A stretch of DNA of 64,000 bases from Comamonas avium (GTDB lineage: Bacteria > Pseudomonadota > Gammaproteobacteria > Burkholderiales > Burkholderiaceae_C). Where the stretch lies: NCBI RefSeq assembly GCF_014836675.1, contig NZ_JACSQK010000005.1, positions 110,392 through 174,391 of the forward strand. Direction: 5' to 3'. How positions within the stretch are numbered: position 1 is the stretch's first letter; each line of letters starts with the position of its first letter. Under the pieces are notes generated by a model. The model did not search any database. It worked only from the letters and a program-made list of their open reading frames with translations, and was not told where the DNA came from. The translations under genes were made by a program, and so were the position numbers. This document shows, in pieces, positions 1 through 64,000 of the stretch.

Positions 1-1
1 A

Positions 2-1240
2 ATCTGTGATGTCGCCGTAGCGGCTGGTCGTGTGGTGTCGATTGGCCAGGCACCTGCTGGCTTTGAGGCGGACCGCGTGGTGGACGCTTCGGGCCTGTGG
101 GTTCTGCCCGGTCTGGTGGATCTGGCTGTGCGCTTGCGCGAGCCTGGCCACGAGCATGAAGGCATGCTGCAGTCTGAAATGGCGGCCAGCGTGGCTGGTG
201 GGGTGACCAGCCTGGTGTGCCTGCCGGATACCGAGCCTGTGCTCGATGAGCAGGGCCTGGTTGAAATGCTCAAGCTGCGCGCTGAGAATTTGCACCAGTC
301 GCGCTTGTTCCCCATGGGTGCGCTGACCAAGGGCTTGCAAGGTGAAGTGCTCACCGAGATGGCCGAGTTGACGGAATCGGGTTGCGTGGCGTTTGGTCAG
401 GCCGATGTGCCCTTGCCCAGCATCACTACGCTCAGCCGTGCCATGAGCTATGCCAACACCTTTGGGTATGCCGTATGGTTGCGCCCGCAGGACAAAGATC
501 TGGGCAAGGGTGTTGCCGCCAGCGGCGCGCTGGCCACGCGCATGGGTTTGTCGGGCGTGCCAGTGGCTGCCGAGACCATTGCGCTGCACACGATTTTTGA
601 GCTGATCCGTGGCTCCCAAACCCGCGTACACCTGTGCCGCATCTCCAGCGCTGCTGGCGTGGAGCTGGTGCGCAAGGCCAAGGCTGAAGGTTTGAACATC
701 ACGGCGGATGTCTCCATCAATTCGCTGCATCTGACCGAAAACGATATTGGCTACTTTGACAGCAGCGCACGTTTGATACCGCCTTTGCGCCAGCAGCGTG
801 ACCGCGATGCATTGTCTGGCGCCTTGGCCGATGGCACCATCGATGCGCTGGTGTCTGACCATTGCCCGGTAGATGACGATGCCAAGGTGCTGCCTTTTGC
901 CGAAGCAGAAGCGGGAGCTACCGGTGTCGAGCTGCTTTTGTCGCTGGCCGTGAAATGGTCGCAAGACGGCGCAATCCCTCTGGCACGCGCCTTGGAGGTG
1001 GTCACCGCTGCCCCGGCACGCGTGCTGGGTGGTGCTCTGGGCACTTTGCAAGCCAGTTTGGGGCAACTGGTGGAAGGTGGGGTGGCTGACTTGTGCGTGG
1101 TCAACCCGAAAGCTGCGTGGACCGTGGCAGCGCCAGAACTGGTCAGTCAGGGCAAGTGCACACCGTTTAACGGTTACGAGATGCCCGCCCGTGTTCAGCT
1201 GACGCTGGTGAACGGCCATGTGGCTTTTGAGCGCGGGTGA
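2..1240 (+). CDS. Dihydroorotase-like protein (PyrC'-type, probably non-catalytic), 5' end cut by window
   Basis: This is an amidohydrolase of the dihydroorotase family; about 412 codons are visible and the reading frame runs off the left edge, so the true start is missing. The family normally hydrolyses dihydroorotate in pyrimidine synthesis using a metal site that begins with a D-x-H-x-H motif before REPG. Here that stretch reads DLAVRLREPG, so both metal-binding histidines are gone, and the later site reads SDHCPVD. This matches the PyrC' pseudo-dihydroorotases that serve as structural partners of aspartate transcarbamoylase PyrB. A pyrB gene would be expected just upstream, outside the window. 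A PlsC homologue follows 57 bp downstream. Confidence 0.88.
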   Translation: MCDVAVAAGRVVSIGQAPAGFEADRVVDASGLWVLPGLVDLAVRLREPGHEHEGMLQSEMAASVAGGVTSLVCLPDTEPVLDEQGLVEMLKLRAENLHQSRLFPMGALTKGLQGEVLTEMAELTESGCVAFGQADVPLPSITTLSRAMSYANTFGYAVWLRPQDKDLGKGVAASGALATRMGLSGVPVAAETIALHTIFELIRGSQTRVHLCRISSAAGVELVRKAKAEGLNITADVSINSLHLTENDIGYFDSSARLIPPLRQQRDRDALSGALADGTIDALVSDHCPVDDDAKVLPFAEAEAGATGVELLLSLAVKWSQDGAIPLARALEVVTAAPARVLGGALGTLQASLGQLVEGGVADLCVVNPKAAWTVAAPELVSQGKCTPFNGYEMPARVQLTLVNGHVAFERG

Positions 1241-1297
1241 TGTGCCAGAAGCTGGTGAAGACCGCGTCGATCAACAACCACTGAAGGAATAGGCTGG

Positions 1298-2077
1298 ATG
1301 GCTGGAACTTGGCGTGCAACGCGGCGACTGGTGCGGATGCTGTGGCATATCGTGCAAGGCATACGCCTCGTGCGCAACGGTTTCAACCATCTGGATGCCC
1401 ATGCGCAGCAGCGCCTAGTGGAGCACTGGGCCCAGGGGTTTCTTCGCAAAGCAGGCATTGCATTGCAGGTTGAAGGCCTGCCAATTGCGACCAGCCCTGT
1501 GCTCTGGGTGGCCAATCACCAGTCCTGGCTGGACATTCCTACGTTGCACGCTGCGCGTTACTGCCGTTTTGTCTCGAAGGCCGAGATTGCCCAGTGGCCT
1601 TTGGTGGGCCATTTGGCACGTGCGGTAGGAACCTTGTTTATTCAGCGTGGTTCACGCCGCGAGACCCAGCGCATTGTGCAAACCATGACAGAGGCCTTGC
1701 AGCAGGGCGACAGTCTGGCCGTTTTTCCGGAAGGCACCGTGGGCAATGGCCGTGACTTGCTGCCGTTTTACGGAAACACGCTGCAAGCGGCCATTGATGC
1801 CGATGTACCCATTCAACCTGTCGGCATGACGTTTGTGGATGCCCGCACGGGGCAAGCTTCTTACGCGCCTTGTGAGGCATGGCAGGATGAACCGATAGTG
1901 CGCAGCCTGTGGCGCACACTCAAGACAGACCATCTGGTGGCTGTGGTGCGCTATGGCACGCCAGAAAAAGCCAGTGGACGTGACCGCCGTGCATGGGCCG
2001 GTGATTTGCGTACATGTGTAGAGGCGCTGCGCCAGCCTGCCACTGAGTCTGTCGAGACCGGGGCCAAGCTGCGCTGA
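1298..2077 (+). CDS. Lysophospholipid / 1-acylglycerol-3-phosphate acyltransferase (PlsC family)
   Basis: This 259-residue protein belongs to the PlsC family, inner-membrane enzymes that acylate lysophosphatidic acid or a related lysolipid. The catalytic H-x4-D motif is visible as NHQSWLD near residue 69, and the acceptor-binding block as FPEGT near residue 145. The N-terminus has a short hydrophobic stretch suited to membrane association. The ATG at 1298 follows a GGAATAGG-like ribosome-binding sequence. It follows the dihydroorotase-like gene in the same direction and may be co-transcribed with it. Family assignment is firm; the exact acyl acceptor cannot be read from the sequence. Confidence 0.88.
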   Translation: MAGTWRATRRLVRMLWHIVQGIRLVRNGFNHLDAHAQQRLVEHWAQGFLRKAGIALQVEGLPIATSPVLWVANHQSWLDIPTLHAARYCRFVSKAEIAQWPLVGHLARAVGTLFIQRGSRRETQRIVQTMTEALQQGDSLAVFPEGTVGNGRDLLPFYGNTLQAAIDADVPIQPVGMTFVDARTGQASYAPCEAWQDEPIVRSLWRTLKTDHLVAVVRYGTPEKASGRDRRAWAGDLRTCVEALRQPATESVETGAKLR

Positions 2078-2189
2078 CCACAGCACGGCAACCTTCGGTG
2101 GGCTGGGGTAAGGTGGCAGCATATTCACTACCTTGCCTGCAGCAGCGACGGTGCTTGAGTGGCCGCAGGCAATCCAGAGAGGGCAAACC

Positions 2190-3596
2190 ATGACTTCTGA
2201 CACCATCCATGTGGATGTGGCCGTGATTGGCGCAGGCACAGCAGGAATGCATGCATTCAGCACGGCTCACCGCGCTGGGGCTGACACCGTGCTGATTGAC
2301 CAGGGGCCACTGGGTACGTCCTGTGCCCGTGTGGGGTGCATGCCCTCCAAGGCCGTGCTGCATGCGGGCAAGCGCTGGAGCACCTTGCAAAGTCTGCTGC
2401 CGCAAGGTGCTCCAGCGCAACTGCCTGCAGGCCACACCACCCCCCAGCAGCTGTGGCAGCAAGCCTTGGCCGTACGCGACGAGCTGGTGGATGGCAATGT
2501 GCGCAATGTGCACCAGCTGGCCGGCGAGCGTTTGCTGCAGGCATCGGCCCGCTTTGTCGCACCTGACACGCTGGCATTGAGTGATGGGCGCAAGGTACAG
2601 GCACGGGCCTTTGTGGTGGCCACTGGCTCGCAAGCCGTCAGGCCCGCAGGTCTGCAGGCTGAGCTGGGCCAGGCTTTGATTACTACCGATGAGCTTTTTT
2701 ATCTTCCGCAATTGCCACGCAGCGTTGCCGTAATGGGGCTGGGTGCGATTGGTTTAGAGATGGGGCTGGCCTTGTCACGCCTGGGCGTGCAGGTAGCCGC
2801 AGCGGGGCGCTCGCCCGTTCTGGCCAAAATTGCAGACCCCGAGGTGGCGCAGGCAGCCACCGACTATTTCTCGCAACAACTGCCTCTGGCATTGAGCGAG
2901 GCGCAGATTACGGTGCACCGCGACGGCGACGGCGTACTGATGCAGGCGGGGCCTTTGCGCCACCGCGCACAGTACCTGCTGGCGGCACTGGGCCGCAAGC
3001 CACGCTGGCAGGGGCTGGATATTGCCCAAGCAGGGGTGCAGCTGGATGACAAAGGTCGTCCGCACCTGGAGGCCGACAGCTTGCGCTGTGCAGGTAGCCA
3101 GGTGTTTGTTGCGGGAGATGTTTCGGCCCACCGTGCCCTCATGCATGAGGCAGGGCATGAAGGCACGCTGGCAGCACAGCAAGCGCTGCGCGCCTTGGGT
3201 GATGGGGGCTGGAAAAATCTACCTGAGCGTCACCGTACGGTGCCGATGTCGATTGTGTTCAGCGACCCCGACATTGCTGAAGTGGGCACGCGTTTTGATC
3301 AACTGCCAGAAGATGTGGTGATAGGTACGGTGCGTGGCCCGGGCAGTGGCCGCTCCAAGCTCATGCAAGCGCCGCACCATATCTTGCGCTTGTATGCGCA
3401 GCGCAGCTCAGGGCGTTTGCTGGGTGCAAGCTTGATGTGCGCCGGCGGTGAGCACCTGGCCCACCAGCTGGCATGGGCGGTACAGCGCAAAGAAACGGTC
3501 AACACCATGCTGGAGCTGCCGTACTACCACCCGAGCATGGAAGAGATGATTGATACCGCCTTGCGCGAGATGCGCCGCAGCTTGCGCAAGGCGTGA
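2190..3596 (+). CDS. Pyridine nucleotide-disulfide oxidoreductase, dihydrolipoamide dehydrogenase-like
   Basis: This 468-residue FAD flavoprotein belongs to the class I disulfide reductases. Visible are an N-terminal FAD-binding GxGxxG (VIGAGTAGM), the redox disulfide in GTSCARVGCMPSK, a second Rossmann motif for NAD(P)H (GLGAIGLEMG), the second FAD motif (FVAGDVS) and a C-terminal dimerisation domain ending near YYHPSMEE. The His of the usual catalytic HxH-Pxx-E element is present in YYHPSMEE. No lipoyl domain or 2-oxoacid dehydrogenase gene is nearby, so a role other than standard Lpd, such as soluble transhydrogenase-like or mercuric-reductase-like activity, is possible. The ATG at 2190 is preferred over an upstream in-frame start at 2133 because AGAGAGGG precedes it. 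Confidence 0.85.
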   Translation: MTSDTIHVDVAVIGAGTAGMHAFSTAHRAGADTVLIDQGPLGTSCARVGCMPSKAVLHAGKRWSTLQSLLPQGAPAQLPAGHTTPQQLWQQALAVRDELVDGNVRNVHQLAGERLLQASARFVAPDTLALSDGRKVQARAFVVATGSQAVRPAGLQAELGQALITTDELFYLPQLPRSVAVMGLGAIGLEMGLALSRLGVQVAAAGRSPVLAKIADPEVAQAATDYFSQQLPLALSEAQITVHRDGDGVLMQAGPLRHRAQYLLAALGRKPRWQGLDIAQAGVQLDDKGRPHLEADSLRCAGSQVFVAGDVSAHRALMHEAGHEGTLAAQQALRALGDGGWKNLPERHRTVPMSIVFSDPDIAEVGTRFDQLPEDVVIGTVRGPGSGRSKLMQAPHHILRLYAQRSSGRLLGASLMCAGGEHLAHQLAWAVQRKETVNTMLELPYYHPSMEEMIDTALREMRRSLRKA

Positions 3597-3654
3597 CTGC
3601 GCAGGCTGTTTTGTCAGCCTTGCGGGCACATGATTTGTGGCTTTAAAAAACAGG

Positions 3655-4059
3655 ATGCAGCGTATGCGCAAGTTTTGGATTCCTCTGGCGGCAGTGCTGG
3701 GTATGACCGGTGTTGGCATGGCCGCCTATGCCTCGCACGGGCTGGGCTTTATTGCCGACCCGGTGCTGCGCGAAGCTACGCGCAGCACGCTGCACATGGC
3801 GGTGCAGCAGCAGCTGTTTCATGCACTGGCGTTGCTGGGGGTGGGAGTTTTAAGCATCCAGGGTCTGGGCAATCGCTGGCTTTGCGCTGCAGGCGGTTTG
3901 TTTGCATTGGGTGTGTTGCTGTTCAGCGGCCTGATTTATCTGCGCACTTTCACCGGCATAGAAGCTTTTCGTCCCTTGGTGCCTTGGGGCGGAACCAGTC
4001 TGATGCTGGCCTGGCTGGCTTTGGGCGTGGGTGGCTTTAAAGCGGCGCGCAAGGCCTAA
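3655..4059 (+). CDS. DUF423 family small membrane protein
   Basis: A 134-residue integral membrane protein of the DUF423 (YgdD-like) family, whose function is not established. Four hydrophobic segments are evident, and the typical N-terminal Gly-rich helix with the AYASHGL element follows the first of them. ATGs at 3655 and 3664 are both possible starts; an in-frame GTG lies further upstream at 3637. It ends 10 bp before the arsC-like gene and may be translated from the same message. Confidence 0.8.
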   Translation: MQRMRKFWIPLAAVLGMTGVGMAAYASHGLGFIADPVLREATRSTLHMAVQQQLFHALALLGVGVLSIQGLGNRWLCAAGGLFALGVLLFSGLIYLRTFTGIEAFRPLVPWGGTSLMLAWLALGVGGFKAARKA

Positions 4060-4069
4060 ACTTGCGCCC

Positions 4070-4420
4070 ATGAGCGATATCACCATTTTTCACAACAACC
4101 GCTGCAGCAATTCGCGCGGTGCCCTGGACATTCTGCGCGAGCGCGGGTTCGAACCCAATATCGTGGACTACATCGCCACGCCGCTGACGGCGGCAGAACT
4201 GGCGGAACTGGTCGCGCATGTCGGCGTGCCGGTGCGGCAGCTGCTGCGCACCAAAGAAGCGGCGTACAAGGAGCTGGGTCTGGACAATCCGGCGGTGAGC
4301 GACGCCCACATCATCATGGCGCTGGCGCAGCACCCCGCATTGCTCAACCGCCCGATTGTGGTCACCCCCAAAGGGGCTGCGCTGTGCCGCCCGCCCGAGA
4401 AAGTGCTGGAGCTGCTTTAA
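4070..4420 (+). CDS. ArsC family protein (arsenate reductase, glutaredoxin type; YfgD-like)
   Basis: A 116-residue thioredoxin-fold protein of the ArsC family, close to the family's usual length. The catalytic cysteine lies in HNNRCSNSRGAL, and the arginines that hold arsenate in this family are represented by LLRTKE, NRPIV and LCRPP. No ars regulator or efflux gene is adjacent, and the active-site sequence resembles the YfgD branch more than the plasmid arsC genes, so the physiological substrate is uncertain. The ATG at 4070 directly follows the DUF423 gene and gives the standard N-terminus SDITIFHNNRC. Confidence 0.85.
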   Translation: MSDITIFHNNRCSNSRGALDILRERGFEPNIVDYIATPLTAAELAELVAHVGVPVRQLLRTKEAAYKELGLDNPAVSDAHIIMALAQHPALLNRPIVVTPKGAALCRPPEKVLELL

Positions 4421-4465
4421 GGTTTTTCCGCGCTTGCGCCACAGGCAACAAGCCATGCACCAGCC

Positions 4466-4951
4466 TTAGCAGCCGGAGCGAAATTGCCAGTCACGGGTGT
4501 TCTGGCGGTCTTCGCGCAGGCGCTCCATCAGTTTGACTGAGCCACCGCGGCGTGCCAGCTCATCAATCTTTTTGATGCGCTGCTTGGCCGCTTCACATTT
4601 GGCGGTATTGGGTCGCCCTTGGCGTTGCGTTGGCGGCGCTGCCTGTGCCTTGTCCAGCTCACGCTCTGCGCGCTGCCACTCCCGGGTTTCTTTGTCTTCC
4701 TGGCGATAGTTCTTCTGGTGTGAGCTTGCGGGCAGCATGCCGCTTGCGGCGTTGCCTGTGGTGCTGGGGTACATATTGACCGCAGGCTCGACTTCTACGG
4801 CCTGACTACCCGTACAGGGTGCACTGCTGTAGCTATTGCCACAGCGGTATGCCTGCGCCTGGCTGGCAAGTGGGTACAGGGACAAAGCAAGCCACCAAGC
4901 AAGCCACAAAACCGTGCTTTGCCAAGTCAGAGGTGTAGGGCGGGTGTGCAT
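4466..4951 (-). CDS. Secreted DUF4124-like protein
   Basis: A 161-residue protein with an N-terminal signal peptide (hydrophobic residues about 10-32, cleavage likely after SQAQA). The first mature segment, AYRCGNSYSSAPC, has the cysteine-containing start typical of DUF4124 proteins. It is followed by a Gln/Lys/Arg/Glu-rich region predicted to be helical and a C-terminal Cys. It is transcribed towards the arsC-like gene. The function is unknown and the DUF4124 placement is by pattern only. Confidence 0.65.
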   Translation of the reverse strand: MHTRPTPLTWQSTVLWLAWWLALSLYPLASQAQAYRCGNSYSSAPCTGSQAVEVEPAVNMYPSTTGNAASGMLPASSHQKNYRQEDKETREWQRAERELDKAQAAPPTQRQGRPNTAKCEAAKQRIKKIDELARRGGSVKLMERLREDRQNTRDWQFRSGC

Positions 4952-5053
4952 GGCTGCATGTTAAGCACGGTGCTCTTTGCATTCAAGCGCGCCCATCCAG
5001 AAGCAGGCATCCAGCAATCAACGCTAGAGGCCCCCCCAAAAAAATTCAAAAAA

Positions 5054-6127
5054 TCAGGGCTTGTCTTTGGGCTTGATAGATTGCTGCAAACGCTGGGTGA
5101 CTGATGTGGTGGAGTCACGCACTTGCGCGGCGGCCTGACTCAGGCTCTGGGTCGTAGCGTGCACTGCCGACTGTGTGGCTGAACCCACAGAGCGGCCAGC
5201 CTGCATGACGCTGTCTGCAGCTGCCTGTGCGGTGTGCACCACGCTGGATTTGATACGCCCATAAACGGCCTGCGTGATTTGTGTGCCGCAGTCCTTGACG
5301 ATGCTGCCCAGCATCTGTGCGGCGCGGCGGGTGGCTCCTTGTTTGACAGCCTGGCGCTCTGGCGCTTGCTGAGGGGCGCAGTAAGCATCGGCAATCAAGC
5401 CTACGCGCAATGTCAAAAACGCATTGGCAGCACCGCTGGCCAGACTGTTGGTGAGCAAGTTGCCCATGCCACCCAGCCCGGGAATGCTGCCCACGGCCGC
5501 AGGTGTAGCCGATTGCACGATGGGCGCGGTCAGCTCTGCAAAATCGACGTCGTCCAGACTGCTGGCAATCAGCACGCAAGCGCCGACGTTGCTGTACAGA
5601 TAGCTCATTTGTTGAAGGGATGGGCGCAGACCGTAGATGCGAGCAATGCGCCATACCAGCTGAATCTGGCTGACCAGGACGACCAAGCCATCGAGCTTTC
5701 CGTTTTGCAGCAAAGCGGTGCTGGCCAGCACACTGGCAGCTGTGCGGCGGGTTTCGACTTCCGCCGCATCACGCAAGCGGGCAAGGGCGTGCATGACTTC
5801 TTCATCGCTGTTCAGCGGCTGGCCCGCCAGATGGCTGCTGCGTGCCAGATGTGCCCGCAGGCGCTGTTGGTACTCTGTGATGGCGGCCTGATCGCCTTCT
5901 GCGGGAAAGCGCAGAGCGGCGGGCAGACGCAGCAGCCACAGCGTAGGCACCAGCACGGTAGCGGTCAGCAGGCCGAGCAGACTCCAGAAGACGGGCTGAC
6001 CCGCGCCGGCATGCAAGCGGTCTGCGGCATCGGCCAGCTGGCTGACCATGGCCACGGCAAACACAGCACTCCACACCACAAAACCGGTAGCGCAGATCCA
6101 GAGCAGGCGTGAAGTGAAGCGTGTCAT
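5054..6127 (-). CDS. DUF697 (YcjF-like) inner-membrane protein
   Basis: A 357-residue protein with two N-terminal membrane helices (about residues 5-28 and 45-70), a central domain with the Gly/Ala-rich DUF697 signature (SIPGLGGMGNLLTNSLASG) and a long Ala/Thr/Ser/Gln-rich tail that looks helical. DUF697 proteins of this type are inner-membrane proteins of unknown function, often near YcjX-type GTPases; none is seen here. The ATG at 6127 gives a clean membrane start (MTRFTSRLLW); a longer frame upstream has no good support. Confidence 0.72.
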   Translation of the reverse strand: MTRFTSRLLWICATGFVVWSAVFAVAMVSQLADAADRLHAGAGQPVFWSLLGLLTATVLVPTLWLLRLPAALRFPAEGDQAAITEYQQRLRAHLARSSHLAGQPLNSDEEVMHALARLRDAAEVETRRTAASVLASTALLQNGKLDGLVVLVSQIQLVWRIARIYGLRPSLQQMSYLYSNVGACVLIASSLDDVDFAELTAPIVQSATPAAVGSIPGLGGMGNLLTNSLASGAANAFLTLRVGLIADAYCAPQQAPERQAVKQGATRRAAQMLGSIVKDCGTQITQAVYGRIKSSVVHTAQAAADSVMQAGRSVGSATQSAVHATTQSLSQAAAQVRDSTTSVTQRLQQSIKPKDKP

Positions 6128-6334
6128 GGTGTCAGTTCTCTCAATCAAAACGGCATCCAGTGTGCCTGAGTGCCGTTGGCGCTGCTGACTCCGCCTTCGA
6201 TACGTCGCTGTTTCATCGGGTCGTATCGCTGGTGCTATCTGGCGCTTCATTCACGCCTTATCTTCATTGAAAACCTGTACTGGGCTGGGTGCAGCTAGCG
6301 GCTCTTCGCGCGTGGTGCGGCCGGTGTGAAAAAT

Positions 6335-6997
6335 TCAGGCGCTGTGCAGCAAACCCTGCTTTTCGATGAAAGCAATCACCGTATCCAGCCCTTCCAGTGT
6401 TTTGAGGTTGGTCATCACAAACGGCTTCATGCCTTTGGGCGTATTGCGCATGCGCTCGGTATCGCTGCGCATGATGTCCAGATTGGCGCCCACATGGGGA
6501 GCCAGATCGGTTTTGTTGATGACAAACAGATCACTTTTAGTGATGCCGGGGCCGCCCTTGCGCGGAATTTTTTCACCCGCTGCCACGTCGATGACGTAAA
6601 TCGTCAGGTCTGACAGTTCGGGGCTGAAGGTGGCAGCCAGGTTGTCGCCGCCTGATTCGATAAAGATGATGTCTGCATCCGGGAACTGGCCCAGCATGCG
6701 GTTGATCGCTTCGAGGTTGATAGAGGCGTCTTCACGAATGGCCGTGTGCGGGCAGCCCCCGGTTTCAACGCCCATGATGCGCTCGGCGGGCAGCGCACCG
6801 CTGATGGTCAGCAGGCGCTGGTCTTCCTTGGTGTAGATGTCGTTGGTGATGGCGATCAGGTCCCACTTGTCGCGCATGGCCTTGCACAGCATTTCAAGAA
6901 TGGTGGTTTTTCCGGAGCCAACGGGCCCACCAATACCGACGCGCAGAGGTGGCAGCTTCTTGGTACGCAGGGGAATGTGGTGCAGTGCAGAAGTCAT
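6335..6997 (-). CDS. ureG: Urease accessory GTPase UreG
   Basis: UreG, 220 residues, is the SIMIBI-class GTPase that delivers nickel and drives carbamylation of the urease active-site lysine, working with UreE, UreF and UreD. The P-loop GPVGSGKTT is at about residues 24-32, the nickel-binding Cys-Pro-His at 82-84 ([11 protein letters not shown]), and the guanine-specificity NKTDL near 160. It is the last gene of the minus-strand urease cluster, 103 bp after ureF. Nothing recognisable occupies the 207 bp between it and the next gene downstream. Confidence 0.97.
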
Positions 6998-7100
6998 GGC
7001 GGTTCAGGTCATCAGAAATGGGGGAAATAAAAAATCAGGCCGGGTGGTGGTCTGGGTGATGGGGGCGTGACAGCGTCTGGGCAGGCATGGCGTAGCTTTT

Positions 7101-7808
7101 TTAGCTGCGAAACAGCCGGGAGTACTGGTGCTCGTGCCGCGCAGAGAGGATGGCCAGCATGGGTGAGAAAGCCTGGCGCTGCCCATCAGGCAACGCCAAG
7201 GCGTGCTCGACAGCGGCAGGAATGTCTGCGGTCAGCCGCGCCAGAATGCGCTGGCCAGCGTTTTGCCCCAGGGGCACAGATTTGATGGCTGCCTGCACCA
7301 TGTTCTCGGCCCAGCCAAAGGTGTAGGCCAGCAGTGCATTGCGTGCTGTTGCACCCGTCAGCGTGGCGGCCAGCGCAAATGCCATGGGGTAGCTGGCATC
7401 CTGGGCAGCCAGCCAGCTCGTTTGCTGCATGGCTGCAGCGTCATCGGCATAGCGGTTCTTGAGCCATTCGATCAGAGAGCGCCCCATTTGCTCTGTCTGC
7501 AATCGCAGCTCACTGCTTTCGCGTGTGGTCAGCACCCAGGCATTGAGTGCTGCAAGGCGCGATGTGTCATGGCTGGCCCACGCGGGCATGGCTTGCGCAA
7601 TGGCCGCCATATCTGCGCGCGACTGGCTCAGGTGCAATTGCGCTACCAGCCAGCTGCAAGCTTCTGATTCCGTGGCTACCAGTGCTGCATTGACTGCAGA
7701 TTCAAGAGCTTCAGAGTAGGAAAAACCACCAATGGGCAGTGCTGGCGAGGCCAGCCACATCAACTGCAAAAAGCAATCCGGGGTGAGGGGCGGTGCAGGT
7801 GTGTTCAT
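7101..7808 (-). CDS. ureF: Urease accessory protein UreF
   Basis: UreF, 235 residues, is the all-helical accessory protein that, with UreD and UreG, forms the apo-urease activation complex and gates GTP use by UreG. The N-terminal block [21 protein letters not shown] and the central [16 protein letters not shown] region are characteristic. It starts only 4 bp after the Gdx-type exporter gene ends, so the two are almost certainly co-translated. Confidence 0.95.
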
Positions 7809-7812
7809 GCAC

Positions 7813-8139
7813 TTATTCCCCGCGCAGCGTGAGGAGTTTCAAACCCACAATACCCATGAGGATCAAACCAAAGCAGGCCATGCGTGCAACGCTGCGGTTT
7901 TCTCCCAGAGCCAGCATGCCGTAAACGGCCGTGCCAACGGCACCGATGCCTACCCATACGGCATAGGCCGTACCTACGGGAATGGTGCGCGTGGCCAGCG
8001 AGAGCAAATACATGCTGGCCGCAATGAAGGCCCCGCAAAACAGGCTGGGCCACAGCCGGGTGAAACCTTCAGTGCGTGGCATGGCGGCTGCGTAAAAGAT
8101 TTCGCACAGACCGGCTGCAATCAAAAAGACCCAGCTCAT
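7813..8139 (-). CDS. SMR family transporter, Gdx/SugE-like (guanidinium exporter type)
   Basis: A 108-residue protein with four membrane helices, in the Gdx (formerly SugE) branch of the small multidrug resistance family. Members export guanidinium in exchange for protons as dual-topology dimers. Glu13, Ser42, Tyr59 and Trp62, which line the guanidinium site in characterised Gdx proteins, are all present; the usual Trp16 is Tyr. The conserved PVGTAYAVW block is intact. The ATG at 8139 overlaps the ureE stop (ATGA), and ureF begins 4 bp after its stop, so it sits inside the urease accessory operon. Export of guanidinium or a related urea-like cation is inference from these residues and the location. 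Confidence 0.85.
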
Positions 8140-8768
8140 CCGCAACCGCCTTTGCTGTGCACATGCGTGCCATGGGCATGGCATGCCTGCTCGTGCGGGT
8201 GGTCACAGGTGCTGTGATCGTGGGAATGTGCATGCCCGTGATCGTGATCGTGGTGATGATCTTGTGCGTGGCTGTGCCCATGTCCATGGTGGCTGTGGCC
8301 ATCATGGGTCACATGGCCGCCGTAGGCACCGCCTTCAGGCTCAAAAGGCATATCAGCCTGTACCACGGTCATGTGCATGCTGCGCAGCATGTCGGCCAGC
8401 ACATGGTCGGGCTCAATCTTCAGGTGATCGGGCTGCAGCTCAATCGGCACATGGCGGTTGCCCAAGTGGTAGGCGGCGCGCACCAGATCAAAAGGGCTGC
8501 CGTGCACAGCGCAGGCCGTGATGTGCAGCACTTTCTGCGGCGCTGCAATCACACGCACCATGGAGCCATCCTCGGCCACCAGCACATCACCACCGCGCAC
8601 CGCCTGGCCACGGGGCAGGAAAACAGCCAGCTCACGGCCCTGGCTGTCCGTGGCTGCAAAGCGTGATTTCTGGCGGACATCCCAGTCGAGTTCCACGGTG
8701 GCTGCACGTTTGAGCAGTACGCTGGCCAGGCCATGGCCCTGGGCAAGGAGTTTGTTTGCGGTCAACAT
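8136..8768 (-). CDS. ureE: Urease accessory nickel metallochaperone UreE with long His-rich tail
   Basis: UreE, 210 residues, is the nickel-binding chaperone of urease maturation. The peptide-binding domain covers about residues 1-70 and the metal-binding domain about 75-145, including the conserved YHLGNRH and PDHVLADML segments. The last 60 or so residues carry 23 histidines with Asp and Gly between them plus several cysteines, so nickel storage is likely. The ATG at 8768 is chosen; an in-frame TTG at 8786 has no better support. The stop overlaps the Gdx gene start. A gamma-glutamylcyclotransferase-like gene is transcribed away from it, so ureEFG may have its own promoter in the 78-bp gap. 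Confidence 0.95.
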   Translation of the reverse strand: MLTANKLLAQGHGLASVLLKRAATVELDWDVRQKSRFAATDSQGRELAVFLPRGQAVRGGDVLVAEDGSMVRVIAAPQKVLHITACAVHGSPFDLVRAAYHLGNRHVPIELQPDHLKIEPDHVLADMLRSMHMTVVQADMPFEPEGGAYGGHVTHDGHSHHGHGHSHAQDHHHDHDHGHAHSHDHSTCDHPHEQACHAHGTHVHSKGGCG

Positions 8769-8846
8769 TGGTTTCTGACTTTTCAAAGAAGTGCGACAAG
8801 CTGGCGTGCTTTATGCATTCGACAGCACTTTGTTTCAATCGATAGC

Positions 8847-9338
8847 ATGACAAACATGTCAACCCCTACTGCGCTTTCTCTTCAGAAAAAATCCGACTGG
8901 CAGCCTTGTGGCGTGGACCATGTGGCCGTGTACGGCACGCTGCGCGCCGGTGGTGTCAATGAAATAGCACGCCTGCGCCCCGGCATCATCAGCACAGGCC
9001 GTACCACCTTGACGGGTACGCTGCATGATCTGGGCTGGTACCCGGGTCTGATTTTTCAAGGCACACAGCAGGTGCTGGCCGAGGTGTATCCGCTGGATCA
9101 CGCGCTGGAGCAAGTGCTGGACGGGTACGAAGGCATCTGGCCGCAAAACACGGGCGAATACACCAAACGTATCGTCACGCTGCCCGTGGCATTGACCAGT
9201 GGCAGCACGAAGATGATGGCGTTGCTGGTCTATGAAGCCTTGCCCGCCACGGTGCAGCAGGCACCGGTGATTGCAGCCAGCGACTGGCTGGCCTGGTACC
9301 AGAGCAAAGGTGTGCCACCGGGGTCTGCAGCAACCTGA
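8847..9338 (+). CDS. Gamma-glutamylcyclotransferase-like (AIG2/GGACT family) protein
   Basis: A 163-residue protein of the gamma-glutamylcyclotransferase fold. The substrate-binding YGTLR motif is seen as VAVYGTLRAGG, and the catalytic Glu is likely in LDGYEG near residue 85. Members form pyroglutamate or 5-oxoproline from gamma-glutamyl compounds, but many bacterial homologues are uncharacterised. It is the only plus-strand gene inside the urease cluster, divergent from ureE and convergent with the GNAT gene. ATGs at 8847 and 8856 are both plausible starts. Confidence 0.78.
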   Translation: MTNMSTPTALSLQKKSDWQPCGVDHVAVYGTLRAGGVNEIARLRPGIISTGRTTLTGTLHDLGWYPGLIFQGTQQVLAEVYPLDHALEQVLDGYEGIWPQNTGEYTKRIVTLPVALTSGSTKMMALLVYEALPATVQQAPVIAASDWLAWYQSKGVPPGSAAT

Positions 9339-9378
9339 AGACCGGCTGGGTGCGGCCCTGGCATGTGAGCGTGGAAGG

Positions 9379-9843
9379 TTAAATAACACGGCTCATAAAG
9401 CAGCTGTGGGGGTCTGGGTGGTAGCTGCCAAAAGGCGCGCAGGGCACAAAGCCATTGCGGGCATACAGGCGGCGTGCAGGCACAAAGAAGTCCTGGCTTC
9501 CCGTCTCCAGACTGATTCGCTGTGCGCCACTTAGCTGTGCCTGCGTCAGAACAAAATCCAGCAATTGCTGCGCGGCACCGGTGCCGCGGTGCTTGGCGTC
9601 GATACGCATGGTCTTGAGTTCAAGGTGTGCGCTGTCAATGGTCTTGAGTGCGCAGCTACCCACCAGCGCATCGTGCACCCATGCCGTCCAAAAGCGTATG
9701 CCAGGCAGGCGCAATTGCGCTGTATCCAGCGCATGCACGCTTTCTGGCGGCGATACGCGGTGCATATCTTCCAGGTGCGCACGCAAAAAGGCCACGACGC
9801 GAGGGTCGTGCGCTGCATCCAGTTCAAATCGAAAAGCGGTCAT
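9379..9843 (-). CDS. GNAT family N-acetyltransferase
   Basis: A 154-residue acetyltransferase of the GNAT superfamily. The acetyl-CoA-binding motif A is visible as MRIDAKHRGTGAAQQLLDF (R/Q-x2-G-x-G/A pattern), followed by ISLETGSQDFF and ARRLYARNGF, the usual C-terminal strand-helix. The ATG at 9843 lies 8 bp after the ureC stop, so it is probably read from the urease transcript. Its substrate is unknown; there is no evidence that it is needed for urease. Confidence 0.82.
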   Translation of the reverse strand: MTAFRFELDAAHDPRVVAFLRAHLEDMHRVSPPESVHALDTAQLRLPGIRFWTAWVHDALVGSCALKTIDSAHLELKTMRIDAKHRGTGAAQQLLDFVLTQAQLSGAQRISLETGSQDFFVPARRLYARNGFVPCAPFGSYHPDPHSCFMSRVI

Positions 9844-9851
9844 GGCATGCC

Positions 9852-11570
9852 TCAAAACAAGAAGTAGCGCTGCGCCATGGGCAGGCTGGTGGCAGGCTCG
9901 CACGTCAGCAGCTGTCCGTCAGCGCGCACAGCGTAGGTTTGCGCGTCCACCTCCATGCGGGGGGCCAGATCGTTGTGGATCATGTGCTGCTTTTGTACGC
10001 CGCGTATGCCTTTGACGGCAGACAGCGTCTTGAGCAGGCCAAACCGCTCTGCAATACCTGCGGCCAGACCAGCTTGTGACACAAAGGTCAGCGAGGTTCT
10101 GGTCAACGCACCGCCAAAACTGCCGAACATGGGGCGGTAATGCACAGGCTGTGGTGTGGGGATGGAGGCATTGGGGTCGCCCATGGCGGCCATGGCAATG
10201 AAGCCGCCCTTCATGATGACGGCAGGCTTGACGCCAAAGAACGCGGGCTTCCAGATCACGATGTCGGCCCACTTGCCCACCTCAATGCTGCCCACCTCGT
10301 GGCTGATACCGTGGGCAATGGCCGGGTTGATGGTGTATTTGGCGATGTAGCGCTTGACGCGGAAGTTGTCATTGCGTGCGCCGTCACCGCTCAATGCACC
10401 GCGCTGCTGCTTCATTTTGTGCGCGGTCTGCCAGGTGCGCAAAATCACTTCACCCACGCGGCCCATGGCCTGACTGTCAGAGCTGAACATGCTGATGGCA
10501 CCGATGTCGTGCAGGATGTCTTCGGCTGCAATGGTTTCCTTGCGGATACGGCTTTCGGCAAAGGCCAGATCTTCGGCAATGCCAGCGTCCAGATGGTGGC
10601 AGACCATGAGCATGTCCACATGCTCGTCCAGCGTGTTGATGGTGTAGGGGCGTGTGGGGTTGGTGGATGAGGGCAGTACGTTGGCCTCGCCCACCACTTT
10701 CAGAATGTCGGGCGCATGGCCGCCGCCTGCGCCTTCGGTGTGAAAGGTGTGAATGGTGCGGCCCTTGAAGGCGGCCACCGTGTCTTCCACAAAACCGCTT
10801 TCATTGAGTGTGTCGGTGTGGATGGCCACCTGAGTGTCGGTCTCTTCGGCCACCGTCAGGCAGTTGTCGATGGCCGCTGGCGTGCTGCCCCAGTCTTCGT
10901 GCAGTTTCAGGCCTATGGCCCCCGCGCTGATTTGCTCGTGCAGGCCTTGCGGCAGGCTGGCATTGCCCTTGCCCAGAAAGCCCAGATTCATGGGGAAGGC
11001 ATCGGCCGCCTGCAGCATGCGCTCCATGTTCCACGGACCGGGCGTGCAGGTGGTGGCAAAGGTGCCGGTGGCGGGGCCGGTGCCACCGCCAATCATGGTG
11101 GTCACGCCACTGGTCAGAGCCTCTTCAATCTGTTGCGGCGCAATGAAATGGATGTGGGTGTCGATGCCGCCTGCGGTGACGATGCTGCCCTCGCAGGAGA
11201 TGATTTCTGTGCCCGGGCCAATGATGACGTCCACCCCCGGCTGGGTGTCCGGATTGCCGGCCTTGCCGATGGCAGCAATGCGCCCGCCTTTCAATCCAAT
11301 GTCGGCCTTGACGATGCCCCAGTGGTCGACGATGAGGGCATTGGTGAGCACGGTGTCCATGGCCCCTTGGGCGCGTGAAAACTGGCTTTGCGCCATGCCG
11401 TCACGGATGGTTTTGCCGCCACCAAATTTCACTTCCTCACCATAGCCACCGGCGGCCAGTGTGAAGTCTTTTTCAACCTCAACGATCAGCTCGGTATCGG
11501 CCAGCCGCACGCGGTCGCCCACGGTGGGGCCAAAGGTTTCGGCGTAGGCGCGCTTGTCCATCGTGGCCAT
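9852..11570 (-). CDS. ureC: Urease alpha subunit UreC
   Basis: UreC, 572 residues (family about 567-573), is the catalytic urease subunit that hydrolyses urea to ammonia and carbamate. Nickel ligands and catalytic residues are recognisable: the DTHIHF histidines, the carbamylated lysine in [12 protein letters not shown], the ligand histidine region [15 protein letters not shown], the mobile-flap Cys-His in MVCHHLD, and the aspartate in [12 protein letters not shown]. All key residues appear intact. ureB ends one base before its start codon. Confidence 0.98.
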
Positions 11571-11571
11571 A

Positions 11572-11877
11572 TCAAAGTGCTCCTTGAATCAGGCCTCGAA
11601 AGCCGTAAATCTGGCGGTCACCGGCCACATCGACCAGCTCTACCGTGCGCTGCTGGCCTGGCTCAAAGCGCACAGCCATGCCACTGGCAATGTTCAGACG
11701 TTTGCCGTGCGCAGCCTGCCGGTCAAACTCCAGCCCGGCATTGGTCTCTGCAAAGTGGTAGTGAGAGCCGACCTGAATGGGCCGGTCGCTGGCATTTTTG
11801 ATCAGCAGCGTCGTAACCGGGCGGCCGGGGTTGAGGACATGTGCGCCTGCATCCACCAAAATTTCACCGGGAATCAT
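11572..11877 (-). CDS. ureB: Urease beta subunit UreB
   Basis: UreB, 101 residues, is the beta-sandwich structural subunit of the UreABC trimer. The signature start MIPGEI and the [10 protein letters not shown] block are intact. The ATG at 11877 is preceded by AAGGATAAAAGC, giving a good ribosome-binding site that overlaps the end of the small ORF at 11882-12019. A longer upstream frame exists but would lack the standard start. Confidence 0.97.
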
Positions 11878-11881
11878 GCTT

Positions 11882-12019
11882 TTATCCTTGGCGCAATGCC
11901 GCGCAGTGCATGGCACGGCTTATCAATAACTGGCGCTGCATCAGCGCGGAGATGGCCCACACCACCACCGTCGCCTGCCTTGCGGCAGCGCTGTACGGCG
12001 GGGCAGTGTGGCGTTTCAT
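11882..12019 (-). CDS. Candidate small ORF (45 aa) between ureJ and ureB
   Basis: This 45-codon frame starts with an ATG directly after the ureJ stop codon (TAA then ATG) and ends 4 bp before the ureB start. The encoded peptide begins [20 protein letters not shown] and has a short hydrophobic middle ([10 protein letters not shown]), so it could be a small membrane peptide. Perfect stop-to-start packing in a 142-bp gap of an otherwise tight operon is the main argument that it is translated. No family is recognised, and chance cannot be excluded. Confidence 0.45.
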
Positions 12020-12628
12020 TTAAGCCAGGCGGGTCAGCATGAAGGCCCCCAGTGCTGCAGTCAGCCCGCCAGCCAGCTTGGCAATCACCTGGTGGCGCTG
12101 CATGACTGCGTGGCCCAGCACGATGCCCGAGAGGTGCAGCAAGGCAGAGCCAGCGGCCATGCCAGCAATGGCACCCAGTGCAGCCAGCGCACTGTCTTGG
12201 GCCAGCTCGTAGCCGTGGGCGGCACCGTGAAAGAAGGCAAATACACCGGCCAGTGCGGCCGCTGCGCCCCAGGCCATTTTCTTTTGCACCATCACCAGCA
12301 GGCCCAGCACCAGCACCGATGCGGCGATCATGGGTTCGACCGCCGGGATATGCAGTCCCGCAAAACCGGCCAGACAGCCAGCAATGAGCAGCGCAACAAA
12401 GGCCGCTGGCGCGCGCCATGCGCTGGCCATGGTCAATGCACTCCATGCGCCCACAGCGAGCATGGCCGCCAGGTGGTCTGCACCGCCAAAGGGATGGGCA
12501 AAGGCGTGGCTCAGGCTGTCCAGAAAGTTGTGGTGGCCACCGCCGTCGGTGCTGATGTGTGCCATCGCAGACAGGGGCAGGAAAGAGGCAGCCGTGATGG
12601 CGGTGGTGATCAGATATTTGGTGTTCAT
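12020..12628 (-). CDS. ureJ: HupE/UreJ family membrane protein (putative nickel permease)
   Basis: A 202-residue polytopic protein of the HupE/UreJ family, found in urease and hydrogenase operons and believed to import nickel. It has an apparent cleaved signal (to AMAH), then the family signature HAFAHPFGGADHLAAMLAVG, whose His and Asp are thought to bind metal, and about six membrane helices including a second motif HGAAHGYE. It lies 50 bp after ureA and is followed without a gap by the small ORF. Nickel as cargo is family knowledge plus context. Confidence 0.9.
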   Translation of the reverse strand: MNTKYLITTAITAASFLPLSAMAHISTDGGGHHNFLDSLSHAFAHPFGGADHLAAMLAVGAWSALTMASAWRAPAAFVALLIAGCLAGFAGLHIPAVEPMIAASVLVLGLLVMVQKKMAWGAAAALAGVFAFFHGAAHGYELAQDSALAALGAIAGMAAGSALLHLSGIVLGHAVMQRHQVIAKLAGGLTAALGAFMLTRLA

Positions 12629-12678
12629 AGCTGTTAGCGCAGGTGAAGTAAGGGCCGGGTGCCTGAAAGGCTTGAAAT

Positions 12679-12981
12679 TCAAATAATCGGCTCGTGCACG
12701 GTGACCAACTTGGTGCCATCGGGGAACGTAGCTTCCATCTGGATGTCTGGAATCATCTCGGGCACGCCGTCCATCACGTCTTCGCGCGTCAGCACGGTGC
12801 GACCCTCGCTCATGAGCTGGGCTACGGTCTTGCCGTCGCGAGCGCCTTCCATCACAAAAGCACTGATCAAGGCGACGGCTTCGGGGTAGTTGAGCTTGAG
12901 ACCACGGGCTTTGCGCCGCTCGGCCAGCAAGGCAGCGGTAAAGATGAGCAGCTTGTCTTTTTCGCGGGGTGTCAGTTCCAT
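12679..12981 (-). CDS. ureA: Urease gamma subunit UreA
   Basis: UreA, exactly 100 residues as usual, is the small structural subunit of urease. The start [11 protein letters not shown] and the blocks [15 protein letters not shown] and [11 protein letters not shown] are canonical. The ATG at 12981 is the standard start although an open frame extends upstream. It is the first gene of the minus-strand urease operon, with a sigma-54 consensus promoter centred about 57 bp upstream (13031-13046). Confidence 0.97.
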
Positions 12982-13030
12982 GGCGTGATCGGGTGCAGTG
13001 CAAATGGGCGACAGCGCCCTGCACAGTCTT

Positions 13031-13046
13031 TGCAAGAGCCGTGCCA
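13031..13046 (-). promoter_or_regulatory. Sigma-54 promoter for the urease operon
   Basis: On the minus strand the sequence reads TGGCACG-GCTC-TTGCA, a complete match to the sigma-54 -24/-12 consensus with correct spacing. Transcription would start near 13020, about 40 bp before the ureA ATG. This is a sequence match; use by RpoN is inferred. Confidence 0.85.
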
Positions 13047-13066
13047 GTGCCAGCCTGGGCGCTAGC

Positions 13067-13109
13067 TTGGTGCAGGGGTGCTGCCTTGATTTGGTGCCAG
13101 GGTGCTGCC
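13067..13109. repeat. Direct repeat with NtrC-like half-sites between ureA and urtA
   Basis: Two 19-bp copies starting TTGGTGC (13067-13085 and 13091-13109) match at 17 of 19 positions with a 24-bp period. The TTGGTGC element equals one half of the NtrC consensus (TGCACCA-N3-TGGTGCA). They lie between the two divergent sigma-54 promoters, where an enhancer-binding activator would sit. Confidence 0.6.
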
Positions 13110-13185
13110 CGCAGCTGGCGGCCCGGTTTTTATTGGTGCGCAGTGCGGCCAAAGCAGTGCAGTCACACCGGCTATCGGTTTATGT

Positions 13186-13212
13186 TGCACCACCATGGGG
13201 ATTACGTGGTGC
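13186..13212. promoter_or_regulatory. Candidate NtrC-type site / inverted repeat upstream of urtA
   Basis: The stretch 13186-13202 has a perfect left NtrC half (TGCACCA), a 3-bp spacer and a partial right half (TGGGGAT). GCACCAC at 13187-13193 also forms a perfect inverted repeat with GTGGTGC at 13206-13212 (12-bp spacer). Activator binding is inferred. Confidence 0.45.
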
Positions 13213-13223
13213 GTGGCTCAAAG

Positions 13224-13239
13224 TGGCACATGGCTTGCA
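13224..13239 (+). promoter_or_regulatory. Sigma-54 promoter for the urea transporter operon
   Basis: The sequence TGGCACA-TGGC-TTGCA matches the sigma-54 -24/-12 consensus exactly in spacing and core bases. Transcription would start near 13250, about 60 bp before the urtA ATG. With the opposite promoter at 13031-13046 it forms a divergent pair. Confidence 0.85.
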
Positions 13240-13308
13240 AAGGGGGCACTGAGACCGCTGGTGTGTACCAGTGGAACCCATCAACCAGCCCTTTGAGGAG
13301 CACTTTCC

Positions 13309-14580
13309 ATGAACCAGCGTCGTTTCACTTTGAAAACCCTGGCTGCCAGCGCAGCGGTTGCCGGATTTGGTTTTGCGGGTTTGTCCGCCCAGGCTGCGGA
13401 CACCATCAAGGTGGGGGTGCTGCATGCGCTGTCGGGCACGATGGCGATTTCGGAGACCGCGCTCAAGGACATGGCGCTGATGACGATTGAAGACATCAAC
13501 GCCAAGGGCGGTGTTCTGGGCAAGAAGCTGGAGCCCGTGGTGATTGATACGGCCTCCAACTGGCCGCTGGCGGCGGAGCAAGCCAAGCAGTTGATCAGTC
13601 AGGACAAGGTGGCGGTCACCTTTGGCTGCTGGACTTCGGTGTGCCGCAAGTCGGTGCTGCCGGTGTATGAAGAAAGCAATGCGCTGCTGTTTTACCCAGT
13701 GCAGTACGAGGGCGAAGAGCTGAGCAAGAACGTGTTCTACACCGGTGCGGCGCCCAACCAGCAGGCCATTCCTGCGGTGGAGTACCTGATGGGTGAAGAC
13801 GGTGGTTCGGCCAAGCGCTGGGTGCTGCTGGGGACCGACTATGTGTATCCCCGCACGGCCAATAAAATTTTGCGCGCCTTCCTCAAATCCAAGGGTGTGG
13901 CAGACAAGGACATCATGGAAAGCTACACCCCGTTCGGGCATAGCGACTACCAGACCATCGTGGCAGACATCAAGAAGTTTGCAGCCGGTGGCAAGACTGC
14001 CGTGATCTCCACCATCAATGGCGACTCCAACGTGCCTTTCTACAAGGAACTGGGTAACGCAGGCATCAAGGCGACCGACGTGCCCGTGGTGGCTTTCTCT
14101 GTGGGTGAAGAAGAGCTGCGTGGCCTGGACCCCAAACCGCTGGTGGGCCATCTGGCTTCGTGGAATTACTTCATGAGCGTCAAGAACCCCACCAACGAAG
14201 CGTGGATCAAGCAGTGGAGTGCCTACGCCAAGGCCAAGAAGTTGCCCGGTCAATCCACCAAACCTTTGACCAACGACCCCATGGAAGCCACCTACGTAGG
14301 CATCCACATGTGGAAGCAGGCGGTTGAAAAAGCCAAGTCGCTGGAGGTGAACAAAGTCATTGCAGCCATGGCGGGCCAGACCTTCAAGGCACCGAGCGGC
14401 TTTACGCTGACCATGGATGCCAAGAACCACCACCTGCACAAACCTGTGCTGATTGGCGAAATCAAGGCCGATGGCCAGTTCAACGTGGTGTGGAAAACCA
14501 AGGCGCCCGTCAAAGCCCAGCCCTGGAGCCCCTTCATTGAAGGCAACGACAAGAAAAAGGACGAACCAGAAAAGAAGTGA
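13309..14580 (+). CDS. urtA: Urea ABC transporter substrate-binding protein UrtA
   Basis: UrtA, 423 residues, is the periplasmic binding protein of the high-affinity urea ABC transporter. The N-terminus carries RRFTLK followed by a hydrophobic stretch to AQA, a signal peptide with a Tat-like twin arginine. The mature protein has the type I periplasmic fold, with family blocks VGVLHALSGTMAISE, FGCWTSVCRKSVLPV and ALLFYPVQYEG that are typical of UrtA rather than amino-acid receptors. It is preceded by AGGAG and is the first gene of urtABCDE. Two strong hairpins separate it from urtB. Confidence 0.95.
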   Translation: MNQRRFTLKTLAASAAVAGFGFAGLSAQAADTIKVGVLHALSGTMAISETALKDMALMTIEDINAKGGVLGKKLEPVVIDTASNWPLAAEQAKQLISQDKVAVTFGCWTSVCRKSVLPVYEESNALLFYPVQYEGEELSKNVFYTGAAPNQQAIPAVEYLMGEDGGSAKRWVLLGTDYVYPRTANKILRAFLKSKGVADKDIMESYTPFGHSDYQTIVADIKKFAAGGKTAVISTINGDSNVPFYKELGNAGIKATDVPVVAFSVGEEELRGLDPKPLVGHLASWNYFMSVKNPTNEAWIKQWSAYAKAKKLPGQSTKPLTNDPMEATYVGIHMWKQAVEKAKSLEVNKVIAAMAGQTFKAPSGFTLTMDAKNHHLHKPVLIGEIKADGQFNVVWKTKAPVKAQPWSPFIEGNDKKKDEPEKK

Positions 14581-14586
14581 CGCAGC

Positions 14587-14698
14587 GCTGAAATGGCAGA
14601 CGCGAGGTGTGCCTCCAGAGGCTGCCATTTCAGCGAGCAGGGATGCGCGTTGTGCAACCCGGTTTCTTTTCAGGGGCCCGCCCTTGCTGAGGCGGGCC
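14587..14698 (+). promoter_or_regulatory. Two RNA hairpins between urtA and urtB
   Basis: The urtA-urtB gap contains a perfect 13-bp stem (14587-14599 with 14622-14634) and an 8-bp all-GC stem (14675-14682 with 14691-14698). Neither is followed by a clear T-run. Such hairpins after a binding-protein gene usually stabilise the upstream message or reduce read-through, so that the receptor is made in excess over the membrane parts. Confidence 0.7.
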
Positions 14699-14718
14699 GC
14701 TGGCCGATTGGATCGCTT

Positions 14719-16323
14719 ATGTTTTTCCTCCTTTTGCACAGACTCAGGCCATGGCTGGGGGCCGCTGTGGCTGCCATGGCGCTGAGCCAGGCCCCCGCCC
14801 ATGCCCTGACGGCAGAACAAGCCTTTGCCATGGCCGACGGCGACAACAACAGCCGCATTGCCGCCATGCAAGATGCCGTTGCAACGGGAGATGTCACCCG
14901 TGTGGCCGATTTTTTGAATGCCCTGCGCGATGGGCAAGTGCAATACGGTGCAGGCCGTGCCTTCATTGTGCGCGGTGATCAAGCACTGGATCCGGTGACA
15001 GGCAAGGCCACAGAACTGCCCGAAGGTGTGGACGACGCCAGCACCAACAACCGCATGCGCCGTGAAATTGGCAACGCACAGGCAGCGCTGAATTTGTTTG
15101 TGGGCAATGACAGCGAACGCCTGAGTGCGGCCAGGGCCATGCTCCAGGGCGCAACGCCGCAGCGCCTGCCCATGCTGGACAAGGCGCTGGCCAAAGAAAG
15201 CAGCGAGGCCGTCAAGGCAGAGCTGGAAATGGCCCGCTCTGCGGCCTTGCTGGGCAGCAGCAAGGCTGCTGAACGCACGGCTGCCGCCGCCTTGCTGGCC
15301 CAGCGGGCAACGCCTGCCACACGCCTGCTGCTCAGTGAACAGCTGACCCAGGAGCAAGACGAGAAAGTGCAGGTGGCACTCAAGCGTGCGCTGGCAGAAG
15401 TCAATGACAAGCTGGCCTGGGGTGAGCGTCTGGGCGTGGCCTTTACCGGCATCAGCCTGGGCTCCATCTTGCTGCTGGTGGCGCTGGGCCTGGCCATTAC
15501 CTATGGGCTGATGGGCGTCATCAACATGGCCCATGGCGAGCTGATGATGATTGGTGCCTATGCCACTTATGTGGTGCAAGGCGTTTTTCGCACCTATGTG
15601 CCAGAGTTTTTTGACTGGTACTTGCTGGCTGCTGTGCCTGCATCGTTCATGGCGGCGGCTCTGGTCGGGGCCATCATGGAGCGTGGTGTGCTGCGGTTCT
15701 TGTATGGCCGCCCGCTGGAGACACTTCTGGCCACATGGGGCATATCGCTGGTGCTGATGCAGCTGGTGCGTACCTTTTTTGGTGCGCAAAACGTGGCCGT
15801 AGAAAACCCGGTGTGGATGAGTGGCGGCTGGCAGGTGCTGCCCAACCTCACGCTGCCGCTCAACCGCTTGATCCTGATTGTTTTTGCCTTCGCCGTGCTG
15901 GCTGGGGTGGCCTACATCATTGCCAGAACACGCCTGGGCCTGTTTGTGCGGGGTGTCACGCAAAACCGCCCGATTGCGTCGTGCATGGGGGTAAATACCG
16001 CGCGGGTAGACACCATGGCGTTTGCGCTGGGCAGTGGCATTGCCGGTCTGGCCGGCTGCGCCTTGAGCCAGGTGGGCAACGTTGGACCTGACCTGGGCCA
16101 GAGCTACATCGTGGATGCGTTCATGGTGGTGGTGCTGGGCGGGGTTGGCCAGCTGGCGGGCACGGTCTACGCCGCTCTGGGGCTGGGCATTCTCAACAAG
16201 TTCCTGGAAGGCTGGACCGGTGCGGTGCTGGCCAAGATTGCGGTGCTGGTGTTCATCATTGCTTTCATCCAAAAGCGCCCCCAAGGCATTTTTGCGATGA
16301 AGGGGCGCAGTGCAGAGGCCTAG
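14719..16323 (+). CDS. urtB: Urea ABC transporter permease UrtB
   Basis: UrtB, 534 residues, is one of two membrane subunits of the urea transporter. It has a signal-like hydrophobic start, a non-membrane N-terminal extension of about 220 residues that is characteristic of UrtB, and then a LivH-type membrane domain beginning near GISLGSILLLVALGLAITYG. The ATG at 14719 gives the hydrophobic N-terminus MFFLLLHRLRPWLG; the open frame extends further upstream without support. A Comamonadaceae-type repeat follows before urtC. Confidence 0.93.
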   Translation: MFFLLLHRLRPWLGAAVAAMALSQAPAHALTAEQAFAMADGDNNSRIAAMQDAVATGDVTRVADFLNALRDGQVQYGAGRAFIVRGDQALDPVTGKATELPEGVDDASTNNRMRREIGNAQAALNLFVGNDSERLSAARAMLQGATPQRLPMLDKALAKESSEAVKAELEMARSAALLGSSKAAERTAAAALLAQRATPATRLLLSEQLTQEQDEKVQVALKRALAEVNDKLAWGERLGVAFTGISLGSILLLVALGLAITYGLMGVINMAHGELMMIGAYATYVVQGVFRTYVPEFFDWYLLAAVPASFMAAALVGAIMERGVLRFLYGRPLETLLATWGISLVLMQLVRTFFGAQNVAVENPVWMSGGWQVLPNLTLPLNRLILIVFAFAVLAGVAYIIARTRLGLFVRGVTQNRPIASCMGVNTARVDTMAFALGSGIAGLAGCALSQVGNVGPDLGQSYIVDAFMVVVLGGVGQLAGTVYAALGLGILNKFLEGWTGAVLAKIAVLVFIIAFIQKRPQGIFAMKGRSAEA

Positions 16324-16327
16324 ATGA

Positions 16328-16400
16328 AACACCCCCTGAGCCGCTTACGCGCCTTCCCCCTCAAGGGGGGCGACAGCCTCGCTGCGGGGCGGCCCTGGCT
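16328..16400. repeat. Dispersed intergenic repeat between urtB and urtC
   Basis: The 131-bp gap between urtB and urtC holds a GC-rich element beginning ACACCCCCTGAGCCGCTT and containing a CCCCCT/AGGGGG hairpin. It resembles, from memory, a repeat widespread between genes of Comamonadaceae. It may form a structured spacer in the urt message. No copy count could be made here. Confidence 0.5.
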
Positions 16401-16454
16401 CGCTGTCTCTGGCGAAAACGGGCGTTCTCCTAAGCCCTGCGAAGGATCACAGTT

Positions 16455-17606
16455 ATGAATGCTTCAACAACGTTGAAATCGAATGTGTTTGTGCCAGTCT
16501 TGACATTGCCCGGCCGCAAACCCTTGCTCACCAAGGCCGGCTGGTCCGCCTTCATGGTGGCGCTGATCGTGGTGTGCGCGCTGGCACCGGTGCTCAATCT
16601 GTGGGTGGCCGAAGGCAGCGTGTTTCACCTTTCGGACTACGCGGTGCGCCTGCTGGGCAAGATCATGTGCTACGCCATCTGTGCGCTGGCCATGGACCTG
16701 ATCTGGGGCTACACCGGCATCCTGAGTCTGGGGCACGGGCTGTTCTTTGCTTTAGGTGGCTATGTGATGGGCATGTACCTGAGCCGCCAGTCTGCCGGGG
16801 CTGATGAGCTGCCCGCCTTTATGGTGTTTCTGGCATGGAAAGAGCTGCCCTGGTTCTGGGCCCTGTCAGACAGTTTTTTGGCCACTTTCATTCTGATCTT
16901 TGCGGTGCCGGGTGTGGTGGCCTTTGTGTTTGGCTGGTTTGCCTTTCGCTCTCGCATCAAGGGGGTGTACTTTTCCATCATCACGCAGGCCCTGACGTAT
17001 GCGGCCATGCTGCTGTTCTTTCGCAACGAGACGGGCTTTGGCGGCAACAACGGCTTTACCGATTTCAAGCGCATTCTGGGCATGCCACTGGCTACGCAGG
17101 AAATGCGCATGGCGCTGTTTGTCATTACGGGCTGCACATTGCTGGGCTTTTTTCTGCTGGCGCGCTGGCTGGTGCGCAGCAAGTTTGGCCGGGTACTGCA
17201 GGCCGTGCGCGATGCGGAAACGCGTGTCATGTTCTCGGGCTACTCGCCGCTGCCCTACAAGCTGACCATCTGGGTGATCAGCGCCATGATGTGCGGCGTA
17301 GCGGGGGCGCTGTATGTGCCGCAGGTGGGCATCATCAACCCGGTGGAAATGTCGGCAGCCAGCTCGATCGAGATTGCAGTGTGGACGGCGGTGGGGGGGC
17401 GGGGCACATTGGTGGGGCCGATTGTGGGGGCCTTTGCCGTCAACGGCGCCAAGAGCTGGCTGACCGTGGCCGCGCCCGAGTTCTGGCTCTACTTTCTGGG
17501 TGGCCTGTTCATTGTGGTGACGCTGTTCATGCCCCACGGCATCGTGGGTGTGGTGCGCAAGCTGCGCAGCAAGCTGCAAGGCAATAAGAAGGCAGGTGTG
17601 GCATGA
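16455..17606 (+). CDS. urtC: Urea ABC transporter permease UrtC
   Basis: UrtC, 383 residues, is the LivM-type second membrane subunit. It has about ten hydrophobic segments and the family block DLIWGYTGILSLGHGLFFALGG (shown in part), plus the cytoplasmic EAA-like loop GRVLQAVRDAETRVMFSG that contacts the ATPases. The ATG follows GAAGGATCACAGTT. The stop overlaps the urtD start by 4 bp. Confidence 0.95.
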   Translation: MNASTTLKSNVFVPVLTLPGRKPLLTKAGWSAFMVALIVVCALAPVLNLWVAEGSVFHLSDYAVRLLGKIMCYAICALAMDLIWGYTGILSLGHGLFFALGGYVMGMYLSRQSAGADELPAFMVFLAWKELPWFWALSDSFLATFILIFAVPGVVAFVFGWFAFRSRIKGVYFSIITQALTYAAMLLFFRNETGFGGNNGFTDFKRILGMPLATQEMRMALFVITGCTLLGFFLLARWLVRSKFGRVLQAVRDAETRVMFSGYSPLPYKLTIWVISAMMCGVAGALYVPQVGIINPVEMSAASSIEIAVWTAVGGRGTLVGPIVGAFAVNGAKSWLTVAAPEFWLYFLGGLFIVVTLFMPHGIVGVVRKLRSKLQGNKKAGVA

Positions 17607-18475
17607 CCCCGGATCTGCTGGAAGCGGGCGCAACCCGCATGCGTACCGCTGCTGTGAAGGCTGCGCAAAACACCGAATCCGGTGGCCGCAGCGCCAGCAT
17701 GGCGCGCATTGCAACCCCGGGTGAAGTCGATGTCACCCACGGGCGCATCTTGTATCTGGAAGACGTGCATGTCAGCTTTGATGGTTTCAAGGCCATCAAC
17801 GGCCTGAACCTGGACATTGCCCCGGGTGAGCTGCGTTGCATCATTGGCCCCAATGGTGCGGGCAAAACCACCATGATGGACATCATCACCGGCAAGACAC
17901 GGCCCCAGAAGGGCTCCGTGTTCTTTGGCTCCACCATCGATTTGCTGCGCCATAACGAGCCGCAAATTGCGCAGCTGGGCATTGGCCGCAAGTTCCAGAA
18001 ACCCACGGTGTTTGAGCAGCTGACGGTGTTTGAAAACCTGGAGCTTGCCCTGAAAACGCACAAGGGCGTCAAACACTCGATGTTCTTCAAGCTCAGCAGC
18101 GAACAAGGCGACCGGCTGGCACAGGTGCTGCACACCATCCATCTGGCGGGCAGTGTGAACCGCATGGCGGGTGAGCTGTCGCACGGACAAAAGCAGTGGC
18201 TGGAGATTGGCATGCTGCTGATGCAAGACCCCAAATTGCTGCTGCTGGACGAGCCCGTGGCGGGCATGACCGATGACGAAACCGCGCGCACGGCGGAGCT
18301 GTTTCTGCGCCTCAAAGGCAAGCACTCGCTGATGGTGGTGGAGCACGACATGTCCTTCATCAACACCATCAGCGAAAAAGTAACCGTGCTGTGCGAGGGC
18401 AGCGTGCTGGCTGAAGGCACGCTGGCACAGGTGCAGGCGGACGAACGCGTGATTGAGGTGTATCTGGGCAGGTAG
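17603..18475 (+). CDS. urtD: Urea ABC transporter ATP-binding protein UrtD
   Basis: UrtD, 290 residues, is the LivG-type ATPase. Walker A is GPNGAGKTT near residue 87, the ABC signature is LSHGQKQWLEIG, Walker B is LLLLDEPVAGM and the switch His is in VVEHD. It has about 45 extra N-terminal residues before the ATPase domain; the ATG at 17603 overlaps the urtC stop, which favours this start, but an internal ATG at 17699 is possible. Confidence 0.94.
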   Translation: MTPDLLEAGATRMRTAAVKAAQNTESGGRSASMARIATPGEVDVTHGRILYLEDVHVSFDGFKAINGLNLDIAPGELRCIIGPNGAGKTTMMDIITGKTRPQKGSVFFGSTIDLLRHNEPQIAQLGIGRKFQKPTVFEQLTVFENLELALKTHKGVKHSMFFKLSSEQGDRLAQVLHTIHLAGSVNRMAGELSHGQKQWLEIGMLLMQDPKLLLLDEPVAGMTDDETARTAELFLRLKGKHSLMVVEHDMSFINTISEKVTVLCEGSVLAEGTLAQVQADERVIEVYLGR

Positions 18476-18501
18476 GCCAAAGGGCTTTGCCTGTAAATAA
18501 T

Positions 18502-18581
18502 GTAGCTTCTATCGCTTGTAAATAAACAGTTTCAGATAATTTTCATTCTGAAAACTAACGTGCATAAGCGATAACAGCTAT
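18502..18581. repeat. Intergenic palindromic element (copy 1) between urtD and urtE
   Basis: An 80-bp imperfect palindrome with outer arms GTAGCTTCTATCGCTT and ATAGCTGTTATCGCTT (reverse complement of the right side) and inner arms AGTTTCAGA/AGTTTTCAGA. It shares the layout and the AGCTnnTA(G/T)CGCTT outer arm with elements at 32983-33064 and 55637-55727. Unlike those, it sits inside an operon. Confidence 0.7.
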
Positions 18582-18646
18582 CAAGATTGAAACAAGCGCA
18601 GCCATGGGGCTGTTTGCGCAGGCTCTAGCTGCGCTGGAGACCAGAA

Positions 18647-19339
18647 ATGCTCAAAGTCGACAACCTGCACCAGTACTACAGTGGCTCGCACATCTTGCGG
18701 GGAGTGAGTGTGACGGCGCAGCCGGGCAAAGTCACTGTCTTGCTGGGGCGCAACGGGGTGGGCAAGACCACGCTGCTCAAAAGCCTGATGGGGCTGGTGC
18801 CCATCAAGAGTGGCGCCATCGAATGGAAGGGGCAGCCCATCCACAAACTCACGCCGTATGAGCGTGCGCGCCGAGGCATTGGCTTTGTGCCTCAGGGCCG
18901 GGAGATTTTTGGCCGCCTGACGGTGGAGGAAAACCTGCGCATGGGGCTGGCCTATCAAAGTGGCAGCACACCCATTCCGCCAGATCTGTACGAGTTGTTT
19001 CCTGTCTTGAAGCAAATGCTGCATCGCCGTGGTGGTGACCTCTCTGGCGGCCAGCAGCAGCAACTGGCCATTGCCCGTGCGCTGGCCCCCGCGCCGGGGC
19101 TGCTGATTCTGGATGAGCCCACCGAAGGCATTCAGCCCAGCATCATCAAAGACATTGGCCGTGTGGTCCGCATGCTGGCCAAAGAGCGTGGCATGGCCGT
19201 GCTGCTGTGCGAGCAGTACTACGACTTTGCCGAGGAGCTGGCGGACGCATATGTGGTGATGGAGCGTGGTGAAGTGATTGCCGCCGGGCCGGGCGCTGAG
19301 ATGCAGGACAAGGGCATTCAGAAGCTGGTGGCAATTTAG
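18647..19339 (+). CDS. urtE: Urea ABC transporter ATP-binding protein UrtE
   Basis: UrtE, 230 residues, is the LivF-type ATPase that completes the transporter. Walker A is GRNGVGKTT, the signature is LSGGQQQQLAIARAL and Walker B is LLILDEPTEGIQPSI; the EGIQPS variant is typical of UrtE. It lies 171 bp after urtD, separated by a palindromic repeat, so its expression may be tuned separately. It is the last gene of the operon. Confidence 0.95.
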   Translation: MLKVDNLHQYYSGSHILRGVSVTAQPGKVTVLLGRNGVGKTTLLKSLMGLVPIKSGAIEWKGQPIHKLTPYERARRGIGFVPQGREIFGRLTVEENLRMGLAYQSGSTPIPPDLYELFPVLKQMLHRRGGDLSGGQQQQLAIARALAPAPGLLILDEPTEGIQPSIIKDIGRVVRMLAKERGMAVLLCEQYYDFAEELADAYVVMERGEVIAAGPGAEMQDKGIQKLVAI

Positions 19340-19415
19340 CAGGCCTCATGCGGCCCTCACAGCCGTGGCGGCGCGCATCGGATTGCGCCATCCATTTTCG
19401 TTGTGCTGACCGTGC

Positions 19416-19670
19416 TTAGTTGGTGTGGTGCTGGCGGAAAAATGCCCACTCTTCGATCTCGCGGCCGTCTGGCAGCACGCACATTGCGTGTTCGCCCAAG
19501 GCGGTTTTCACCATGCGCAACTTGCCGCCTTGCTGTATGCAAAACACCGAAGCTGGGTTGGCCATGCCCACTTTGGGCGGCGCGCCAGCCGGGGCTGGTG
19601 AAGGGGCGGGTGGATGGCTGCAGGCGCTGACCAGCAAAGCGGTAGCAGCCAACGTTGTGCTTTTTTTCAT
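19416..19670 (-). CDS. DUF333 small lipoprotein
   Basis: An 84-residue lipoprotein. The signal ends in LLVSAC, a lipobox with the acylated Cys near residue 17. After a Pro/Ala-rich linker comes the DUF333 domain (NPASVFCIQQGGKLRMV, then CVLPDGREIEEWAFFR), a short fold found in putative hemolysin-type lipoproteins. Function unknown. The ATG at 19670 gives MKKSTTLAA, a typical lipoprotein start; a longer frame upstream is unlikely. Confidence 0.82.
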   Translation of the reverse strand: MKKSTTLAATALLVSACSHPPAPSPAPAGAPPKVGMANPASVFCIQQGGKLRMVKTALGEHAMCVLPDGREIEEWAFFRQHHTN

Positions 19671-19706
19671 GGGCGTATGGGCTGTGGGGTGTGCACAGCA
19701 TAAAAG

Positions 19707-19740
19707 CAAGGCCGACACGAGCGCGTGTCAGAGGGCCTTG
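19707..19740. other. Hairpin upstream of the DUF333 gene
   Basis: CAAGGCC and GGCCTTG arms enclose a second stem (GACACG/CGTGTC), forming a 34-nt hairpin. On the minus strand it is followed by CTTTTA. It could terminate transcription from the protease gene at 19909-20754, but it lies about 170 bp away, so the role is uncertain. Confidence 0.35.
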
Positions 19741-19811
19741 TCTGCCTGTCAGCATGAAGACCTTTTAACACCGCGCCCTTGATACGTCGTTGCTTGGCCT
19801 GTCGTAGCGCC

Positions 19812-19847
19812 TGTGCTGCTTGTACTGACTGTGCTGCCTGTACCGAC
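19812..19847. repeat. 18-bp imperfect tandem duplication
   Basis: Two adjacent 18-bp units (starting TGTGCTGCTTGTACTGAC and TGTGCTGCCTGTACCGAC) differ at two positions. The surrounding segment from about 19793 resembles the intergenic stretch at about 30776-30850, suggesting a shared dispersed element. Confidence 0.4.
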
Positions 19848-19908
19848 TGTGGCTTCGTGCTGCGTTTCCAATGCAAATCAAGGATTTGCTGGGTGGCGTT
19901 AGCTGCGC

Positions 19909-20754
19909 TTAGCGCCGGGGCATGGAGGTTTTTCTTTGCGACAAAGCTTGCTGGTAAAGCGGCATGACCTTGGGGACATAAGCGTCCAGCGCTGCAATGC
20001 GATCGGCACCGGCGGGGTGGGTGCTGAGAAAAGAGCTGCCCTGGCTGCCGCCGCTGATTTGCTGCATCTTCTTCCACACCGACGATGCGTTGCGTGGGTC
20101 ATAACCTGCGCGCGCCATGAGCTCCAGTCCAATGATGTCGGACTCCAGCTCCATCGCGCGTGAGTTGGGCAGGTGCACCAGCATTTGCGAGCCGGCATCC
20201 ATGATCTCGCCGGGCATGCCGGTGGCGGCAGCGACGGTGCTGGTTATCAGGCTGGAGAGCGTTTTTTGCGAAGCTTGTTCGCGCGAATGCTCGCGCAATG
20301 CGTGCGCAATCTCGTGGCCCATGATGGCGGCCAGCTCATCGTCGGTGAGCTTGAGCTTTTGCACGATGCCGGTATACACCCCGATCTTGCCGCCCGGAGC
20401 GCAGAAGGCGTTGATGGCATCGGACTCAAACACATTGATTTCCCAGGCCCAGTTTTTGGCGTCAGGGCGGAACACGCCGACATGGGCAATCAAGTCATTG
20501 CCAATCCTGCGCACGCGCTGCGTCATGGCCGCATCGGTGTTGAGCTTTTTCTTGGCCTGAGCGTCAGCGGTCAGCTGCTGAAAGCCCTTGGCCGCTTGCG
20601 CGTTGATGGTGTCACTGGAGACAAGCATCAACTGGCTGCGTTGCAGCCCGATGGCCCCCGAATTGGTGGTGCTGGCACAGCCTTGCAAAACCGCTGCAGT
20701 CAGCAAAGCACTGCCAATGCGCAGCAGCCAGCGGGGAGCCATTTCAAAAGCCAT
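19909..20754 (-). CDS. M48 family metalloprotease lipoprotein (LoiP/YggG-like)
   Basis: A 281-residue zinc metalloprotease. An N-terminal lipoprotein signal ends in VLQGC (Cys near residue 26), and the zinc motif is HEIAHALREH near residue 140, with the third ligand Glu likely in ELESDIIGLELMARAGYDP. The layout matches periplasmic M48 proteases of outer-membrane quality control. The ATG at 20754 gives a signal-peptide start; an upstream TTG is less likely. An Hsp20 gene, also stress-related, is next upstream. Confidence 0.88.
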   Translation of the reverse strand: MAFEMAPRWLLRIGSALLTAAVLQGCASTTNSGAIGLQRSQLMLVSSDTINAQAAKGFQQLTADAQAKKKLNTDAAMTQRVRRIGNDLIAHVGVFRPDAKNWAWEINVFESDAINAFCAPGGKIGVYTGIVQKLKLTDDELAAIMGHEIAHALREHSREQASQKTLSSLITSTVAAATGMPGEIMDAGSQMLVHLPNSRAMELESDIIGLELMARAGYDPRNASSVWKKMQQISGGSQGSSFLSTHPAGADRIAALDAYVPKVMPLYQQALSQRKTSMPRR

Positions 20755-20864
20755 GTTTAAGTTCTTCAAGATGCGTCCCTACCAGAAACAAAAAATCAAA
20801 CGCAATTGAATCACAGGCGTGGTCTTGCCACAAATGTGCGGCCAGCCAGCGCCGGGACGTGAAA

Positions 20865-20895
20865 AAGCCGTATTGCACGGCATGCAATACGGCTT
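20865..20895 (-). terminator. Rho-independent terminator of the hsp20 gene
   Basis: A perfect 13-bp stem (AAGCCGTATTGCA with its complement) closes a 5-nt loop; on the minus strand it is followed by TTTTT. It lies 22 bp beyond the hsp20 stop. Confidence 0.85.
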
Positions 20896-20916
20896 GAAGC
20901 GATGGATGAAAGAGGA

Positions 20917-21288
20917 TTACTGGATATTCAGCGTCACTGTCTTATCGACAGGCTGAAGGCGCTGCAATGTCAGCGTCAGCACACCCAGCTCCAGTTTTGC
21001 GCTAGAGGCTGCAGCATCAATCTTGTGCGGCAACTCCCAGCTGCGGCGTACCTGGCGGGGCGCATCTTCTACGCTGCTCAAATGCACCATGTTTTCTTCA
21101 ATACGCAATTGCAGTTGTTCGCGGCTCAAGCCTGGGACGTCCACCGACAGCACGGTCGCTTCGTCGCTGTGGCTGACCTGAAAGTCTGCATTGAGCTGCT
21201 TGGACGCGTGCGTGGCGGCTTTCAAAAAGCGTTGCAGCGCTTCATCGGGACGGGTGACGTTACGGATGATTGGTGTAGCGAGAAACAT
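20917..21288 (-). CDS. Small heat shock protein, Hsp20/alpha-crystallin family
   Basis: A 123-residue Hsp20-type chaperone. The alpha-crystallin domain runs from about FQVSHSDEATVLSVDVPGLSREQ (part shown) to the C-terminal beta strand LELGVLTLTLQRL; the classic A-x-x-x-n-GVL element is present as KLELGVLTL. The domain is recognisable but short and lacks a clear I-x-I tail. The ATG at 21288 is preceded by AAGGAGTTTGAGC, an excellent ribosome-binding site. A strong terminator follows. Confidence 0.85.
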   Translation of the reverse strand: MFLATPIIRNVTRPDEALQRFLKAATHASKQLNADFQVSHSDEATVLSVDVPGLSREQLQLRIEENMVHLSSVEDAPRQVRRSWELPHKIDAAASSAKLELGVLTLTLQRLQPVDKTVTLNIQ

Positions 21289-21525
21289 GCTCAAACTCCT
21301 TGTGTAAAGGGCGCTGTCTGCGCCTGGATGCTCCCTACATGTCATCGCCCAGCGATTTTTCAAGAGAATTTTTTCAAGAATAAATTTTGTCTAAAACACT
21401 TGAAAAACTGCCAACTGCCTTTATTGCGCACGCATTGGCGGTGCATGGGCAGGGGCAGGTCATTGCGGTGAATGCTGCGATCGTGGCCTCAGGCAGGCTT
21501 TGGGCAAGCAGGGCAGGGCCCGCCA

Positions 21526-22413
21526 TCAGGCTGGGTCGGGGGTGTCACTGGCGCACTGCAGAAATTGCTGAATCCAGCGGCTGTGGGCAGACGCTCGCAT
21601 CCACAGCAGGCCCACTTCGCGGCCGCTGGCTTCGCGTGAGGTGGTGTGCGCAAGTGCCAGTGCCCGTATGGACTTGCCCCGGGTGAGCGCATGGCCAATG
21701 TCAGGCACCAGGCCAACCCCCATCCCTTGCTCGACGAGCATGGCAATGGCCAGTACGGAGCTGATCTCAAACCGTTCCTGGGGAGCGATGCCCACCGCCT
21801 TCAGGTAATCATCGGCCAGTTTGCCGCCGCCCAGGCGCCGCTCATAGCGCACCAGCGGCTGCGTACGCAATAACTCCAGAGGGTCGCGGTGTGCCAGTGC
21901 TGCCGGTGCCAGCACCACCAAAGGTTCATGGCGCAGGCCGTGCCAGAGCACGGATTTGGGCAGATCAAATGCGGGTTTGAGGCACAAGGCGGCATCCAGC
22001 TCGGTTTGCAGCAGCGCGCTGTACAGCTCAGGCGTCAGCCCGGTGCGGATATGCACGCGTACGCGGGGGTGGGTGTGTGTAAAGCGGCGCAGCATGTCGG
22101 GCAAAAAACCGTGCAGTGCCGTATTGACACTGCCCAGACGCAGCACACCGGTATCTTCTTCAGACACCACGTGATCGCGTAGCTCGTGCAGGTTCACCAG
22201 GAGGCGCTGCCCCTTTTCATACAAGCGCTGGCCGGCTCCATTGGGGCGTACATTGCGCCCCTGGCGCACCAGCAGGACGCAACCCATCTCTCCTTCCAGA
22301 ACCCGCATTTGCTGTGCAATGGCTGCGGGGCTGAGGTGCAGTTGCCGGGCCGCTTCGGACATGGATCCGCAGTCCACTACTTTCAAAAAATTGTAGATGT
22401 ATGAGGTTTCCAT
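21526..22413 (-). CDS. LysR family transcriptional regulator
   Basis: A 295-residue LysR-type regulator. The N-terminal winged helix-turn-helix is clear (MSEAARQLHLSPAAIAQQMR, residues about 18-37), followed by the effector-binding domain. It is transcribed away from the Bug receptor/pcaB/pcaC genes across a 103-bp gap, the normal arrangement for a LysR protein and its target operon. The inducer is unknown; an aromatic-derived acid would fit. Confidence 0.9.
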   Translation of the reverse strand: METSYIYNFLKVVDCGSMSEAARQLHLSPAAIAQQMRVLEGEMGCVLLVRQGRNVRPNGAGQRLYEKGQRLLVNLHELRDHVVSEEDTGVLRLGSVNTALHGFLPDMLRRFTHTHPRVRVHIRTGLTPELYSALLQTELDAALCLKPAFDLPKSVLWHGLRHEPLVVLAPAALAHRDPLELLRTQPLVRYERRLGGGKLADDYLKAVGIAPQERFEISSVLAIAMLVEQGMGVGLVPDIGHALTRGKSIRALALAHTTSREASGREVGLLWMRASAHSRWIQQFLQCASDTPDPA

Positions 22414-22516
22414 TCAACACATTTTCTTAAAAATGATGAAAGTGTAGGCCAGTTGGTTTCTCGGGTGGGAACATCGAAACTGCAGGCTAATGGATAGGCA
22501 CAACAAGGAGACAAGC

Positions 22517-23530
22517 ATGAACAAGCCTCAACCCCAGAGCCTGGGTGCAATGATGAAACGCCGCCAGTGGCTGCAGTCTGCTGCAGGCATGGCAGCGTGT
22601 GCGGTGCTGCCTGCATGGTCGCAGGGGCGCAGCAGTGCCAGCGGGCGTCTGGTCGTACCTTTCGCGCCGGGTGGCGGCAATGACGTGTTTGCGCGCCAGC
22701 TTTCACATGGCCTGTCTGAAGCGTTTGGCTACAACATGATTGTGGAAAACAAGCCCGGCGCTGGTGGCAATCTGGGCACTGAAATGGTGGTGCGCGCCAG
22801 CCCTCAAAGTGAAACCTATCTGCTCGGCCATACCGGCACGGTGTCGATCAACCCCGCGCTCTACAAGGGCCTGAAATTCAACCCCACCACCGATTTGCAG
22901 CCTGTGGCCATGTTCGCTTCGTCGGCCTTGCTGCTGGTGGTGCCCGCCAGCTCTCCCGTGCGCAACGTTGCCGAGCTGGTCAAGGCCTTGCGTGAAAAGG
23001 GCGAGGCGATGAACTATGCCTCCAGCGGTTCGGGCTCTGGCGGACATCTGGCAGGTGAAATGCTGGCATTTATGCTGGGTGTGAAGGCCACGCACGTGCC
23101 TTACAAGGGAACGGCCCCGTCTCTCAACGATGTGGCAGGCGGCCTGGTGGACTTCAGCTTCAGTGTGATTCCTGCGGCACAGGCGCTGGTCAAGTCTGGC
23201 AAGCTGCGCGCACTGGCAGTGACCAGTCTGCAGCGCCATGGACAACTGCCCGATGTACCCACCGTGGCTGAATCAGGTGTGGAGGCGCTGGCCAAGTTTG
23301 AGAGCACGCTCACCTATGGCGTGCTGGCACCCAAGGGCGCTGCTGCCAGTACGGTCAAAAAACTCAGCGATGAGATTTTGCAGGTGGCTGCGCAGTCTGC
23401 TTTCCAGTCCAAACTGGGGGTGGAGGGGGCCGTGCCTTTGCTGGGTGATTCCACGGCGTATGCCAAGAAAATTCAGGAAGAAACCCGTAAATGGGATGCC
23501 GTGATCAAAGCATCGGGTGCATCGGTATAA
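22517..23530 (+). CDS. Bug/TctC family tricarboxylate-type solute receptor
   Basis: A 337-residue periplasmic binding protein of the Bug family, receptors that are hugely expanded in Comamonadaceae and related bacteria and often sense or bind carboxylates. It has a signal peptide (KRRQWLQSAAGMAACAVLPA, ending near WSQG), then the family block VVPFAPGGGNDVFARQL and the NKPGAGGNLGTE loop that contacts ligand carboxylate. The ATG at 22517 follows AAGGAG. It precedes pcaB by 23 bp, so the ligand may be an aromatic-ring-cleavage product. No TctAB membrane genes are adjacent. Confidence 0.9.
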   Translation: MNKPQPQSLGAMMKRRQWLQSAAGMAACAVLPAWSQGRSSASGRLVVPFAPGGGNDVFARQLSHGLSEAFGYNMIVENKPGAGGNLGTEMVVRASPQSETYLLGHTGTVSINPALYKGLKFNPTTDLQPVAMFASSALLLVVPASSPVRNVAELVKALREKGEAMNYASSGSGSGGHLAGEMLAFMLGVKATHVPYKGTAPSLNDVAGGLVDFSFSVIPAAQALVKSGKLRALAVTSLQRHGQLPDVPTVAESGVEALAKFESTLTYGVLAPKGAAASTVKKLSDEILQVAAQSAFQSKLGVEGAVPLLGDSTAYAKKIQEETRKWDAVIKASGASV

Positions 23531-23553
23531 ATCTCAGCACAACAAGCGCAGCC

Positions 23554-24948
23554 ATGGTTTTTGCATCGTCTTCTTTAATGAGTGCCTATCTGAATCCGCT
23601 GCCGCAGGTGGAGCTGTTCAGTGACAGACAGTGGATAGATGCCATGCTGCGTTTTGAAGCACAGCTTGCCATGGCACAGGCCGAATGTGGTCTGGTTCCC
23701 CAGGCGGCAGCACAGGCCATTGCTCAGGCCTGTGCATCAGTTGCGCTGCATCCAGAGGCTCTGGCTGCGCAGGCGCGCCAAACCGGAGCGCTGGGCATGG
23801 CGGTGGTTGCCCCTTTGCAGCAATGGCTGCAGCGCCATGCCCCCGAAGGGCTGCCCTGGCTGCATTGGGGCACCACCACCCAGGATGTGGTGGATACCGC
23901 CAATGCCATGCTGACGGCCCATGCCCTTGAGGCTTTGCAGCGGCAATTAAAGGGGTTGCAGCAGTCATTGCTGCACATGGCCCACGAGCATGCAGCCACG
24001 CCAGTGCTGGGACGCAGTTTGCTGCAGCCCGCGCAAATCACCAGTTTTGGCTTCAAGTGCGCACAAACCGCAGCGGCTCTGGGGCGCAGCAGCGCGCAGT
24101 TGCAGCGGCTGGCCGCACAGGCGCTGTGTGTGCAGTTGGGCGGGGCTGTGGGCAATAGCGCTGCGCTGGGTGGCGATGCCATGCGTGTGGAGCAGGCATT
24201 GGCACGCCGCCTGGGGCTGAAGGCCTGCGGCTACAGCTGGCATACCCAGCGCGATGACTGGATGCGTCTGGGCATGGAAGTAGCAGTGTGCGGTGGAAGT
24301 CTGGCCAAACTGGCCAAGGACTGGGCCTTGCATGCGCAGTATGAAGTTGGTGAGCTGTGTGAGGCTGCGCGTGGCATCACCTCCAGTGCCATGCCGCACA
24401 AGCGCAACCCCGTGCATTGCCTGCAGGCCCTGGCGCAAACCAAGGCCGTGCCGCAACTGGCGGCTACCTTGCTGGCGTGCATGGACCAGGCGCACGAACG
24501 TGCACTGGGTGAGTGGCAGGCCGAAGTGGTGCACTGGGCACAGCTATGGACGCATGTGCATGCAGCTGCGGCTGCTTTGTGTGCGGCTGCGCAGGGCATG
24601 CAGGTGCATGCACTGCGCATGCAGGCGCATATCGACAGTTTGCAGGGAGTGGTGTTTTCCGAGCAGCTGGCGCAGGTGATCTTGCCCTTGCTGGGCAAAC
24701 CCGAGGCGCAGGCCGCTGTGGCACTGTGCGCGCAGCAGGCTTTGCAGCAAGGCCAGCCTTTGCCCGCACTGCTGGCGGCTTACCTCAAAGAGCAGGGCCA
24801 TGTCGTCAGCGAAACGCTGCATGCTCAGCTGCATGCCGCGGCAGATGTCCAGGCTGCGGCGCAGGCCTCTGCCTTGCGCTGCCATGAATTACTGACACAG
24901 ATGACCAGCGCAGGCCAGCCCGCGCCACTGAACGAAAGCATTGCATGA
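23554..24948 (+). CDS. pcaB: 3-carboxy-cis,cis-muconate cycloisomerase-like protein (PcaB)
   Basis: A 464-residue member of the fumarase/aspartase superfamily in the PcaB branch, which lactonises 3-carboxymuconate in the protocatechuate 3,4-cleavage route. The superfamily signature is seen as SSAMPHKRNPVHC near residue 283, and the N-terminal blocks HWGTTTQDVVDTANAM match CMLE-type enzymes. ATGs at 23554 and 23578 are both possible. The stop overlaps pcaC by 4 bp. The pcaGH dioxygenase and pcaD are not in the window. Confidence 0.82.
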   Translation: MVFASSSLMSAYLNPLPQVELFSDRQWIDAMLRFEAQLAMAQAECGLVPQAAAQAIAQACASVALHPEALAAQARQTGALGMAVVAPLQQWLQRHAPEGLPWLHWGTTTQDVVDTANAMLTAHALEALQRQLKGLQQSLLHMAHEHAATPVLGRSLLQPAQITSFGFKCAQTAAALGRSSAQLQRLAAQALCVQLGGAVGNSAALGGDAMRVEQALARRLGLKACGYSWHTQRDDWMRLGMEVAVCGGSLAKLAKDWALHAQYEVGELCEAARGITSSAMPHKRNPVHCLQALAQTKAVPQLAATLLACMDQAHERALGEWQAEVVHWAQLWTHVHAAAAALCAAAQGMQVHALRMQAHIDSLQGVVFSEQLAQVILPLLGKPEAQAAVALCAQQALQQGQPLPALLAAYLKEQGHVVSETLHAQLHAAADVQAAAQASALRCHELLTQMTSAGQPAPLNESIA

Positions 24949-25391
24949 CAACAGCACCATCGCTAGACAGTTTGCAGCAAGGGCTGCGCAATCGTCGCCA
25001 GGTTTTGGGCGATGCCTGGGTTGAGCAATCGGTCAGCAACGCCAACGCGCTCAATGTCGAGTTTCAGCGTCTGATTACGTCTTACGCCTGGGACAGCATC
25101 TGGAGCCGCCCCGGTCTGGATCGCAGAACACGCCGCATCATGGTGCTGGCCACAACGGCTGCCATGGGGCGCTGGGAAGAGTTTGAACTGCATATTCGCA
25201 CCGGCTTGATGGCCAACCCCCAGCAGGCTGATGCAGCGCCGCTGGACCTTGAAACGATCAAGGAAGTGCTGCTGCAAACCGCCGTGTACGCCGGAGTGCC
25301 TGCAGGCAATACCGGCATGGCGATCACGCTGAAAGTGCTGCGCGAGCTGGGGCGCGAGCCCGAGAAAAGCAGTTTTTTCCCGGCACCCTGA
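24945..25391 (+). CDS. pcaC: 4-carboxymuconolactone decarboxylase-like protein (PcaC)
   Basis: A 148-residue protein of the carboxymuconolactone decarboxylase family, which in the beta-ketoadipate pathway decarboxylates the PcaB product. The domain core is visible as WSRPGLDRRTRRIMVLA and ELHIRTGLMAN, followed by the helix EVLLQTAVYAGVPAGNTG with the conserved AGVPA segment. Overlap with pcaB (ATGA) implies translational coupling. Adjacent pcaB supports PcaC rather than an AhpD-type member; no CxxC is present. Confidence 0.88.
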   Translation: MTTAPSLDSLQQGLRNRRQVLGDAWVEQSVSNANALNVEFQRLITSYAWDSIWSRPGLDRRTRRIMVLATTAAMGRWEEFELHIRTGLMANPQQADAAPLDLETIKEVLLQTAVYAGVPAGNTGMAITLKVLRELGREPEKSSFFPAP

Positions 25392-25425
25392 GCGTTCGCC
25401 ACAGGCCGTCTGCCTGTGCAGGCAC

Positions 25426-26256
25426 TTACATTGACCAGATGCGTGGCGCTGTCCCCGGCAGTTGCCAGTGCTCTTGGCGCCAGCACACGCGCACTTGTTG
25501 CCACAGTTGCATCAAGGGTTCCACCACTGGCGCCAGGCCACGCAGTACCAGCATGTGCGCGTTGGGTGCGGTAACGCCGCACCACTGGCCCTGGGGGTGT
25601 GCATCCAGTACGGCGCGTGTGGCGTCCAGCAAGTGCTCGCGCTGTGTGCGCGTCAAGGCAGTGCCGCAGGCCAGCAGCATGCTGCCCATGCAGCGCTGGC
25701 CAGCCAGCCCCAGGGGGCTGTCCATCAGGTAGGCATCATCGGCACGCACGGTGCCGTGTTCCAGCCAGTGGCCTGGCCACTGCATGTGCTGGGTAAAACG
25801 GCCTTGCACAAAGGGCTCACTGGCGTGGGGCAGGCCAAAGGCGGTGATGTCCCAGGCCATCAGTTCAGCGCCTTCGGCCACATCCATGTGCAGCAGGTTG
25901 TGGGCATCGCAGGCGTTGTAGGCCAGTGCTTCCAGCGGCAGCCATTCCAGCCGCGCCCCGGCCTGCAGCCTGAGGTGGGTGCGCTGGGCGGCAGGTTCGC
26001 CACTGGATTTGTAAAAACGGGTGGCACCGGGCGTGGTGACCAGCGCATGGGCATGGCTGCCCACTTGCACCGTAATGTCCAGCGTGTCGCCGCTGACCAG
26101 ACCGCCGGGCGGGTGCACCAGCACGTTGTGGCACACCGCGTCTCCCTCGGGGTAGAGGCTGCGCAGCACCCGCAAGGGCCCATCGTGGCGGAAGTGCACG
26201 CGCGAGCGCCCTGCACTGAGGGAGTAGTTGAGATCAAGTTGAGCAAGCCAGGCCAT
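25426..26256 (-). CDS. ureD: Urease accessory protein UreD (UreH), separated from the other urease genes
   Basis: UreD, 276 residues, is the scaffold that binds apo-urease together with UreF and UreG during nickel insertion. The family blocks LNYSLSAGRSRVHFRHDGPL, VLVHPPGGLVSGD and TTPGATRFYKSSG are clear. The ATG at 26256 is chosen; an in-frame TTG at 26268 is possible. It lies about 13 kb from ureA-ureC and downstream of the deaminase gene in the same direction (113-bp gap), so it may depend on that promoter. Confidence 0.95.
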   Translation of the reverse strand: MAWLAQLDLNYSLSAGRSRVHFRHDGPLRVLRSLYPEGDAVCHNVLVHPPGGLVSGDTLDITVQVGSHAHALVTTPGATRFYKSSGEPAAQRTHLRLQAGARLEWLPLEALAYNACDAHNLLHMDVAEGAELMAWDITAFGLPHASEPFVQGRFTQHMQWPGHWLEHGTVRADDAYLMDSPLGLAGQRCMGSMLLACGTALTRTQREHLLDATRAVLDAHPQGQWCGVTAPNAHMLVLRGLAPVVEPLMQLWQQVRVCWRQEHWQLPGTAPRIWSM

Positions 26257-26285
26257 GCGCTCAGACAAGCAAGAAATGCGCCCAA

Positions 26286-26302
26286 TGCACCAAGCTGGGG
26301 CG
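26286..26302. promoter_or_regulatory. Candidate NtrC-like site upstream of ureD
   Basis: TGCACCA-AGC-TGGGGCG has a perfect left half and a 5-of-7 right half of the NtrC consensus, and closely resembles the site at 13186-13202 upstream of urtA. It lies between the deaminase stop and ureD. Single-site evidence only. Confidence 0.3.
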
Positions 26303-26369
26303 TGATGCAGTAAAAAAGGCTGCAGTTTGCGGGGGGGGCCAGCCGCTTTTCAAGGGGCAAGTGCTGCGC

Positions 26370-26942
26370 TTACAGATCCGTGTTGCTGGAGCTGGCGTTA
26401 TCGGCAGCGGACAGCCAGCTGTCCTCATACACGGCCAGGGCTTCGTCCACCAGACAGGGGCCAGCGCATTCCACAGGCTCGGTGGCACTGGCAAAAATAT
26501 CGTGGCAACTGAGGTGAATGGGTCGCAGGTCTGGCCGGATGTGCTGCAAGCGCTGCCAGTCCAGCCCATACACCACACGGCGCACACCTGCTGAGCAAAT
26601 GGCGCTGGCGCACATGGCGCAGGGCTCTGCGCTGGAGTACAGCGTGGCTGCGGCAATGACGTCGGCAGGCAGGCGTGCTGTGCCAATCTGGCGCACGGCA
26701 TTCATTTCTGCGTGGCCTGTGCTGTCACCTGTTTCCTGGGTGTTGCTGAAGGCCTCGGCCAGGATGCGCCCGTCCGCCGTCACGATGATGGCGCCGAAGG
26801 GGCGATTGCCCCGTATGCGCGCTGCGTTGGCCCAGACAAAAGATTGCCGTAGCCAGTGCGCGTCGAAGCTGCAGAGCGGCTGCTCGTCTTCGGGGGGCAT
26901 CTGGTTGGAATGGGTGTTGGACTGAAAGAAATGGGCTTGCAT
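26370..26942 (-). CDS. Nucleoside/nucleobase deaminase (CMP/dCMP deaminase fold, guanine-deaminase-like)
   Basis: A 190-residue zinc-dependent deaminase. The zinc site is complete: HAE at residues 77-79 (GHAEMNA) and PCAMC at 107-111. The spacing and the SSAEPCAMCASAI block resemble bacterial guanine deaminase and tRNA-adenosine deaminase relatives; the N-terminus and genome context favour a free base or nucleoside. The ATG at 26942 follows an AAAGGC-like site, and an upstream frame is not supported. It lies between the NMT1-type transporter and ureD, suggesting that ammonia is released from an imported nitrogen compound. Confidence 0.82.
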   Translation of the reverse strand: MQAHFFQSNTHSNQMPPEDEQPLCSFDAHWLRQSFVWANAARIRGNRPFGAIIVTADGRILAEAFSNTQETGDSTGHAEMNAVRQIGTARLPADVIAAATLYSSAEPCAMCASAICSAGVRRVVYGLDWQRLQHIRPDLRPIHLSCHDIFASATEPVECAGPCLVDEALAVYEDSWLSAADNASSSNTDL

Positions 26943-27026
26943 GGGCGGGCCTTTCCTGCATGCTGGGTGGGGCCACAACACGCTGACCGGGTGGTACAGC
27001 GTGCGTTCGTTGATGGCAAGCTTCAA

Positions 27027-27042
27027 TGCACAGGCCGTGCCA
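27027..27042 (-). promoter_or_regulatory. Sigma-54-like promoter upstream of the deaminase
   Basis: On the minus strand TGGCACG-GCCT-GTGCA matches the -24 element fully and the -12 element except for its first T. Start would be near 27016, about 74 bp before the deaminase ATG. The 27043-27260 stretch upstream holds only one clear TGGTGCA half-site. Confidence 0.5.
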
Positions 27043-27264
27043 AAGCGGGTGGGAATTTGTAGGTCAGAGGATGGGTGATTTGTAAGTTGATGTGAGCTGG
27101 CGCGTGGGGTGGAGAAAGAAGAGGCATTGATTGCCGGCGCTGCATTCAAAAACAGGGGCTGACAACGCCGCTTGATCCAGGACCCAGCGTTTGAATGCGA
27201 TGGAGAAAACCCAGATGGAGATTGGACAGAGATGGTGCAGCGCTGTATGGGCAGGGCGCAGGAC

Positions 27265-27293
27265 ATAAAAAAAGGCCTGCACAAGGCAGGCCC
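27265..27293 (-). terminator. Rho-independent terminator after the NMT1-type transporter operon
   Basis: On the minus strand a GGCCTGCC...GCAGGCC stem with a short loop is followed by seven T. It lies about 48 bp past the permease stop and separates the transporter from the deaminase in the 398-bp gap. Confidence 0.85.
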
Positions 27294-27340
27294 AAGTCGA
27301 GGATAGAGAAGATCAGCGTTGCTCCATCAGCAACGGGCGA

Positions 27341-28117
27341 TCAGTGGTTGTGTGAGCTGCGGTGTGCCCATGCGGTGGTGCGTTTTTCTACCCAGCTGAA
27401 CAGCTCGTACATGGCCATGGCCATGGCCCCCACGACCAGCAAGCCGGCAAAGGCCAGACCCATTTGCATGGATGAGCCGGCCGAGATCAGCAGGTAGCCA
27501 ATACCTTCGTTGGCGGCCGTCATCTCTGAGACGGTGGTGCCCACAAAAGCCAGCGTAATGGCTACCTTGAGCGAGCCGTAGAAGTAAGGCAGCGAGCGGG
27601 GCAGGCCCACTTTGATCAGCACATCCCAGCGCTTGGCACCGAGCACGCGCAGCACATCTTCCAGCTCAGGCTCCAGCGTGGCCAGGCCGGTGGCAATGTT
27701 GACGGTGATGGGGAAAAAACTGATGAGAAACGCCGTCAAGATGGCCGGGCCTACCCCAATGCCAAACCAGACCACCAAGATGGGGACGAAAGCGGCTTTG
27801 GGCAAGGCGTTGAAAGCGGTCATCAGCGGGTAAATGGCGGCATAGGCCAGGCGTGAGCTGCCAATCAGAAAGCCCAGCAGCACGCCCACCACAATCGCAA
27901 TGCCAAAGCCTGCCATGGTCACCCAGAAGGTGCGCCAGGCGTGGTCAGCAATCACGCTGTGGTATTCCATGAAGTCCTTGAGGATGAGCGCAGGACTGGG
28001 GAAGATGAAAGGTGAGACCTGAAAGGCGGAGCACACCACCTGCCACAGCACGATCACGGCGAGCAGCAAAATCCAGGGCGACCAGCGCTGCAGCTGTTTG
28101 TTGTTGAGCTTGTACAT
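27341..28117 (-). CDS. ABC transporter permease (TauC/SsuC-like, NMT1 transporter group)
   Basis: A 258-residue permease of the binding-protein-dependent type. It has about six membrane helices and the cytoplasmic EAA loop visible as LEDVLRVLGAKRWDVLIKVG, which docks with the ATPase. The ATG at 28117 is favoured over a TTG at 28123. It follows the ATPase gene by 17 bp. Substrate is set by the NMT1-type receptor gene 0.9 kb upstream. Confidence 0.9.
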   Translation of the reverse strand: MYKLNNKQLQRWSPWILLLAVIVLWQVVCSAFQVSPFIFPSPALILKDFMEYHSVIADHAWRTFWVTMAGFGIAIVVGVLLGFLIGSSRLAYAAIYPLMTAFNALPKAAFVPILVVWFGIGVGPAILTAFLISFFPITVNIATGLATLEPELEDVLRVLGAKRWDVLIKVGLPRSLPYFYGSLKVAITLAFVGTTVSEMTAANEGIGYLLISAGSSMQMGLAFAGLLVVGAMAMAMYELFSWVEKRTTAWAHRSSHNH

Positions 28118-28134
28118 GTTCAATGGCCTGCGGC

Positions 28135-28962
28135 TTATTGGTTGATGACGGCGCCGACTTTGCGCATGGCACCGATGTGGCCGCGCAACTCGTGCACGAT
28201 GTCGGTGAATTCCTTGGTGTACGTCAGCTCCAGGTCACGCGGACGGGCAATGTCGATATCACGGCGCACCACGAAGCGGCCGGGGCTTTTGCTCATCACA
28301 TACACGGTGTCTGCCAGAAAGACCGACTCGCGCAGGTCGTGGGTAACCAAGATGACGTTGAATTTCTGTTCCGCGTGCAGGTCACGCAAGATGCACCACA
28401 GCTCTTCGCGGGTGAAGGCATCCAGCGCACCAAAGGGCTCATCGAGCAGCAGCATCTTGGGCTCGTGAATCAGCGCCCGGCAAATGCTGGCGCGCTGCTG
28501 CATGCCGCCTGAAAGCTGCCAGGGGTACTTGTCTTCGTAGCCACCCAGCCCCACTTTTTGCAGCAGATGGCGTGCGCGCTCCACGTATTCTTTGCGGCGA
28601 GCCTTGAACTGGGAGCGGTGCGGCTCCACGATCTCCAGTGGCAGCAGCACGTTGTCCACCGTGGTGCGCCAGGGCAGCAGCGACGGCGACTGAAAGGCCA
28701 TGCCGGAAATCTTCAGCGGGCCGGTGACCGGCTGGCCATCAATCAAAATTTTGCCCATCGAGGGCATGCGCAGGCCTGTGGCCAGCTTCATGAAAGTCGA
28801 TTTGCCGCAGCCCGATGGGCCGACGATGGCGATGAACTCGCCTTGCTTGACCTTGAGGTCAATCGATTCGACGGCAAAGTGATTCTGGGCCAGCAACTCG
28901 TCGTTGTAGGCCAGCCAGACATCACGGAAATCAACAAAATTGGGTTCGGCAGCGCTTTGCAT
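28135..28962 (-). CDS. ABC transporter ATP-binding protein (TauB/SsuB-like)
   Basis: A 275-residue ABC ATPase. Walker A is GPSGCGKST, the signature is LSGGMQQRASICRAL and Walker B is LLLDEPFGALDAFTRE, with the switch His in LVTHDLRES. The sequence is typical of the nitrate/sulfonate/taurine/NMT1 importer group. It is the middle gene of receptor-ATPase-permease on the minus strand. Confidence 0.93.
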   Translation of the reverse strand: MQSAAEPNFVDFRDVWLAYNDELLAQNHFAVESIDLKVKQGEFIAIVGPSGCGKSTFMKLATGLRMPSMGKILIDGQPVTGPLKISGMAFQSPSLLPWRTTVDNVLLPLEIVEPHRSQFKARRKEYVERARHLLQKVGLGGYEDKYPWQLSGGMQQRASICRALIHEPKMLLLDEPFGALDAFTREELWCILRDLHAEQKFNVILVTHDLRESVFLADTVYVMSKSPGRFVVRRDIDIARPRDLELTYTKEFTDIVHELRGHIGAMRKVGAVINQ

Positions 28963-29021
28963 GCGGCTCCATCAGTGGGGCAGCCAAGCGCAGGGCCTGG
29001 CTGCCGGGTTGCACAGATGCT

Positions 29022-30050
29022 TTACTTCTTTGGAAAAACGTCCAGCTGCGCTGCACTGGGCAGGAAGCTGGCGTTCCACACAGCGGCGGGATCGATGCGG
29101 GTCTTGGTGCCAAATGCATCAGACACTTCAGACGCCATCAGCGACAGGCGGCCCGATTCCAGCTTGCCAAAGCCTTCCTTGCGGGCATCGGCACTGGCAA
29201 CGACGGTGTCAATGGCCAGCTGCAGGCGGCGTGTTTCCAGTGCCGCATTGGCGATGCCGTCGCGTGCCTTCACGTATTCAATCGATGCACCGGGATTGGC
29301 CATGACTTCCTTGGCACCCTTGGAGAAGGCGGCCAGAAACTGCTTGATGGCCTCTGGGTTTTCTTTGATCAGCTTGGGGCTGGCAATGATCACGTTGCCG
29401 TAGTGCTTGACGCCATGGTCGGCGTACTGCAGCACCACCACGTCGCTGGCCTTGGCGCCACGGGCTTCCAGATTGAGCAGGCTGGTGAAGGTAAAGCCGG
29501 TGATGGCGTCAATGTCGCCGCGCACCAGCATGGTTTCACGCAGTGGGGGGTCCATCGATGTCCAGGTCACGTTTGCAATCTTGTTGGCCTTGGCAAATAC
29601 AGGGAAAGCCTTGCGACCGGAGTCAAACACGGGGGCTCCCAGCTTCTTGTCGCTCAGATCGGCGGCAGTCTTGATGCCACTCTTTTTGAGTGCCATCACG
29701 GCTGCGGGCGTGTTGTTGTAGACCACCATGACGCCCACGGGCTTGTTGGGTGCATCGGGGTTGTTGGCGTGAAACTCCATCAGCGAAGCCATGTCGGCAA
29801 AGCCCATGTCGTAGGCACCCGAGGCCACGCGCTGCACCGCGCCGCCAGAGCCATTGCCAGCGTCCACGCTCACATCCAGACCCGCTTGCTTGAAGTAGCC
29901 CTTGGCCACAGGCTGCAGGAAGAAGGCTGAAGGGCCTTCAAAGCGCCAGTCCAGCTGGAACTTGATGGGCGTGTTTTGAGCGTGGGCAATGCCAAAGCTG
30001 CTGGCCAGAGCCAGTGCGGCGGTTGCTTGCAAGAAGCGGCGTTTTTGCAT
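29022..30050 (-). CDS. NMT1/THI5-like ABC transporter substrate-binding protein
   Basis: A 342-residue periplasmic receptor. The signal peptide runs to AHAQ (MQKRRFLQATAALALASSFG start), and the mature start FQLDWRFEGPSAFFLQPVAKG (in part) is the NMT1 signature seen in receptors for pyrimidine-like and other nitrogen compounds. The ATG at 30050 follows AGGAGTCCCC. The substrate cannot be read from sequence; the neighbouring deaminase and sigma-54-type promoter suggest a nitrogenous base or similar compound. Confidence 0.88.
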   Translation of the reverse strand: MQKRRFLQATAALALASSFGIAHAQNTPIKFQLDWRFEGPSAFFLQPVAKGYFKQAGLDVSVDAGNGSGGAVQRVASGAYDMGFADMASLMEFHANNPDAPNKPVGVMVVYNNTPAAVMALKKSGIKTAADLSDKKLGAPVFDSGRKAFPVFAKANKIANVTWTSMDPPLRETMLVRGDIDAITGFTFTSLLNLEARGAKASDVVVLQYADHGVKHYGNVIIASPKLIKENPEAIKQFLAAFSKGAKEVMANPGASIEYVKARDGIANAALETRRLQLAIDTVVASADARKEGFGKLESGRLSLMASEVSDAFGTKTRIDPAAVWNASFLPSAAQLDVFPKK

Positions 30051-30132
30051 GGGGACTCCTGGTGACAAGGTGGTCAGAAATTTCCGCAACCTGCTGTGTG
30101 GTGCAAGGTTGGCGACTTTCGTAACGACAGTG

Positions 30133-30148
30133 AGCAAAAGTTGTGCCT
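30133..30148 (-). promoter_or_regulatory. Sigma-54-like promoter of the NMT1-type transporter operon
   Basis: On the minus strand AGGCAC-AACTT-TTGCT matches the sigma-54 consensus at all but the first base, with correct spacing. The start would be near 30122, about 72 bp before the receptor ATG. Confidence 0.65.
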
Positions 30149-30197
30149 GCTTTTTGTATGCAGTTTTTGTATGGTGTTTTTCGCCATCTGCGCAAGC

Positions 30198-30227
30198 TTG
30201 GTGCGCCCCTGCGCTGCTTTGCACCAA
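30198..30227. promoter_or_regulatory. Inverted TTGGTGC / GCACCAA sites upstream of the transporter promoter
   Basis: TTGGTGC at 30198-30204 and GCACCAA at 30221-30227 form an inverted pair with a 16-bp spacer, about 65-105 bp upstream of the predicted start. The same TTGGTGC word recurs in the ureA-urtA region, which fits a shared NtrC-type activator. Confidence 0.5.
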
Positions 30228-30305
30228 GGTGACTGCTGTCGGGGTGCAATACGGTGAAAATGCTGCGTTGCAACAATGCACGTTGCGCCTTTTTGGACCT
30301 TGGCC

Positions 30306-30755
30306 ATGGCCCGCATTCAGCTTTCAGACTTTGATGATTTTGTTTTTGCCACTGCGTTGCAGTGCCCCGAGGCGCTGCATCCTGGTGCACATACCGACAA
30401 CGTGCAGTTGCTGCAACTGGCATCGGCAGCGCGGTTTCGGTTTTTTGAATGGCTGGGCTACCGCGAAAACAATGTCGAGGGCGTGCAGATTTTTGTGGGC
30501 GATCAGGCGGTGCAGTACAAGGCCGAAGCTTTTCCCCAGCAAATGGTGGAAGTGCACATGGCCGTGCGGGACATGGCAGCCAAGGGCTTTGATCTGGCGT
30601 ACCGGCTGGTGGATGCCGAAAGTGGCGCGCTGATCACGCTGGGCAAGATTGGCGTGGTGTGCGTACACCGCGAAAGCAAGCGCCCGTGCGCCGTGCCCGA
30701 AGTGCTCAAGCAGCGCCTGGCCCAGCTGGAGCCACTGCTGGCATTGGCTGCATAA
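30306..30755 (+). CDS. Thioesterase superfamily (hotdog fold) protein
   Basis: A 149-residue hotdog-fold protein resembling 4HBT acyl-CoA thioesterases. The block NVQLLQLASAARFRFFEWLGY matches the catalytic-helix region of this fold, and PQQMVEVHMAVRDMAAKGFDLAYRL (in part) the following beta strands. The usual N-terminal catalytic Asp cannot be assigned with certainty. The ATG at 30306 is favoured over a longer frame. It stands alone, divergent from the NMT1-type transporter operon. Substrate unknown. Confidence 0.72.
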   Translation: MARIQLSDFDDFVFATALQCPEALHPGAHTDNVQLLQLASAARFRFFEWLGYRENNVEGVQIFVGDQAVQYKAEAFPQQMVEVHMAVRDMAAKGFDLAYRLVDAESGALITLGKIGVVCVHRESKRPCAVPEVLKQRLAQLEPLLALAA

Positions 30756-31075
30756 AAATAGTGGTGCCATAGCTTGCTGGGTGCGTCGTTGCTTTGCCGG
30801 CTGTTCGTCTGCACTGCCTGCACTGGCTGAGGCCTTGCGCCTGTCTTGAGCGTCAACCAGAGTTTTAACGGGCGAGCTTTGCGGCTCCTGGTGCACAAGC
30901 ATTCATCGATGCAAAGGTGTGAAAACCTTGGCGGATACGCACAGGGCGCTTCTTTTTAGCTGCAGGGTGTGAGTGAGCAGCTGCAGGATGCGGTGCGTCC
31001 CAGACATGACACGTGGCATGAATACGTGCATCTACACTTATTTTCGGCATCCCATTGGTTGGGGTGCAGGAGACC

Positions 31076-31573
31076 ATGGTGACCCTCGCCCCCAAGCCCC
31101 CCACTGCGGCAGAGCCTGCCGCTGCGCCCCCTCAGGATGTGCGCTGCACCTGCTTTATGGTGCGCAGTCTTTCGCGCAAGATTTCTCAGCTGTATGACGA
31201 CACGCTTGCGCCCAGCGGGCTCAAGGGCACGCAGTTCAGCCTGCTGTCGCAAGCGCGGACCAGGCGCGGTCAGGCTCCCCTGACCGTGACCGCGCTGGCG
31301 GCGGTGCTCAATACCGACCGCACCACCATGACGCGCAATCTGCGCACGCTGGAGCAGGCTGGCCTGATTGCACTGCAAGCCGGATCAGATGCGCGCAGTC
31401 GCTGCGTGGTGGTCACCGTGCAGGGTGAGGCTGCTTTTCGCCAGGCCCTGGGGCTGTGGAAGCAGGCGCAAGTGCAGGTGCGGCAGATGTGCGGCACCGA
31501 TCAGATTGCCGCGCTGGAGCAACTGGTGCACCAGCTGCTGCCGCGTCTTGCAACCGTGCCGGAGGCCGCATGA
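31076..31573 (+). CDS. MarR family transcriptional regulator
   Basis: A 165-residue MarR-type repressor. The winged helix is clear in LTVTALAAVLNTDRTTMTRN with the wing AGSDARSRCVVVTVQG. Three cysteines (residues about 24, 26 and 150) could sense oxidants. The ATG at 31076 follows CAGGAGACC; an upstream TTG frame is less likely. The stop overlaps the start of the MATE gene, so it probably regulates that pump. Confidence 0.9.
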   Translation: MVTLAPKPPTAAEPAAAPPQDVRCTCFMVRSLSRKISQLYDDTLAPSGLKGTQFSLLSQARTRRGQAPLTVTALAAVLNTDRTTMTRNLRTLEQAGLIALQAGSDARSRCVVVTVQGEAAFRQALGLWKQAQVQVRQMCGTDQIAALEQLVHQLLPRLATVPEAA

Positions 31574-32958
31574 GCACGGTTGCGCCTGTGGCTGCTTCTT
31601 CGGTTGCGGCGCTGCCCGCATCCAGCCACCCCTTGCTGCGCGGTGCCATCTTTCCGACCTTACTGCGGCTTTCAGTGCCCAATATGGTGGCCATGGGCAT
31701 GGCCGTACTGGTGGCCGTGGCAGAGACGTATTACGTGGGCCGTCTGGGCACCACAGCGCTGGCTGCCATGGCGCTGGTGTTTCCGCTGGCCATGCTCACG
31801 CAAATGATGAGCAATGGTGCCATGGGCAGTGGGGTGTCCTCTGCCATCAGCCGGGCTCTGGGTGGTGGAGACAAAGACAAAGCCTCTGCGCTGGCTGTGC
31901 ATGCCATCGTGATCGGGGGCGTGGTGGGGGTGCTGTATTCGCTGCTGTTTGTGCTGTGCGGCGCGGTGTTTTACCGCTGGCTGGGCGGGCAGGGGCAGGT
32001 GCTGCAAGCGGCCACAGACTTTGGCAGTGTGCTGTTCAGCGGTGCGGTGCTGGTGTGGCTGTGCAATACGCTGGCATCGGTAGTGCGGGGCACGGGCAAT
32101 ATGAAGCTGCCATCGGCCATTTTGTTTGGGGTGTCGATGGTGCAAATCGCCATAGGCGGGGGGCTGGGCCTGGGGCTGGGGCCGTTTCCACGCTGGGGCA
32201 TGCAGGGTGTGGCGCTGGGCAATATCGTGGCCATGGCGCTGGCGGTGGTGCTGCTGCTGTGGTATTTGCTGCGTGGGCAAGACAAGCTGCAGCTGCGTGG
32301 CCATGGTGCGGCGCTGTCGTGGCCCATGTTCAAAGACATCTTGCGCGTGGGTGCGTTCGCCTGCATCTCGCCTGTTCAAACCTCGCTGGCGGCATTGATC
32401 TTTACCGGCATGGTGGCACGGCTGGGGCCGCAGGCCCTGGCAGGCTATGGCATTGGGCAGCGGCTGGAGTTTTTGCTCATTCCGATTGCCTTTGGCGTGG
32501 GGGTGGCCGCCGTGCCCATGGTGGGCATGGCCATGGGCGCAGGGCAGGTGCAGCGTGCACGCAGCGTGGCGTGGATGGGGGGCTGGCTGGCCGCTGCCAT
32601 TTTGGCGGTGCTGGGCTTGCTGGTGCTGATCTGGCCCAGCGCATGGTCAGGCATCTTTACGCAAGATGCCCAGGTGCTTGCCTATGCCAACCTGTATCTG
32701 CGCACCGTAGGCCCGGTGTTTGGGCTGTTTGGCATGGGGCTGGTGCTGTACTTTGCCTCGCTGGGCGCAGGCTATGTGCGTGGGCCCGTGCTGGCGGGCA
32801 CCGTGCGCCTGGCGGTGGTCATGGCCGGTGGCGCCTGGTTGATGCTGGGTGGCGCAGCCAGTGTGCATGCGCTGTTCATCTTGGTGGCGGTTGCCATGGC
32901 GCTGTACGGGGTGTGCACAGCGTGGGTCGTGTGGCGCACACCTTGGCAGCGCAGCTGA
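31570..32958 (+). CDS. MATE family multidrug efflux transporter
   Basis: A 462-residue, twelve-helix transporter of the MATE family, which expels cationic drugs or metabolites using Na+ or H+ gradients. The two pseudo-symmetric halves are apparent, beginning PTLLRLSVPNMVAMGMAVL and at about residue 255 LRVGAFACISPVQTSLAAL. The N-terminal block ETYYVGRLGTTALAAMALVFP is the family signature. It overlaps marR by 4 bp and is followed by a palindromic terminator-like repeat. Confidence 0.92.
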   Translation: MSTVAPVAASSVAALPASSHPLLRGAIFPTLLRLSVPNMVAMGMAVLVAVAETYYVGRLGTTALAAMALVFPLAMLTQMMSNGAMGSGVSSAISRALGGGDKDKASALAVHAIVIGGVVGVLYSLLFVLCGAVFYRWLGGQGQVLQAATDFGSVLFSGAVLVWLCNTLASVVRGTGNMKLPSAILFGVSMVQIAIGGGLGLGLGPFPRWGMQGVALGNIVAMALAVVLLLWYLLRGQDKLQLRGHGAALSWPMFKDILRVGAFACISPVQTSLAALIFTGMVARLGPQALAGYGIGQRLEFLLIPIAFGVGVAAVPMVGMAMGAGQVQRARSVAWMGGWLAAAILAVLGLLVLIWPSAWSGIFTQDAQVLAYANLYLRTVGPVFGLFGMGLVLYFASLGAGYVRGPVLAGTVRLAVVMAGGAWLMLGGAASVHALFILVAVAMALYGVCTAWVVWRTPWQRS

Positions 32959-32982
32959 GTAATAAAAATAAGAGTTAAAAAT

Positions 32983-33064
32983 AAGAGCTGCTAGCGCTTA
33001 TGAGATGGCGTTTTCCAATATAAAACATATGGAAAACGTTGCTACTCAAGCGCTGGTAGCTCTT
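32983..33064. repeat. Intergenic palindromic element (copy 2) acting as terminator
   Basis: Outer arms AAGAGCTGCTAGCGCTT and AAGCGCTGGTAGCTCTT pair almost fully, and inner arms GTTTTCCA/TGGAAAAC pair exactly. A run of eight T follows on the plus strand. It lies between the convergent MATE and patatin genes and probably ends transcription from at least the MATE side. Related copies are at 18502-18581 and 55637-55727. Confidence 0.8.
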
Positions 33065-33085
33065 TTTTTTTAGATAAATGCTTTT

Positions 33086-34126
33086 TCAGGGATTGGCGCA
33101 GGCATTGTTCAAACCGGCCATGCCCGCCATTTTTTCAAGGCTGCTGCGCTGCTTCAAACAGGTCTGCAAGCGATCTTGCGCCGTCTGCTGCTGGGCCAGT
33201 TGTGCTGCTTTCAAACGCTCTGCCTGAATGCGCGCCACTTTCTCGCGGATTTGCGGCATCACGGCCATGACGGCCTTTTCGCCTTCCACAATGGCTTGGG
33301 CGCGCTGCGTAAAGTCAGAAGGCCCGATGTCCAGCACCTGGGGGCGCACGGTCACGTCGGCACGGGCCAGTTCAGCCTGCCCCAGCCGCTGACCCATGAT
33401 GGCAATCGACTGCCCCATGGTGCCCAGCAGATTGGCGGGCGTTTTACCGCGCGGCTTTTCAGAAATATCGACGGCAATCACCAGATCAGCGCCCAGTTCG
33501 CGCACGGCATCTACGGGTACGGGGCTGGCAATGCCGCCATCCACATAGTGCTGTTTGCCAATGCGTACAGGCTCGAACACACCCGGAATACTGCTGGAGG
33601 CACGCACTGCCTGCCCCGTATTGCCGCGCGCAAACACGATGCGCTTGCCATCTTCCAGCCGCGTAGCAACCGCCACAAAGGGTTTGTGCAGTTTTTCCAG
33701 CGGCAGGTTCTGCACCTGCGTATTCACATAGTCTTGGAGTTTTTGCCCTTTGACCAGACCACCTGCCGACCACTGCAGGTCGCGAATGCTGGCTTCATCC
33801 AGAGCCACGGCCTTTTGCTGCATGTCAAAGGCATCCATGCCGCTGGCATACAGGGCCCCCACCACGCTGCCTGCGCTGGTGCCCGCCACCATGTCAGGAG
33901 CCAGGCCGTTGGCTTCCAGCATCTTGATCACGCCAATGTGCGCAAAGCCCTTGGCGGCTCCGCCACCCAGCGCAATGCCGATGCGCACTGGGGCATCGGC
34001 AGTAGGTATAGATGTAGTGCTGGCGTTGGCCGCGCTGGTACTGGTGCGGGGCACCGTGCTGCCACAGGCGGCCAAACTGAGTAAACAAACGCATGCGACA
34101 GGGCGCAGCAAGGCTTTCAAACGCAT
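33086..34126 (-). CDS. Patatin-like phospholipase lipoprotein (RssA-like)
   Basis: A 346-residue patatin-fold serine hydrolase. The signal ends in LSLAAC, indicating a lipoprotein. The oxyanion-hole motif GGGAAKGFAHIG, the nucleophile elbow GTSAGS and the catalytic Asp in DGG are intact, so a Ser-Asp dyad lipase activity is expected. The C-terminal third is helical and rich in Gln and Ala. The ATG at 34126 gives the lipoprotein signal directly. Substrate unknown. Confidence 0.88.
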   Translation of the reverse strand: MRLKALLRPVACVCLLSLAACGSTVPRTSTSAANASTTSIPTADAPVRIGIALGGGAAKGFAHIGVIKMLEANGLAPDMVAGTSAGSVVGALYASGMDAFDMQQKAVALDEASIRDLQWSAGGLVKGQKLQDYVNTQVQNLPLEKLHKPFVAVATRLEDGKRIVFARGNTGQAVRASSSIPGVFEPVRIGKQHYVDGGIASPVPVDAVRELGADLVIAVDISEKPRGKTPANLLGTMGQSIAIMGQRLGQAELARADVTVRPQVLDIGPSDFTQRAQAIVEGEKAVMAVMPQIREKVARIQAERLKAAQLAQQQTAQDRLQTCLKQRSSLEKMAGMAGLNNACANP

Positions 34127-34281
34127 GCCTTCAATCTCGGGAGCAACAGAACAATCCAGTATAGAGGTGCCCGAAAGCGCATGCACAGTGCGTGCATGTT
34201 GCATGCAGATGTAACGAGTGGCTTTCAGGCCGCCAATCTGTTGCCCAGGTGCACAGGGGGGCAGGCACCTTGGGCACAGGC

Positions 34282-34725
34282 TCAGCGGTGAGCGCCGGAG
34301 ATGTAATGCTCCAGATGTGCAATGGTCACTTGCTGGTCTGCCAGGGTGGTTTTGATCAAATCACCAATCGAAATCAGGCCCAGAAGCTCATGGTCGGCCC
34401 CCACCACAGGCAGGTGGCGAATTTTTAACTGCGTCATCAGCGCCATGCACTCGTCGCTGGTGTTATCTGGCCCTACGCAATGCACATGGGCGGTCATGAT
34501 TTCACGCACCGGGGTGTCCAGAGAGTTACGCCCCTTGAGCGCAATTTTTCGTGCGTAATCGCGCTCGGAAACAATGCCGGCAATCGTACGCTCCTGTATG
34601 ACCAGCAACGCCCCAATCTCATGCTCGGCCATTTGCTGCAAAGCAGTCAGCATCGAGTCATCAGGCTTTACGGCGTGGACAGTGGCATTCCCCTTGGTGC
34701 GCAAAATATCAGCAACTTTCGTCAT
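34282..34725 (-). CDS. CBS domain protein
   Basis: A 147-residue protein consisting of a tandem CBS pair (Bateman module), about residues 8-65 and 77-137. CBS pairs bind adenine nucleotides and regulate attached or partner proteins. The blocks GALLVIQERTIAGIVSERDYAR and MTQLKIRHLPVVGADHELLGLISIGDLIK (parts) are typical of stand-alone inosine-monophosphate-dehydrogenase-like CBS proteins. GGGAGAGGCTC precedes the ATG. Partner unknown. Confidence 0.9.
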   Translation of the reverse strand: MTKVADILRTKGNATVHAVKPDDSMLTALQQMAEHEIGALLVIQERTIAGIVSERDYARKIALKGRNSLDTPVREIMTAHVHCVGPDNTSDECMALMTQLKIRHLPVVGADHELLGLISIGDLIKTTLADQQVTIAHLEHYISGAHR

Positions 34726-35047
34726 GAGCCTCTCCCAAGTGATTTGGAAAATTCAGTGTGGCGATGTCGAAAAACAAATGCAAGCTGGGTTTTACGGGTG
34801 CGTGTGTGAGGAAAGCGCTTGCAGCTAGGGGAGTGACTTTCAAATGCGTGGCGCTCAAACGCTGGGGCCGGCTGGATGTGCTGCCGTTTCTCCGTTCAAG
34901 AAAAGCTGGCACGGCATAAGGCAGTCTAAAAATGTAAGAAAAATGAACTAGCTGCCAAGTTTGAACACGAACAGACCTGTATCTCCCCATATCTTGCTGA
35001 ATTTCAGGAGCAAGATGTTCTAAAAACCTATCAGGAGTTTGGTACCA
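34726..35047. other. Divergent intergenic region with no recognised feature
   Basis: This 322-bp gap lies between the divergent CBS and SH3 genes. I see a ribosome-binding sequence for each gene but no clear promoter, repeat or further ORF with support. Confidence 0.4.
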
Positions 35048-35497
35048 GTGTTTGGTCGTCTGTTCTCAAAAATTGTTCTTTTCTCCACCTTGGCTTTGTC
35101 AGCGCAGTGGGTGCATGCCAGCGAATTTCGCAGTGTCAAAGGCAACTCTGCCAACATCCGTGTTGCACCCAACACCAAATCGGAAGTTGCCTGGGAGCTG
35201 ACCCGGGGCTATCCGCTAGCGGTGGTGAAAAAGAAGGGCAACTGGCTGCAAGTCAAAGACATTGATGGTGTGCTGGGCTGGGTTTACAAGCCCATTACAG
35301 CCACAACCCCTCACTACCTTGTCAAAGTCAAAACTGCCAACCTGAGAGCGGGGGCAGGCACCCAGCACAAGATCGTGGCCAAGCTGGATAAATATGACGT
35401 GGTAAAGACCATCGACAAGAAAAACGGCTGGGCCAAGGTTCGCACCAGCGCAGGCACCCAGGGCTGGGTATCGCAAAAGCTAGTCTGGGGCTGGTAG
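35048..35497 (+). CDS. Secreted bacterial SH3 domain protein
   Basis: A 149-residue exported protein with a signal peptide (cleavage after VHAS) and two bacterial SH3 domains (about residues 29-85 and 93-149), each with the ANIRVAPNTKSEV / ANLRAGAGTQHKI entry and a GWV exit. Such domains bind cell-wall or surface ligands. The GTG at 35048 is preferred because CAGGAG (35032-35037) is 10 bp upstream; a TTG at 35039 would be only 1 bp from it. A terminator follows. Confidence 0.85.
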   Translation: MFGRLFSKIVLFSTLALSAQWVHASEFRSVKGNSANIRVAPNTKSEVAWELTRGYPLAVVKKKGNWLQVKDIDGVLGWVYKPITATTPHYLVKVKTANLRAGAGTQHKIVAKLDKYDVVKTIDKKNGWAKVRTSAGTQGWVSQKLVWGW

Positions 35498-35513
35498 CCC
35501 AGAGCAACACATC

Positions 35514-35536
35514 AAGGCGCTGAGGCGCCTTTTTTT
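35514..35536 (+). terminator. Rho-independent terminator of the SH3 protein gene
   Basis: AAGGCGC-TGAG-GCGCCTT forms a 7-bp stem with a 4-nt loop, followed by TTTTT. Confidence 0.85.
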
Positions 35537-35612
35537 GTGTGGGCGCCAACTGATGCTGTCGGCCCAGACCTCTTGAATTTGCGCTGAACCATCTGAGGGG
35601 ACTAAGAAAAGC

Positions 35613-35638
35613 TGGGGGCATTTTTAAATGCACCCCCA
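35613..35638. other. Hairpin at the start of the repeat region
   Basis: TGGGGG and CCCCCA arms plus CATTT/AAATG form a stem with a 2-nt bulge, followed by an ATTTTTAAAAAT palindrome. It sits 33 bp before the decamer array; its role is unclear. Confidence 0.4.
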
Positions 35639-35670
35639 ATTTTTAAAAATTTACCCCCAAATGTGCCTCC

Positions 35671-35780
35671 AGATGCTCCCTGGTGCCCCCGGATGCTCCC
35701 AGGTGCCCCCAGGTGCCCCCAGATGCTCCCAGGTGCCCCCAGATGCTCCCAGGTGCCCCCAGATGCTCCCAGGTGCCCCC
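35671..35780. repeat. Tandem array of eleven 10-bp units
   Basis: Eleven consecutive 10-bp units of two alternating types, AGATGCTCCC and AGGTGCCCCC (order A B A B B A B A B A B, the first few with single changes). Period 10 matches one helical turn. The unit length is not a multiple of three and all overlapping frames give low-complexity Pro-rich peptides, so it is not coding. It lies 105 bp beyond the tRNA-Arg 3' end. Confidence 0.9.
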
Positions 35781-35843
35781 GGATTGCGGCCCACTTTGGC
35801 GGGCGATGACGCACTACAGACTGTGTTCTACAGAGGGAAAAAG

Positions 35844-35879
35844 AAAAAGGCCGGAAGCTGGTGCAAGCTTACGACCTTT
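35844..35879 (-). terminator. Terminator of tRNA-Arg
   Basis: On the minus strand AAAGGTCG...AAGCTT...AGCTT...CGGCCTTT folds into a hairpin followed by TTTTTCTTTTT, directly downstream of the tRNA. Confidence 0.75.
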
Positions 35880-35884
35880 GATGT

Positions 35885-35960
35885 GGTCCCCTCGGCAGGA
35901 ATCGAACCTGCATCTGACCCTTAGGAGGGGCCCGTTCTATCCATTGAACTACAAGGGGAC
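35885..35960 (-). tRNA. tRNA-Arg (anticodon CCT)
   Basis: A 76-nt tRNA on the minus strand. The acceptor stem GTCCCCT pairs with AGGGGAC, the anticodon loop is CTCCTAA with anticodon CCT, and the T arm GCAGGTTCGATTCCTGC is canonical. It matches the E. coli AGG-decoding tRNA-Arg in layout. CCA is not encoded. This tRNA is a common integration site, but no integrase or repeated 3' end is visible here. Confidence 0.95.
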
Positions 35961-36027
35961 GCGGGCGTTATTGTAAGTGGTGCAGCCCCAGGTTTTGCCA
36001 AACGAGTGGCGTGCGCTGGGGCTGGCA

Positions 36028-39000
36028 TCAGTCCTTGCTTTTTGTGTAGATCAAGTCCACCGCGGTCTGCTCTCCGGTCTGACCGCGCAAGGTCAGGCGG
36101 CGTGACAGGTCATAGAAGATATAGAGCGTGCCCATGGCTCCGGCCAAACTTTGCTCATAGGCCACATACAGGTCTTTGGACAGGCGCTTGCCCACCGTGA
36201 GTGCAGCGCCTTGTTCGCCGTCTTCGCTGGGGCCCTTGAGGCCTACCTCATCAAACCCTAGCTGGCTGGCAAAGTTGCCGCCACCCCCACCACCACTGAG
36301 CAGGGCCAGTGCAGCTTGTTGCAGCAGGGCTGTTTCAGCGCCGCCTGCGGCTGCACTGCGGCCCATGACGACCCAGGAGAGTTTTTCCGCGTCCGACATC
36401 TCGGGCTCTGAAAACAGGGTGACACGTGGGTTGTTGGCGCTGCCTGTGACTTTGACCCCGGCCTTGACGTCGATATTGGGGCGGAAGGCCACGATATCGA
36501 TGGCTGGGTTGGCATAAGGGCCGTTAAAGCGGACCGTGCCCGTTTCTACATCCAGTGACTGGCCCCAGGCACGGTAGCGACCATTGACGGTATGAATCTC
36601 GCCAGTGATGCGCGGCCCATTGGCAATCTGCAGCTGGCCTTCCAGGCGCGTGGTGATGCCATAGCCTTGCAGCGCAAAGTCATTGCCCAGGTCCAGCCGT
36701 ACATCAATGATGGGTGGCTGCGCAGCTTGCACAGAGCCAGCGGCTTGGGCGCGGGCGGCTTCCTTGTCGGCCTTGTCTTGTGCAAGCTTGCGGCTGGCTG
36801 CAGAGGTGACGTGCACATCGGAATCCAGCGAAGGGGCAGACGCATCGGCCAGCATGATGGCGGCACGATCGACTTTGAGGTCGCCACGCAGCGTGACTTG
36901 GCCGCTGTTCATGCTTGCCTGAAGCTTGCCACTGACGCTGAGCTGCCGGTCGGCGCGCACCAGCACCTGCAGACGTTCTGCGAGCGCTTGAATGTCCATG
37001 CGTATACCAGAGCTGCCTGCCGGTGCGTTGGGGTCAAACTCGATAAAGCCATGACCAGTCAGCGTTCCGCCGTCTTTGGGGGCAGAGGTTAGGTTGCCGC
37101 TCTGGGTCAAGATGCGTGTGCTGCTGCCTTCGCCGCCTTTGAGGAACAGCTCGGTAATGTCCAGGCGAGAGCCCTGCAGGCGTGCACGCAGACGGCCATC
37201 TTTCAGATCCACACCATCCAGCAGTGACCGCACGCTGAGTTGATCGGCACTGAGCTGCCCGCTCCATTGCGGTGCGCTGCGGGTGCCTGAGATCACCATA
37301 TCTGCATTCAAGGTGCCACCCACGCGCCATCCAGGAGGTGCAAACAAGGCCCAGATACCGATATTGGGCATGCTGGCTTTGATGGTTCCAGAAATCGGTG
37401 CATTCACCGGCCAGGCCAACCCGTTGGCGCCGGACTGTATCTGGCTGCGTAAATCGGCGTTAATCTGGCCTGCACGCTCAGAGTTCCAGGTCAGCTGTGT
37501 ACGTAAGTCATTGCCCTGCGCATTCATTTGCAAACGCAACTCTTGCAGCCGGGTGCGCATACCTCGATTGCTGCTGACAGCGCGTGATTGCACTTGCTTG
37601 GTTTCTGCATTCACTTCGCTGGCACCCGTACTGCGTATGACGGTGATGGGGGCTGCGTCGCTGTCTTCTGCAGACAGGCGGATGTCGCCACTCGTGCGCT
37701 CCACGACAACGTCAGCGCGCAATTGACGGCCTGTGTTGTCAATGTCCCAGCGGCCTTGCACGACCAGATCTCCGCTGATGCCAGAGCCGGCCAGCAGAGG
37801 TTGCTTGGGGTCTGGGCTGAAAGCATCAACCCAAGCGAGTGGTACACCTTGTAGCTGGCCCTTGCTTTGCAGCGCCCAGCTGCCATTGCCAGCCTGGCGC
37901 AGCAGCACAGGCTCCCAGGCTACGCTGGCTGGCTGTGTGCCTGTGCCGGCTGGTGGTGTGATGAGCAGCCGGCCTTCACTGGCCTGAATGCGGGTGGTGC
38001 GCACAGGGTTGCCTGTGGTGTGGTGGCTGGCTGTTGCAGGGCTGGCCAGTTGCACCTGCCATGTGGTGTCAGCGCTGCCTTGCGGGCTCCAGCGCGCGTT
38101 GAGATTGGCAATTCGTGCTTGCCAGTCGGTGGCAGCAGATCCCTTGCTGGTGAGCAAACCTGCTGTGACATCGGTTGTCAGTGACAAGGTCTGGCTGCCC
38201 ATTTGTGCTTGACTGTCCAGCGTGACTTGCAGAGATTCGGGGCTACCTGCCAGTGATAGCTTGAGCTGCTGCAGCTGCATTTTTGTGCCATCAGGCGGCA
38301 GATAGCTCAACTGTGGCGCAGTCACTTGGGCGTTAATTTGCAAACCACTGGCTTGCACCGCTGCTGCCGGGTTTTGCAGGCGTTGCTGCAACTTGGCCCA
38401 GCCACCACGCCATTGCAAGTTGACCGTGGTGCTGCCTTGCAGTTTGGCACCTGCCAGTGGGTCACTGCCGATGGGCAGCCGTGCCATCCATTGCCCCAGC
38501 TGCTCGGCAGAGTTGACGCGAAGGTTCAGTTTGCCCGTGCCTGCCTCAGGCCCGGCATCCATGTCCAGATCAGCCTGCACTCCGGGCAGCTGCGCATTGA
38601 GCTTGCTTTGAATGTGCTGTGTTTCGGTATTCAAGCGCAGCACATCGGTTTGCAGCTTGGTCTGCAGCGCATCCAGGTACAGGTTGCGTACCTCCAGCAG
38701 CGGCGCTTTCCATGTGCCTTCTGCCCGGGCGGCTTCAATGCGCAAGGTCTGCGCGCTGCGTGCACGGCTTGATTGCAGGTTCAGTTTGAACTGGACTTGC
38801 TGCTGTGCATTCGTTTGAGCCTGTAGCGAGCCAGACAGTGGCGCAGCATCCAGCGTGCTGTACAGATCGGCGGGGTTGACATTGATGAGCTCGGCTTGGC
38901 CTTCAAGCGCCTGAGTCTGGGTGTCAAAACGCCCCTGAGCTTGCAGATAGGCGTCGTCTGATTTGCCAAAGTCGATGCGTGCGTTTTGCAGCAGCCATGT

Positions 39001-40104
39001 CTGCAGGCCATCAAAGCTGGCATCTGCTGTGACGGTGCGAATGGGCAAGGCCTGTTTGTCCCATGGGGCGGGCATGCTGTTGGTTAGCGCTGCATGCACC
39101 TTCCAGCCTTGGCCTTCAGGGCCGGCCTGCAGCGTACCGTTGAGATCGGTACGCGGGCCACCGGCCATGAACAGCGATGCATCCACATGGCGCAACTGAG
39201 CGTGCGCCTGCTCCAGTGGCTGTGCCAGCCATGGCCGTACAACGGCGCTGATATCGGCAGACAAGGTGCTGCTGGCATCTTGCCCTTGAGCCTCAGTGGT
39301 GCGCGCTTGCGCGGAAATGTTCAGGCTGGCAGCTTCCGTGGCCAGGGTACCTTTGACCGAAGCACTGGCCTGAATATTAAGCAGCTTGTCGGGCTGGCTG
39401 GGCAGGGGGGCTTCGATAGCACCTTTGAGTGTGGCCTGCAGTTGCATGGGAGCCGCAGCTTGCAGCTGCGTTTCAGCCTCGTACAAGCCTCCGGCGTAGC
39501 GCAGGCTGCTGACCTTGACGTCGTGGTGGCTGCCGGTATAGCGGTAGTGGCCATACAGTTCGGTAATGACGGTTTCGGGTGGGCCTTCCCACACCAGGCG
39601 TTCAATGCGCAGTGGCACATCAATGCGCACAGGCAGCACCAGCGATTGCAGTGGCTGGGTGGGGGTATCGTCTTTGGGCTCAGGGGTGCTGCGAATGCGC
39701 AGCTCGTCCATGTTCACACGGCCAAAATGCAACTCTCTGGAGAGCAGCGGCTGCAGGCGCCATTCAATGTCTGCGCCTTTGATCTCGACCTGCATGGCTG
39801 GACTGCTCCAGCGCAGCCAGCCAATGCGGCCACCGTTGCGCAGGCTGCCCTGCACGCCGTCGGCTTCGAGCTTTTGATCGGCAGGCATCCAGCTTGCCAC
39901 CTGGGCCAGCGTGCGGCTGAGCGAGTCGGCCTGACCAGACCACCACCACGCCACTCCCACCAGAGAGCACAGCGCAATCAGGCACAAGGCGATGGCCATC
40001 ATGAGCCAGCGCAGCCAGCGGCGACGGCGGCGCAACTGGGCTTTGGCTGCAGGGGCAGGAGAGACCGCAGAGGTCTCCATTTGCGGTTCTTGGCGTTCTT
40101 GCAT
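36028..40104 (-). CDS. tamB: Translocation and assembly module subunit TamB
   Basis: TamB, 1358 residues, is a large AsmA-like protein anchored in the inner membrane by one helix (about residues 32-52) and reaching across the periplasm as a hydrophobic beta groove. It works with TamA in outer-membrane protein insertion and phospholipid transport. The C-terminal DUF490 domain is recognisable by RPNIDVKAGVKVTGSANNP, LFSEPEMSDAEKLSWVVMGR and the final TLRGQTGEQTAVDLIYT. The ATG lies 4 bp after the tamA stop, so the two are one operon. Confidence 0.95.
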   Translation of the reverse strand: MQERQEPQMETSAVSPAPAAKAQLRRRRRWLRWLMMAIALCLIALCSLVGVAWWWSGQADSLSRTLAQVASWMPADQKLEADGVQGSLRNGGRIGWLRWSSPAMQVEIKGADIEWRLQPLLSRELHFGRVNMDELRIRSTPEPKDDTPTQPLQSLVLPVRIDVPLRIERLVWEGPPETVITELYGHYRYTGSHHDVKVSSLRYAGGLYEAETQLQAAAPMQLQATLKGAIEAPLPSQPDKLLNIQASASVKGTLATEAASLNISAQARTTEAQGQDASSTLSADISAVVRPWLAQPLEQAHAQLRHVDASLFMAGGPRTDLNGTLQAGPEGQGWKVHAALTNSMPAPWDKQALPIRTVTADASFDGLQTWLLQNARIDFGKSDDAYLQAQGRFDTQTQALEGQAELINVNPADLYSTLDAAPLSGSLQAQTNAQQQVQFKLNLQSSRARSAQTLRIEAARAEGTWKAPLLEVRNLYLDALQTKLQTDVLRLNTETQHIQSKLNAQLPGVQADLDMDAGPEAGTGKLNLRVNSAEQLGQWMARLPIGSDPLAGAKLQGSTTVNLQWRGGWAKLQQRLQNPAAAVQASGLQINAQVTAPQLSYLPPDGTKMQLQQLKLSLAGSPESLQVTLDSQAQMGSQTLSLTTDVTAGLLTSKGSAATDWQARIANLNARWSPQGSADTTWQVQLASPATASHHTTGNPVRTTRIQASEGRLLITPPAGTGTQPASVAWEPVLLRQAGNGSWALQSKGQLQGVPLAWVDAFSPDPKQPLLAGSGISGDLVVQGRWDIDNTGRQLRADVVVERTSGDIRLSAEDSDAAPITVIRSTGASEVNAETKQVQSRAVSSNRGMRTRLQELRLQMNAQGNDLRTQLTWNSERAGQINADLRSQIQSGANGLAWPVNAPISGTIKASMPNIGIWALFAPPGWRVGGTLNADMVISGTRSAPQWSGQLSADQLSVRSLLDGVDLKDGRLRARLQGSRLDITELFLKGGEGSSTRILTQSGNLTSAPKDGGTLTGHGFIEFDPNAPAGSSGIRMDIQALAERLQVLVRADRQLSVSGKLQASMNSGQVTLRGDLKVDRAAIMLADASAPSLDSDVHVTSAASRKLAQDKADKEAARAQAAGSVQAAQPPIIDVRLDLGNDFALQGYGITTRLEGQLQIANGPRITGEIHTVNGRYRAWGQSLDVETGTVRFNGPYANPAIDIVAFRPNIDVKAGVKVTGSANNPRVTLFSEPEMSDAEKLSWVVMGRSAAAGGAETALLQQAALALLSGGGGGGNFASQLGFDEVGLKGPSEDGEQGAALTVGKRLSKDLYVAYEQSLAGAMGTLYIFYDLSRRLTLRGQTGEQTAVDLIYTKSKD

Positions 40105-40108
40105 GAAA

Positions 40109-41962
40109 TTAGAAATTGAATCCCAGGCGCAGGTGCAGGCGCACCTCCTTGGTCTCTAGGCCGTAGGCCAAATCGGCTTGCAGTGGCCCGACTGGGCTGC
40201 GCCATCGAATACCAGTGCCGATACCGACAAATACGGTGTAGATATCCAGCGAGTCAGTTACCGTGCCGGCATCCACAAAGGTGGCGTGCTCCCAGTCAGT
40301 GCGATTGCCCGCAATGGTGATGGGGCGCTGCCATTCAATGCTGCCCGATGCCATGTAGCGGCCACCAATCAGCTTGCCATTGTCACTGCGTGCACCAATG
40401 CTCTGATAGCTGTAGCCGCGCACTGTGGTGTCGCCACCAGACAGGAACAATTGCGTGATAGGTACCACGGCATCGTCGCGTGCAATTACTGCGCCACCAT
40501 TGGCTCTGAAGGCTAGGCGACTGCGGCGGTTGGTGGCCTCATCGGTTTTGCTCAGCGGCATGAAGTACAGCCAGCGTGCAGACAGCCGGCTAAAGGGTTC
40601 ACGGGCAGGGGTGAGCGTGGTGCCGGCACCTACGTCCCAGCCCAGCCCGTAGCCACGTGTGGGATTGGTGGCATTGTTGAAATAACGCCCTGTCCAGCCA
40701 TAGTTGATGGTGATGGCCGAGCTGGAGGGTGGCGCGCCTGCGCCCTGCGCCTTGGCCATGTCGTACTGCAGATAGTAGGTGCGATCAATCTTGTCTTCGC
40801 TCTTGCTGCGGCCAGCCGCCAGCGTCACGCTGTTGGCGGTGTAATCGGCCAGCTCTTCGCGAGCGGCTTTGCCACCAAAGAAGTAATTCCAGCCGCTGTA
40901 ATCAGGCAATGACGCGACGCGGGTAGAAAGCAGCGGGTTCTTCTTGTCCAGCTGCAGCTTGCTTTGCGCACGCCAGTCCAGATAAGGCACGCGGTTGTGG
41001 GTGTGATCGATGGAGAAGCGAAAACCTGTGTCGGTGCTCAAGCCCACGCCGTAAATCCATTTTTGCAACTTGGCCTCGCGCACCTGGGCGATGACGGGGG
41101 CGTGCACTTCGGTGTCGCCGGGCTGGGCCGCATCCGTTGCCAGTGTCAGAAAGACCGAGTCGTAATAGCCGCTGTTGGCCAAGCGTTGCTGGGCATCGAG
41201 CAGTGTGGTCTGGCGATATTCATCACCCACCGGCAACCGCGCCAGACGAATCAGGCCCGAAGGGTTGTAGCGTTCAGCGCCTTCAATGACCAGGGGGCCA
41301 AAGTAGTAAGCAGGGCCGGGTTCATACGCCACTTTGAGCTGCGCCTCTTGGGTGTCGGCATCGATGTCTGCACGGCTTTCAGTCAGGCTGGCGGTGGGGT
41401 AGCGACGGTTTTGCAGACGGCGGACGCCATCGTTTTTGGCGCTGCTCCATGCGGACTGGCTAAAACGTTCACCGACTGGCAAAGACCAATTGCGGCGAAT
41501 GCTCTCACGCATGTTCCTGCCTTTGGGATCATCGGCATTGGTGCCGGTAAAGGCGACTTCGGTTTGGGTGACCTTGGTGGGCTCTCCTGGTTCCACTTGC
41601 ACCACCACCTTGCGTGGCGTGTCGGCATCCTCTGGCGTTTCAATCAACTGCAGCTCAATGGTGGGCGAGAAATAGCCCATGGTGCCCAGCAGGCTGCGGA
41701 TATTGCCATCAGCTGCGCCAAGCAGGCGGCTGAGTTCATTGCGGCGCAAGTCGCTCAAGCTGCGATAGCGCTGCAACTCCATGTGCTGCAGCAATAACTC
41801 GCGCACGTCTTTGGGGGCATCCACTTCCAGCGCAAAGCTGGCGGGAGCGTCATCACCGATTTTGTCTTTGGACAGCAGACTGCAGCCGGACAGCAGCAGT
41901 GCGCTGGTTAACAAACACGCCGATTTCCAGAAGGGCTTGTTTGTAGATAAGTGCTTGGGCAT
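40109..41962 (-). CDS. tamA: Translocation and assembly module outer-membrane protein TamA
   Basis: TamA, 617 residues, is an Omp85-family protein with periplasmic POTRA domains followed by a 16-stranded barrel. A lipoprotein-like signal (LLLSGC) is at the start. The barrel half shows the Omp85 motifs TVRGYSYQSIGARS and the C-terminal strand ending LHLRLGFNF with the terminal Phe needed for insertion. tamB follows. The lipobox in the signal is unusual for TamA and could reflect a true lipoprotein or simply a Cys at the right place. Confidence 0.93.
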   Translation of the reverse strand: MPKHLSTNKPFWKSACLLTSALLLSGCSLLSKDKIGDDAPASFALEVDAPKDVRELLLQHMELQRYRSLSDLRRNELSRLLGAADGNIRSLLGTMGYFSPTIELQLIETPEDADTPRKVVVQVEPGEPTKVTQTEVAFTGTNADDPKGRNMRESIRRNWSLPVGERFSQSAWSSAKNDGVRRLQNRRYPTASLTESRADIDADTQEAQLKVAYEPGPAYYFGPLVIEGAERYNPSGLIRLARLPVGDEYRQTTLLDAQQRLANSGYYDSVFLTLATDAAQPGDTEVHAPVIAQVREAKLQKWIYGVGLSTDTGFRFSIDHTHNRVPYLDWRAQSKLQLDKKNPLLSTRVASLPDYSGWNYFFGGKAAREELADYTANSVTLAAGRSKSEDKIDRTYYLQYDMAKAQGAGAPPSSSAITINYGWTGRYFNNATNPTRGYGLGWDVGAGTTLTPAREPFSRLSARWLYFMPLSKTDEATNRRSRLAFRANGGAVIARDDAVVPITQLFLSGGDTTVRGYSYQSIGARSDNGKLIGGRYMASGSIEWQRPITIAGNRTDWEHATFVDAGTVTDSLDIYTVFVGIGTGIRWRSPVGPLQADLAYGLETKEVRLHLRLGFNF

Positions 41963-41966
41963 GGAT

Positions 41967-43154
41967 TTATTTTGACAGCAGCCTCATGGTTTCTTCCAGA
42001 CCTTTCAAAGTCAGGGGGTACATGCGACCGCCCATCAACTGGCGAATGACGTCAATACTTTGGCGATATTCCCACACACCCTGGGGTTCTGGATTGATCC
42101 ATGCATGGTGAGGGAATGCGTTAGTCAGTCTTTGCAGCCACTCAGCGCCCGGCTCATCGTTGTTGTATTCAACGCTGCCGCCTGGTTGCAAGATTTCGTA
42201 AGGGCTCATGGTGGCATCACCAATAAATATCAATTTGTAATCTTTGTTGTATTTGCGAATGATGTCCCAGGTGTCGAACTTTTCAGCAAAACGGCGGCGG
42301 TTGTTCTTCCACATGAAGTCATACACACAGTTGTGAAAGTAATAGAACTCCAGATGCTTGAACTCGCTTTTGACGGCTGAAAACAGCTCTTCCACGCGCT
42401 GAATGTGATCGTCCATGGTGCCGCCCACATCCATGAGCAGCAGCACTTTCACATTGTTGTGGCGCTCGGGCACCATCTTGATGTCCAGCCAGCCAGCGTT
42501 GGCCGCTGTGCTGCGGATGGTGTCGGGCAAATCCAGCTCCAGGTTGCTGCCCTGGCGTGCAAATTTGCGCAGGCGGCGCAGGGCCACCTTGATGTTGCGG
42601 GTGCCCAGCTCTTGCGTGTCGTCGTAATCGCGGTAGGCGCGCTGCTCCCACACCTTGACGGCGTTGCGGTTTTTACCGGGTCCGCCAATGCGCACGCCTT
42701 GCGGGTTGTAGCCGCCGTGCCCAAAGGGGCTGGTGCCACCGGTGCCAATCCATTTGTTACCGCCTTCGTGGCGGCCTTTTTGCTCTTCCAGACGCTTTTT
42801 GAGTGTTTCCATGAGCTCATCCCAGCCCATCTTCTCGATAGCGGCCCTTTGCTCAGGTGTCAGCTCTTTGTCCAGCAGCTTGCGCAGCCACTCCTCGGGC
42901 AGCTCTTTCTTGAAGTCGGCCACCATTTCCACGCCCTTGAAGTAGGCGGCAAAGGCGCGGTCAAACTTGTCGTAATGCTTTTCGTCCTTGACCAGTGTGG
43001 TGCGGGCCAGAAAGTAAAAATCGTCCAGGCTCCAGCCGTCGTCACTGAGCGGGCCGACCACGCCGGCCTGCAGCGCTTCGAGCAGCATCAGGTATTCCTT
43101 GACGGAAACGGGCAGCTTTGCAGCGCGCAAGGTGTAGAAAAAATCGATCAGCAT
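41967..43154 (-). CDS. VWA domain protein, CoxE-like
   Basis: A 395-residue cytoplasmic protein with a CoxE-like N-terminal region and a C-terminal von Willebrand A domain whose metal site (MIDAS) begins DVGGT in LLLMDVGGTMDDH; the usual D-x-S-x-S is changed to D-x-G-x-T. Such proteins act with MoxR-type AAA ATPases in metal insertion or complex assembly. The matching MoxR gene lies 1 kb upstream in the same direction, with a GNAT and a small membrane gene between. Target unknown. Confidence 0.85.
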   Translation of the reverse strand: MLIDFFYTLRAAKLPVSVKEYLMLLEALQAGVVGPLSDDGWSLDDFYFLARTTLVKDEKHYDKFDRAFAAYFKGVEMVADFKKELPEEWLRKLLDKELTPEQRAAIEKMGWDELMETLKKRLEEQKGRHEGGNKWIGTGGTSPFGHGGYNPQGVRIGGPGKNRNAVKVWEQRAYRDYDDTQELGTRNIKVALRRLRKFARQGSNLELDLPDTIRSTAANAGWLDIKMVPERHNNVKVLLLMDVGGTMDDHIQRVEELFSAVKSEFKHLEFYYFHNCVYDFMWKNNRRRFAEKFDTWDIIRKYNKDYKLIFIGDATMSPYEILQPGGSVEYNNDEPGAEWLQRLTNAFPHHAWINPEPQGVWEYRQSIDVIRQLMGGRMYPLTLKGLEETMRLLSK

Positions 43155-43174
43155 GGCAGTGAGAGTTTAAAAAC

Positions 43175-43238
43175 AGAAGCTACAAGCGCTTGAAATTACT
43201 TATTTTCAAAGTGATTTGATGCGCAAGTTAATTGCTGG
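43175..43238. repeat. Possible degenerate palindromic element (copy 4)
   Basis: AGAAGCTACAAGCGCTTG followed by a TTATTTTCAA inner element resembles the left half of the palindromes at 32983 and 55637, but the right half pairs poorly. It lies between the VWA and GNAT genes. Confidence 0.3.
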
Positions 43239-43854
43239 TAAGCGCCATATGCTTCAATTTTTCAAGTAAACGATGTTCTGCGGCTGGCCACTCGGCGGCC
43301 AGCATGCTGTACATCACGGTGTCACGCACGCTGCCATCCCAGCGCAGTGCGTGGTGGCGCAATACCCCGTCTTTATGTGCACCCAGGCGCTCAATGGCTT
43401 GCTGGCTGCGGGTGTTCAGAATGTCGGTACGCCAGCCCACCACGGCGCAGGACAGTGTTTCAAATGCATGCTGCATCAGCAGCAGCTTGGCGGCAGTGTT
43501 GACATGGCTGCGCTGTGCGCTGGCGGCGTACCAGGTGTAGCCAATCTCCAGGCGCTTTACCGCAGGCACGATGTCGTGGTAGCTGCTGGTGCCCAGCAAC
43601 TTGCCGCTGGCCGCATCCAGTACGGCAAACGGGCAGCGCGTACCCTGGGCTTGCATGTCCAGGGCCTTTTGGATGTAGGCCGTCGCTTCTTCGTGCCTGG
43701 GCACCCAGGTGATGCGCAGATTCCACAGTTGGCCATCAGCGGCAGCTTCTTGCAGGCCTGCGGTGTGCAGCAGGCTCAATGGTTCAAGGCAAACACCCCA
43801 GCCTTGCAATCTGACGGGGGGCACAAAGGGCGTGCTCGGTTGTGGATCATGCAT
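43228..43854 (-). CDS. GNAT family N-acetyltransferase (RimJ/RimL-like)
   Basis: A 208-residue acetyltransferase of the RimJ/RimL group. The acetyl-CoA site falls in the AQRSHVNTAAKLLLMQHAFETL region, where the Q/R-x-x-G/A pattern is relaxed, followed by GWRTDILNTRSQQAIERLGAHKDGVLR, the characteristic NxxSxxxxxKxGF-like element. Members modify ribosomal proteins, antibiotics or small amines; the substrate here is not evident. It lies inside the MoxR-VWA gene run. Confidence 0.85.
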   Translation of the reverse strand: MHDPQPSTPFVPPVRLQGWGVCLEPLSLLHTAGLQEAAADGQLWNLRITWVPRHEEATAYIQKALDMQAQGTRCPFAVLDAASGKLLGTSSYHDIVPAVKRLEIGYTWYAASAQRSHVNTAAKLLLMQHAFETLSCAVVGWRTDILNTRSQQAIERLGAHKDGVLRHHALRWDGSVRDTVMYSMLAAEWPAAEHRLLEKLKHMALTSN

Positions 43855-43866
43855 AGGGGGTAGAGG

Positions 43867-44115
43867 TCAATCGACCTCGGCTTCTTCGAGTTTGTTTTTG
43901 GCTTGCTGGTGGCTGCGCCAGATGCGTGCAATGTGCAAGCCTGCGCCGCCACCCAGGCCGATCATCAAAATGCCGATCATGCCGGAGCCGCTGTAGCCGT
44001 CTTCAAAGATGTCGATACCCACCATCTTGCCCAGACCATAGCCAGCCAGCGCGCCGAGCATGAAGCACACCGCGTCGGAAACTCCCTCGAGCAGCATTTT
44101 TTGTGCAGAAGCCAT
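43867..44115 (-). CDS. Small membrane protein of unknown function
   Basis: An 82-residue protein with two hydrophobic segments (about residues 14-32 and 42-66) separated by an acidic loop (GIDIFEDGYSGSG), ending in a charged tail. The second helix carries a small-residue run (GMIGILMIGLGGGAGLHIA). No family is recognised. The ATG at 44115 is the likely start. It lies between the GNAT and MoxR genes in the same direction. Confidence 0.65.
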   Translation of the reverse strand: MASAQKMLLEGVSDAVCFMLGALAGYGLGKMVGIDIFEDGYSGSGMIGILMIGLGGGAGLHIARIWRSHQQAKNKLEEAEVD

Positions 44116-44213
44116 GTTTTTTCCCTTAAGCAAAGTCATCAAAACACCGAAGCTACGACAGACGGCATCTTTGCGCATTGGGGCAAGCCTGCAACGCGGC
44201 TGTCAGCGCCGTG

Positions 44214-45056
44214 TCAGCGGTTGCGCTGATTCATGAACACCAGCTTTTCAAACAGGCTCATGTCCTGTTCGTTTTTCAGCAAGGCACCAACCAGTGGCGG
44301 CACGGAGACCTTTTGGTCTGGAGACTGCAAGGCCTCCAGCGGAATGTCTTCGGCTACCAGCAGCTTGAGCCAGTCGATCAGCTCGCTGGTCGAAGGTTTT
44401 TTCTTCAGGCCCGGCAGGTTGCGCACGTCGTAGAACGTTTTGAGCGCTGCACTGAGCAAGTCGCCCTTGAGTGTGGGGAAGTGCACCGCCACAATCTGGC
44501 GCATGGTGTCTGCTTCAGGAAACTTGATGTAGTGGAAAAAGCAGCGGCGCAGGAAGGCATCGGGCAGCTCTTTTTCGTTGTTGGAGGTAATGAACACCAG
44601 CGGGCGGTGCTTGGCGCGGATCATCTCGCGGGTTTCGTAGCAGTAAAACTCCATGCGGTCGATTTCGCGCAGCAAGTCGTTGGGGAACTCGATATCTGCC
44701 TTGTCAATCTCGTCGATCAGCAGGGCCACGGGCTCGTCCGCAGTAAACGCCTGCCACAGCACGCCTTTGACGATGTAGTTGCGAATGTCCTGCGTGCGGG
44801 CGTCGCCCAGCTGGCTGTCTCGCAGACGTGAGACCGCGTCATATTCGTACAAGCCCTGCTGCGCTTTGGTGGTGGACTTGATGTGCCACTGCAGCAAGGG
44901 CATGTCCAAGGCGGCTGCCACCTCTTCGGCAAGCATGGTTTTGCCTGTGCCGGGCTCGCCTTTTACCAGCAGCGGGCGCTGCAGTTTGATGGCGGCATTC
45001 ACCGCCAGCATCAGATCTTGGGTGGCAACGTAATTGTCAGAACCTTGGAATTTCAT
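44214..45056 (-). CDS. MoxR family AAA+ ATPase
   Basis: A 280-residue MoxR-type AAA ATPase. Walker A is GEPGTGKTM, Walker B is ALLIDEIDKAD and the sensor/arginine region includes FITSNNEKELPDAFLRRC. MoxR proteins act as chaperones for maturation of metal enzymes or membrane complexes together with VWA proteins such as the one at 41967-43154. The ATG at 45056 gives the common start MKFQGSDNYVA; an open frame upstream is not needed. It is divergent from the cytochrome c gene. Confidence 0.92.
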   Translation of the reverse strand: MKFQGSDNYVATQDLMLAVNAAIKLQRPLLVKGEPGTGKTMLAEEVAAALDMPLLQWHIKSTTKAQQGLYEYDAVSRLRDSQLGDARTQDIRNYIVKGVLWQAFTADEPVALLIDEIDKADIEFPNDLLREIDRMEFYCYETREMIRAKHRPLVFITSNNEKELPDAFLRRCFFHYIKFPEADTMRQIVAVHFPTLKGDLLSAALKTFYDVRNLPGLKKKPSTSELIDWLKLLVAEDIPLEALQSPDQKVSVPPLVGALLKNEQDMSLFEKLVFMNQRNR

Positions 45057-45164
45057 GGGCGTGATATCAGCGTAAACATTGATGTGGGTGCTTGACAACT
45101 GCTCTGATAATGAATTTTCACGACCAGATCCCAGCTGAACTTTGCAAAGGATTTTGTGCACAAA

Positions 45165-45821
45165 ATGATCAAAACATGGACCACGGTGTTTGCATTGTTT
45201 GTCGCTTGTGCGACGTCAACTGCCTCGGCACAGGCTGTGCAGGGAGATATCAAGGCAGGTGAAGGGAAAATTTCCATGTGCATTGGCTGCCATGGTATCG
45301 CTGGTTACCAGGCCAGCTTTCCTGAGGTTTACAAGGTGCCCATGATATCGGGGCAGTCTGCAGCATATATTGCTGCGGCGCTGGATGCCTACCGCAAGGG
45401 TGATCGCCATCACCCCACCATGCGTGGCGTTGCCGAGTCACTCAGCGATCAGGACATCGCGGATGTGTCTGCCTACTACGAGGCCCACAACCCCGTACGC
45501 AAAGATGCCGCACAACCGCATGACCCACCGACGCAGGTGGCCGCCTTGATTGAAAAAGGTGCCTGCTTTACCTGCCATGGTCAAAATTTCTCCAAGCCGA
45601 TTGACGCAAGCTACCCGAAAGTAGCAGGCCAGCACTCGGACTATCTGCTGGCGGCGCTCAAGTCATACAAAACAGTCAACAACCCCCGGGTTGGTCGCAG
45701 CAACGGCATCATGGCGCCAATTGCCCAGCAGTTCAGCAATCAGGAGCTCAAGCTGCTGGCCAACTACATCAGCAAGCTCGATGGGGATTTGAAAACGATT
45801 CCTCCAGCGCACTTTCGCTGA
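45165..45821 (+). CDS. Diheme cytochrome c4-type protein
   Basis: A 218-residue exported cytochrome with a signal peptide to ASAQ and two class I domains, each with a heme c motif (CIGCH near residue 42 and CFTCH near 130). The axial methionines are likely in HPTMRGVAESL and NGIMAPIAQQ. Cytochrome c4 proteins donate electrons to terminal oxidases; the aa3 oxidase operon is 4.6 kb away. The ATG at 45165 is chosen over a GTG at 45156. Confidence 0.92.
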   Translation: MIKTWTTVFALFVACATSTASAQAVQGDIKAGEGKISMCIGCHGIAGYQASFPEVYKVPMISGQSAAYIAAALDAYRKGDRHHPTMRGVAESLSDQDIADVSAYYEAHNPVRKDAAQPHDPPTQVAALIEKGACFTCHGQNFSKPIDASYPKVAGQHSDYLLAALKSYKTVNNPRVGRSNGIMAPIAQQFSNQELKLLANYISKLDGDLKTIPPAHFR

Positions 45822-45830
45822 GCGCTGCCC

Positions 45831-45871
45831 AATAACAACAAGGCCCGCTGCAAGCGGGCCTTGTTGTTATT
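45831..45871. terminator. Bidirectional terminator with a perfect 19-bp stem
   Basis: A perfect 19-bp inverted repeat (45831-45849 with 45853-45871) closes a 3-nt loop. It has AT-rich outer arms and a GGCCCGCT core. It sits between the convergent cytochrome c and DUF1841 genes and can end transcription from both sides. Confidence 0.92.
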
Positions 45872-45879
45872 GGGGTTGT

Positions 45880-46317
45880 CTAGTCGCGCGTGGCGCGGCG
45901 CTGTACGGCAGCTACGTACTGGTCACCATCGGGCGGATGGCCATTGCGCTGGCTGTCGGCCAGCATCTGGCCCAGGCATTCCATGGTTTCGTGGTGTGCG
46001 TCGTGCAGTGAGTTGCGCCGTTTGGTCAGCAGCTCCACCGCCTGACGAATGCCGCGGGGCTGGTCTACGCTGCATTGCTCACTGATGGACAGGTGCATGG
46101 ACAGGTGCAAAAACGGATTGGTGCGATCGGGCTCCAGGTCGTAATTGCGCTTGATGGCCGCCTCTACGTCGTCCAGCTCGGCAAAGTATTCCGGGTGTTC
46201 GTCAATCCACAGGCTGGCCAGTGTCTCGATGGCCTCCATCGGCGCGTTATGTAGCATTTTGCTGCGTACGCTACAGAAAAAGCGTCGCACGTCAGCTTGG
46301 GTGGGGTTGAAAAGCAT
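45880..46317 (-). CDS. DUF1841 family protein
   Basis: A 145-residue protein matching the DUF1841 pattern: start MLFNPTQADVRRFF, then DRTNPFLHLSMHLSISEQ, the conserved central block, and ECLGQMLADSQRNGHPPDG at the end. The His residues in HLSMHL suggest metal binding, but no function is known. The ATG at 46317 gives the standard N-terminus. Confidence 0.87.
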   Translation of the reverse strand: MLFNPTQADVRRFFCSVRSKMLHNAPMEAIETLASLWIDEHPEYFAELDDVEAAIKRNYDLEPDRTNPFLHLSMHLSISEQCSVDQPRGIRQAVELLTKRRNSLHDAHHETMECLGQMLADSQRNGHPPDGDQYVAAVQRRATRD

Positions 46318-46430
46318 GATGGGCGGCAGCGTAGCATGTGCGGCGCAATCCAGTCGCCAAGGTGGCAATAGGGCGCCGGGGTCGGCGTAAGATCGCGCGC
46401 TTCAGGTTGGCAGCTCTCGGACATTGGCAC

Positions 46431-47069
46431 ATGGATTTTCATACTTGGTTGGCATTTTTCTCGGCGTGCGTTTTCATCGCCATCTCTCCGGGCTCTGGGG
46501 CAGTGCTCTCCATGAGCCATGGTCTGGCCTACGGCGTGCGCCAGACTTCGGCCACGATTGGTGGCCTGCAGCTGGGGTTGCTGCTGATTTTGCTGATAGC
46601 AGGTGGTGGCGTTGGGGCTGTGCTGATTGCCTCTGACGTTGCCTTTACCGTGGTCAAGGTGCTGGGCGCGGGCTACCTGATTTATCTGGGCTGGAGCCAG
46701 TGGCGCAGTGTTGGCAACGGAGTGGATGTGGGGTACTTGCAGGCTGCACCTATGCCTTGGAGGCAGCGTACCCTGGCCGGATTTTTGACCAACGCCACCA
46801 ACCCCAAGGGCATTATTTTCATGGTGGCTGTATTGCCGCAGTTCTTGAGCCCGGAGCGCGCATTGTGGGTGCAGCTGCTAGTGATGTCTGCGACCTGTCT
46901 GGCCGTAGATACCGTGGTGATGCACGGCTACGCCGCCAGCGCCAGTGCGCTGCGCCGCTGGATGCGCAGCAGCGAGGCCATGCGCTGGCAAAACCGCATC
47001 TTTGGTGGCTTGCTCATGCTGGTGGGTTTTGGACTGTTCTTTGTGCAGCGTTCGACAAACCAAGGGTAA
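46431..47069 (+). CDS. LysE/RhtB family amino acid exporter
   Basis: A 212-residue, six-helix transporter of the LysE family. The signature SPGSGAVLSMSHGLAYG near residue 18 is the RhtB-type SPGP motif with Ser replacing the second Pro, and GAGYLIYLGWSQWRS marks the third helix. Members export amino acids or homoserine-type compounds. The ATG at 46431 begins MDFHTWLAFF, a normal start for the family. Substrate not assignable. Confidence 0.88.
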   Translation: MDFHTWLAFFSACVFIAISPGSGAVLSMSHGLAYGVRQTSATIGGLQLGLLLILLIAGGGVGAVLIASDVAFTVVKVLGAGYLIYLGWSQWRSVGNGVDVGYLQAAPMPWRQRTLAGFLTNATNPKGIIFMVAVLPQFLSPERALWVQLLVMSATCLAVDTVVMHGYAASASALRRWMRSSEAMRWQNRIFGGLLMLVGFGLFFVQRSTNQG

Positions 47070-47217
47070 TTCTCGGGATGCCCGGCTTGGGCTAAATCGA
47101 TAGCGGTCAGCACTTTGCGCATCAGCGCTCATGCCTGATCGGGCTGTCAGTCACCTAGGGTCAACCCCTGTCACAGGACCGACTGACTGCAGCCACAGAG
47201 GTTCTTAAATTGAAGGC

Positions 47218-47700
47218 ATGAAAACCTTCAACTCTTATGCCCAACTGCGCGCCTGTGCAGGCCAGGAAATTGCGGTGACCGACTGGATCACCATTACCCA
47301 AGAGCAAGTGAACCTGTTCGCTGACGCAACGGGTGATCACCAGTGGATCCACATCGATCCGGTCAAAGCGGCTCAAGGCCCGTTTGGTGGGCCGATTGCA
47401 CATGGCTTTCTGTCACTGTCACTGCTGCCTTTGTTTTTTAGCCAGGCAGTGCACATTGAAGGTGCCACGATGGGGGTGAACTATGGCTTGAACAAGGTAC
47501 GTTTTCCGGCCCCTGTGCCTGTGGGCAGCCGCGTGCGAGCCCGGGTTGGGGTGCAGGCGGTGGAGCCCGTGGGCCCAGACAGCGTGCAAATTACATGGCT
47601 GGTGACTGTCGAGCGAGAAGGTGGCGACAAGCCGGTGTGTGTGGCGGAATCGCTGTCACGCAGTTACGGCGCCCCGATGGGGGCGTCGATGCTGACTTAA
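47218..47700 (+). CDS. MaoC-like (R)-specific enoyl-CoA hydratase domain protein
   Basis: A 160-residue single-domain hotdog protein. The hydratase 2 motif with catalytic Asp and His is visible as FADATGDHQWIHIDPVKA, followed by GPIAHGFLSLSL. Members hydrate enoyl-CoA to (R)-3-hydroxyacyl-CoA in polyester or fatty-acid metabolism. It ends overlapping the trmL gene by 4 bp, tail to tail. Confidence 0.9.
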   Translation: MKTFNSYAQLRACAGQEIAVTDWITITQEQVNLFADATGDHQWIHIDPVKAAQGPFGGPIAHGFLSLSLLPLFFSQAVHIEGATMGVNYGLNKVRFPAPVPVGSRVRARVGVQAVEPVGPDSVQITWLVTVEREGGDKPVCVAESLSRSYGAPMGASMLT

Positions 47701-48182
47701 CGTGCAGGGTGTCCGTCAGGCGTTAAAAAACGATTCTGGCGCCAGGCTTCAAACACGGTGACAGCCACGGCGTTAGACAGGTTCAGGCTGCGCTGGCCTT
47801 CCAGCATGGGCAGGCGCAGGCGCTGTGCCGTGGGGAAAAACTCACGCACTTCGGGTGCAAGGCCGCGTGTTTCACAACCGAACACAAACCAGTCGCCCGG
47901 TTGGAGCTGCAGCGAATGGGCAGGCTGGCTGCCATGCGTGGTCATGGCAAACATGCGTTCTTGCGCAGGTTGCATGGTTTGCAGAAAATTTTGCCAGCTG
48001 GCATGGCGACGCACGCTGGTGTACTCGTGGTAGTCCAACCCAGCGCGGCGCATGTGGCGGTCTTCCATGGAAAAGCCCAGGGGCTCAATCAGGTGCAACT
48101 GGCAGCCGGTGTTGGCTGCCAGGCGAATGATGTTGCCTGTATTCGGTGGAATCTCAGGCTCTACAAGAACGATATGGAACAT
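47697..48182 (-). CDS. trmL: tRNA (cytidine/uridine-2'-O-)-methyltransferase TrmL
   Basis: A 161-residue SPOUT methyltransferase that modifies the ribose of position 34 in tRNA-Leu. The three SPOUT motifs are clear: PEIPPNTGNIIRLAANTG at the start, FVFGCETRGLAPE in the knot, and RSLNLSNAVAVTVFEA at the end, giving the trefoil-knot AdoMet site. The ATG at 48182 is the standard start. It is transcribed in the same direction as comF, 41 bp after it. Confidence 0.93.
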   Translation of the reverse strand: MFHIVLVEPEIPPNTGNIIRLAANTGCQLHLIEPLGFSMEDRHMRRAGLDYHEYTSVRRHASWQNFLQTMQPAQERMFAMTTHGSQPAHSLQLQPGDWFVFGCETRGLAPEVREFFPTAQRLRLPMLEGQRSLNLSNAVAVTVFEAWRQNRFLTPDGHPAR

Positions 48183-48223
48183 GGCGGCGTATTGTCCGCT
48201 TTTGGGCTTGTCCCTGGCGGTGT

Positions 48224-48952
48224 TTATGGTGTCCGGGCCATGCACAGTACGTGAATCTGACGGGCGCCAGCTTGCAGCAAACAGTGGCTGGCTGCGGTGA
48301 GTGTGGCGCCAGTGGTCATTACGTCATCGATCAACAGAACTTTTTTACCCTGAATGTGGTGGCGCTGCGCAGTGTCAATGGTGAAGGCGTTGCGCAAATT
48401 ACGCAGACGCTGTGCGCGGGTTGAGCCACTTTGGGCCATGGCGTGGTGCGTGCGTGCCAGGCAATGGAGCTGGTGCTTGTGACTTTTGAAAGCCTGGGCC
48501 AGCAGCGCCGCCTGGTTGTAGCCGCGTTCACGCATGCGTTCTTTGGATAAGGGGATGGGGATCAGTACATCAGCGGCATCGATAGCGGCTTGAATGCGTG
48601 CGTCTTGCAGCATCCAGTGTGCTGCGTAGCGGGCCAGAGCGGGCTGCTGTCCAAATTTCCAGCGTGAAATCAAGTTGTTCCATGGATAGTGGTAGTCCAT
48701 CCATGCGTGTGCTTCATGCCATGCAGGAGGGTGCCGCAGGCATGCGCCGCAGCGCGGCCGCTCGGGGCCAACGCCTGGCAGAGCCAATGCACAGCCTGTA
48801 CAGCGAAATGGTGCATGGGTGGCAAAACGCTGCCAGCAGTCGGGGCACAGCACATCCTGGCTTGGCCATGCGTGGCATGCCAGACACTGACTGGGTAAGG
48901 CACGGAGCCATTTCACAGGATGGGATAGCCATGTTGGCCAACGCAGAGGCAT
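48224..48952 (-). CDS. ComF family phosphoribosyltransferase-like protein
   Basis: A 242-residue ComF-type protein. The N-terminal zinc-finger region has paired cysteines (CLACHAW, CPDCW, CTGC, CGAC), and the phosphoribosyltransferase domain has the PRPP-binding loop VLLIDDVMTTGATL. ComF proteins take part in DNA uptake in naturally competent bacteria, and their role elsewhere is unclear. The ATG at 48952 is preferred over a GTG at 48976. It is divergent from the BioC-like gene. Confidence 0.9.
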   Translation of the reverse strand: MPLRWPTWLSHPVKWLRALPSQCLACHAWPSQDVLCPDCWQRFATHAPFRCTGCALALPGVGPERPRCGACLRHPPAWHEAHAWMDYHYPWNNLISRWKFGQQPALARYAAHWMLQDARIQAAIDAADVLIPIPLSKERMRERGYNQAALLAQAFKSHKHQLHCLARTHHAMAQSGSTRAQRLRNLRNAFTIDTAQRHHIQGKKVLLIDDVMTTGATLTAASHCLLQAGARQIHVLCMARTP

Positions 48953-49029
48953 GAAATCAATATACTGCCGCGGCACCTGCCGTTGCCATGCCGTGTGGCG
49001 GCGGGGTTGCTAGTTGAGTTTGCACTTCC

Positions 49030-49938
49030 ATGTCTGAGCACTTGCCCCCCACCATTGATCCTATCGCTGCTGCACGCTGGCAACAGGCTGCACCGGCCCA
49101 GTCGCCGTGGCTGCATGAAGAGGTGGGCCGCCGGATGGAGGCGCGTTTGCAGTGGATTTGCCGCACCCCCGGTACATGGTGCGACTGGCAGCCCGTGCGC
49201 GGTGGCATGCAGGTGCATGCAGCTTTGGCACAACGCTATCCGCAGGCGCAATGCTATGTGGTCGAGCCCGTGCCGCGCATGCAGACTGTTGCCCAGGAGC
49301 AGTGGGCCAAGCCATGGTGGAGCCCCTCACGCTGGGGTGGTGCCAAGACTTTGATGGAGATGCCGGCCGCCGGTAGCGTGGATATGTTGTGGGCCAACAT
49401 GCTGCTGCACAACCAGGCACAGCCTGTGCAAATGCTCAAGCAGTGGCATGAAGCTTTGGCTGTAGATGGCTTTGTGATGTTTTCGTGTCTGGGGCCAGAT
49501 ACCGCCAAAGAAATGCGTGCCCTGTATGAGCGCATGGGCTGGCCAGCAGCCGGGCATAGCTTTACCGATATGCACGACTGGGGAGACATGCTGGTGCAGG
49601 CAGGCTTTGCAGAGCCTGTGATGGATATGGAAACCATTACGCTGACTTTTGCCAGCCCCGAGCGCTTGCTGCAAGAGCTGCGTGAGCTGGGCTGCAACTT
49701 GCATCCCCAGCGTTTTTCGGGCTTGCGTGGCCGCGCATGGTTGGCACAGTTGCACGCTGCCATGGGCGAGCATTTGCGTGTCGATCACAGCGAGGGGCAA
49801 CTGGCCTTGTCCTTTGAACTGGTTTATGGCCATGCGTTTAAACCTGTTCCACGTGTGGCAGTGGACAGTGAAAGTTCGGTCTCTTTAGACCAGATGCGCA
49901 GCATGCTCAAGCAGGGTCGGGAGCAGGGTTTGCGATAG
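49030..49938 (+). CDS. BioC-like SAM-dependent methyltransferase
   Basis: A 302-residue class I methyltransferase that resembles malonyl-ACP O-methyltransferase BioC. The usual glycine-rich AdoMet motif I is not obvious, but the later blocks MPAAGSVDMLWANMLLHNQAQPVQMLKQWHEAL (parts) and GFVMFSCLGPDTAKEMRALY match the BioC family, including the GPDTxxELR element. The bio genes are not nearby. The weak motif I makes catalytic activity less certain than family membership. Confidence 0.7.
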   Translation: MSEHLPPTIDPIAAARWQQAAPAQSPWLHEEVGRRMEARLQWICRTPGTWCDWQPVRGGMQVHAALAQRYPQAQCYVVEPVPRMQTVAQEQWAKPWWSPSRWGGAKTLMEMPAAGSVDMLWANMLLHNQAQPVQMLKQWHEALAVDGFVMFSCLGPDTAKEMRALYERMGWPAAGHSFTDMHDWGDMLVQAGFAEPVMDMETITLTFASPERLLQELRELGCNLHPQRFSGLRGRAWLAQLHAAMGEHLRVDHSEGQLALSFELVYGHAFKPVPRVAVDSESSVSLDQMRSMLKQGREQGLR

Positions 49939-49954
49939 GCGAAAAGCCTTTTTT
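49937..49954 (+). terminator. Possible weak terminator after the BioC-like gene
   Basis: AGGC-GAAAA-GCCT forms a 4-bp stem followed by six T and overlaps the stop codon. The stem is short, so the call is tentative. Confidence 0.4.
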
Positions 49955-49960
49955 GCTGCA

Positions 49961-49987
49961 TTGATTTAACGCAAAGCGCACTACAAT
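49961..49987 (+). promoter_or_regulatory. Possible sigma-70 promoter upstream of the cytochrome oxidase operon
   Basis: TTGATT and TACAAT are spaced 15 bp apart (suboptimal). If used, the transcript would begin near 49994 and have a leader of about 420 nt before coxB. Assignment is weak. Confidence 0.35.
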
Positions 49988-49993
49988 TTTTTC

Positions 49994-50150
49994 AAACTAC
50001 TGATAGCAAGCACGGCCCTGGAGCGCGGATTTGGGCAGTGCAAAGCCAACGGCCCAGCGGTCGTCAGGGGAGAAAAAAATTGGTGTGTCGCTATGCCTTG
50101 CAGACAGGCTGGACCGCAAAGCCTGGGTCAGTCTCTCGTGTTTTTTTGTT
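49994..50150 (+). ncRNA. Candidate small RNA or structured leader
   Basis: This part of the 479-bp gap before coxB follows a promoter-like TACAAT and ends in a run of seven T (50141-50147). It can form several stems, including GCGGTC/GACCGC (50057-50062 with 50112-50117), CAGGCT/AGCCTG, and an ACTGA/TCAGT closing pair. No ORF with a ribosome-binding site is seen. Size and closing stem recall 6S-type RNAs, but the match is not close enough to name it. The rest of the gap to 50417 shows nothing further recognisable. Confidence 0.3.
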
Positions 50151-50417
50151 GTTGCATCACGCGTACCAGCGTGCATGCAGTTGGCGATTTCATTCATCGT
50201 TTTTTGCGCGGCATCCTACAGGGCACCGTTGCAGCGATGTCTTCTCCTGCTTGAAACCCCTGTATGCGCTGGCGCTGCATCCCTGCAAACTGCATGCAGG
50301 GCAGTTGGGTGCAGTGTGCCAGGCACCTTGATTTTTGCTTTCTTCGCAAGACTTCGCACGGCACTGTAATGGCAGGCGGGCAACGGAATCCCGGAGGCTC
50401 AGACGCAAGTGAGAAAT

Positions 50418-51995
50418 ATGAAAAGCAGTATCTTTCAACTGGTTTCTCTGTGTACGGCTGCAACAGCATGGCTGGCCAGTACCGCGCATGCAGTGCAAGA
50501 CTTGCCCGGTGGCCCAGCCGTCAAACAGCTGAACTTGCACCCGCCGGTCACGCGCATTGCCCAGGAGCAGCACTTTCTGCACTGGATGATGCTGGCCATC
50601 TGCGTAGTGATCTTTGTGGCTGTATTTGCGGTGATGTTCTATTCCATCTGGAAGCATCGCAAATCCCAGGGTGCCAAGGCTGCCAACTTCCACGAATCAG
50701 CGACGGTAGAGGTCATCTGGACGGTGATTCCCTTCATCATCGTGATCTTGATGGCGCTGCCCGCTACCAAGGTGCTGGTGGCGCAAAAAGATACCACCAA
50801 CGCCGAGCTGACCATCAAGGTCACGGGCTATCAGTGGAAGTGGGGGTACGACTACCTCAAAGGCCCGGGCGAGGGGCTGAGCTTCCTGTCCACCATCGAC
50901 AGCAGCCACCGTGCAATGTCCAGCAGCGGTGATGTGAGCAATGCACCCAATGATTATTTGCTGCGGGTAGACAACCCGCTGGTCGTGCCAGTAGGCAAGA
51001 AGGTGCGCATCATCACCACGGCCAATGATGTGATCCATAGTTTCATGGTGCCGGCTTTCGGTATCAAGCAAGACGCGATTCCTGGCTTTGTACGTGATAC
51101 ATGGTTCAAGGCAGACAAACCGGGTGATTACTACGGACAGTGCGCAGAGCTGTGCGGAAAAGAGCACGCCTACATGCCGATTCATGTGAAGGTGCTGGAC
51201 AGCGGCCCTTATGCAGCATGGGTGGATGAACAGCTCAAGCTGGCAGCGGCCAAAAAAGATGACCCAACCAAAGAGTGGAAGCTCGATGAACTGGTTGCGC
51301 GTGGCGCAAAGGTTTACGCAGCCAACTGTGCGGCGTGTCATCAGGCCAGTGGCAAGGGCGCAGGGGCTATCAAGGCGCTGGATGGCAGCGCGCTGGTACG
51401 TGGCTCTCTGGCTGAACCCATGCATGTGGTGCTGGAAGGGCGTGCGAATGGGGCCATGCCATCCTGGAAGCAACTGAGCGATGTAGAGCTGGCCGCCGTG
51501 CTGACCTATGTGAAAAACAATTGGAGCAACCAGACGGGGCAATTGATTCAGCCTGCGCAGTTCACCCAGGCGCGCAAGGGCAGCTTTCCTGAAGGTGGTG
51601 CACCTGCTGCGGCTACTGAGCCAGCGCCAGCTTCTGCAGCGCCTGCGCCAGACACTGCTTTACCCGTCAGTGCGGGTGGCATGCCTTACCAGGTTTTCTT
51701 TGCCACCGGCCAAAGTGCGCTGGATGACAAATCAAAGGCGACCGTGCAGCAAGCCGTGCAGTGGCTGCAAAGCAATGACAGCGTCAAGATTGCGCTGTCA
51801 GGTTATGTCGATGCCACCGGCAGCGCTGATGTGAATGCGGAACTTGCCAAGCAGCGTGCCCAGGCAGTGGCCAAGGCGCTGACAGATGCGGGCGTGGCCG
51901 CTGAACGTATTGAGCTGCGCAAGCCGCAAACCATTACCGACAGCGCTGGTGCCAACGAGCAGGCACGCCGTGTAGATATCGTGGCTGCGCAGTGA
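50418..51995 (+). CDS. coxB: Cytochrome c oxidase subunit II fused to cytochrome c and OmpA-like domains
   Basis: A 525-residue subunit II, about twice the usual length. In order it has a signal peptide (to AHA), two membrane helices (about 50-75 and 95-115), the CuA domain with its copper ligands in CAELCGKEHAYM at 242-253, a class I cytochrome c domain with heme motif CAACH at 304-308, an Ala/Pro linker, and an OmpA-like domain from about 418 to the end. Electrons would pass from heme c to CuA to heme a. The OmpA-type domain normally binds peptidoglycan. The ATG at 50418 is chosen; a GTG lies at 50409. Confidence 0.95.
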   Translation: MKSSIFQLVSLCTAATAWLASTAHAVQDLPGGPAVKQLNLHPPVTRIAQEQHFLHWMMLAICVVIFVAVFAVMFYSIWKHRKSQGAKAANFHESATVEVIWTVIPFIIVILMALPATKVLVAQKDTTNAELTIKVTGYQWKWGYDYLKGPGEGLSFLSTIDSSHRAMSSSGDVSNAPNDYLLRVDNPLVVPVGKKVRIITTANDVIHSFMVPAFGIKQDAIPGFVRDTWFKADKPGDYYGQCAELCGKEHAYMPIHVKVLDSGPYAAWVDEQLKLAAAKKDDPTKEWKLDELVARGAKVYAANCAACHQASGKGAGAIKALDGSALVRGSLAEPMHVVLEGRANGAMPSWKQLSDVELAAVLTYVKNNWSNQTGQLIQPAQFTQARKGSFPEGGAPAAATEPAPASAAPAPDTALPVSAGGMPYQVFFATGQSALDDKSKATVQQAVQWLQSNDSVKIALSGYVDATGSADVNAELAKQRAQAVAKALTDAGVAAERIELRKPQTITDSAGANEQARRVDIVAAQ

Positions 51996-52029
51996 GCGCA
52001 ATGCAAAACAGAGACAGGGAGCCCCGCAC

Positions 52030-53667
52030 ATGAGCGCCATTTACCCACCTTCTCACGACCAGGCCACACATTGTGATCACCACCATGATCATCACCACGC
52101 CACGCCCACGGGCTGGCGCCGCTGGCTGTACGCCACCAACCACAAAGACATTGGCACGCTGTACCTGCTGTTCAGCTTCACCATGTTGATGATTGGTGGA
52201 GTGCTGGCGCTGTTGATCCGTGCAGAGCTGTTTCAGCCCGGCTTGCAGCTGGTCAACCCAGAGCTGTTCAATCAATTGACCACCATGCACGGTCTGATCA
52301 TGGTGTTTGGCGCCATCATGCCGGCCTTTGTGGGCTTCGCCAACTGGATGCTGCCTCTGCAAATCGGCGCATCAGACATGGCTTTTGCCCGTATGAATAA
52401 TTTCAGTTTCTGGCTGATGGTGCCTGCGGGCCTGATGCTGGTGGGCTCGTTCTTCATGCCCGGCGGGGCACCGGCTGCGGGCTGGACGCTGTATGCCCCC
52501 CTGACGCTGCAGATGGGGCCATCCATGGACACCAGCATCTTTGCGATGCACATCATGGGTGCCAGCTCCATCATGGGGTCGATCAACATCATCGTCACCA
52601 TCTTGAACATGCGCGCGCCCGGCATGACGCTGATGAAGATGCCCATGTTCGCCTGGACATGGCTGATCACGGCCTACCTGTTGATTGCCGTCATGCCCGT
52701 GCTGGCAGGCGCTATCACCATGACGCTGACAGATCGCCACTTTGGCACCAGCTTCTTCAACCCTGCAGGGGGTGGTGACCCGGTGATGTACCAGCACATC
52801 TTCTGGTTCTTTGGCCATCCAGAGGTCTACATCATGATCTTGCCGGCCTTTGGCATCGTCAGCCAGATCGTGCCTGCATTCAGCCGTAAAAAACTGTTCG
52901 GCTATGCCTCCATGGTGTATGCCACCAGCTCGATTGCCATTTTGAGCTTCATCGTGTGGGCGCATCACATGTTCACCACGGGCATGCCGGTGACTGGCCA
53001 GCTGTTTTTCATGTATTCCACCATGTTGATCTCAGTGCCCACGGCCGTGAAGATTTTCAACTGGGTAGCCACCATGTGGCGCGGCTCCATGACGTTTGAG
53101 ACGCCTATGCTGTTCTCGGTGGGCTTTATCTTTGTGTTCACCATGGGTGGCTTTACCGGGCTGATCTTGTCCATGGCCCCCATTGATATTCAGTTGCAGG
53201 ACACCTACTACGTCGTCGCGCACTTTCACTATGTGCTGGTGGCTGGTTCGCTGTTTTCCATGTTTGCGGCGTATTACTACTGGTCGCCGAAATGGACGGG
53301 CGTGATGTATTCCGAGCGACGTGGGCAGATCCACTTTTGGGGTTCGCTGATCTTCTTCAACATCACTTTCTTTCCCATGCACTTCCTGGGTCTGGCCGGT
53401 ATGCCACGCCGCTATGCCGACTATCCCATGCAGTTCGCCGACTTCAACGCGGTAGCTTCTATAGGCGCATTTGGATTTGGCTTGATGCAGGTGTATTTCT
53501 TCCTGGCCGTTGTAGTGCCCGCAATGCGTGGCAAAGGGGAAAAAGCACCGCAGAAACCATGGGAAGCGGCAGAAGGTCTGGAGTGGGAAGTGCCTTCGCC
53601 TGCGCCATTTCATACCTTTGAAACACCTCCTAAATTGGATAGCACCGCAACTCGCGTGATTGGATAA
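52030..53667 (+). CDS. coxA: Cytochrome c oxidase subunit I
   Basis: A 545-residue, twelve-helix catalytic subunit of an aa3-type heme-copper oxidase. The start of the core (YATNHKDIGTLYLLF), the heme/CuB histidine blocks (HGLIMVFGAIMP; WFFGHPEVYIMILPAFGI with the crosslinked His-Tyr pair; IVWAHHMFTTGMP) and the K- and D-channel residues are recognisable, so a proton-pumping oxidase is expected. A His-rich N-terminus (CDHHHDHHH) precedes it. It follows coxB by 34 bp. Confidence 0.97.
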   Translation: MSAIYPPSHDQATHCDHHHDHHHATPTGWRRWLYATNHKDIGTLYLLFSFTMLMIGGVLALLIRAELFQPGLQLVNPELFNQLTTMHGLIMVFGAIMPAFVGFANWMLPLQIGASDMAFARMNNFSFWLMVPAGLMLVGSFFMPGGAPAAGWTLYAPLTLQMGPSMDTSIFAMHIMGASSIMGSINIIVTILNMRAPGMTLMKMPMFAWTWLITAYLLIAVMPVLAGAITMTLTDRHFGTSFFNPAGGGDPVMYQHIFWFFGHPEVYIMILPAFGIVSQIVPAFSRKKLFGYASMVYATSSIAILSFIVWAHHMFTTGMPVTGQLFFMYSTMLISVPTAVKIFNWVATMWRGSMTFETPMLFSVGFIFVFTMGGFTGLILSMAPIDIQLQDTYYVVAHFHYVLVAGSLFSMFAAYYYWSPKWTGVMYSERRGQIHFWGSLIFFNITFFPMHFLGLAGMPRRYADYPMQFADFNAVASIGAFGFGLMQVYFFLAVVVPAMRGKGEKAPQKPWEAAEGLEWEVPSPAPFHTFETPPKLDSTATRVIG

Positions 53668-53670
53668 ACC

Positions 53671-53826
53671 ATGATTCACCCTAAACACAGCAACTCCATG
53701 CCTGGCCGTACAGAAGCCTGGCAACTGCAGCGCCAGCGCAATACGCGCATGGCCCTGGTGCTGGCGTCTATCGCCGTCGTGTTCTTTGTGGGATTTGTGG
53801 CCAAGATGGCATTGTTGGGCGGCTAA
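53671..53826 (+). CDS. Small cytochrome oxidase-associated membrane protein (51 aa)
   Basis: A 51-residue protein that begins 3 bp after the coxA stop. It has a basic N-terminal half (RTEAWQLQRQRNTR) and one membrane helix (MALVLASIAVVFFVGFVAKMA). Small proteins of this layout lie between coxA and ctaG in many betaproteobacteria and are annotated as oxidase small assembly proteins. Role in copper or subunit assembly is inferred from position. Confidence 0.8.
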   Translation: MIHPKHSNSMPGRTEAWQLQRQRNTRMALVLASIAVVFFVGFVAKMALLGG

Positions 53827-53839
53827 GGCACGCACAGCC

Positions 53840-54448
53840 ATGAATCCACGCAAGCGCAGCGCCAATTTTCAAATGGTCACCAAACTGCTGGTGATCACTG
53901 TGGGAATGTTTGCCTTTGGCTATGCGTTGATTCCCATCTACAAGCATGTGTGTGAGGCGCTGGGCATCAACATTCTCACCATCTCCGAGCGGCAGGTGCC
54001 GGGCAACGGAGCGGTGGGAAAGCTGCCCACTAATACGCAGGTAGACACCACCCGCACGATCACGGTGGAGTTTGATGCCAATGCGCGAGGTCCATGGGAT
54101 TTCAAACCCGAAATACGCTCTTTGCAGGTGCACCCCGGTGAGCTGGCGACGGTGATGTATGAGTTTCAAAACATCCAAAACCGTGCCATGGCAGCGCAGG
54201 CTATCCCAAGCTATGCGCCTCGGCAGGCTGCACCGCATTTTGTGAAGATGGAGTGTTTTTGCTTTAACCAGTACGAGCTGCAGCCCGGCGAGAAAAAGGA
54301 GTGGCCTGTAGCGTTTGTGATCGATCCTCGGCTGCCTAAGGACGTGACCACCATCACGCTGAGCTACACCTTCTTTGAAGTGGGTGGCAAGGTGCCTGCG
54401 GCACCGACAGCAGCGCTGCAGCAGCCAGCACAAGGAGGTGCGTCTTGA
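53840..54448 (+). CDS. ctaG: Cytochrome c oxidase copper assembly protein CtaG (Cox11)
   Basis: A 202-residue protein that inserts CuB into subunit I. One N-terminal membrane helix is followed by a periplasmic Ig-like domain with the copper ligands in the conserved KMECFCFNQ (CxC). The ATG at 53840 yields the standard start. It lies between the small oxidase protein and a DUF2970 gene, which overlaps its stop. Confidence 0.94.
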   Translation: MNPRKRSANFQMVTKLLVITVGMFAFGYALIPIYKHVCEALGINILTISERQVPGNGAVGKLPTNTQVDTTRTITVEFDANARGPWDFKPEIRSLQVHPGELATVMYEFQNIQNRAMAAQAIPSYAPRQAAPHFVKMECFCFNQYELQPGEKKEWPVAFVIDPRLPKDVTTITLSYTFFEVGGKVPAAPTAALQQPAQGGAS

Positions 54449-54648
54449 GTGAACAGCAATCCTCTCGTAAACCGTCGCTGTTGCGCACCATCAAGGCGAT
54501 GGCCTGGGCCTTTTTGGGTGTGCGCAAAGGCAGCGAGTGGCGCAGTGATTCGGCGCAGATGACCCCGCTGCTGGTCGTCAGTGTGGGGCTGGTGGCAATT
54601 TTTGTATTTGTGTTGTTGTTGATCGGTATTGTCAATTGGGTGGTCTAG
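54445..54648 (+). CDS. DUF2970 family small membrane protein, TTG start
   Basis: A 67-residue protein with a basic, amphipathic N-terminal half (LLRTIKAMAWAFLGVRKGSE) and one C-terminal membrane helix. The DUF2970 family is found in betaproteobacterial oxidase operons. The start is TTG at 54445, overlapping the ctaG stop by 4 bp; AAGGAGG lies 6 bp upstream, which supports it. Confidence 0.82.
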   Translation: MSEQQSSRKPSLLRTIKAMAWAFLGVRKGSEWRSDSAQMTPLLVVSVGLVAIFVFVLLLIGIVNWVV

Positions 54649-54703
54649 CGCGCAGCGCTGGATCGAAACGCTATGTTTGAGACGAGTGATGACAGGAGCT
54701 GAC

Positions 54704-55585
54704 ATGGGTACACCGCACACTGCAAGCACCCCGTACTATTTTGTACCTGCTGAATCAGGTCACCCCATCTGGGCCGCTGCCGGACTGTTTTTTGTCATTC
54801 TGGGCGCGGGCATGTGGGTCAATGGCCACCAGTGGGGCATGTGGAGTTTCTTTTTTGGCCTGACATGGTGGCTGGTGGTGCTGTTTCGCTGGTTCCGTGA
54901 AGCAGCGCAGGAGAGCGAGCGTGGCTTGTTCGGTCGCAAGATTGACCTGTCTTACCGCTGGAGCATGAGCTGGTTCATCTTCTCGGAAGTCATGTTCTTT
55001 GGCGCATTCTTTACTGCCCTGTGGTGGGGCCGTGCGCACTCTGTGCCAGCCTTGGGCAGTCTGGAAAACTCATTGCTGTGGCCCGGTTTTAGCGCCGTGT
55101 GGCCCAGCGTCATGCCGGGTGCCACGGCTGCACCTGGTGGCATGGTTGAGGCGTTTCAAACCGTAGGGCCGTTCTGGCTGCCCACCATCAACACCGCATT
55201 GCTGCTGACTTCGGGCGTTACGCTCACCATTGCCCACCATGCACTGCGGCTGGGTCAGCGGGCTAAAACGATTGGTTTCATGTGGGTGACGGTGCTGCTG
55301 GGTATCACGTTCTTGTGCGTGCAAGGCTACGAGTACTACCACCTGTATACGGATTTGAACCTCAAGCTCAACTCCGGCATCTTTGGCTCCACCTTCTACT
55401 TGCTCACAGGCTTTCACGGTTTCCACGTGTTTGTGGGCATGCTGATGCTGCTCTTTATTACCTTGCGCTTGCAAAAAGGCCACTTCACGGCAGAGCACCA
55501 TTTCGGCTTTGAAGGGGCCGCCTGGTACTGGCACTTTGTAGACGTGGTGTGGCTGGGCCTGTACATACTGGTGTACTGGATGTGA
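54704..55585 (+). CDS. coxC: Cytochrome c oxidase subunit III
   Basis: A 293-residue, seven-helix subunit III that completes the oxidase core. Recognisable blocks include MSWFIFSEVMFFGAFFTAL near residue 85 with its conserved Glu, LLTSGVTLTIAHHAL and TGFHGFHVFVGMLML. The ATG at 54704 is preceded by CAGGAGCTGAC. It ends the main co-directional run of oxidase genes before the palindromic repeat at 55637. Confidence 0.96.
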   Translation: MGTPHTASTPYYFVPAESGHPIWAAAGLFFVILGAGMWVNGHQWGMWSFFFGLTWWLVVLFRWFREAAQESERGLFGRKIDLSYRWSMSWFIFSEVMFFGAFFTALWWGRAHSVPALGSLENSLLWPGFSAVWPSVMPGATAAPGGMVEAFQTVGPFWLPTINTALLLTSGVTLTIAHHALRLGQRAKTIGFMWVTVLLGITFLCVQGYEYYHLYTDLNLKLNSGIFGSTFYLLTGFHGFHVFVGMLMLLFITLRLQKGHFTAEHHFGFEGAAWYWHFVDVVWLGLYILVYWM

Positions 55586-55636
55586 ATGCGGTCAGGGCCT
55601 GCGCCCTGATGGCTGGCAAGGAACGTGGTTTGAATA

Positions 55637-55727
55637 AAAGAGAGCTGTTAGCGCTTATCAGTACTTGTTTTCAATATGAAATCATTTTGAAAACACGTGT
55701 GTGTAAGCATTTCGAGCTCTCTTTTTT
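55637..55727. repeat. Intergenic palindromic element (copy 3) acting as terminator
   Basis: Outer arms AAAGAGAGCTGTTAGCGCTT and the complementary AAGCATTTCGAGCTCTCTTT pair with a few mismatches; inner arms GTTTTCA/TGAAAAC pair exactly; a T-run follows. It sits between the convergent coxC and DUF2909 genes and is related to the copies at 32983 and 18502. Confidence 0.78.
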
Positions 55728-55730
55728 ATT

Positions 55731-55967
55731 TCACTTGCCAACCGGCAAGCCTGTGGGCTGGATGTACCCCAGCTTCCACGCCAGCAGCAGGCACAGAAAC
55801 AAAACCACCGACAGCACAATCCGCCAAGTGAGCGCACGTGCCATGTTCTTGCTGCGTGCCGCATCGTGTTCGGCATCACTTTTGCGCAGCATAAAAAATC
55901 CTGCCGCAGCAAGGCTGACAAGAATGGCCAAAAAGAAAAGGGCGATGGCGTATGTCATGCCGTCCAT
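55731..55967 (-). CDS. Twin-helix membrane protein (DUF2909-like)
   Basis: A 78-residue protein with two membrane helices (about 5-26 and 46-66) and a charged loop (MLRKSDAEHDAARSKNMARA). This arrangement matches the DUF2909 family found in oxidase gene groups of betaproteobacteria. It is transcribed opposite to the other oxidase genes and is divergent from SURF1. ATGs at 55967 and 55958 are both possible. Confidence 0.72.
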   Translation of the reverse strand: MDGMTYAIALFFLAILVSLAAAGFFMLRKSDAEHDAARSKNMARALTWRIVLSVVLFLCLLLAWKLGYIQPTGLPVGK

Positions 55968-55982
55968 TATGGAGAGCTGCGT

Positions 55983-56759
55983 ATGACGCGCAAGCGGGGC
56001 AACCTGCGGTGGTGGCTGGCGACGGTGGCTGGCGTTATCGGCGTATGTGTAGGGCTGGCTTTGGGGTTTTGGCAGCTGGAGCGCGCAGCGCAGAAAACCA
56101 GGCTGCACGATGCCATGCAAGCGCAATCGAGCACAGTCACCTTGGATGCCCGTGCCGTGCACGACCAGCTTGCGCTGGGAGATGCAACGCTGACCCACTG
56201 GCTGTATCGCCCGATTGCATTGCACGGCCAGTGGATGCCTGCACACACGGTGTATCTGGACAACCGGCAAATGCAGGGGCGGCCAGGCTTTTTTGTTTTT
56301 ACGCCACTGCAACTGGCCAGCGGTGAGGTGGTACTGGTACAGCGCGGCTGGATTGCGCGCAACTTTCAGGACCGGCAATTGCTGCAAGCCATTGAAACCC
56401 CCGCGGGTACCGTAACGGTTGAAGGCCAACTGGCTGGTGCGCCCGGGCGTCTGTATGCCCTGGGTGAAGGTGATGCACCCGATGCACACAACCCTCACAT
56501 TCGCCAGAACCTCAACCTGACGGCTTATGCACAAACCACAGGTTTGCCACTGTGGCCTGTCACGGTGGTACAAACCGGCGCAGCCAGCGAAGGGCTGTTG
56601 CGTGCGTGGCCACAGCCCAGCAGTGGTATTGCCACGCACCAAGGTTATGCTTTCCAATGGTTTGCCATTGCAGCCGTACTGGCTGCCATGGTGCTGTGGT
56701 TTCAATTTTTGCGGCCTGCCCGCACTGCCCGACAACGCCATGCCGCACCAAAAAGTTGA
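55983..56759 (+). CDS. SURF1 family cytochrome oxidase assembly protein
   Basis: A 258-residue protein of the SURF1/Shy1 family, which helps insert heme a into subunit I. It has one N-terminal and one C-terminal membrane helix flanking a periplasmic domain. The conserved GFWQLERAAQKT, VYLDNRQMQGRPGFFVFTPL (part) and VLVQRGWIARN blocks and the final YAFQWFAIA segment are clear. The ATG at 55983 is chosen. Confidence 0.93.
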   Translation: MTRKRGNLRWWLATVAGVIGVCVGLALGFWQLERAAQKTRLHDAMQAQSSTVTLDARAVHDQLALGDATLTHWLYRPIALHGQWMPAHTVYLDNRQMQGRPGFFVFTPLQLASGEVVLVQRGWIARNFQDRQLLQAIETPAGTVTVEGQLAGAPGRLYALGEGDAPDAHNPHIRQNLNLTAYAQTTGLPLWPVTVVQTGAASEGLLRAWPQPSSGIATHQGYAFQWFAIAAVLAAMVLWFQFLRPARTARQRHAAPKS

Positions 56760-57432
56760 TTTGCTCCCCTTGAACTTGACCGTGCACAGCACGCCCAGCA
56801 TGCAAAGCTTGTCGCAAGGCGTGCAGGCCGTTGAGACCCAGCGCAAAGGGCGCTGGAAAATGTTTGCAGTGCTGCTGGTGTGTGCAGCACCGGTGATCGC
56901 TTCTTACTTCACGTATTACGTCATCCGGCCCGAAGGTCGGCGCAATTTTGGCGAGCTGATTGAGCCGCAAAAAGACATGCCTGCGTTGATGGCCAAAACG
57001 CTGGAAGGCCAAGAAGTTCCTCTGTCGCATCTCAAAGGACAGTGGCTGCTGGTCAGCACCTCGGGTGCAGCCTGTGCAGCGCAGTGCGAAACCCATCTGT
57101 ATTTGCAGCGGCAACTGCGTGAAGGATTGGGCCGTGAGAAAGAGCGGCTGGACTGGGTGTGGCTGGTGACAGATGGGAAGCAGCCCGCTGCGGAGCTGAA
57201 AAAGGCTTTGCAGCCAGCCCAGGTTCTGCAAATCGATGCCACTGCGCTGCAAACATGGCTGCAACCTGCTGCAGGGCAGCAGCTTTCAGATCACTTGTAC
57301 GTGATCGATCCGCTCGGGCACTGGATGCTGCGCTTTCCTGCGAATCTGGACAAAACCAGCGCACCGAAAGCCAAGCGCGACCTGGAGCGCTTGCTGCGCG
57401 CATCTTCATCCTGGGATCAGCCCGGACGTTGA
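56740..57432 (+). CDS. Membrane-anchored Sco/thioredoxin-like protein of the oxidase operon
   Basis: A 230-residue protein with an N-terminal membrane helix (about residues 40-60) and a periplasmic thioredoxin-like region. In place of the CPDVCP copper motif it has CAAQC in STSGAACAAQCETHLYL, keeping the C-x3-C spacing of Sco proteins, and it ends with LYVIDPLGHWMLRFP, like the Sco C-terminal strand. The predicted 56740 start overlaps SURF1 by 20 bp; an ATG at 56800 would avoid this. A thiol or copper role in oxidase assembly is likely. Confidence 0.75.
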   Translation: MPHQKVDLLPLNLTVHSTPSMQSLSQGVQAVETQRKGRWKMFAVLLVCAAPVIASYFTYYVIRPEGRRNFGELIEPQKDMPALMAKTLEGQEVPLSHLKGQWLLVSTSGAACAAQCETHLYLQRQLREGLGREKERLDWVWLVTDGKQPAAELKKALQPAQVLQIDATALQTWLQPAAGQQLSDHLYVIDPLGHWMLRFPANLDKTSAPKAKRDLERLLRASSSWDQPGR

Positions 57433-57505
57433 GCATGCACAAGCTTGCGTGAATGAGGCATTTGCGTTTGCGGTTATGGTTATGGATTGATTGACTGAGA
57501 TTGCC

Positions 57506-58120
57506 ATGCAAAGAAGACATGCACTACAGACCTTGATGGTGGGAGCCTCTGCCATCGGTGCTGCCACCGTTTTGATGGGTTGCAAGCCCAAACCGATCAG
57601 CTTTGAAGGCGTAGACATCACTGGCGCCGAATACGGGCAAGACTTCCCGCTGCCGGATGCCTATGGCAAGCCCCGTTCAGTCAGTGAGTTCGCGGGCAAG
57701 GTGGTGGTGGTCTTTTTTGGCTATACCCAGTGTCCGGACGTCTGCCCCACTACCTTGCAAGAGCTGGTAGAGGCCAAGGCCATCCTGGGTGAGCAGGGCG
57801 ATCGTTTGCAGGGCATTTTTGTTTCGCTTGATCCAGACCGCGATACGCCAGAAGTGCTGCGTGCCTACGCTGAAGCCTTTGATCCGCAAATGGTGGCGCT
57901 GACAGGCTCGCATGAGCAAATCACTGCGGTAGCCAAAAACTTCAAAGTGTTCTACAAGAAAGTAGAAGGCAAGCAGCCCGGCAGCTACACCTTGGACCAC
58001 TCCGCAGGCCTGTATGTCTATGACCCACAAGGCAAACTGCGTGTGTATCAGCGTTACGGTCAGGGCGCGCAGATTTTGGCCAAAGATGCCAAGGCGCTGC
58101 TGGACGAAGCCAAGGCTTAA
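57506..58120 (+). CDS. SCO1/SenC family copper chaperone
   Basis: A 204-residue lipoprotein-type Sco protein. The signal ends in VLMGC. The copper site is CPDVCP in FGYTQCPDVCPTTLQ, with the distal His in YTLDHSAGLYV. Sco proteins metallate the CuA site of subunit II. The ATG at 57506 is preferred. It begins only 73 bp after the Sco-like gene, where ctaA and ctaB are usually found. Confidence 0.95.
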   Translation: MQRRHALQTLMVGASAIGAATVLMGCKPKPISFEGVDITGAEYGQDFPLPDAYGKPRSVSEFAGKVVVVFFGYTQCPDVCPTTLQELVEAKAILGEQGDRLQGIFVSLDPDRDTPEVLRAYAEAFDPQMVALTGSHEQITAVAKNFKVFYKKVEGKQPGSYTLDHSAGLYVYDPQGKLRVYQRYGQGAQILAKDAKALLDEAKA

Positions 58121-58202
58121 GCTGACGCCGAAAGGCCATCAATCGGGCTACGTAGTTTGTCGCCATGCGTCAGCGCTGCCTGCATGCAGTGCGGGAACAT
58201 AA

Positions 58203-58228
58203 AAAAAGCCACCGAAAGGTGGCTTTTT
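58203..58228. terminator. Rho-independent terminator after the Sco gene
   Basis: AAAAAGCCACC-GAAA-GGTGGCTTTTT is an 11-bp stem with a GAAA loop. It ends the oxidase operon on the plus strand; flanking A and T runs make it usable from both sides. Confidence 0.92.
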
Positions 58229-58241
58229 GCTGAGGCGAAGC

Positions 58242-58269
58242 TGGTTACTGGTTACTGGTTACTGGTTGC
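58242..58269. repeat. 7-bp tandem repeat (four units) spanning a stop codon
   Basis: Three TGGTTAC units and one TGGTTGC lie in tandem. The last two cover the stop codon of the Bug receptor at 58259-59272. Adding or losing units would not change the protein because the stop lies in the first in-frame unit. Confidence 0.7.
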
Positions 58270-59272
58270 TGATCTTTTGTTCTTTGATCAGTTTGCTCAA
58301 TTCTTCGGTATCTTTTTTGATGCGGTTGGCCAGGCCTTCGGGTGAGGTTCCCACCGTTTGCCAGCCCTGCTGAAACAACTTTTGGCGCACCTGCGGCGTG
58401 CGCGCAATCTCTACCAGAATGCCCGCCAGTTTGGTGCGAATGGCTTCAGGCATGGCATAGGGCGCAGCAAAGGCATTCCAGATCTGTAAATCGAAATTGC
58501 TGACCCCCGCTTCTGCCAGGCTGGGTACGCCGGGTGCCAGTGCACTGCGCCCGCTGGATGTGACGCCAATCAAACGCAGCTTGCCAGCTTGTGCCTGAGC
58601 CATGGCCAGCGCGGGAGGCAGCAGCGCCATTTGCAGCTGGCCGCCCATCATGGCCGTGGCCACTTGCGGGTAGCCGCTGTAAGGCACGTGAACGGGTGCA
58701 ATACCGCTGCGTGTTTTGAGCAGCTCAGTGCCCAAATGGCCGATGGTGCCCACACCAGGGGTGCCGTAGCTCCACTTATCTCCCGCCTGCTTGGCGGCAG
58801 CGAAGAAGGCTTTGGCGTCGGCGTCTTTGGCAACGCCGGGTTGTTCCAGCGGAGCCGTCAACACCAAGGGTGAAACACCAATGAGCGTCAAAGGTGCCAA
58901 GTCCTTGAGCGGGTCGTAAGTGGTAGCAGGGTTGAGGATTTTGGCAATCGTCATGTTGCCATTGATCATCAGGCCAATGGTGTGGTTGTCGCTAGCCCGT
59001 GCAACTTCTGTGGCACCAATGTTGCCGCCCGCACCGACCTTGTTTTCCACAATCACAGGTTGTCCAAGTATTTTGGACAAGGGCTCAGAGAACGTCCGGG
59101 CTGTGAGATCGGGCGAAGACCCTCCAGGAAAACCCACCACAATACGCACCGGTCTGGTGGGCCAGGTGTCCGCCGAAGGGCTTGCAAACACAGAAGTGGT
59201 GGCAGCGGCAGCAACCAGAGCTGAGCTAGCAGTCAAAACCGTACGGCGGGCAATCTGGTAGAGAGAAGTCAT
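58259..59272 (-). CDS. Bug/TctC family solute receptor
   Basis: A 337-residue periplasmic receptor of the Bug family. The signal peptide ends near VFASP; the mature start has RIVVGFPGGSSPDLTARTF and the ligand loop VENKVGAGGNIGATE. It is a single gene with no transporter membrane genes nearby. Ligand unknown. It shares the fold, but not close sequence, with the receptor at 22517-23530. Confidence 0.9.
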   Translation of the reverse strand: MTSLYQIARRTVLTASSALVAAAATTSVFASPSADTWPTRPVRIVVGFPGGSSPDLTARTFSEPLSKILGQPVIVENKVGAGGNIGATEVARASDNHTIGLMINGNMTIAKILNPATTYDPLKDLAPLTLIGVSPLVLTAPLEQPGVAKDADAKAFFAAAKQAGDKWSYGTPGVGTIGHLGTELLKTRSGIAPVHVPYSGYPQVATAMMGGQLQMALLPPALAMAQAQAGKLRLIGVTSSGRSALAPGVPSLAEAGVSNFDLQIWNAFAAPYAMPEAIRTKLAGILVEIARTPQVRQKLFQQGWQTVGTSPEGLANRIKKDTEELSKLIKEQKISNQ

Positions 59273-59318
59273 ATCGCGTGGTGCAGAAAATAGTGAGGAG
59301 TGAAGACGCCACTTCCCA

Positions 59319-59350
59319 AGAAAAAAGAAAGCCCGGAAATTATCCGGGCT
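59319..59350 (-). terminator. Rho-independent terminator of rpoH
   Basis: On the minus strand AGCCCGG-ATAATTT-CCGGGCT is followed by TTCTTTTTTCTT. It lies about 50 bp past the rpoH stop. Confidence 0.88.
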
Positions 59351-59400
59351 AGTCTGAGCAGCAATCTGGTCTTTTTCAGGCAGATAGCGCAGGAAGATGA

Positions 59401-60345
59401 TTAAGCAAACTCCACCAGCGCTTTTTTCATCTTTTTCATAGCTGCCACTTCAATCTGGCGAATGCGTTCGGCACTGACGCCATATTCAGCAGCCAGCTCG
59501 TGCAGTGTCATGCCGCCAGAACCATCGTCGTTCACCTTGAGCCAGCGCTCTTCCACGATGCGACGGCTGCGGTCATCCAGCATTTCCAGCGCTTGGCTGA
59601 TACCGTCGGTTGCAAGCATATCGCGCTGGCGTGTCTCGATCATGCTGGTAGGTTCATGCGAGGCATCTGACAAGTAGGCAATCGGGCCGAATGCATGCTC
59701 GCCATCATCGTTGGGGCTGGGGTCCAGCAAGACATCACCACCAGACAGACGTGTTTCCATCTCCATGACTTCTTCACGCTTGACGTTCAGCTTGGCGGCC
59801 ATGGCGTCGATCTGCTGAGCTGTCAGCGTTTCACGCTGGATCAGTTCATCGTCCATGGCAGCATCGGCCTGCATACCCTGCTTGAGTGAGCGCAGGTTGA
59901 AGAACAGCTTGCGCTGGGCCTTGGTGGTGGCCACCTTGACCATGCGCCAGTTCTTCAGAATGTACTCATGAATTTCAGCCTTGATCCAGTGCATGGCGTA
60001 GCTGACCAAGCGCACATTCTGCTCGGGGTCAAAACGCTTGACGGCCTTCATCAGGCCAACGTTGCCTTCTTGAATCAGGTCGCCATGTGGCAAGCCATAG
60101 CCCAGGTACTGGCGCGAAATGGAGACCACCAAGCGCAAGTGCGACATGATCAGGCGCCCGGCAGCATCCAGATCGTTGTGTTCTTTGAGTTTGTGGGCGT
60201 ACTCTTGCTCTTCCTCTGCGGTGAGCAGAGGCAAGCGGTTCACCGCAGTGATATAGGCATCCAGATTGCCCAGCGGCGGAACCAGCGCCCAAGGATTCGC
60301 AGGAGCCAAAGCAGAAGCAGCAAGTGTGCTAGTTTGGGTTGTCAT
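59401..60345 (-). CDS. rpoH: RNA polymerase sigma-32 factor RpoH
   Basis: A 314-residue heat-shock sigma factor. Region 2 includes LIQEGNVGLMKAVKRFDPEQ and the -10 binding block SYAMHWIKAEIHEYILKNWR; the RpoH box QRKLFFNLR at 144-152 identifies it as sigma-32. Region 4 ends in the helix-turn-helix TLHELAAEYGVSAERIRQIE. The ATG at 60345 follows AAAGGATGG. A perfect CIRCE element lies 32 bp upstream. Confidence 0.97.
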   Translation of the reverse strand: MTTQTSTLAASALAPANPWALVPPLGNLDAYITAVNRLPLLTAEEEQEYAHKLKEHNDLDAAGRLIMSHLRLVVSISRQYLGYGLPHGDLIQEGNVGLMKAVKRFDPEQNVRLVSYAMHWIKAEIHEYILKNWRMVKVATTKAQRKLFFNLRSLKQGMQADAAMDDELIQRETLTAQQIDAMAAKLNVKREEVMEMETRLSGGDVLLDPSPNDDGEHAFGPIAYLSDASHEPTSMIETRQRDMLATDGISQALEMLDDRSRRIVEERWLKVNDDGSGGMTLHELAAEYGVSAERIRQIEVAAMKKMKKALVEFA

Positions 60346-60376
60346 TGCATTCCATCCTTTCATCCATCGCTTCATA

Positions 60377-60403
60377 TTAGCACTCTCTGTGATTGAGTGC
60401 TAA
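60377..60403 (-). promoter_or_regulatory. CIRCE element (HrcA operator) upstream of rpoH
   Basis: TTAGCACTC-N9-GAGTGCTAA is present with no mismatch to the CIRCE consensus (60377-60385 and 60395-60403). It overlaps a TAATAT -10-like sequence on the minus strand, so HrcA binding would block rpoH transcription. The remaining part of the 340-bp gap, to 60685, shows nothing recognisable. Confidence 0.95.
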
Positions 60404-60685
60404 ATCAAAAGTTCCCCTAGATAATGGCGGTCTTCGAGAGCGCATGGGCTACCGATTGGCAGCAAATGTATAGCTGTGTGTTGCTGAGTTTTTCACGAGA
60501 ACAACGCTTTTATTTTGCAAGTTGTTGAATTTTTTCGGTGAATAGGGTTTTTGTCGCGTGGTTCTGGCTGTCTTGTGTCTGGGCGCCAGCAGGCCCTTGC
60601 TGCTTGTCACAAGCACGGGTCTTCAAAAACCAAAGTGATGTTCTTTGCTGTCTGAAGACCCGCTGCTATGGCGTTCAGCGAAGGA

Positions 60686-61582
60686 TCAACCCCATTTCAT
60701 TTCGCCTTTGGCGACCTTTGCACCTATTTGCAGGGCTGGGGCCAGACCTGCGGCGGGGTAGCGTTTGCTCATGGCTGCGATCAGCGCATCGCTATGCGGC
60801 GCTTTGGCCAGTTCTTCTTCAAACGCCAGCAGGTACTCCCGGGTGTAGTTCACGGCAGAGATATCCAGCGCGCTGTTGTTGGCCATGTGGCCGGGCACCA
60901 CTGTGGTGGGCTTGCGCGCAGCAATGGCATCCAGGTTCTGGATCCAGGCAGCACGTGACGCAGGTGTCGGGGTATCTGCGGTCCAGACGTGCAGGCCCGA
61001 GAAAATCAGTACACCACCGAATACGGCATTCAAAGAGGGCACCCACAGGTAGCGGCGGTTGCTCATACCCTGGGCCTTCACAATCTCGATGCTCTGGCCT
61101 TCCAGCGTCAGCGCAGGGCCATCAAAGGCTTCAGGAAAGATGATGTCGGTCAGTTTTTGCGGACCGTTCTCTTTGAGCTGGGGCGCCCATGTATCAATTT
61201 TCTTTTGTGCATTGGCGCGGATTGCGGCAATGGTTTCAGTCGCGGCAATGACTTTGGCGTTTGGAAATGCTTGCTTGATAGGCCCAAGGCTGAAGTAGTA
61301 GTCGGGGTCACTCTGGCTGATGTAGATCGTGGTCAGTGTCTTGCCTGAGGCTTGGATGGCCTCTGCCACAGCACGGCCATCAGGCAGTGAGAAACCTGCG
61401 TCGATCAGGATGGCCTCCCGGGCACCGGACAGCAGCACGGGTGCACGGAAGAAGCCTTTCTCGCCCGCAGGCAAGTGTTTCCATTGCAGTGGGGTGCTTG
61501 TGCTCGATAGGGCTGCGCAGCCTGCCATGGCGATGGTGGCGCCTGCGGCTGCAGCGGTTTGAACAAAATTTCGGCGGTTCAT
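60686..61582 (-). CDS. MBL-fold hydrolase-like protein with a degenerate metal site, Tat-like signal
   Basis: A 298-residue exported protein. The start MNRRNFVQTAAAAGATIAMAG is a Tat-type signal followed by a lipobox-like AGC. The fold is that of metallo-beta-lactamase proteins (ILIDAGFSLPDG, then VVPGHM), but the H-x-H-x-D-H site reads SQSDPDYYF, so the first two histidines and the final His are replaced. Metal binding must be altered or lost. It lies 41 bp after the DsbA-like gene in one unit. Confidence 0.8.
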   Translation of the reverse strand: MNRRNFVQTAAAAGATIAMAGCAALSSTSTPLQWKHLPAGEKGFFRAPVLLSGAREAILIDAGFSLPDGRAVAEAIQASGKTLTTIYISQSDPDYYFSLGPIKQAFPNAKVIAATETIAAIRANAQKKIDTWAPQLKENGPQKLTDIIFPEAFDGPALTLEGQSIEIVKAQGMSNRRYLWVPSLNAVFGGVLIFSGLHVWTADTPTPASRAAWIQNLDAIAARKPTTVVPGHMANNSALDISAVNYTREYLLAFEEELAKAPHSDALIAAMSKRYPAAGLAPALQIGAKVAKGEMKWG

Positions 61583-61623
61583 CAGGGTGCTCCTTTGGTC
61601 GATGTGGATAAAGAGAGAAGGCC

Positions 61624-62262
61624 TCAGGCTGCAGCCAGTTGGTCTACGAAGGTCTGCGGGTTGGACAGTGCTGCGTTTGAAGACATCAACTGGCGATGTC
61701 CATTCATCTCCACAATGAAGGCAGGCACACCACGTGCCCCAAATTGCGCAAGCAGTGCTTGCGCTTGTGCAATGCGGGCGCTGTTGGCTGCGATCAGGCT
61801 TGCATCTGGCTGGGCCAGCAGTTTTGCGGCGTCTTCAAGGCCAAGCGCATGGAGTAAAGATGCCAAGGTGCCAGGCTGCGTGATGTCGAGCCCGTCCACG
61901 TAACGTGCCTGCTGTATGGCTTTGAGTGCATGCCCCTCACGGCTGCGCGCTGTCAGGGCCACGGCCGTCAAAGCCAGCGTGGCAGGCGCGCTGTCAAACA
62001 TCTGCTGGTTGTCGGTCAGCACTTCATGGCGGTAGCGTTCGGTGAACCGCTGGCCTGTCAGCTGCTCAATGCGCTGGTCGTTGCTCCATGCGTAGGCCGC
62101 GAAATCCTCGCTCATCGGCCGTGCGCCTTCGCCAGAGAACAGTCCGCTGGGCAGCATTTGCAGCGCTATGTCTGTGCTGTCTGCCAGAGCTTGCACTGCG
62201 CCACCAGCGCCGTAGCACCATCCACACAGCGGGTCGTAGATGTAGTACAGGGTTTTGCGCAT
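61624..62262 (-). CDS. DsbA family (FrnE-like) thiol oxidoreductase
   Basis: A 212-residue cytoplasmic-type DsbA-fold protein. The active-site pair is CGWC in YIYDPLCGWCYGAGG at residues about 12-15, and the cis-proline loop is GVPAFIVEMNG. There is no signal peptide. CGGAG lies upstream of the ATG at 62262, favouring this start over one at 62280. It is divergent from a LysR regulator, its likely controller. Confidence 0.87.
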   Translation of the reverse strand: MRKTLYYIYDPLCGWCYGAGGAVQALADSTDIALQMLPSGLFSGEGARPMSEDFAAYAWSNDQRIEQLTGQRFTERYRHEVLTDNQQMFDSAPATLALTAVALTARSREGHALKAIQQARYVDGLDITQPGTLASLLHALGLEDAAKLLAQPDASLIAANSARIAQAQALLAQFGARGVPAFIVEMNGHRQLMSSNAALSNPQTFVDQLAAA

Positions 62263-62361
62263 AAAAAGGCTCCGTTTCATTCAATGCCGTGATGGTAGAA
62301 GTCCTGCATTGATGAATAAAGGGTGGTGAAATAGATGGACCGTATGTAAAAAGCAAACAAT

Positions 62362-63273
62362 ATGGAAGCAACCGATCTGAGTAACTTTGCCAATCTCAAG
62401 CGACTGGCCTATTTCGCTGCTGTGGCGGAGACCGGCAGTTTCACGGCCGCAGCAGACCGTCTTGGCATTACCAAAGCCGTGGTGAGCCAGCAGGTGGCGC
62501 GGCTGGAGAGAGAGTTCCGGACGACCTTGCTGACACGAACGACACGCAAGGTGGCACTGACAGCGGCTGGCAAAGGTTTTTATCAAAGGTGTGCGCTGAT
62601 CCTCAAAGAAGCGAGCGATGCCTTTGAGGAACTGGCCGAGGTAGCGGTAGAGCCTGCTGGGACTCTGCGTTTGACCGCACCGCTGGACTACGGCATCACC
62701 ACGATCGTGCCGGCCATTGCTGAATTCACACGGCGCTTTCCGCAATGCAAGGTCGATGCAGCGCTCAGCGACCAGTCCCTTGACCTCATGGCTGGGCAGG
62801 TGGAGCTGGCAATTCGCGTGGGCTGGCTGACAGACCTGCATTTGCAAGCACGGCAAATCGGGACATTTCGGCAGCTGCTGGTGGCTGCCCCTGGCTGGCT
62901 GTCGCAATCGGCACGGGTGACTGCGCCGAAAGACATTGAGGCACTGCCATTTGTGGCCAATACGGCATTGCGTGACCCCACACGCTGGAGTTTTTCGCAC
63001 CCTGCGCTAGAGCCTCAGAGCGTTGTTGTTCACCCGTGCATTTATCTGGATGCAACGCTGGCCGTGCGCGAGGCCGTGCGTCAGGGGGCGGGGCTGTCCA
63101 TCTTGCCGGACTACATGGTGGCGCAAGATTTGGCTGACGCAAGCTTGACCCATGTCTTGCCTGAGTGGGCGCTGCCCTCAGGGGGCATTCATGCCGTATT
63201 TCCGGCATCACGGTTTCGTCCAGCAAAGGTTCGGGCTTTTGTGGATCTTTTGCAGGAAAAGTTTTGTCATTAG
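62362..63273 (+). CDS. LysR family transcriptional regulator
   Basis: A 303-residue LysR protein of the AaeR/DsdC-like group. The helix-turn-helix is GSFTAAADRLGITKAVVSQQ (about residues 22-41), followed by a substrate domain with the usual LRLTAPLDYGITTIVPAIAEF. It is divergent from the DsbA/MBL unit across a 99-bp gap. It precedes the AT-rich region and ttrB but, being co-directional and 276 bp away, is probably not linked to them. Confidence 0.9.
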   Translation: MEATDLSNFANLKRLAYFAAVAETGSFTAAADRLGITKAVVSQQVARLEREFRTTLLTRTTRKVALTAAGKGFYQRCALILKEASDAFEELAEVAVEPAGTLRLTAPLDYGITTIVPAIAEFTRRFPQCKVDAALSDQSLDLMAGQVELAIRVGWLTDLHLQARQIGTFRQLLVAAPGWLSQSARVTAPKDIEALPFVANTALRDPTRWSFSHPALEPQSVVVHPCIYLDATLAVREAVRQGAGLSILPDYMVAQDLADASLTHVLPEWALPSGGIHAVFPASRFRPAKVRAFVDLLQEKFCH

Positions 63274-63549
63274 CCGTGCCAGACTCGCCCGTTTCAGCCC
63301 TTTTGGTGATGCCAAGCCTTGTTCAGCAATGAATAAAATAATTTGTTGAAAGGTAGTGGATCTCTATTTAATCAACGATTTGTGTATTTTAATTATTTGT
63401 TAATACTTCCTTAATTATTATTATTTAATATCACTGGTTTTGTTAAAAAATACAATAAAAACAATAACTTATATGATTGATGTGTGTCAATTTGAATAGG
63501 GTGCGAAGCATTTGAAAATCAGGGTATTCCTTCATAAAAGGATTTTCAA
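63274..63549 (+). promoter_or_regulatory. AT-rich spacer with the promoter of ttrB
   Basis: The region, especially about 63340-63480, is made almost wholly of A and T, in contrast to the roughly 60% GC of the rest. It contains many TTAATT and TATTTAAT words, a candidate FNR site (63477-63490) and the hairpin described separately. No ORF with a ribosome-binding site is seen in it. Confidence 0.6.
63477..63490 (+). promoter_or_regulatory. Candidate FNR-type site upstream of ttrB
   Basis: TTGAT-GTGT-GTCAA matches the FNR consensus (TTGAT-N4-ATCAA) at nine of ten positions. It lies about 66 bp before the ttrB start, and fits a tetrathionate reductase used without oxygen. A matching -10 is not clear. 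Confidence 0.5.
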
Positions 63550-63553
63550 ATGC
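63508..63553 (+). promoter_or_regulatory. Perfect 13-bp inverted repeat covering the ttrB ribosome-binding site and start
   Basis: GCATTTGAAAATC (63508-63520) and GATTTTCAAATGC (63541-63553) are exact complements with a 20-bp spacer. The right arm contains the GGA of the ribosome-binding site (AAGGA, 63538-63542) and the start ATG (63550-63552). In RNA it would hide the start; in DNA it could be an operator. Confidence 0.8.
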
Positions 63554-64000
63554 ATGAAAACCATATTAGTCCCACACCTTCGAATACAAAGCGGAGTTTC
63601 TTGCAAGAGTTGGTCGCTTTGGCCACCGGCTTTGGCCTGGCTGGTAGCGCTAACGCTGCGCAGCCGGAACCGGACTTCCAGCCACAGCGCCGCCCCGGCA
63701 TGCAGGGCAAGCGTTTTGGCATGCTGGTTGACATGCGTAAATGCATTGGCTGCCAGGCATGCACCGTCAGCTGCTCTGTAGAAAACTTGCCCCCTATTGG
63801 CCAGTTCAGAACGACAGTGCTGCAGTACGAGATCAGCCAGCCAGGGGCCAGCGCTCCTGCCATGGTGAGCTTGCCGCGCCTGTGCAACCACTGTGACAAC
63901 CCTCCCTGCGTTCCTGTTTGCCCGGTGCAAGCAACCTTCCAGCGCACGGACGGCATCGTCCTGGTGGACAACGAGCGCTGCGTGGGCTGCGGGTACTGCG
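63550..64000 (+). CDS. ttrB: Tetrathionate reductase-type iron-sulfur subunit TtrB, 3' end cut by window
   Basis: The first 150 codons of a four-cluster ferredoxin-type protein. A signal-like start with KRSFLQ and a hydrophobic stretch resembles the TtrB Tat-type leader. Cluster cysteines are at 65, 68, 71 and 75 (CIGCQACTVSC), 112, 115, 120 and 124 (CNHCDNPPCVPVCP) and 144, 147 and 150. The blocks GQFRTTVLQYEI and PRLCNHCDNPPCVPVCPVQ strongly resemble Salmonella TtrB, which passes electrons to the TtrA molybdenum subunit. ATG 63550 is the first start after an in-frame stop at 63535. ttrC and ttrA would be expected beyond the window. Confidence 0.85.
   Translation, partial: MHENHISPTPSNTKRSFLQELVALATGFGLAGSANAAQPEPDFQPQRRPGMQGKRFGMLVDMRKCIGCQACTVSCSVENLPPIGQFRTTVLQYEISQPGASAPAMVSLPRLCNHCDNPPCVPVCPVQATFQRTDGIVLVDNERCVGCGYC

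Follow-up and report, generated by a model that had tools for sequence, protein, structure and literature searches.

A predicted pair of divergent sigma-54 promoters flanking NtrC-like sites lies between the urease and urea-transport operons of Comamonas avium

Results

Organization of the ure and urt genes

The window, which is the whole 64-kb stretch analysed (G000:C15:110392-174391, from a genome of 3.93 Mb), carries urease and urea-transport genes on opposite strands. On the minus strand, ureA (12679-12981), the first gene of the ure transcript, and ureB (11572-11916, putative start) were identified by tblastn in relatives, and ureJ of the HupE/UreJ family (12020-12640, putative start) by a PF04955 match on the open reading frame that contains it (12020-13024). 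The genes ureC (9852-11570; PF00449, PF01979), ureE (8136-8786; PF05194, PF02814), and ureF (7101-7808; PF01730) follow on the same strand, together with ureG (6335-6997), which matched the CobW/HypB/UreG domain PF02492 and was named by reading and place. On the plus strand, urtA (13309-14580; PF13433) encodes the urea-binding protein and is the first gene of the urt transcript; it is followed by urtB (14593-16323; PF02653) and by urtC, urtD, and urtE (16455-17606, 17603-18475, and 18647-19339, respectively), which were assigned from their order and from a reading of the translations. UrtA was 93% identical over residues 27-423 to the homologue of Xenophilus sp. Marseille-Q4582, the nearest named UrtA, a similarity that points to the Comamonadaceae, and no ureA was found in the 3 kb before urtA in the record of that strain.

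The ure cluster also holds an acetyltransferase gene (9379-9903, minus strand) and, on the opposite strand, a gamma-glutamyl cyclotransferase-like gene (8733-9338, plus strand). A SugE-type SMR transporter gene lies between ureE and ureF (7813-8184, minus strand); its best NCBIfam match was SugE, with 111 bits, which is under the 126-bit cut-off. SugE-type proteins export guanidinium, a function that would suit a urea operon.

Sigma-54 sites in the ureA-urtA gap

Two divergent sigma-54 (-24/-12) sites lie in the 327-bp interval that separates ureA from urtA. The predicted promoter of the ure operon lies at 13031-13046 on the minus strand (read from 13046 to 13031 as TGGCACGGCTCTTGCA), and that of the urt operon at 13224-13239 on the plus strand (TGGCACATGGCTTGCA). 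In the sequence 12701-13600 the two sites point apart and are separated by 177 bases, so that the positions, spacing, and outward orientation given in the initial annotation are all correct. Both fit the TGGCACG-N4-TTGCW class, with the -24 GG and -12 GC elements at fixed spacing. Predicted transcription starts, which we placed by assuming the usual spacing from the -12 element, fall near 13020 for ure (leader of about 39 bases) and near 13250 for urt (leader of 59 bases).

With a sigma-54 matrix made by hand from an assumed consensus and assumed weights, the two sites ranked first and second in the window, scoring 19.1 and 18.3 bits against 16.6 bits for the third. The window contains three exact matches to TGGCACN5TTGC, two of which are the ure/urt pair. 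When one mismatch was allowed, 20 matches were found against 18.3 expected from shuffles; since this count is at chance level, we gave weight only to near-perfect matches. In the entire genome TGGCACN5TTGCW occurs 9 times (5+4 on the two strands), the ure/urt pair accounting for 2 of these, and the same pattern written backwards occurs 2 times (1+1). At the genome rate, with the pair itself included, approximately 0.0007 strict sites are expected in a gap of 327 bp. The earlier estimate of 0.03 chance occurrences of an 11-bp exact match per 64 kb is correct for a uniform sequence. The genome encodes a single rpoN, which was the only match over the TIGR02395 cut-off in a profile search.

Conservation of the divergent layout in relatives

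We searched 200 genomes of the same family by tblastn, found ureA in 149, and fetched 130 ureA loci; the 19 left out comprise G019, G050, G100, and G124, which were near contig starts or overlooked, and fifteen that were low-ranked. Upstream coverage is no more than 1.5 kb for the first 30 fetched loci and about 3 kb for the other 100, with a few shortened by contig ends, so that a urtA farther off would be missed. Within this reach, urtA was located divergently upstream of ureA at 25 of the 130 loci, the window included. The divergent ureA-urtA layout is thus a minority arrangement among the relatives. Only one further genome in the sample (G128) belongs to the same genus, and it gave no ureA match; the cluster may therefore be a gain in the host genome or a loss in G128.

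Among the 25 divergent loci, a sigma-54 site scoring 11 bits or more faced urtA at 24 and ureA at 21, with both present at 21, in comparison with a rate of 1.6% on one strand in single-letter shuffles. Among the 39 listed loci, L078 and L230 had no site of at least 9 bits toward urtA, and L078, L052, L234, and L241 had none toward ureA. Some of the counted sites are oddly placed, giving predicted leaders of 186, 337, and 1199 bases on one side in L172, L188, and L220, respectively, and leaders of 0-3 bases on the ure side in L171, L220, and L221. In named records, ureA was divergent within 3 kb at 14 of 80 UrtA loci, several of whose contigs end sooner; with L012 excluded, where 1.6 kb separates ureA from urtA, 12 of the 13 divergent loci had a site toward urtA and 8 had one toward ureA that reached 11 bits. 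In the 300 bp 5' of urtA, 25 of 81 sequences (window included) had a sigma-54 site scoring 15 bits or more, against 0.25% of single-letter shuffles, and at those divergent loci that have one such sites start 64-98 bases before the urtA ATG.

The distance from promoter to promoter ranged from 15 to 304 bp across 26 loci; it was 15 bp in L221, 50 bp in L021, and 198 bp in L058. For further comparison we used 31 regions, that is, the 39 listed loci minus the redundant or odd L012, L063, L067, L078, L188, L220, L230, and L234. The urt promoter outscored the ure promoter at 27 of the 31 loci, a proportion tilted toward the urt side by the removal of L078 and L230, which lack a urtA-facing site; the window itself is not among the 27. 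The middle regions between the promoters had an identity of 0.758 against 0.755 for single-letter shuffles (378 pairs from 28 regions). Similarity between these regions does not exceed that of shuffled DNA, so the motifs have persisted as the surrounding sequence turned over. The retention of the sites in place among relatives supports the prediction, made in the initial annotation, that both the urease and the urea-transport operons are under sigma-54 control.

NtrC-like sites between the promoters

An NtrC matrix was built from 40 sites in 30 glnA upstream regions of the family (at most 2 sites from each, picked by an assumed consensus); glnA was chosen to keep the ure-urt region out of the training set. 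With this matrix three weak sites resembling those of NtrC, which are of the GCACC-N5-GGTGC type, were detected between the promoters. The site at 13056-13076 (score 7.7) contains the first TTGGTGC, its centre lying at about -46 with respect to the ure start and -184 with respect to the urt start; that at 13080-13100 (score 6.2) contains the second TTGGTGC and is centred at about -70 and -160, respectively; and that at 13184-13204 (score 8.8) contains the TGCACCA annotated earlier, which lies at 13186-13192, and is centred at about -174 and -56, respectively. The two 19-bp direct repeats described previously are likewise present on the plus strand within 13067-13109 (13067-13085 and 13091-13109; 24 bp start to start, 89% alike), partly overlapping the first two sites. 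The best score of 8.8 gave a p value of 0.09 against dinucleotide-preserving shuffles, which is not significant alone, and 17, 22, and 45 positions of the window score at least 8.8, 7.7, and 6.2, respectively. The stretch is unique in the window in having three sites with scores of at least 6 within 160 bp.

Over 30 of the 31 regions (L221 was too short), the mean best NtrC score was 9.6 against 1.7 for dinucleotide-preserving shuffles (SD of the shuffled means, 0.74). The half-site GCACCA was found in 25 of the 31 middle regions, against 5.2 expected from shuffles of the same kind, and was absent from 6. Each middle region holds from none to five half-sites, at a density of 12.0 per kb against 2.2 per kb in the window. 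When 57 half-sites were aligned, a second, degenerate half appeared at the spacing typical of NtrC, with G at +11 in 34 and C at +14 in 33. Taken together, palindromic dyads showed no enrichment at that spacing in the 31 middle regions (6 against 7.4 expected), although the commonest single dyad, GCACC-N5, was found in 4 of the 31. For sites in these regions with a score of at least 7, 35 of 40 centres fell between -50 and -190 relative to the urt start, and 30 of 36 fell between -40 and -170 relative to the ure start. Good sites lying midway were observed in L058 (one mismatch; -117/-134) and L021 (three mismatches; -53/-50).

The TGGTGC half-sites are oriented mostly toward urtA (17 loci against 4 opposite, with 4 ties). 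In total, 42 point toward urtA and 15 away, whereas the counts for hexamers obtained by permuting these letters were 100 and 115, without such a bias. At glnA the half-site polarity was 62:30 against 196:140 for other permutations, which indicates that part of the bias there is composition. The full sites with a score of at least 7 exhibited no polarity in the ure-urt set (20:17) in comparison with 61:29 at glnA.

In loci without a divergent urtA, a sigma-54-like match of at least 12 bits toward ureA was found in 79 of 104; by our own count, 32 of these 79 are separated from the ATG by 11-15 bases and are possibly not promoters. The half-sites in such loci were at background, 2.4 per kb.

Sigma-54 activators encoded in the genome

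In a profile search of the host genome, a single ntrC exceeded the TIGR01818 cut-off, and it lies in a glnA-ntrB-ntrC operon preceded by a sigma-54 site and NtrC palindromes. In this combination the ure-urt region resembles the glnA-ntrBC promoter of the host genome and the family. The two NtrC sites of the host glnA scored 22.6 and 22.2 against 8.8 for the best ure-urt site, a comparison that flatters the glnA sites because they were in the training set; they deviate from the NtrC consensus by 1 and 2 mismatches, respectively, against 3 at ure-urt.

Three other full sigma-54 activator domains were found in the genome, together with three weak partial matches. One belongs to a PilR-like protein encoded beside a PilS-like kinase, and two belong to NorR-like proteins that have a GAF domain and are encoded beside flavohaemoglobin-like and nitrite-reductase-like genes; we presume these names partly from a reading of neighbours and domains. 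NtrC is the only one of the sigma-54 activators found in the genome for which a role in nitrogen limitation is evident. No NorR-type site, which we take to be GTCA-N3-TGAC, was found in the ureA-urtA gap. Elsewhere in the genome a strict sigma-54 site (L082:1501-1516; G000:C12:76121-76136) precedes a pilin gene (PF00114), where regulation by PilR would place it.

The separate ureD gene

The gene ureD (25426-26268, minus strand; PF01774) lies apart from the ure operon, 6 kb past urtE and convergent with the urt operon. In the 25 genomes with divergent ure and urt, ureD followed urtE in the same direction in 5 (L291, L292, L294, L296, and L297) and was convergent in 10, and no urtE was present in the fetched stretch in the other 10. 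The top NtrC-matrix score of the window, 16.2, was obtained at 26284-26304, immediately upstream of ureD. Across the 25 genomes the NtrC signal upstream of ureD was flat (0.68 against 0.78 for single-letter shuffles), and we therefore rejected a separate conserved NtrC/sigma-54 promoter for ureD. In 5 of the 25, against 1.2% of shuffles, a sigma-54-like site scoring 11 bits or more lay upstream of ureD, at differing positions; a sigma-54 promoter for ureD is possible in some genomes. The sigma-54 site that ranks third in the window (16.6) lies at 27027-27042 on the minus strand, before a deaminase-like gene that precedes ureD, and is accompanied by an NtrC-like site at 27221-27241 (score 12.4).

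An alternative divergent partner of ureA

At 74 of the 130 family loci, ureA is divergent from a gene for a membrane protein with a permease-like start. In the example that was read (L184/L285), the permease-like part is fused to a hybrid histidine kinase (L285:853-4536), and the next gene encodes a response regulator with a LuxR-type domain (L285:4536-5564). Nearly all of the listed partner frames are long enough for the same fusion, mostly with more than 1,000 residues, L184/L285 being the only example read. Pfam models identified the kinase and receiver domains; the permease part matched none of them and, by sequence, no solved structure, and in our reading it appears NCS1-like. It was detected in 109 of the 200 family genomes at E values up to 1e-80, and no match was found in the host genome at that limit. 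The gene recalls AmsSR of Acinetobacter baumannii, the nearest described system that we encountered, in which AmsS is the kinase, and the two are likened by description only; the accessible text on AmsSR describes 14 membrane spans and a hybrid kinase (PMC10112286). The permease-kinase encoded beside urease could be a nutrient-sensing transceptor.

At these 74 loci, sigma-54-like sites scoring 11 bits or more were found toward ureA in 56, toward the kinase gene in 45, and in both directions in 42. The mean best NtrC score in the 400 bp before ureA was 4.3 against 0.8 for single-letter shuffles, with 6 of the 74 reaching 12, and is well below that of the urt-type regions.

Discussion

We take Burkholderia cenocepacia and Paraburkholderia phymatum to belong to the same order of bacteria as the host of the window. 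As far as the accessible accounts go, the same kinds of genes are controlled there by an NtrC system and sigma-54, as implicated by mutants: the ure and urt transcripts are lost in an ntrC mutant of B. cenocepacia H111 (PMC5491218), and P. phymatum, whose urea transporter is preceded by a sigma-54 box, is impaired on urea when rpoN or ntrB is mutated (PMC5748707, PMC5979394). Unlike the present locus, the accessible text of these three reports describes no divergent ureA-urtA sigma-54 pair. In Herbaspirillum seropedicae a sigma-54 promoter also precedes urtA and Ntr control has been proposed, whereas urtABCDE lies upstream of ure and the urtA promoter is the only one mentioned in the accessible text (PMC3093359). 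Urease genes have been predicted in NtrC/sigma-54 regulons (PMC5343134, PMC12316311), together with urea transporters in the former; as accessible, the former assigns both functions to NtrC control in Alteromonadales, Oceanospirillales, Rhizobiales, and Rhodobacterales and not in betaproteobacteria, and the latter describes sigma-54 control of urease as mainly alpha- and beta-proteobacterial. The divergent pair is described in the accessible text of neither, unlike here, and we found no description of it in the literature searched, as far as accessible, outside of which most subscription journals lie. Control of urea use by NtrC and sigma-54 is already known, and the locus is a well-made example of it and not a new kind of control.

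The glnA-trained matrix, the GCACCA enrichment, the presence of one rpoN and one ntrC, and the mutants published for related genera support NtrC control of ure and urt, as had been annotated from the window. The conserved sites likewise support sigma-54 control of both operons, as far as sequence can indicate. We propose that two divergent sigma-54 promoters with an NtrC cluster between them allow nitrogen shortage to turn on both operons, and we assign this reading a probability of about 0.83. During nitrogen shortage NtrB phosphorylates NtrC. Phosphorylated NtrC would then assemble on the cluster of weak sites between the promoters, and DNA looping would let the cluster-bound NtrC open the two sigma-54 promoters, switching on the uptake of urea (urtABCDE) together with its hydrolysis (ureABC and the accessory genes). 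One NtrC cluster common to both promoters is plausible, and sharing would be the simplest reading of the arrangement.

Two of the sites lie near the ure promoter and one lies at the other end of the gap, near the urt promoter, a distribution that would also suit an arrangement in which each sigma-54/NtrC promoter uses its own site, no NtrC is shared, and the closeness reflects divergent packing. The range of promoter spacing, 15 to 304 bp in the 26 loci, is in keeping with this arrangement, since no fixed shared geometry has been kept. The sites nearest the promoters, however, are only 46-56 bp from the predicted starts, which is close for an enhancer and unusually so for use by the adjacent promoter, and the midway sites of L058 and L021 would be either shared or of service to one side only; we consider such independent use somewhat unlikely. 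A crosswise use, in which the sites beside one promoter would act on the opposite one at a distance typical of enhancers (-160 to -184), is a still more tentative suggestion. The sites at -46 to -70 would then lie too near the adjacent promoter to assist it and may repress it at high levels of phosphorylated NtrC.

Sigma-54 promoters served by an activator other than NtrC would be compatible with the three further full activators in the genome, but the neighbours of these mark them as PilR-like and NorR-like, the gap has no NorR-type site, and the enriched motif is that of NtrC, which makes this alternative very improbable. The one-mismatch matches to the sigma-54 consensus are no more frequent than chance, as would be expected if the pair were fortuitous and the operons were truly under sigma-70 or local regulators; the retention of both sites in place within sequence that cannot be aligned leaves hardly any likelihood for such a coincidence.

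On the more tentative crosswise reading, the orientation of the half-sites toward urtA and the higher score of the urt promoter in most loci other than the window could mean that the array favours import before hydrolysis. Under the proposed joint control, one small intergenic region would tie urea import and hydrolysis to one nitrogen-starvation signal, and the natural variants of the family, with 15 to 304 bp between the promoters and from none to five half-sites, form a series for examining how closely two sigma-54 promoters could share NtrC.
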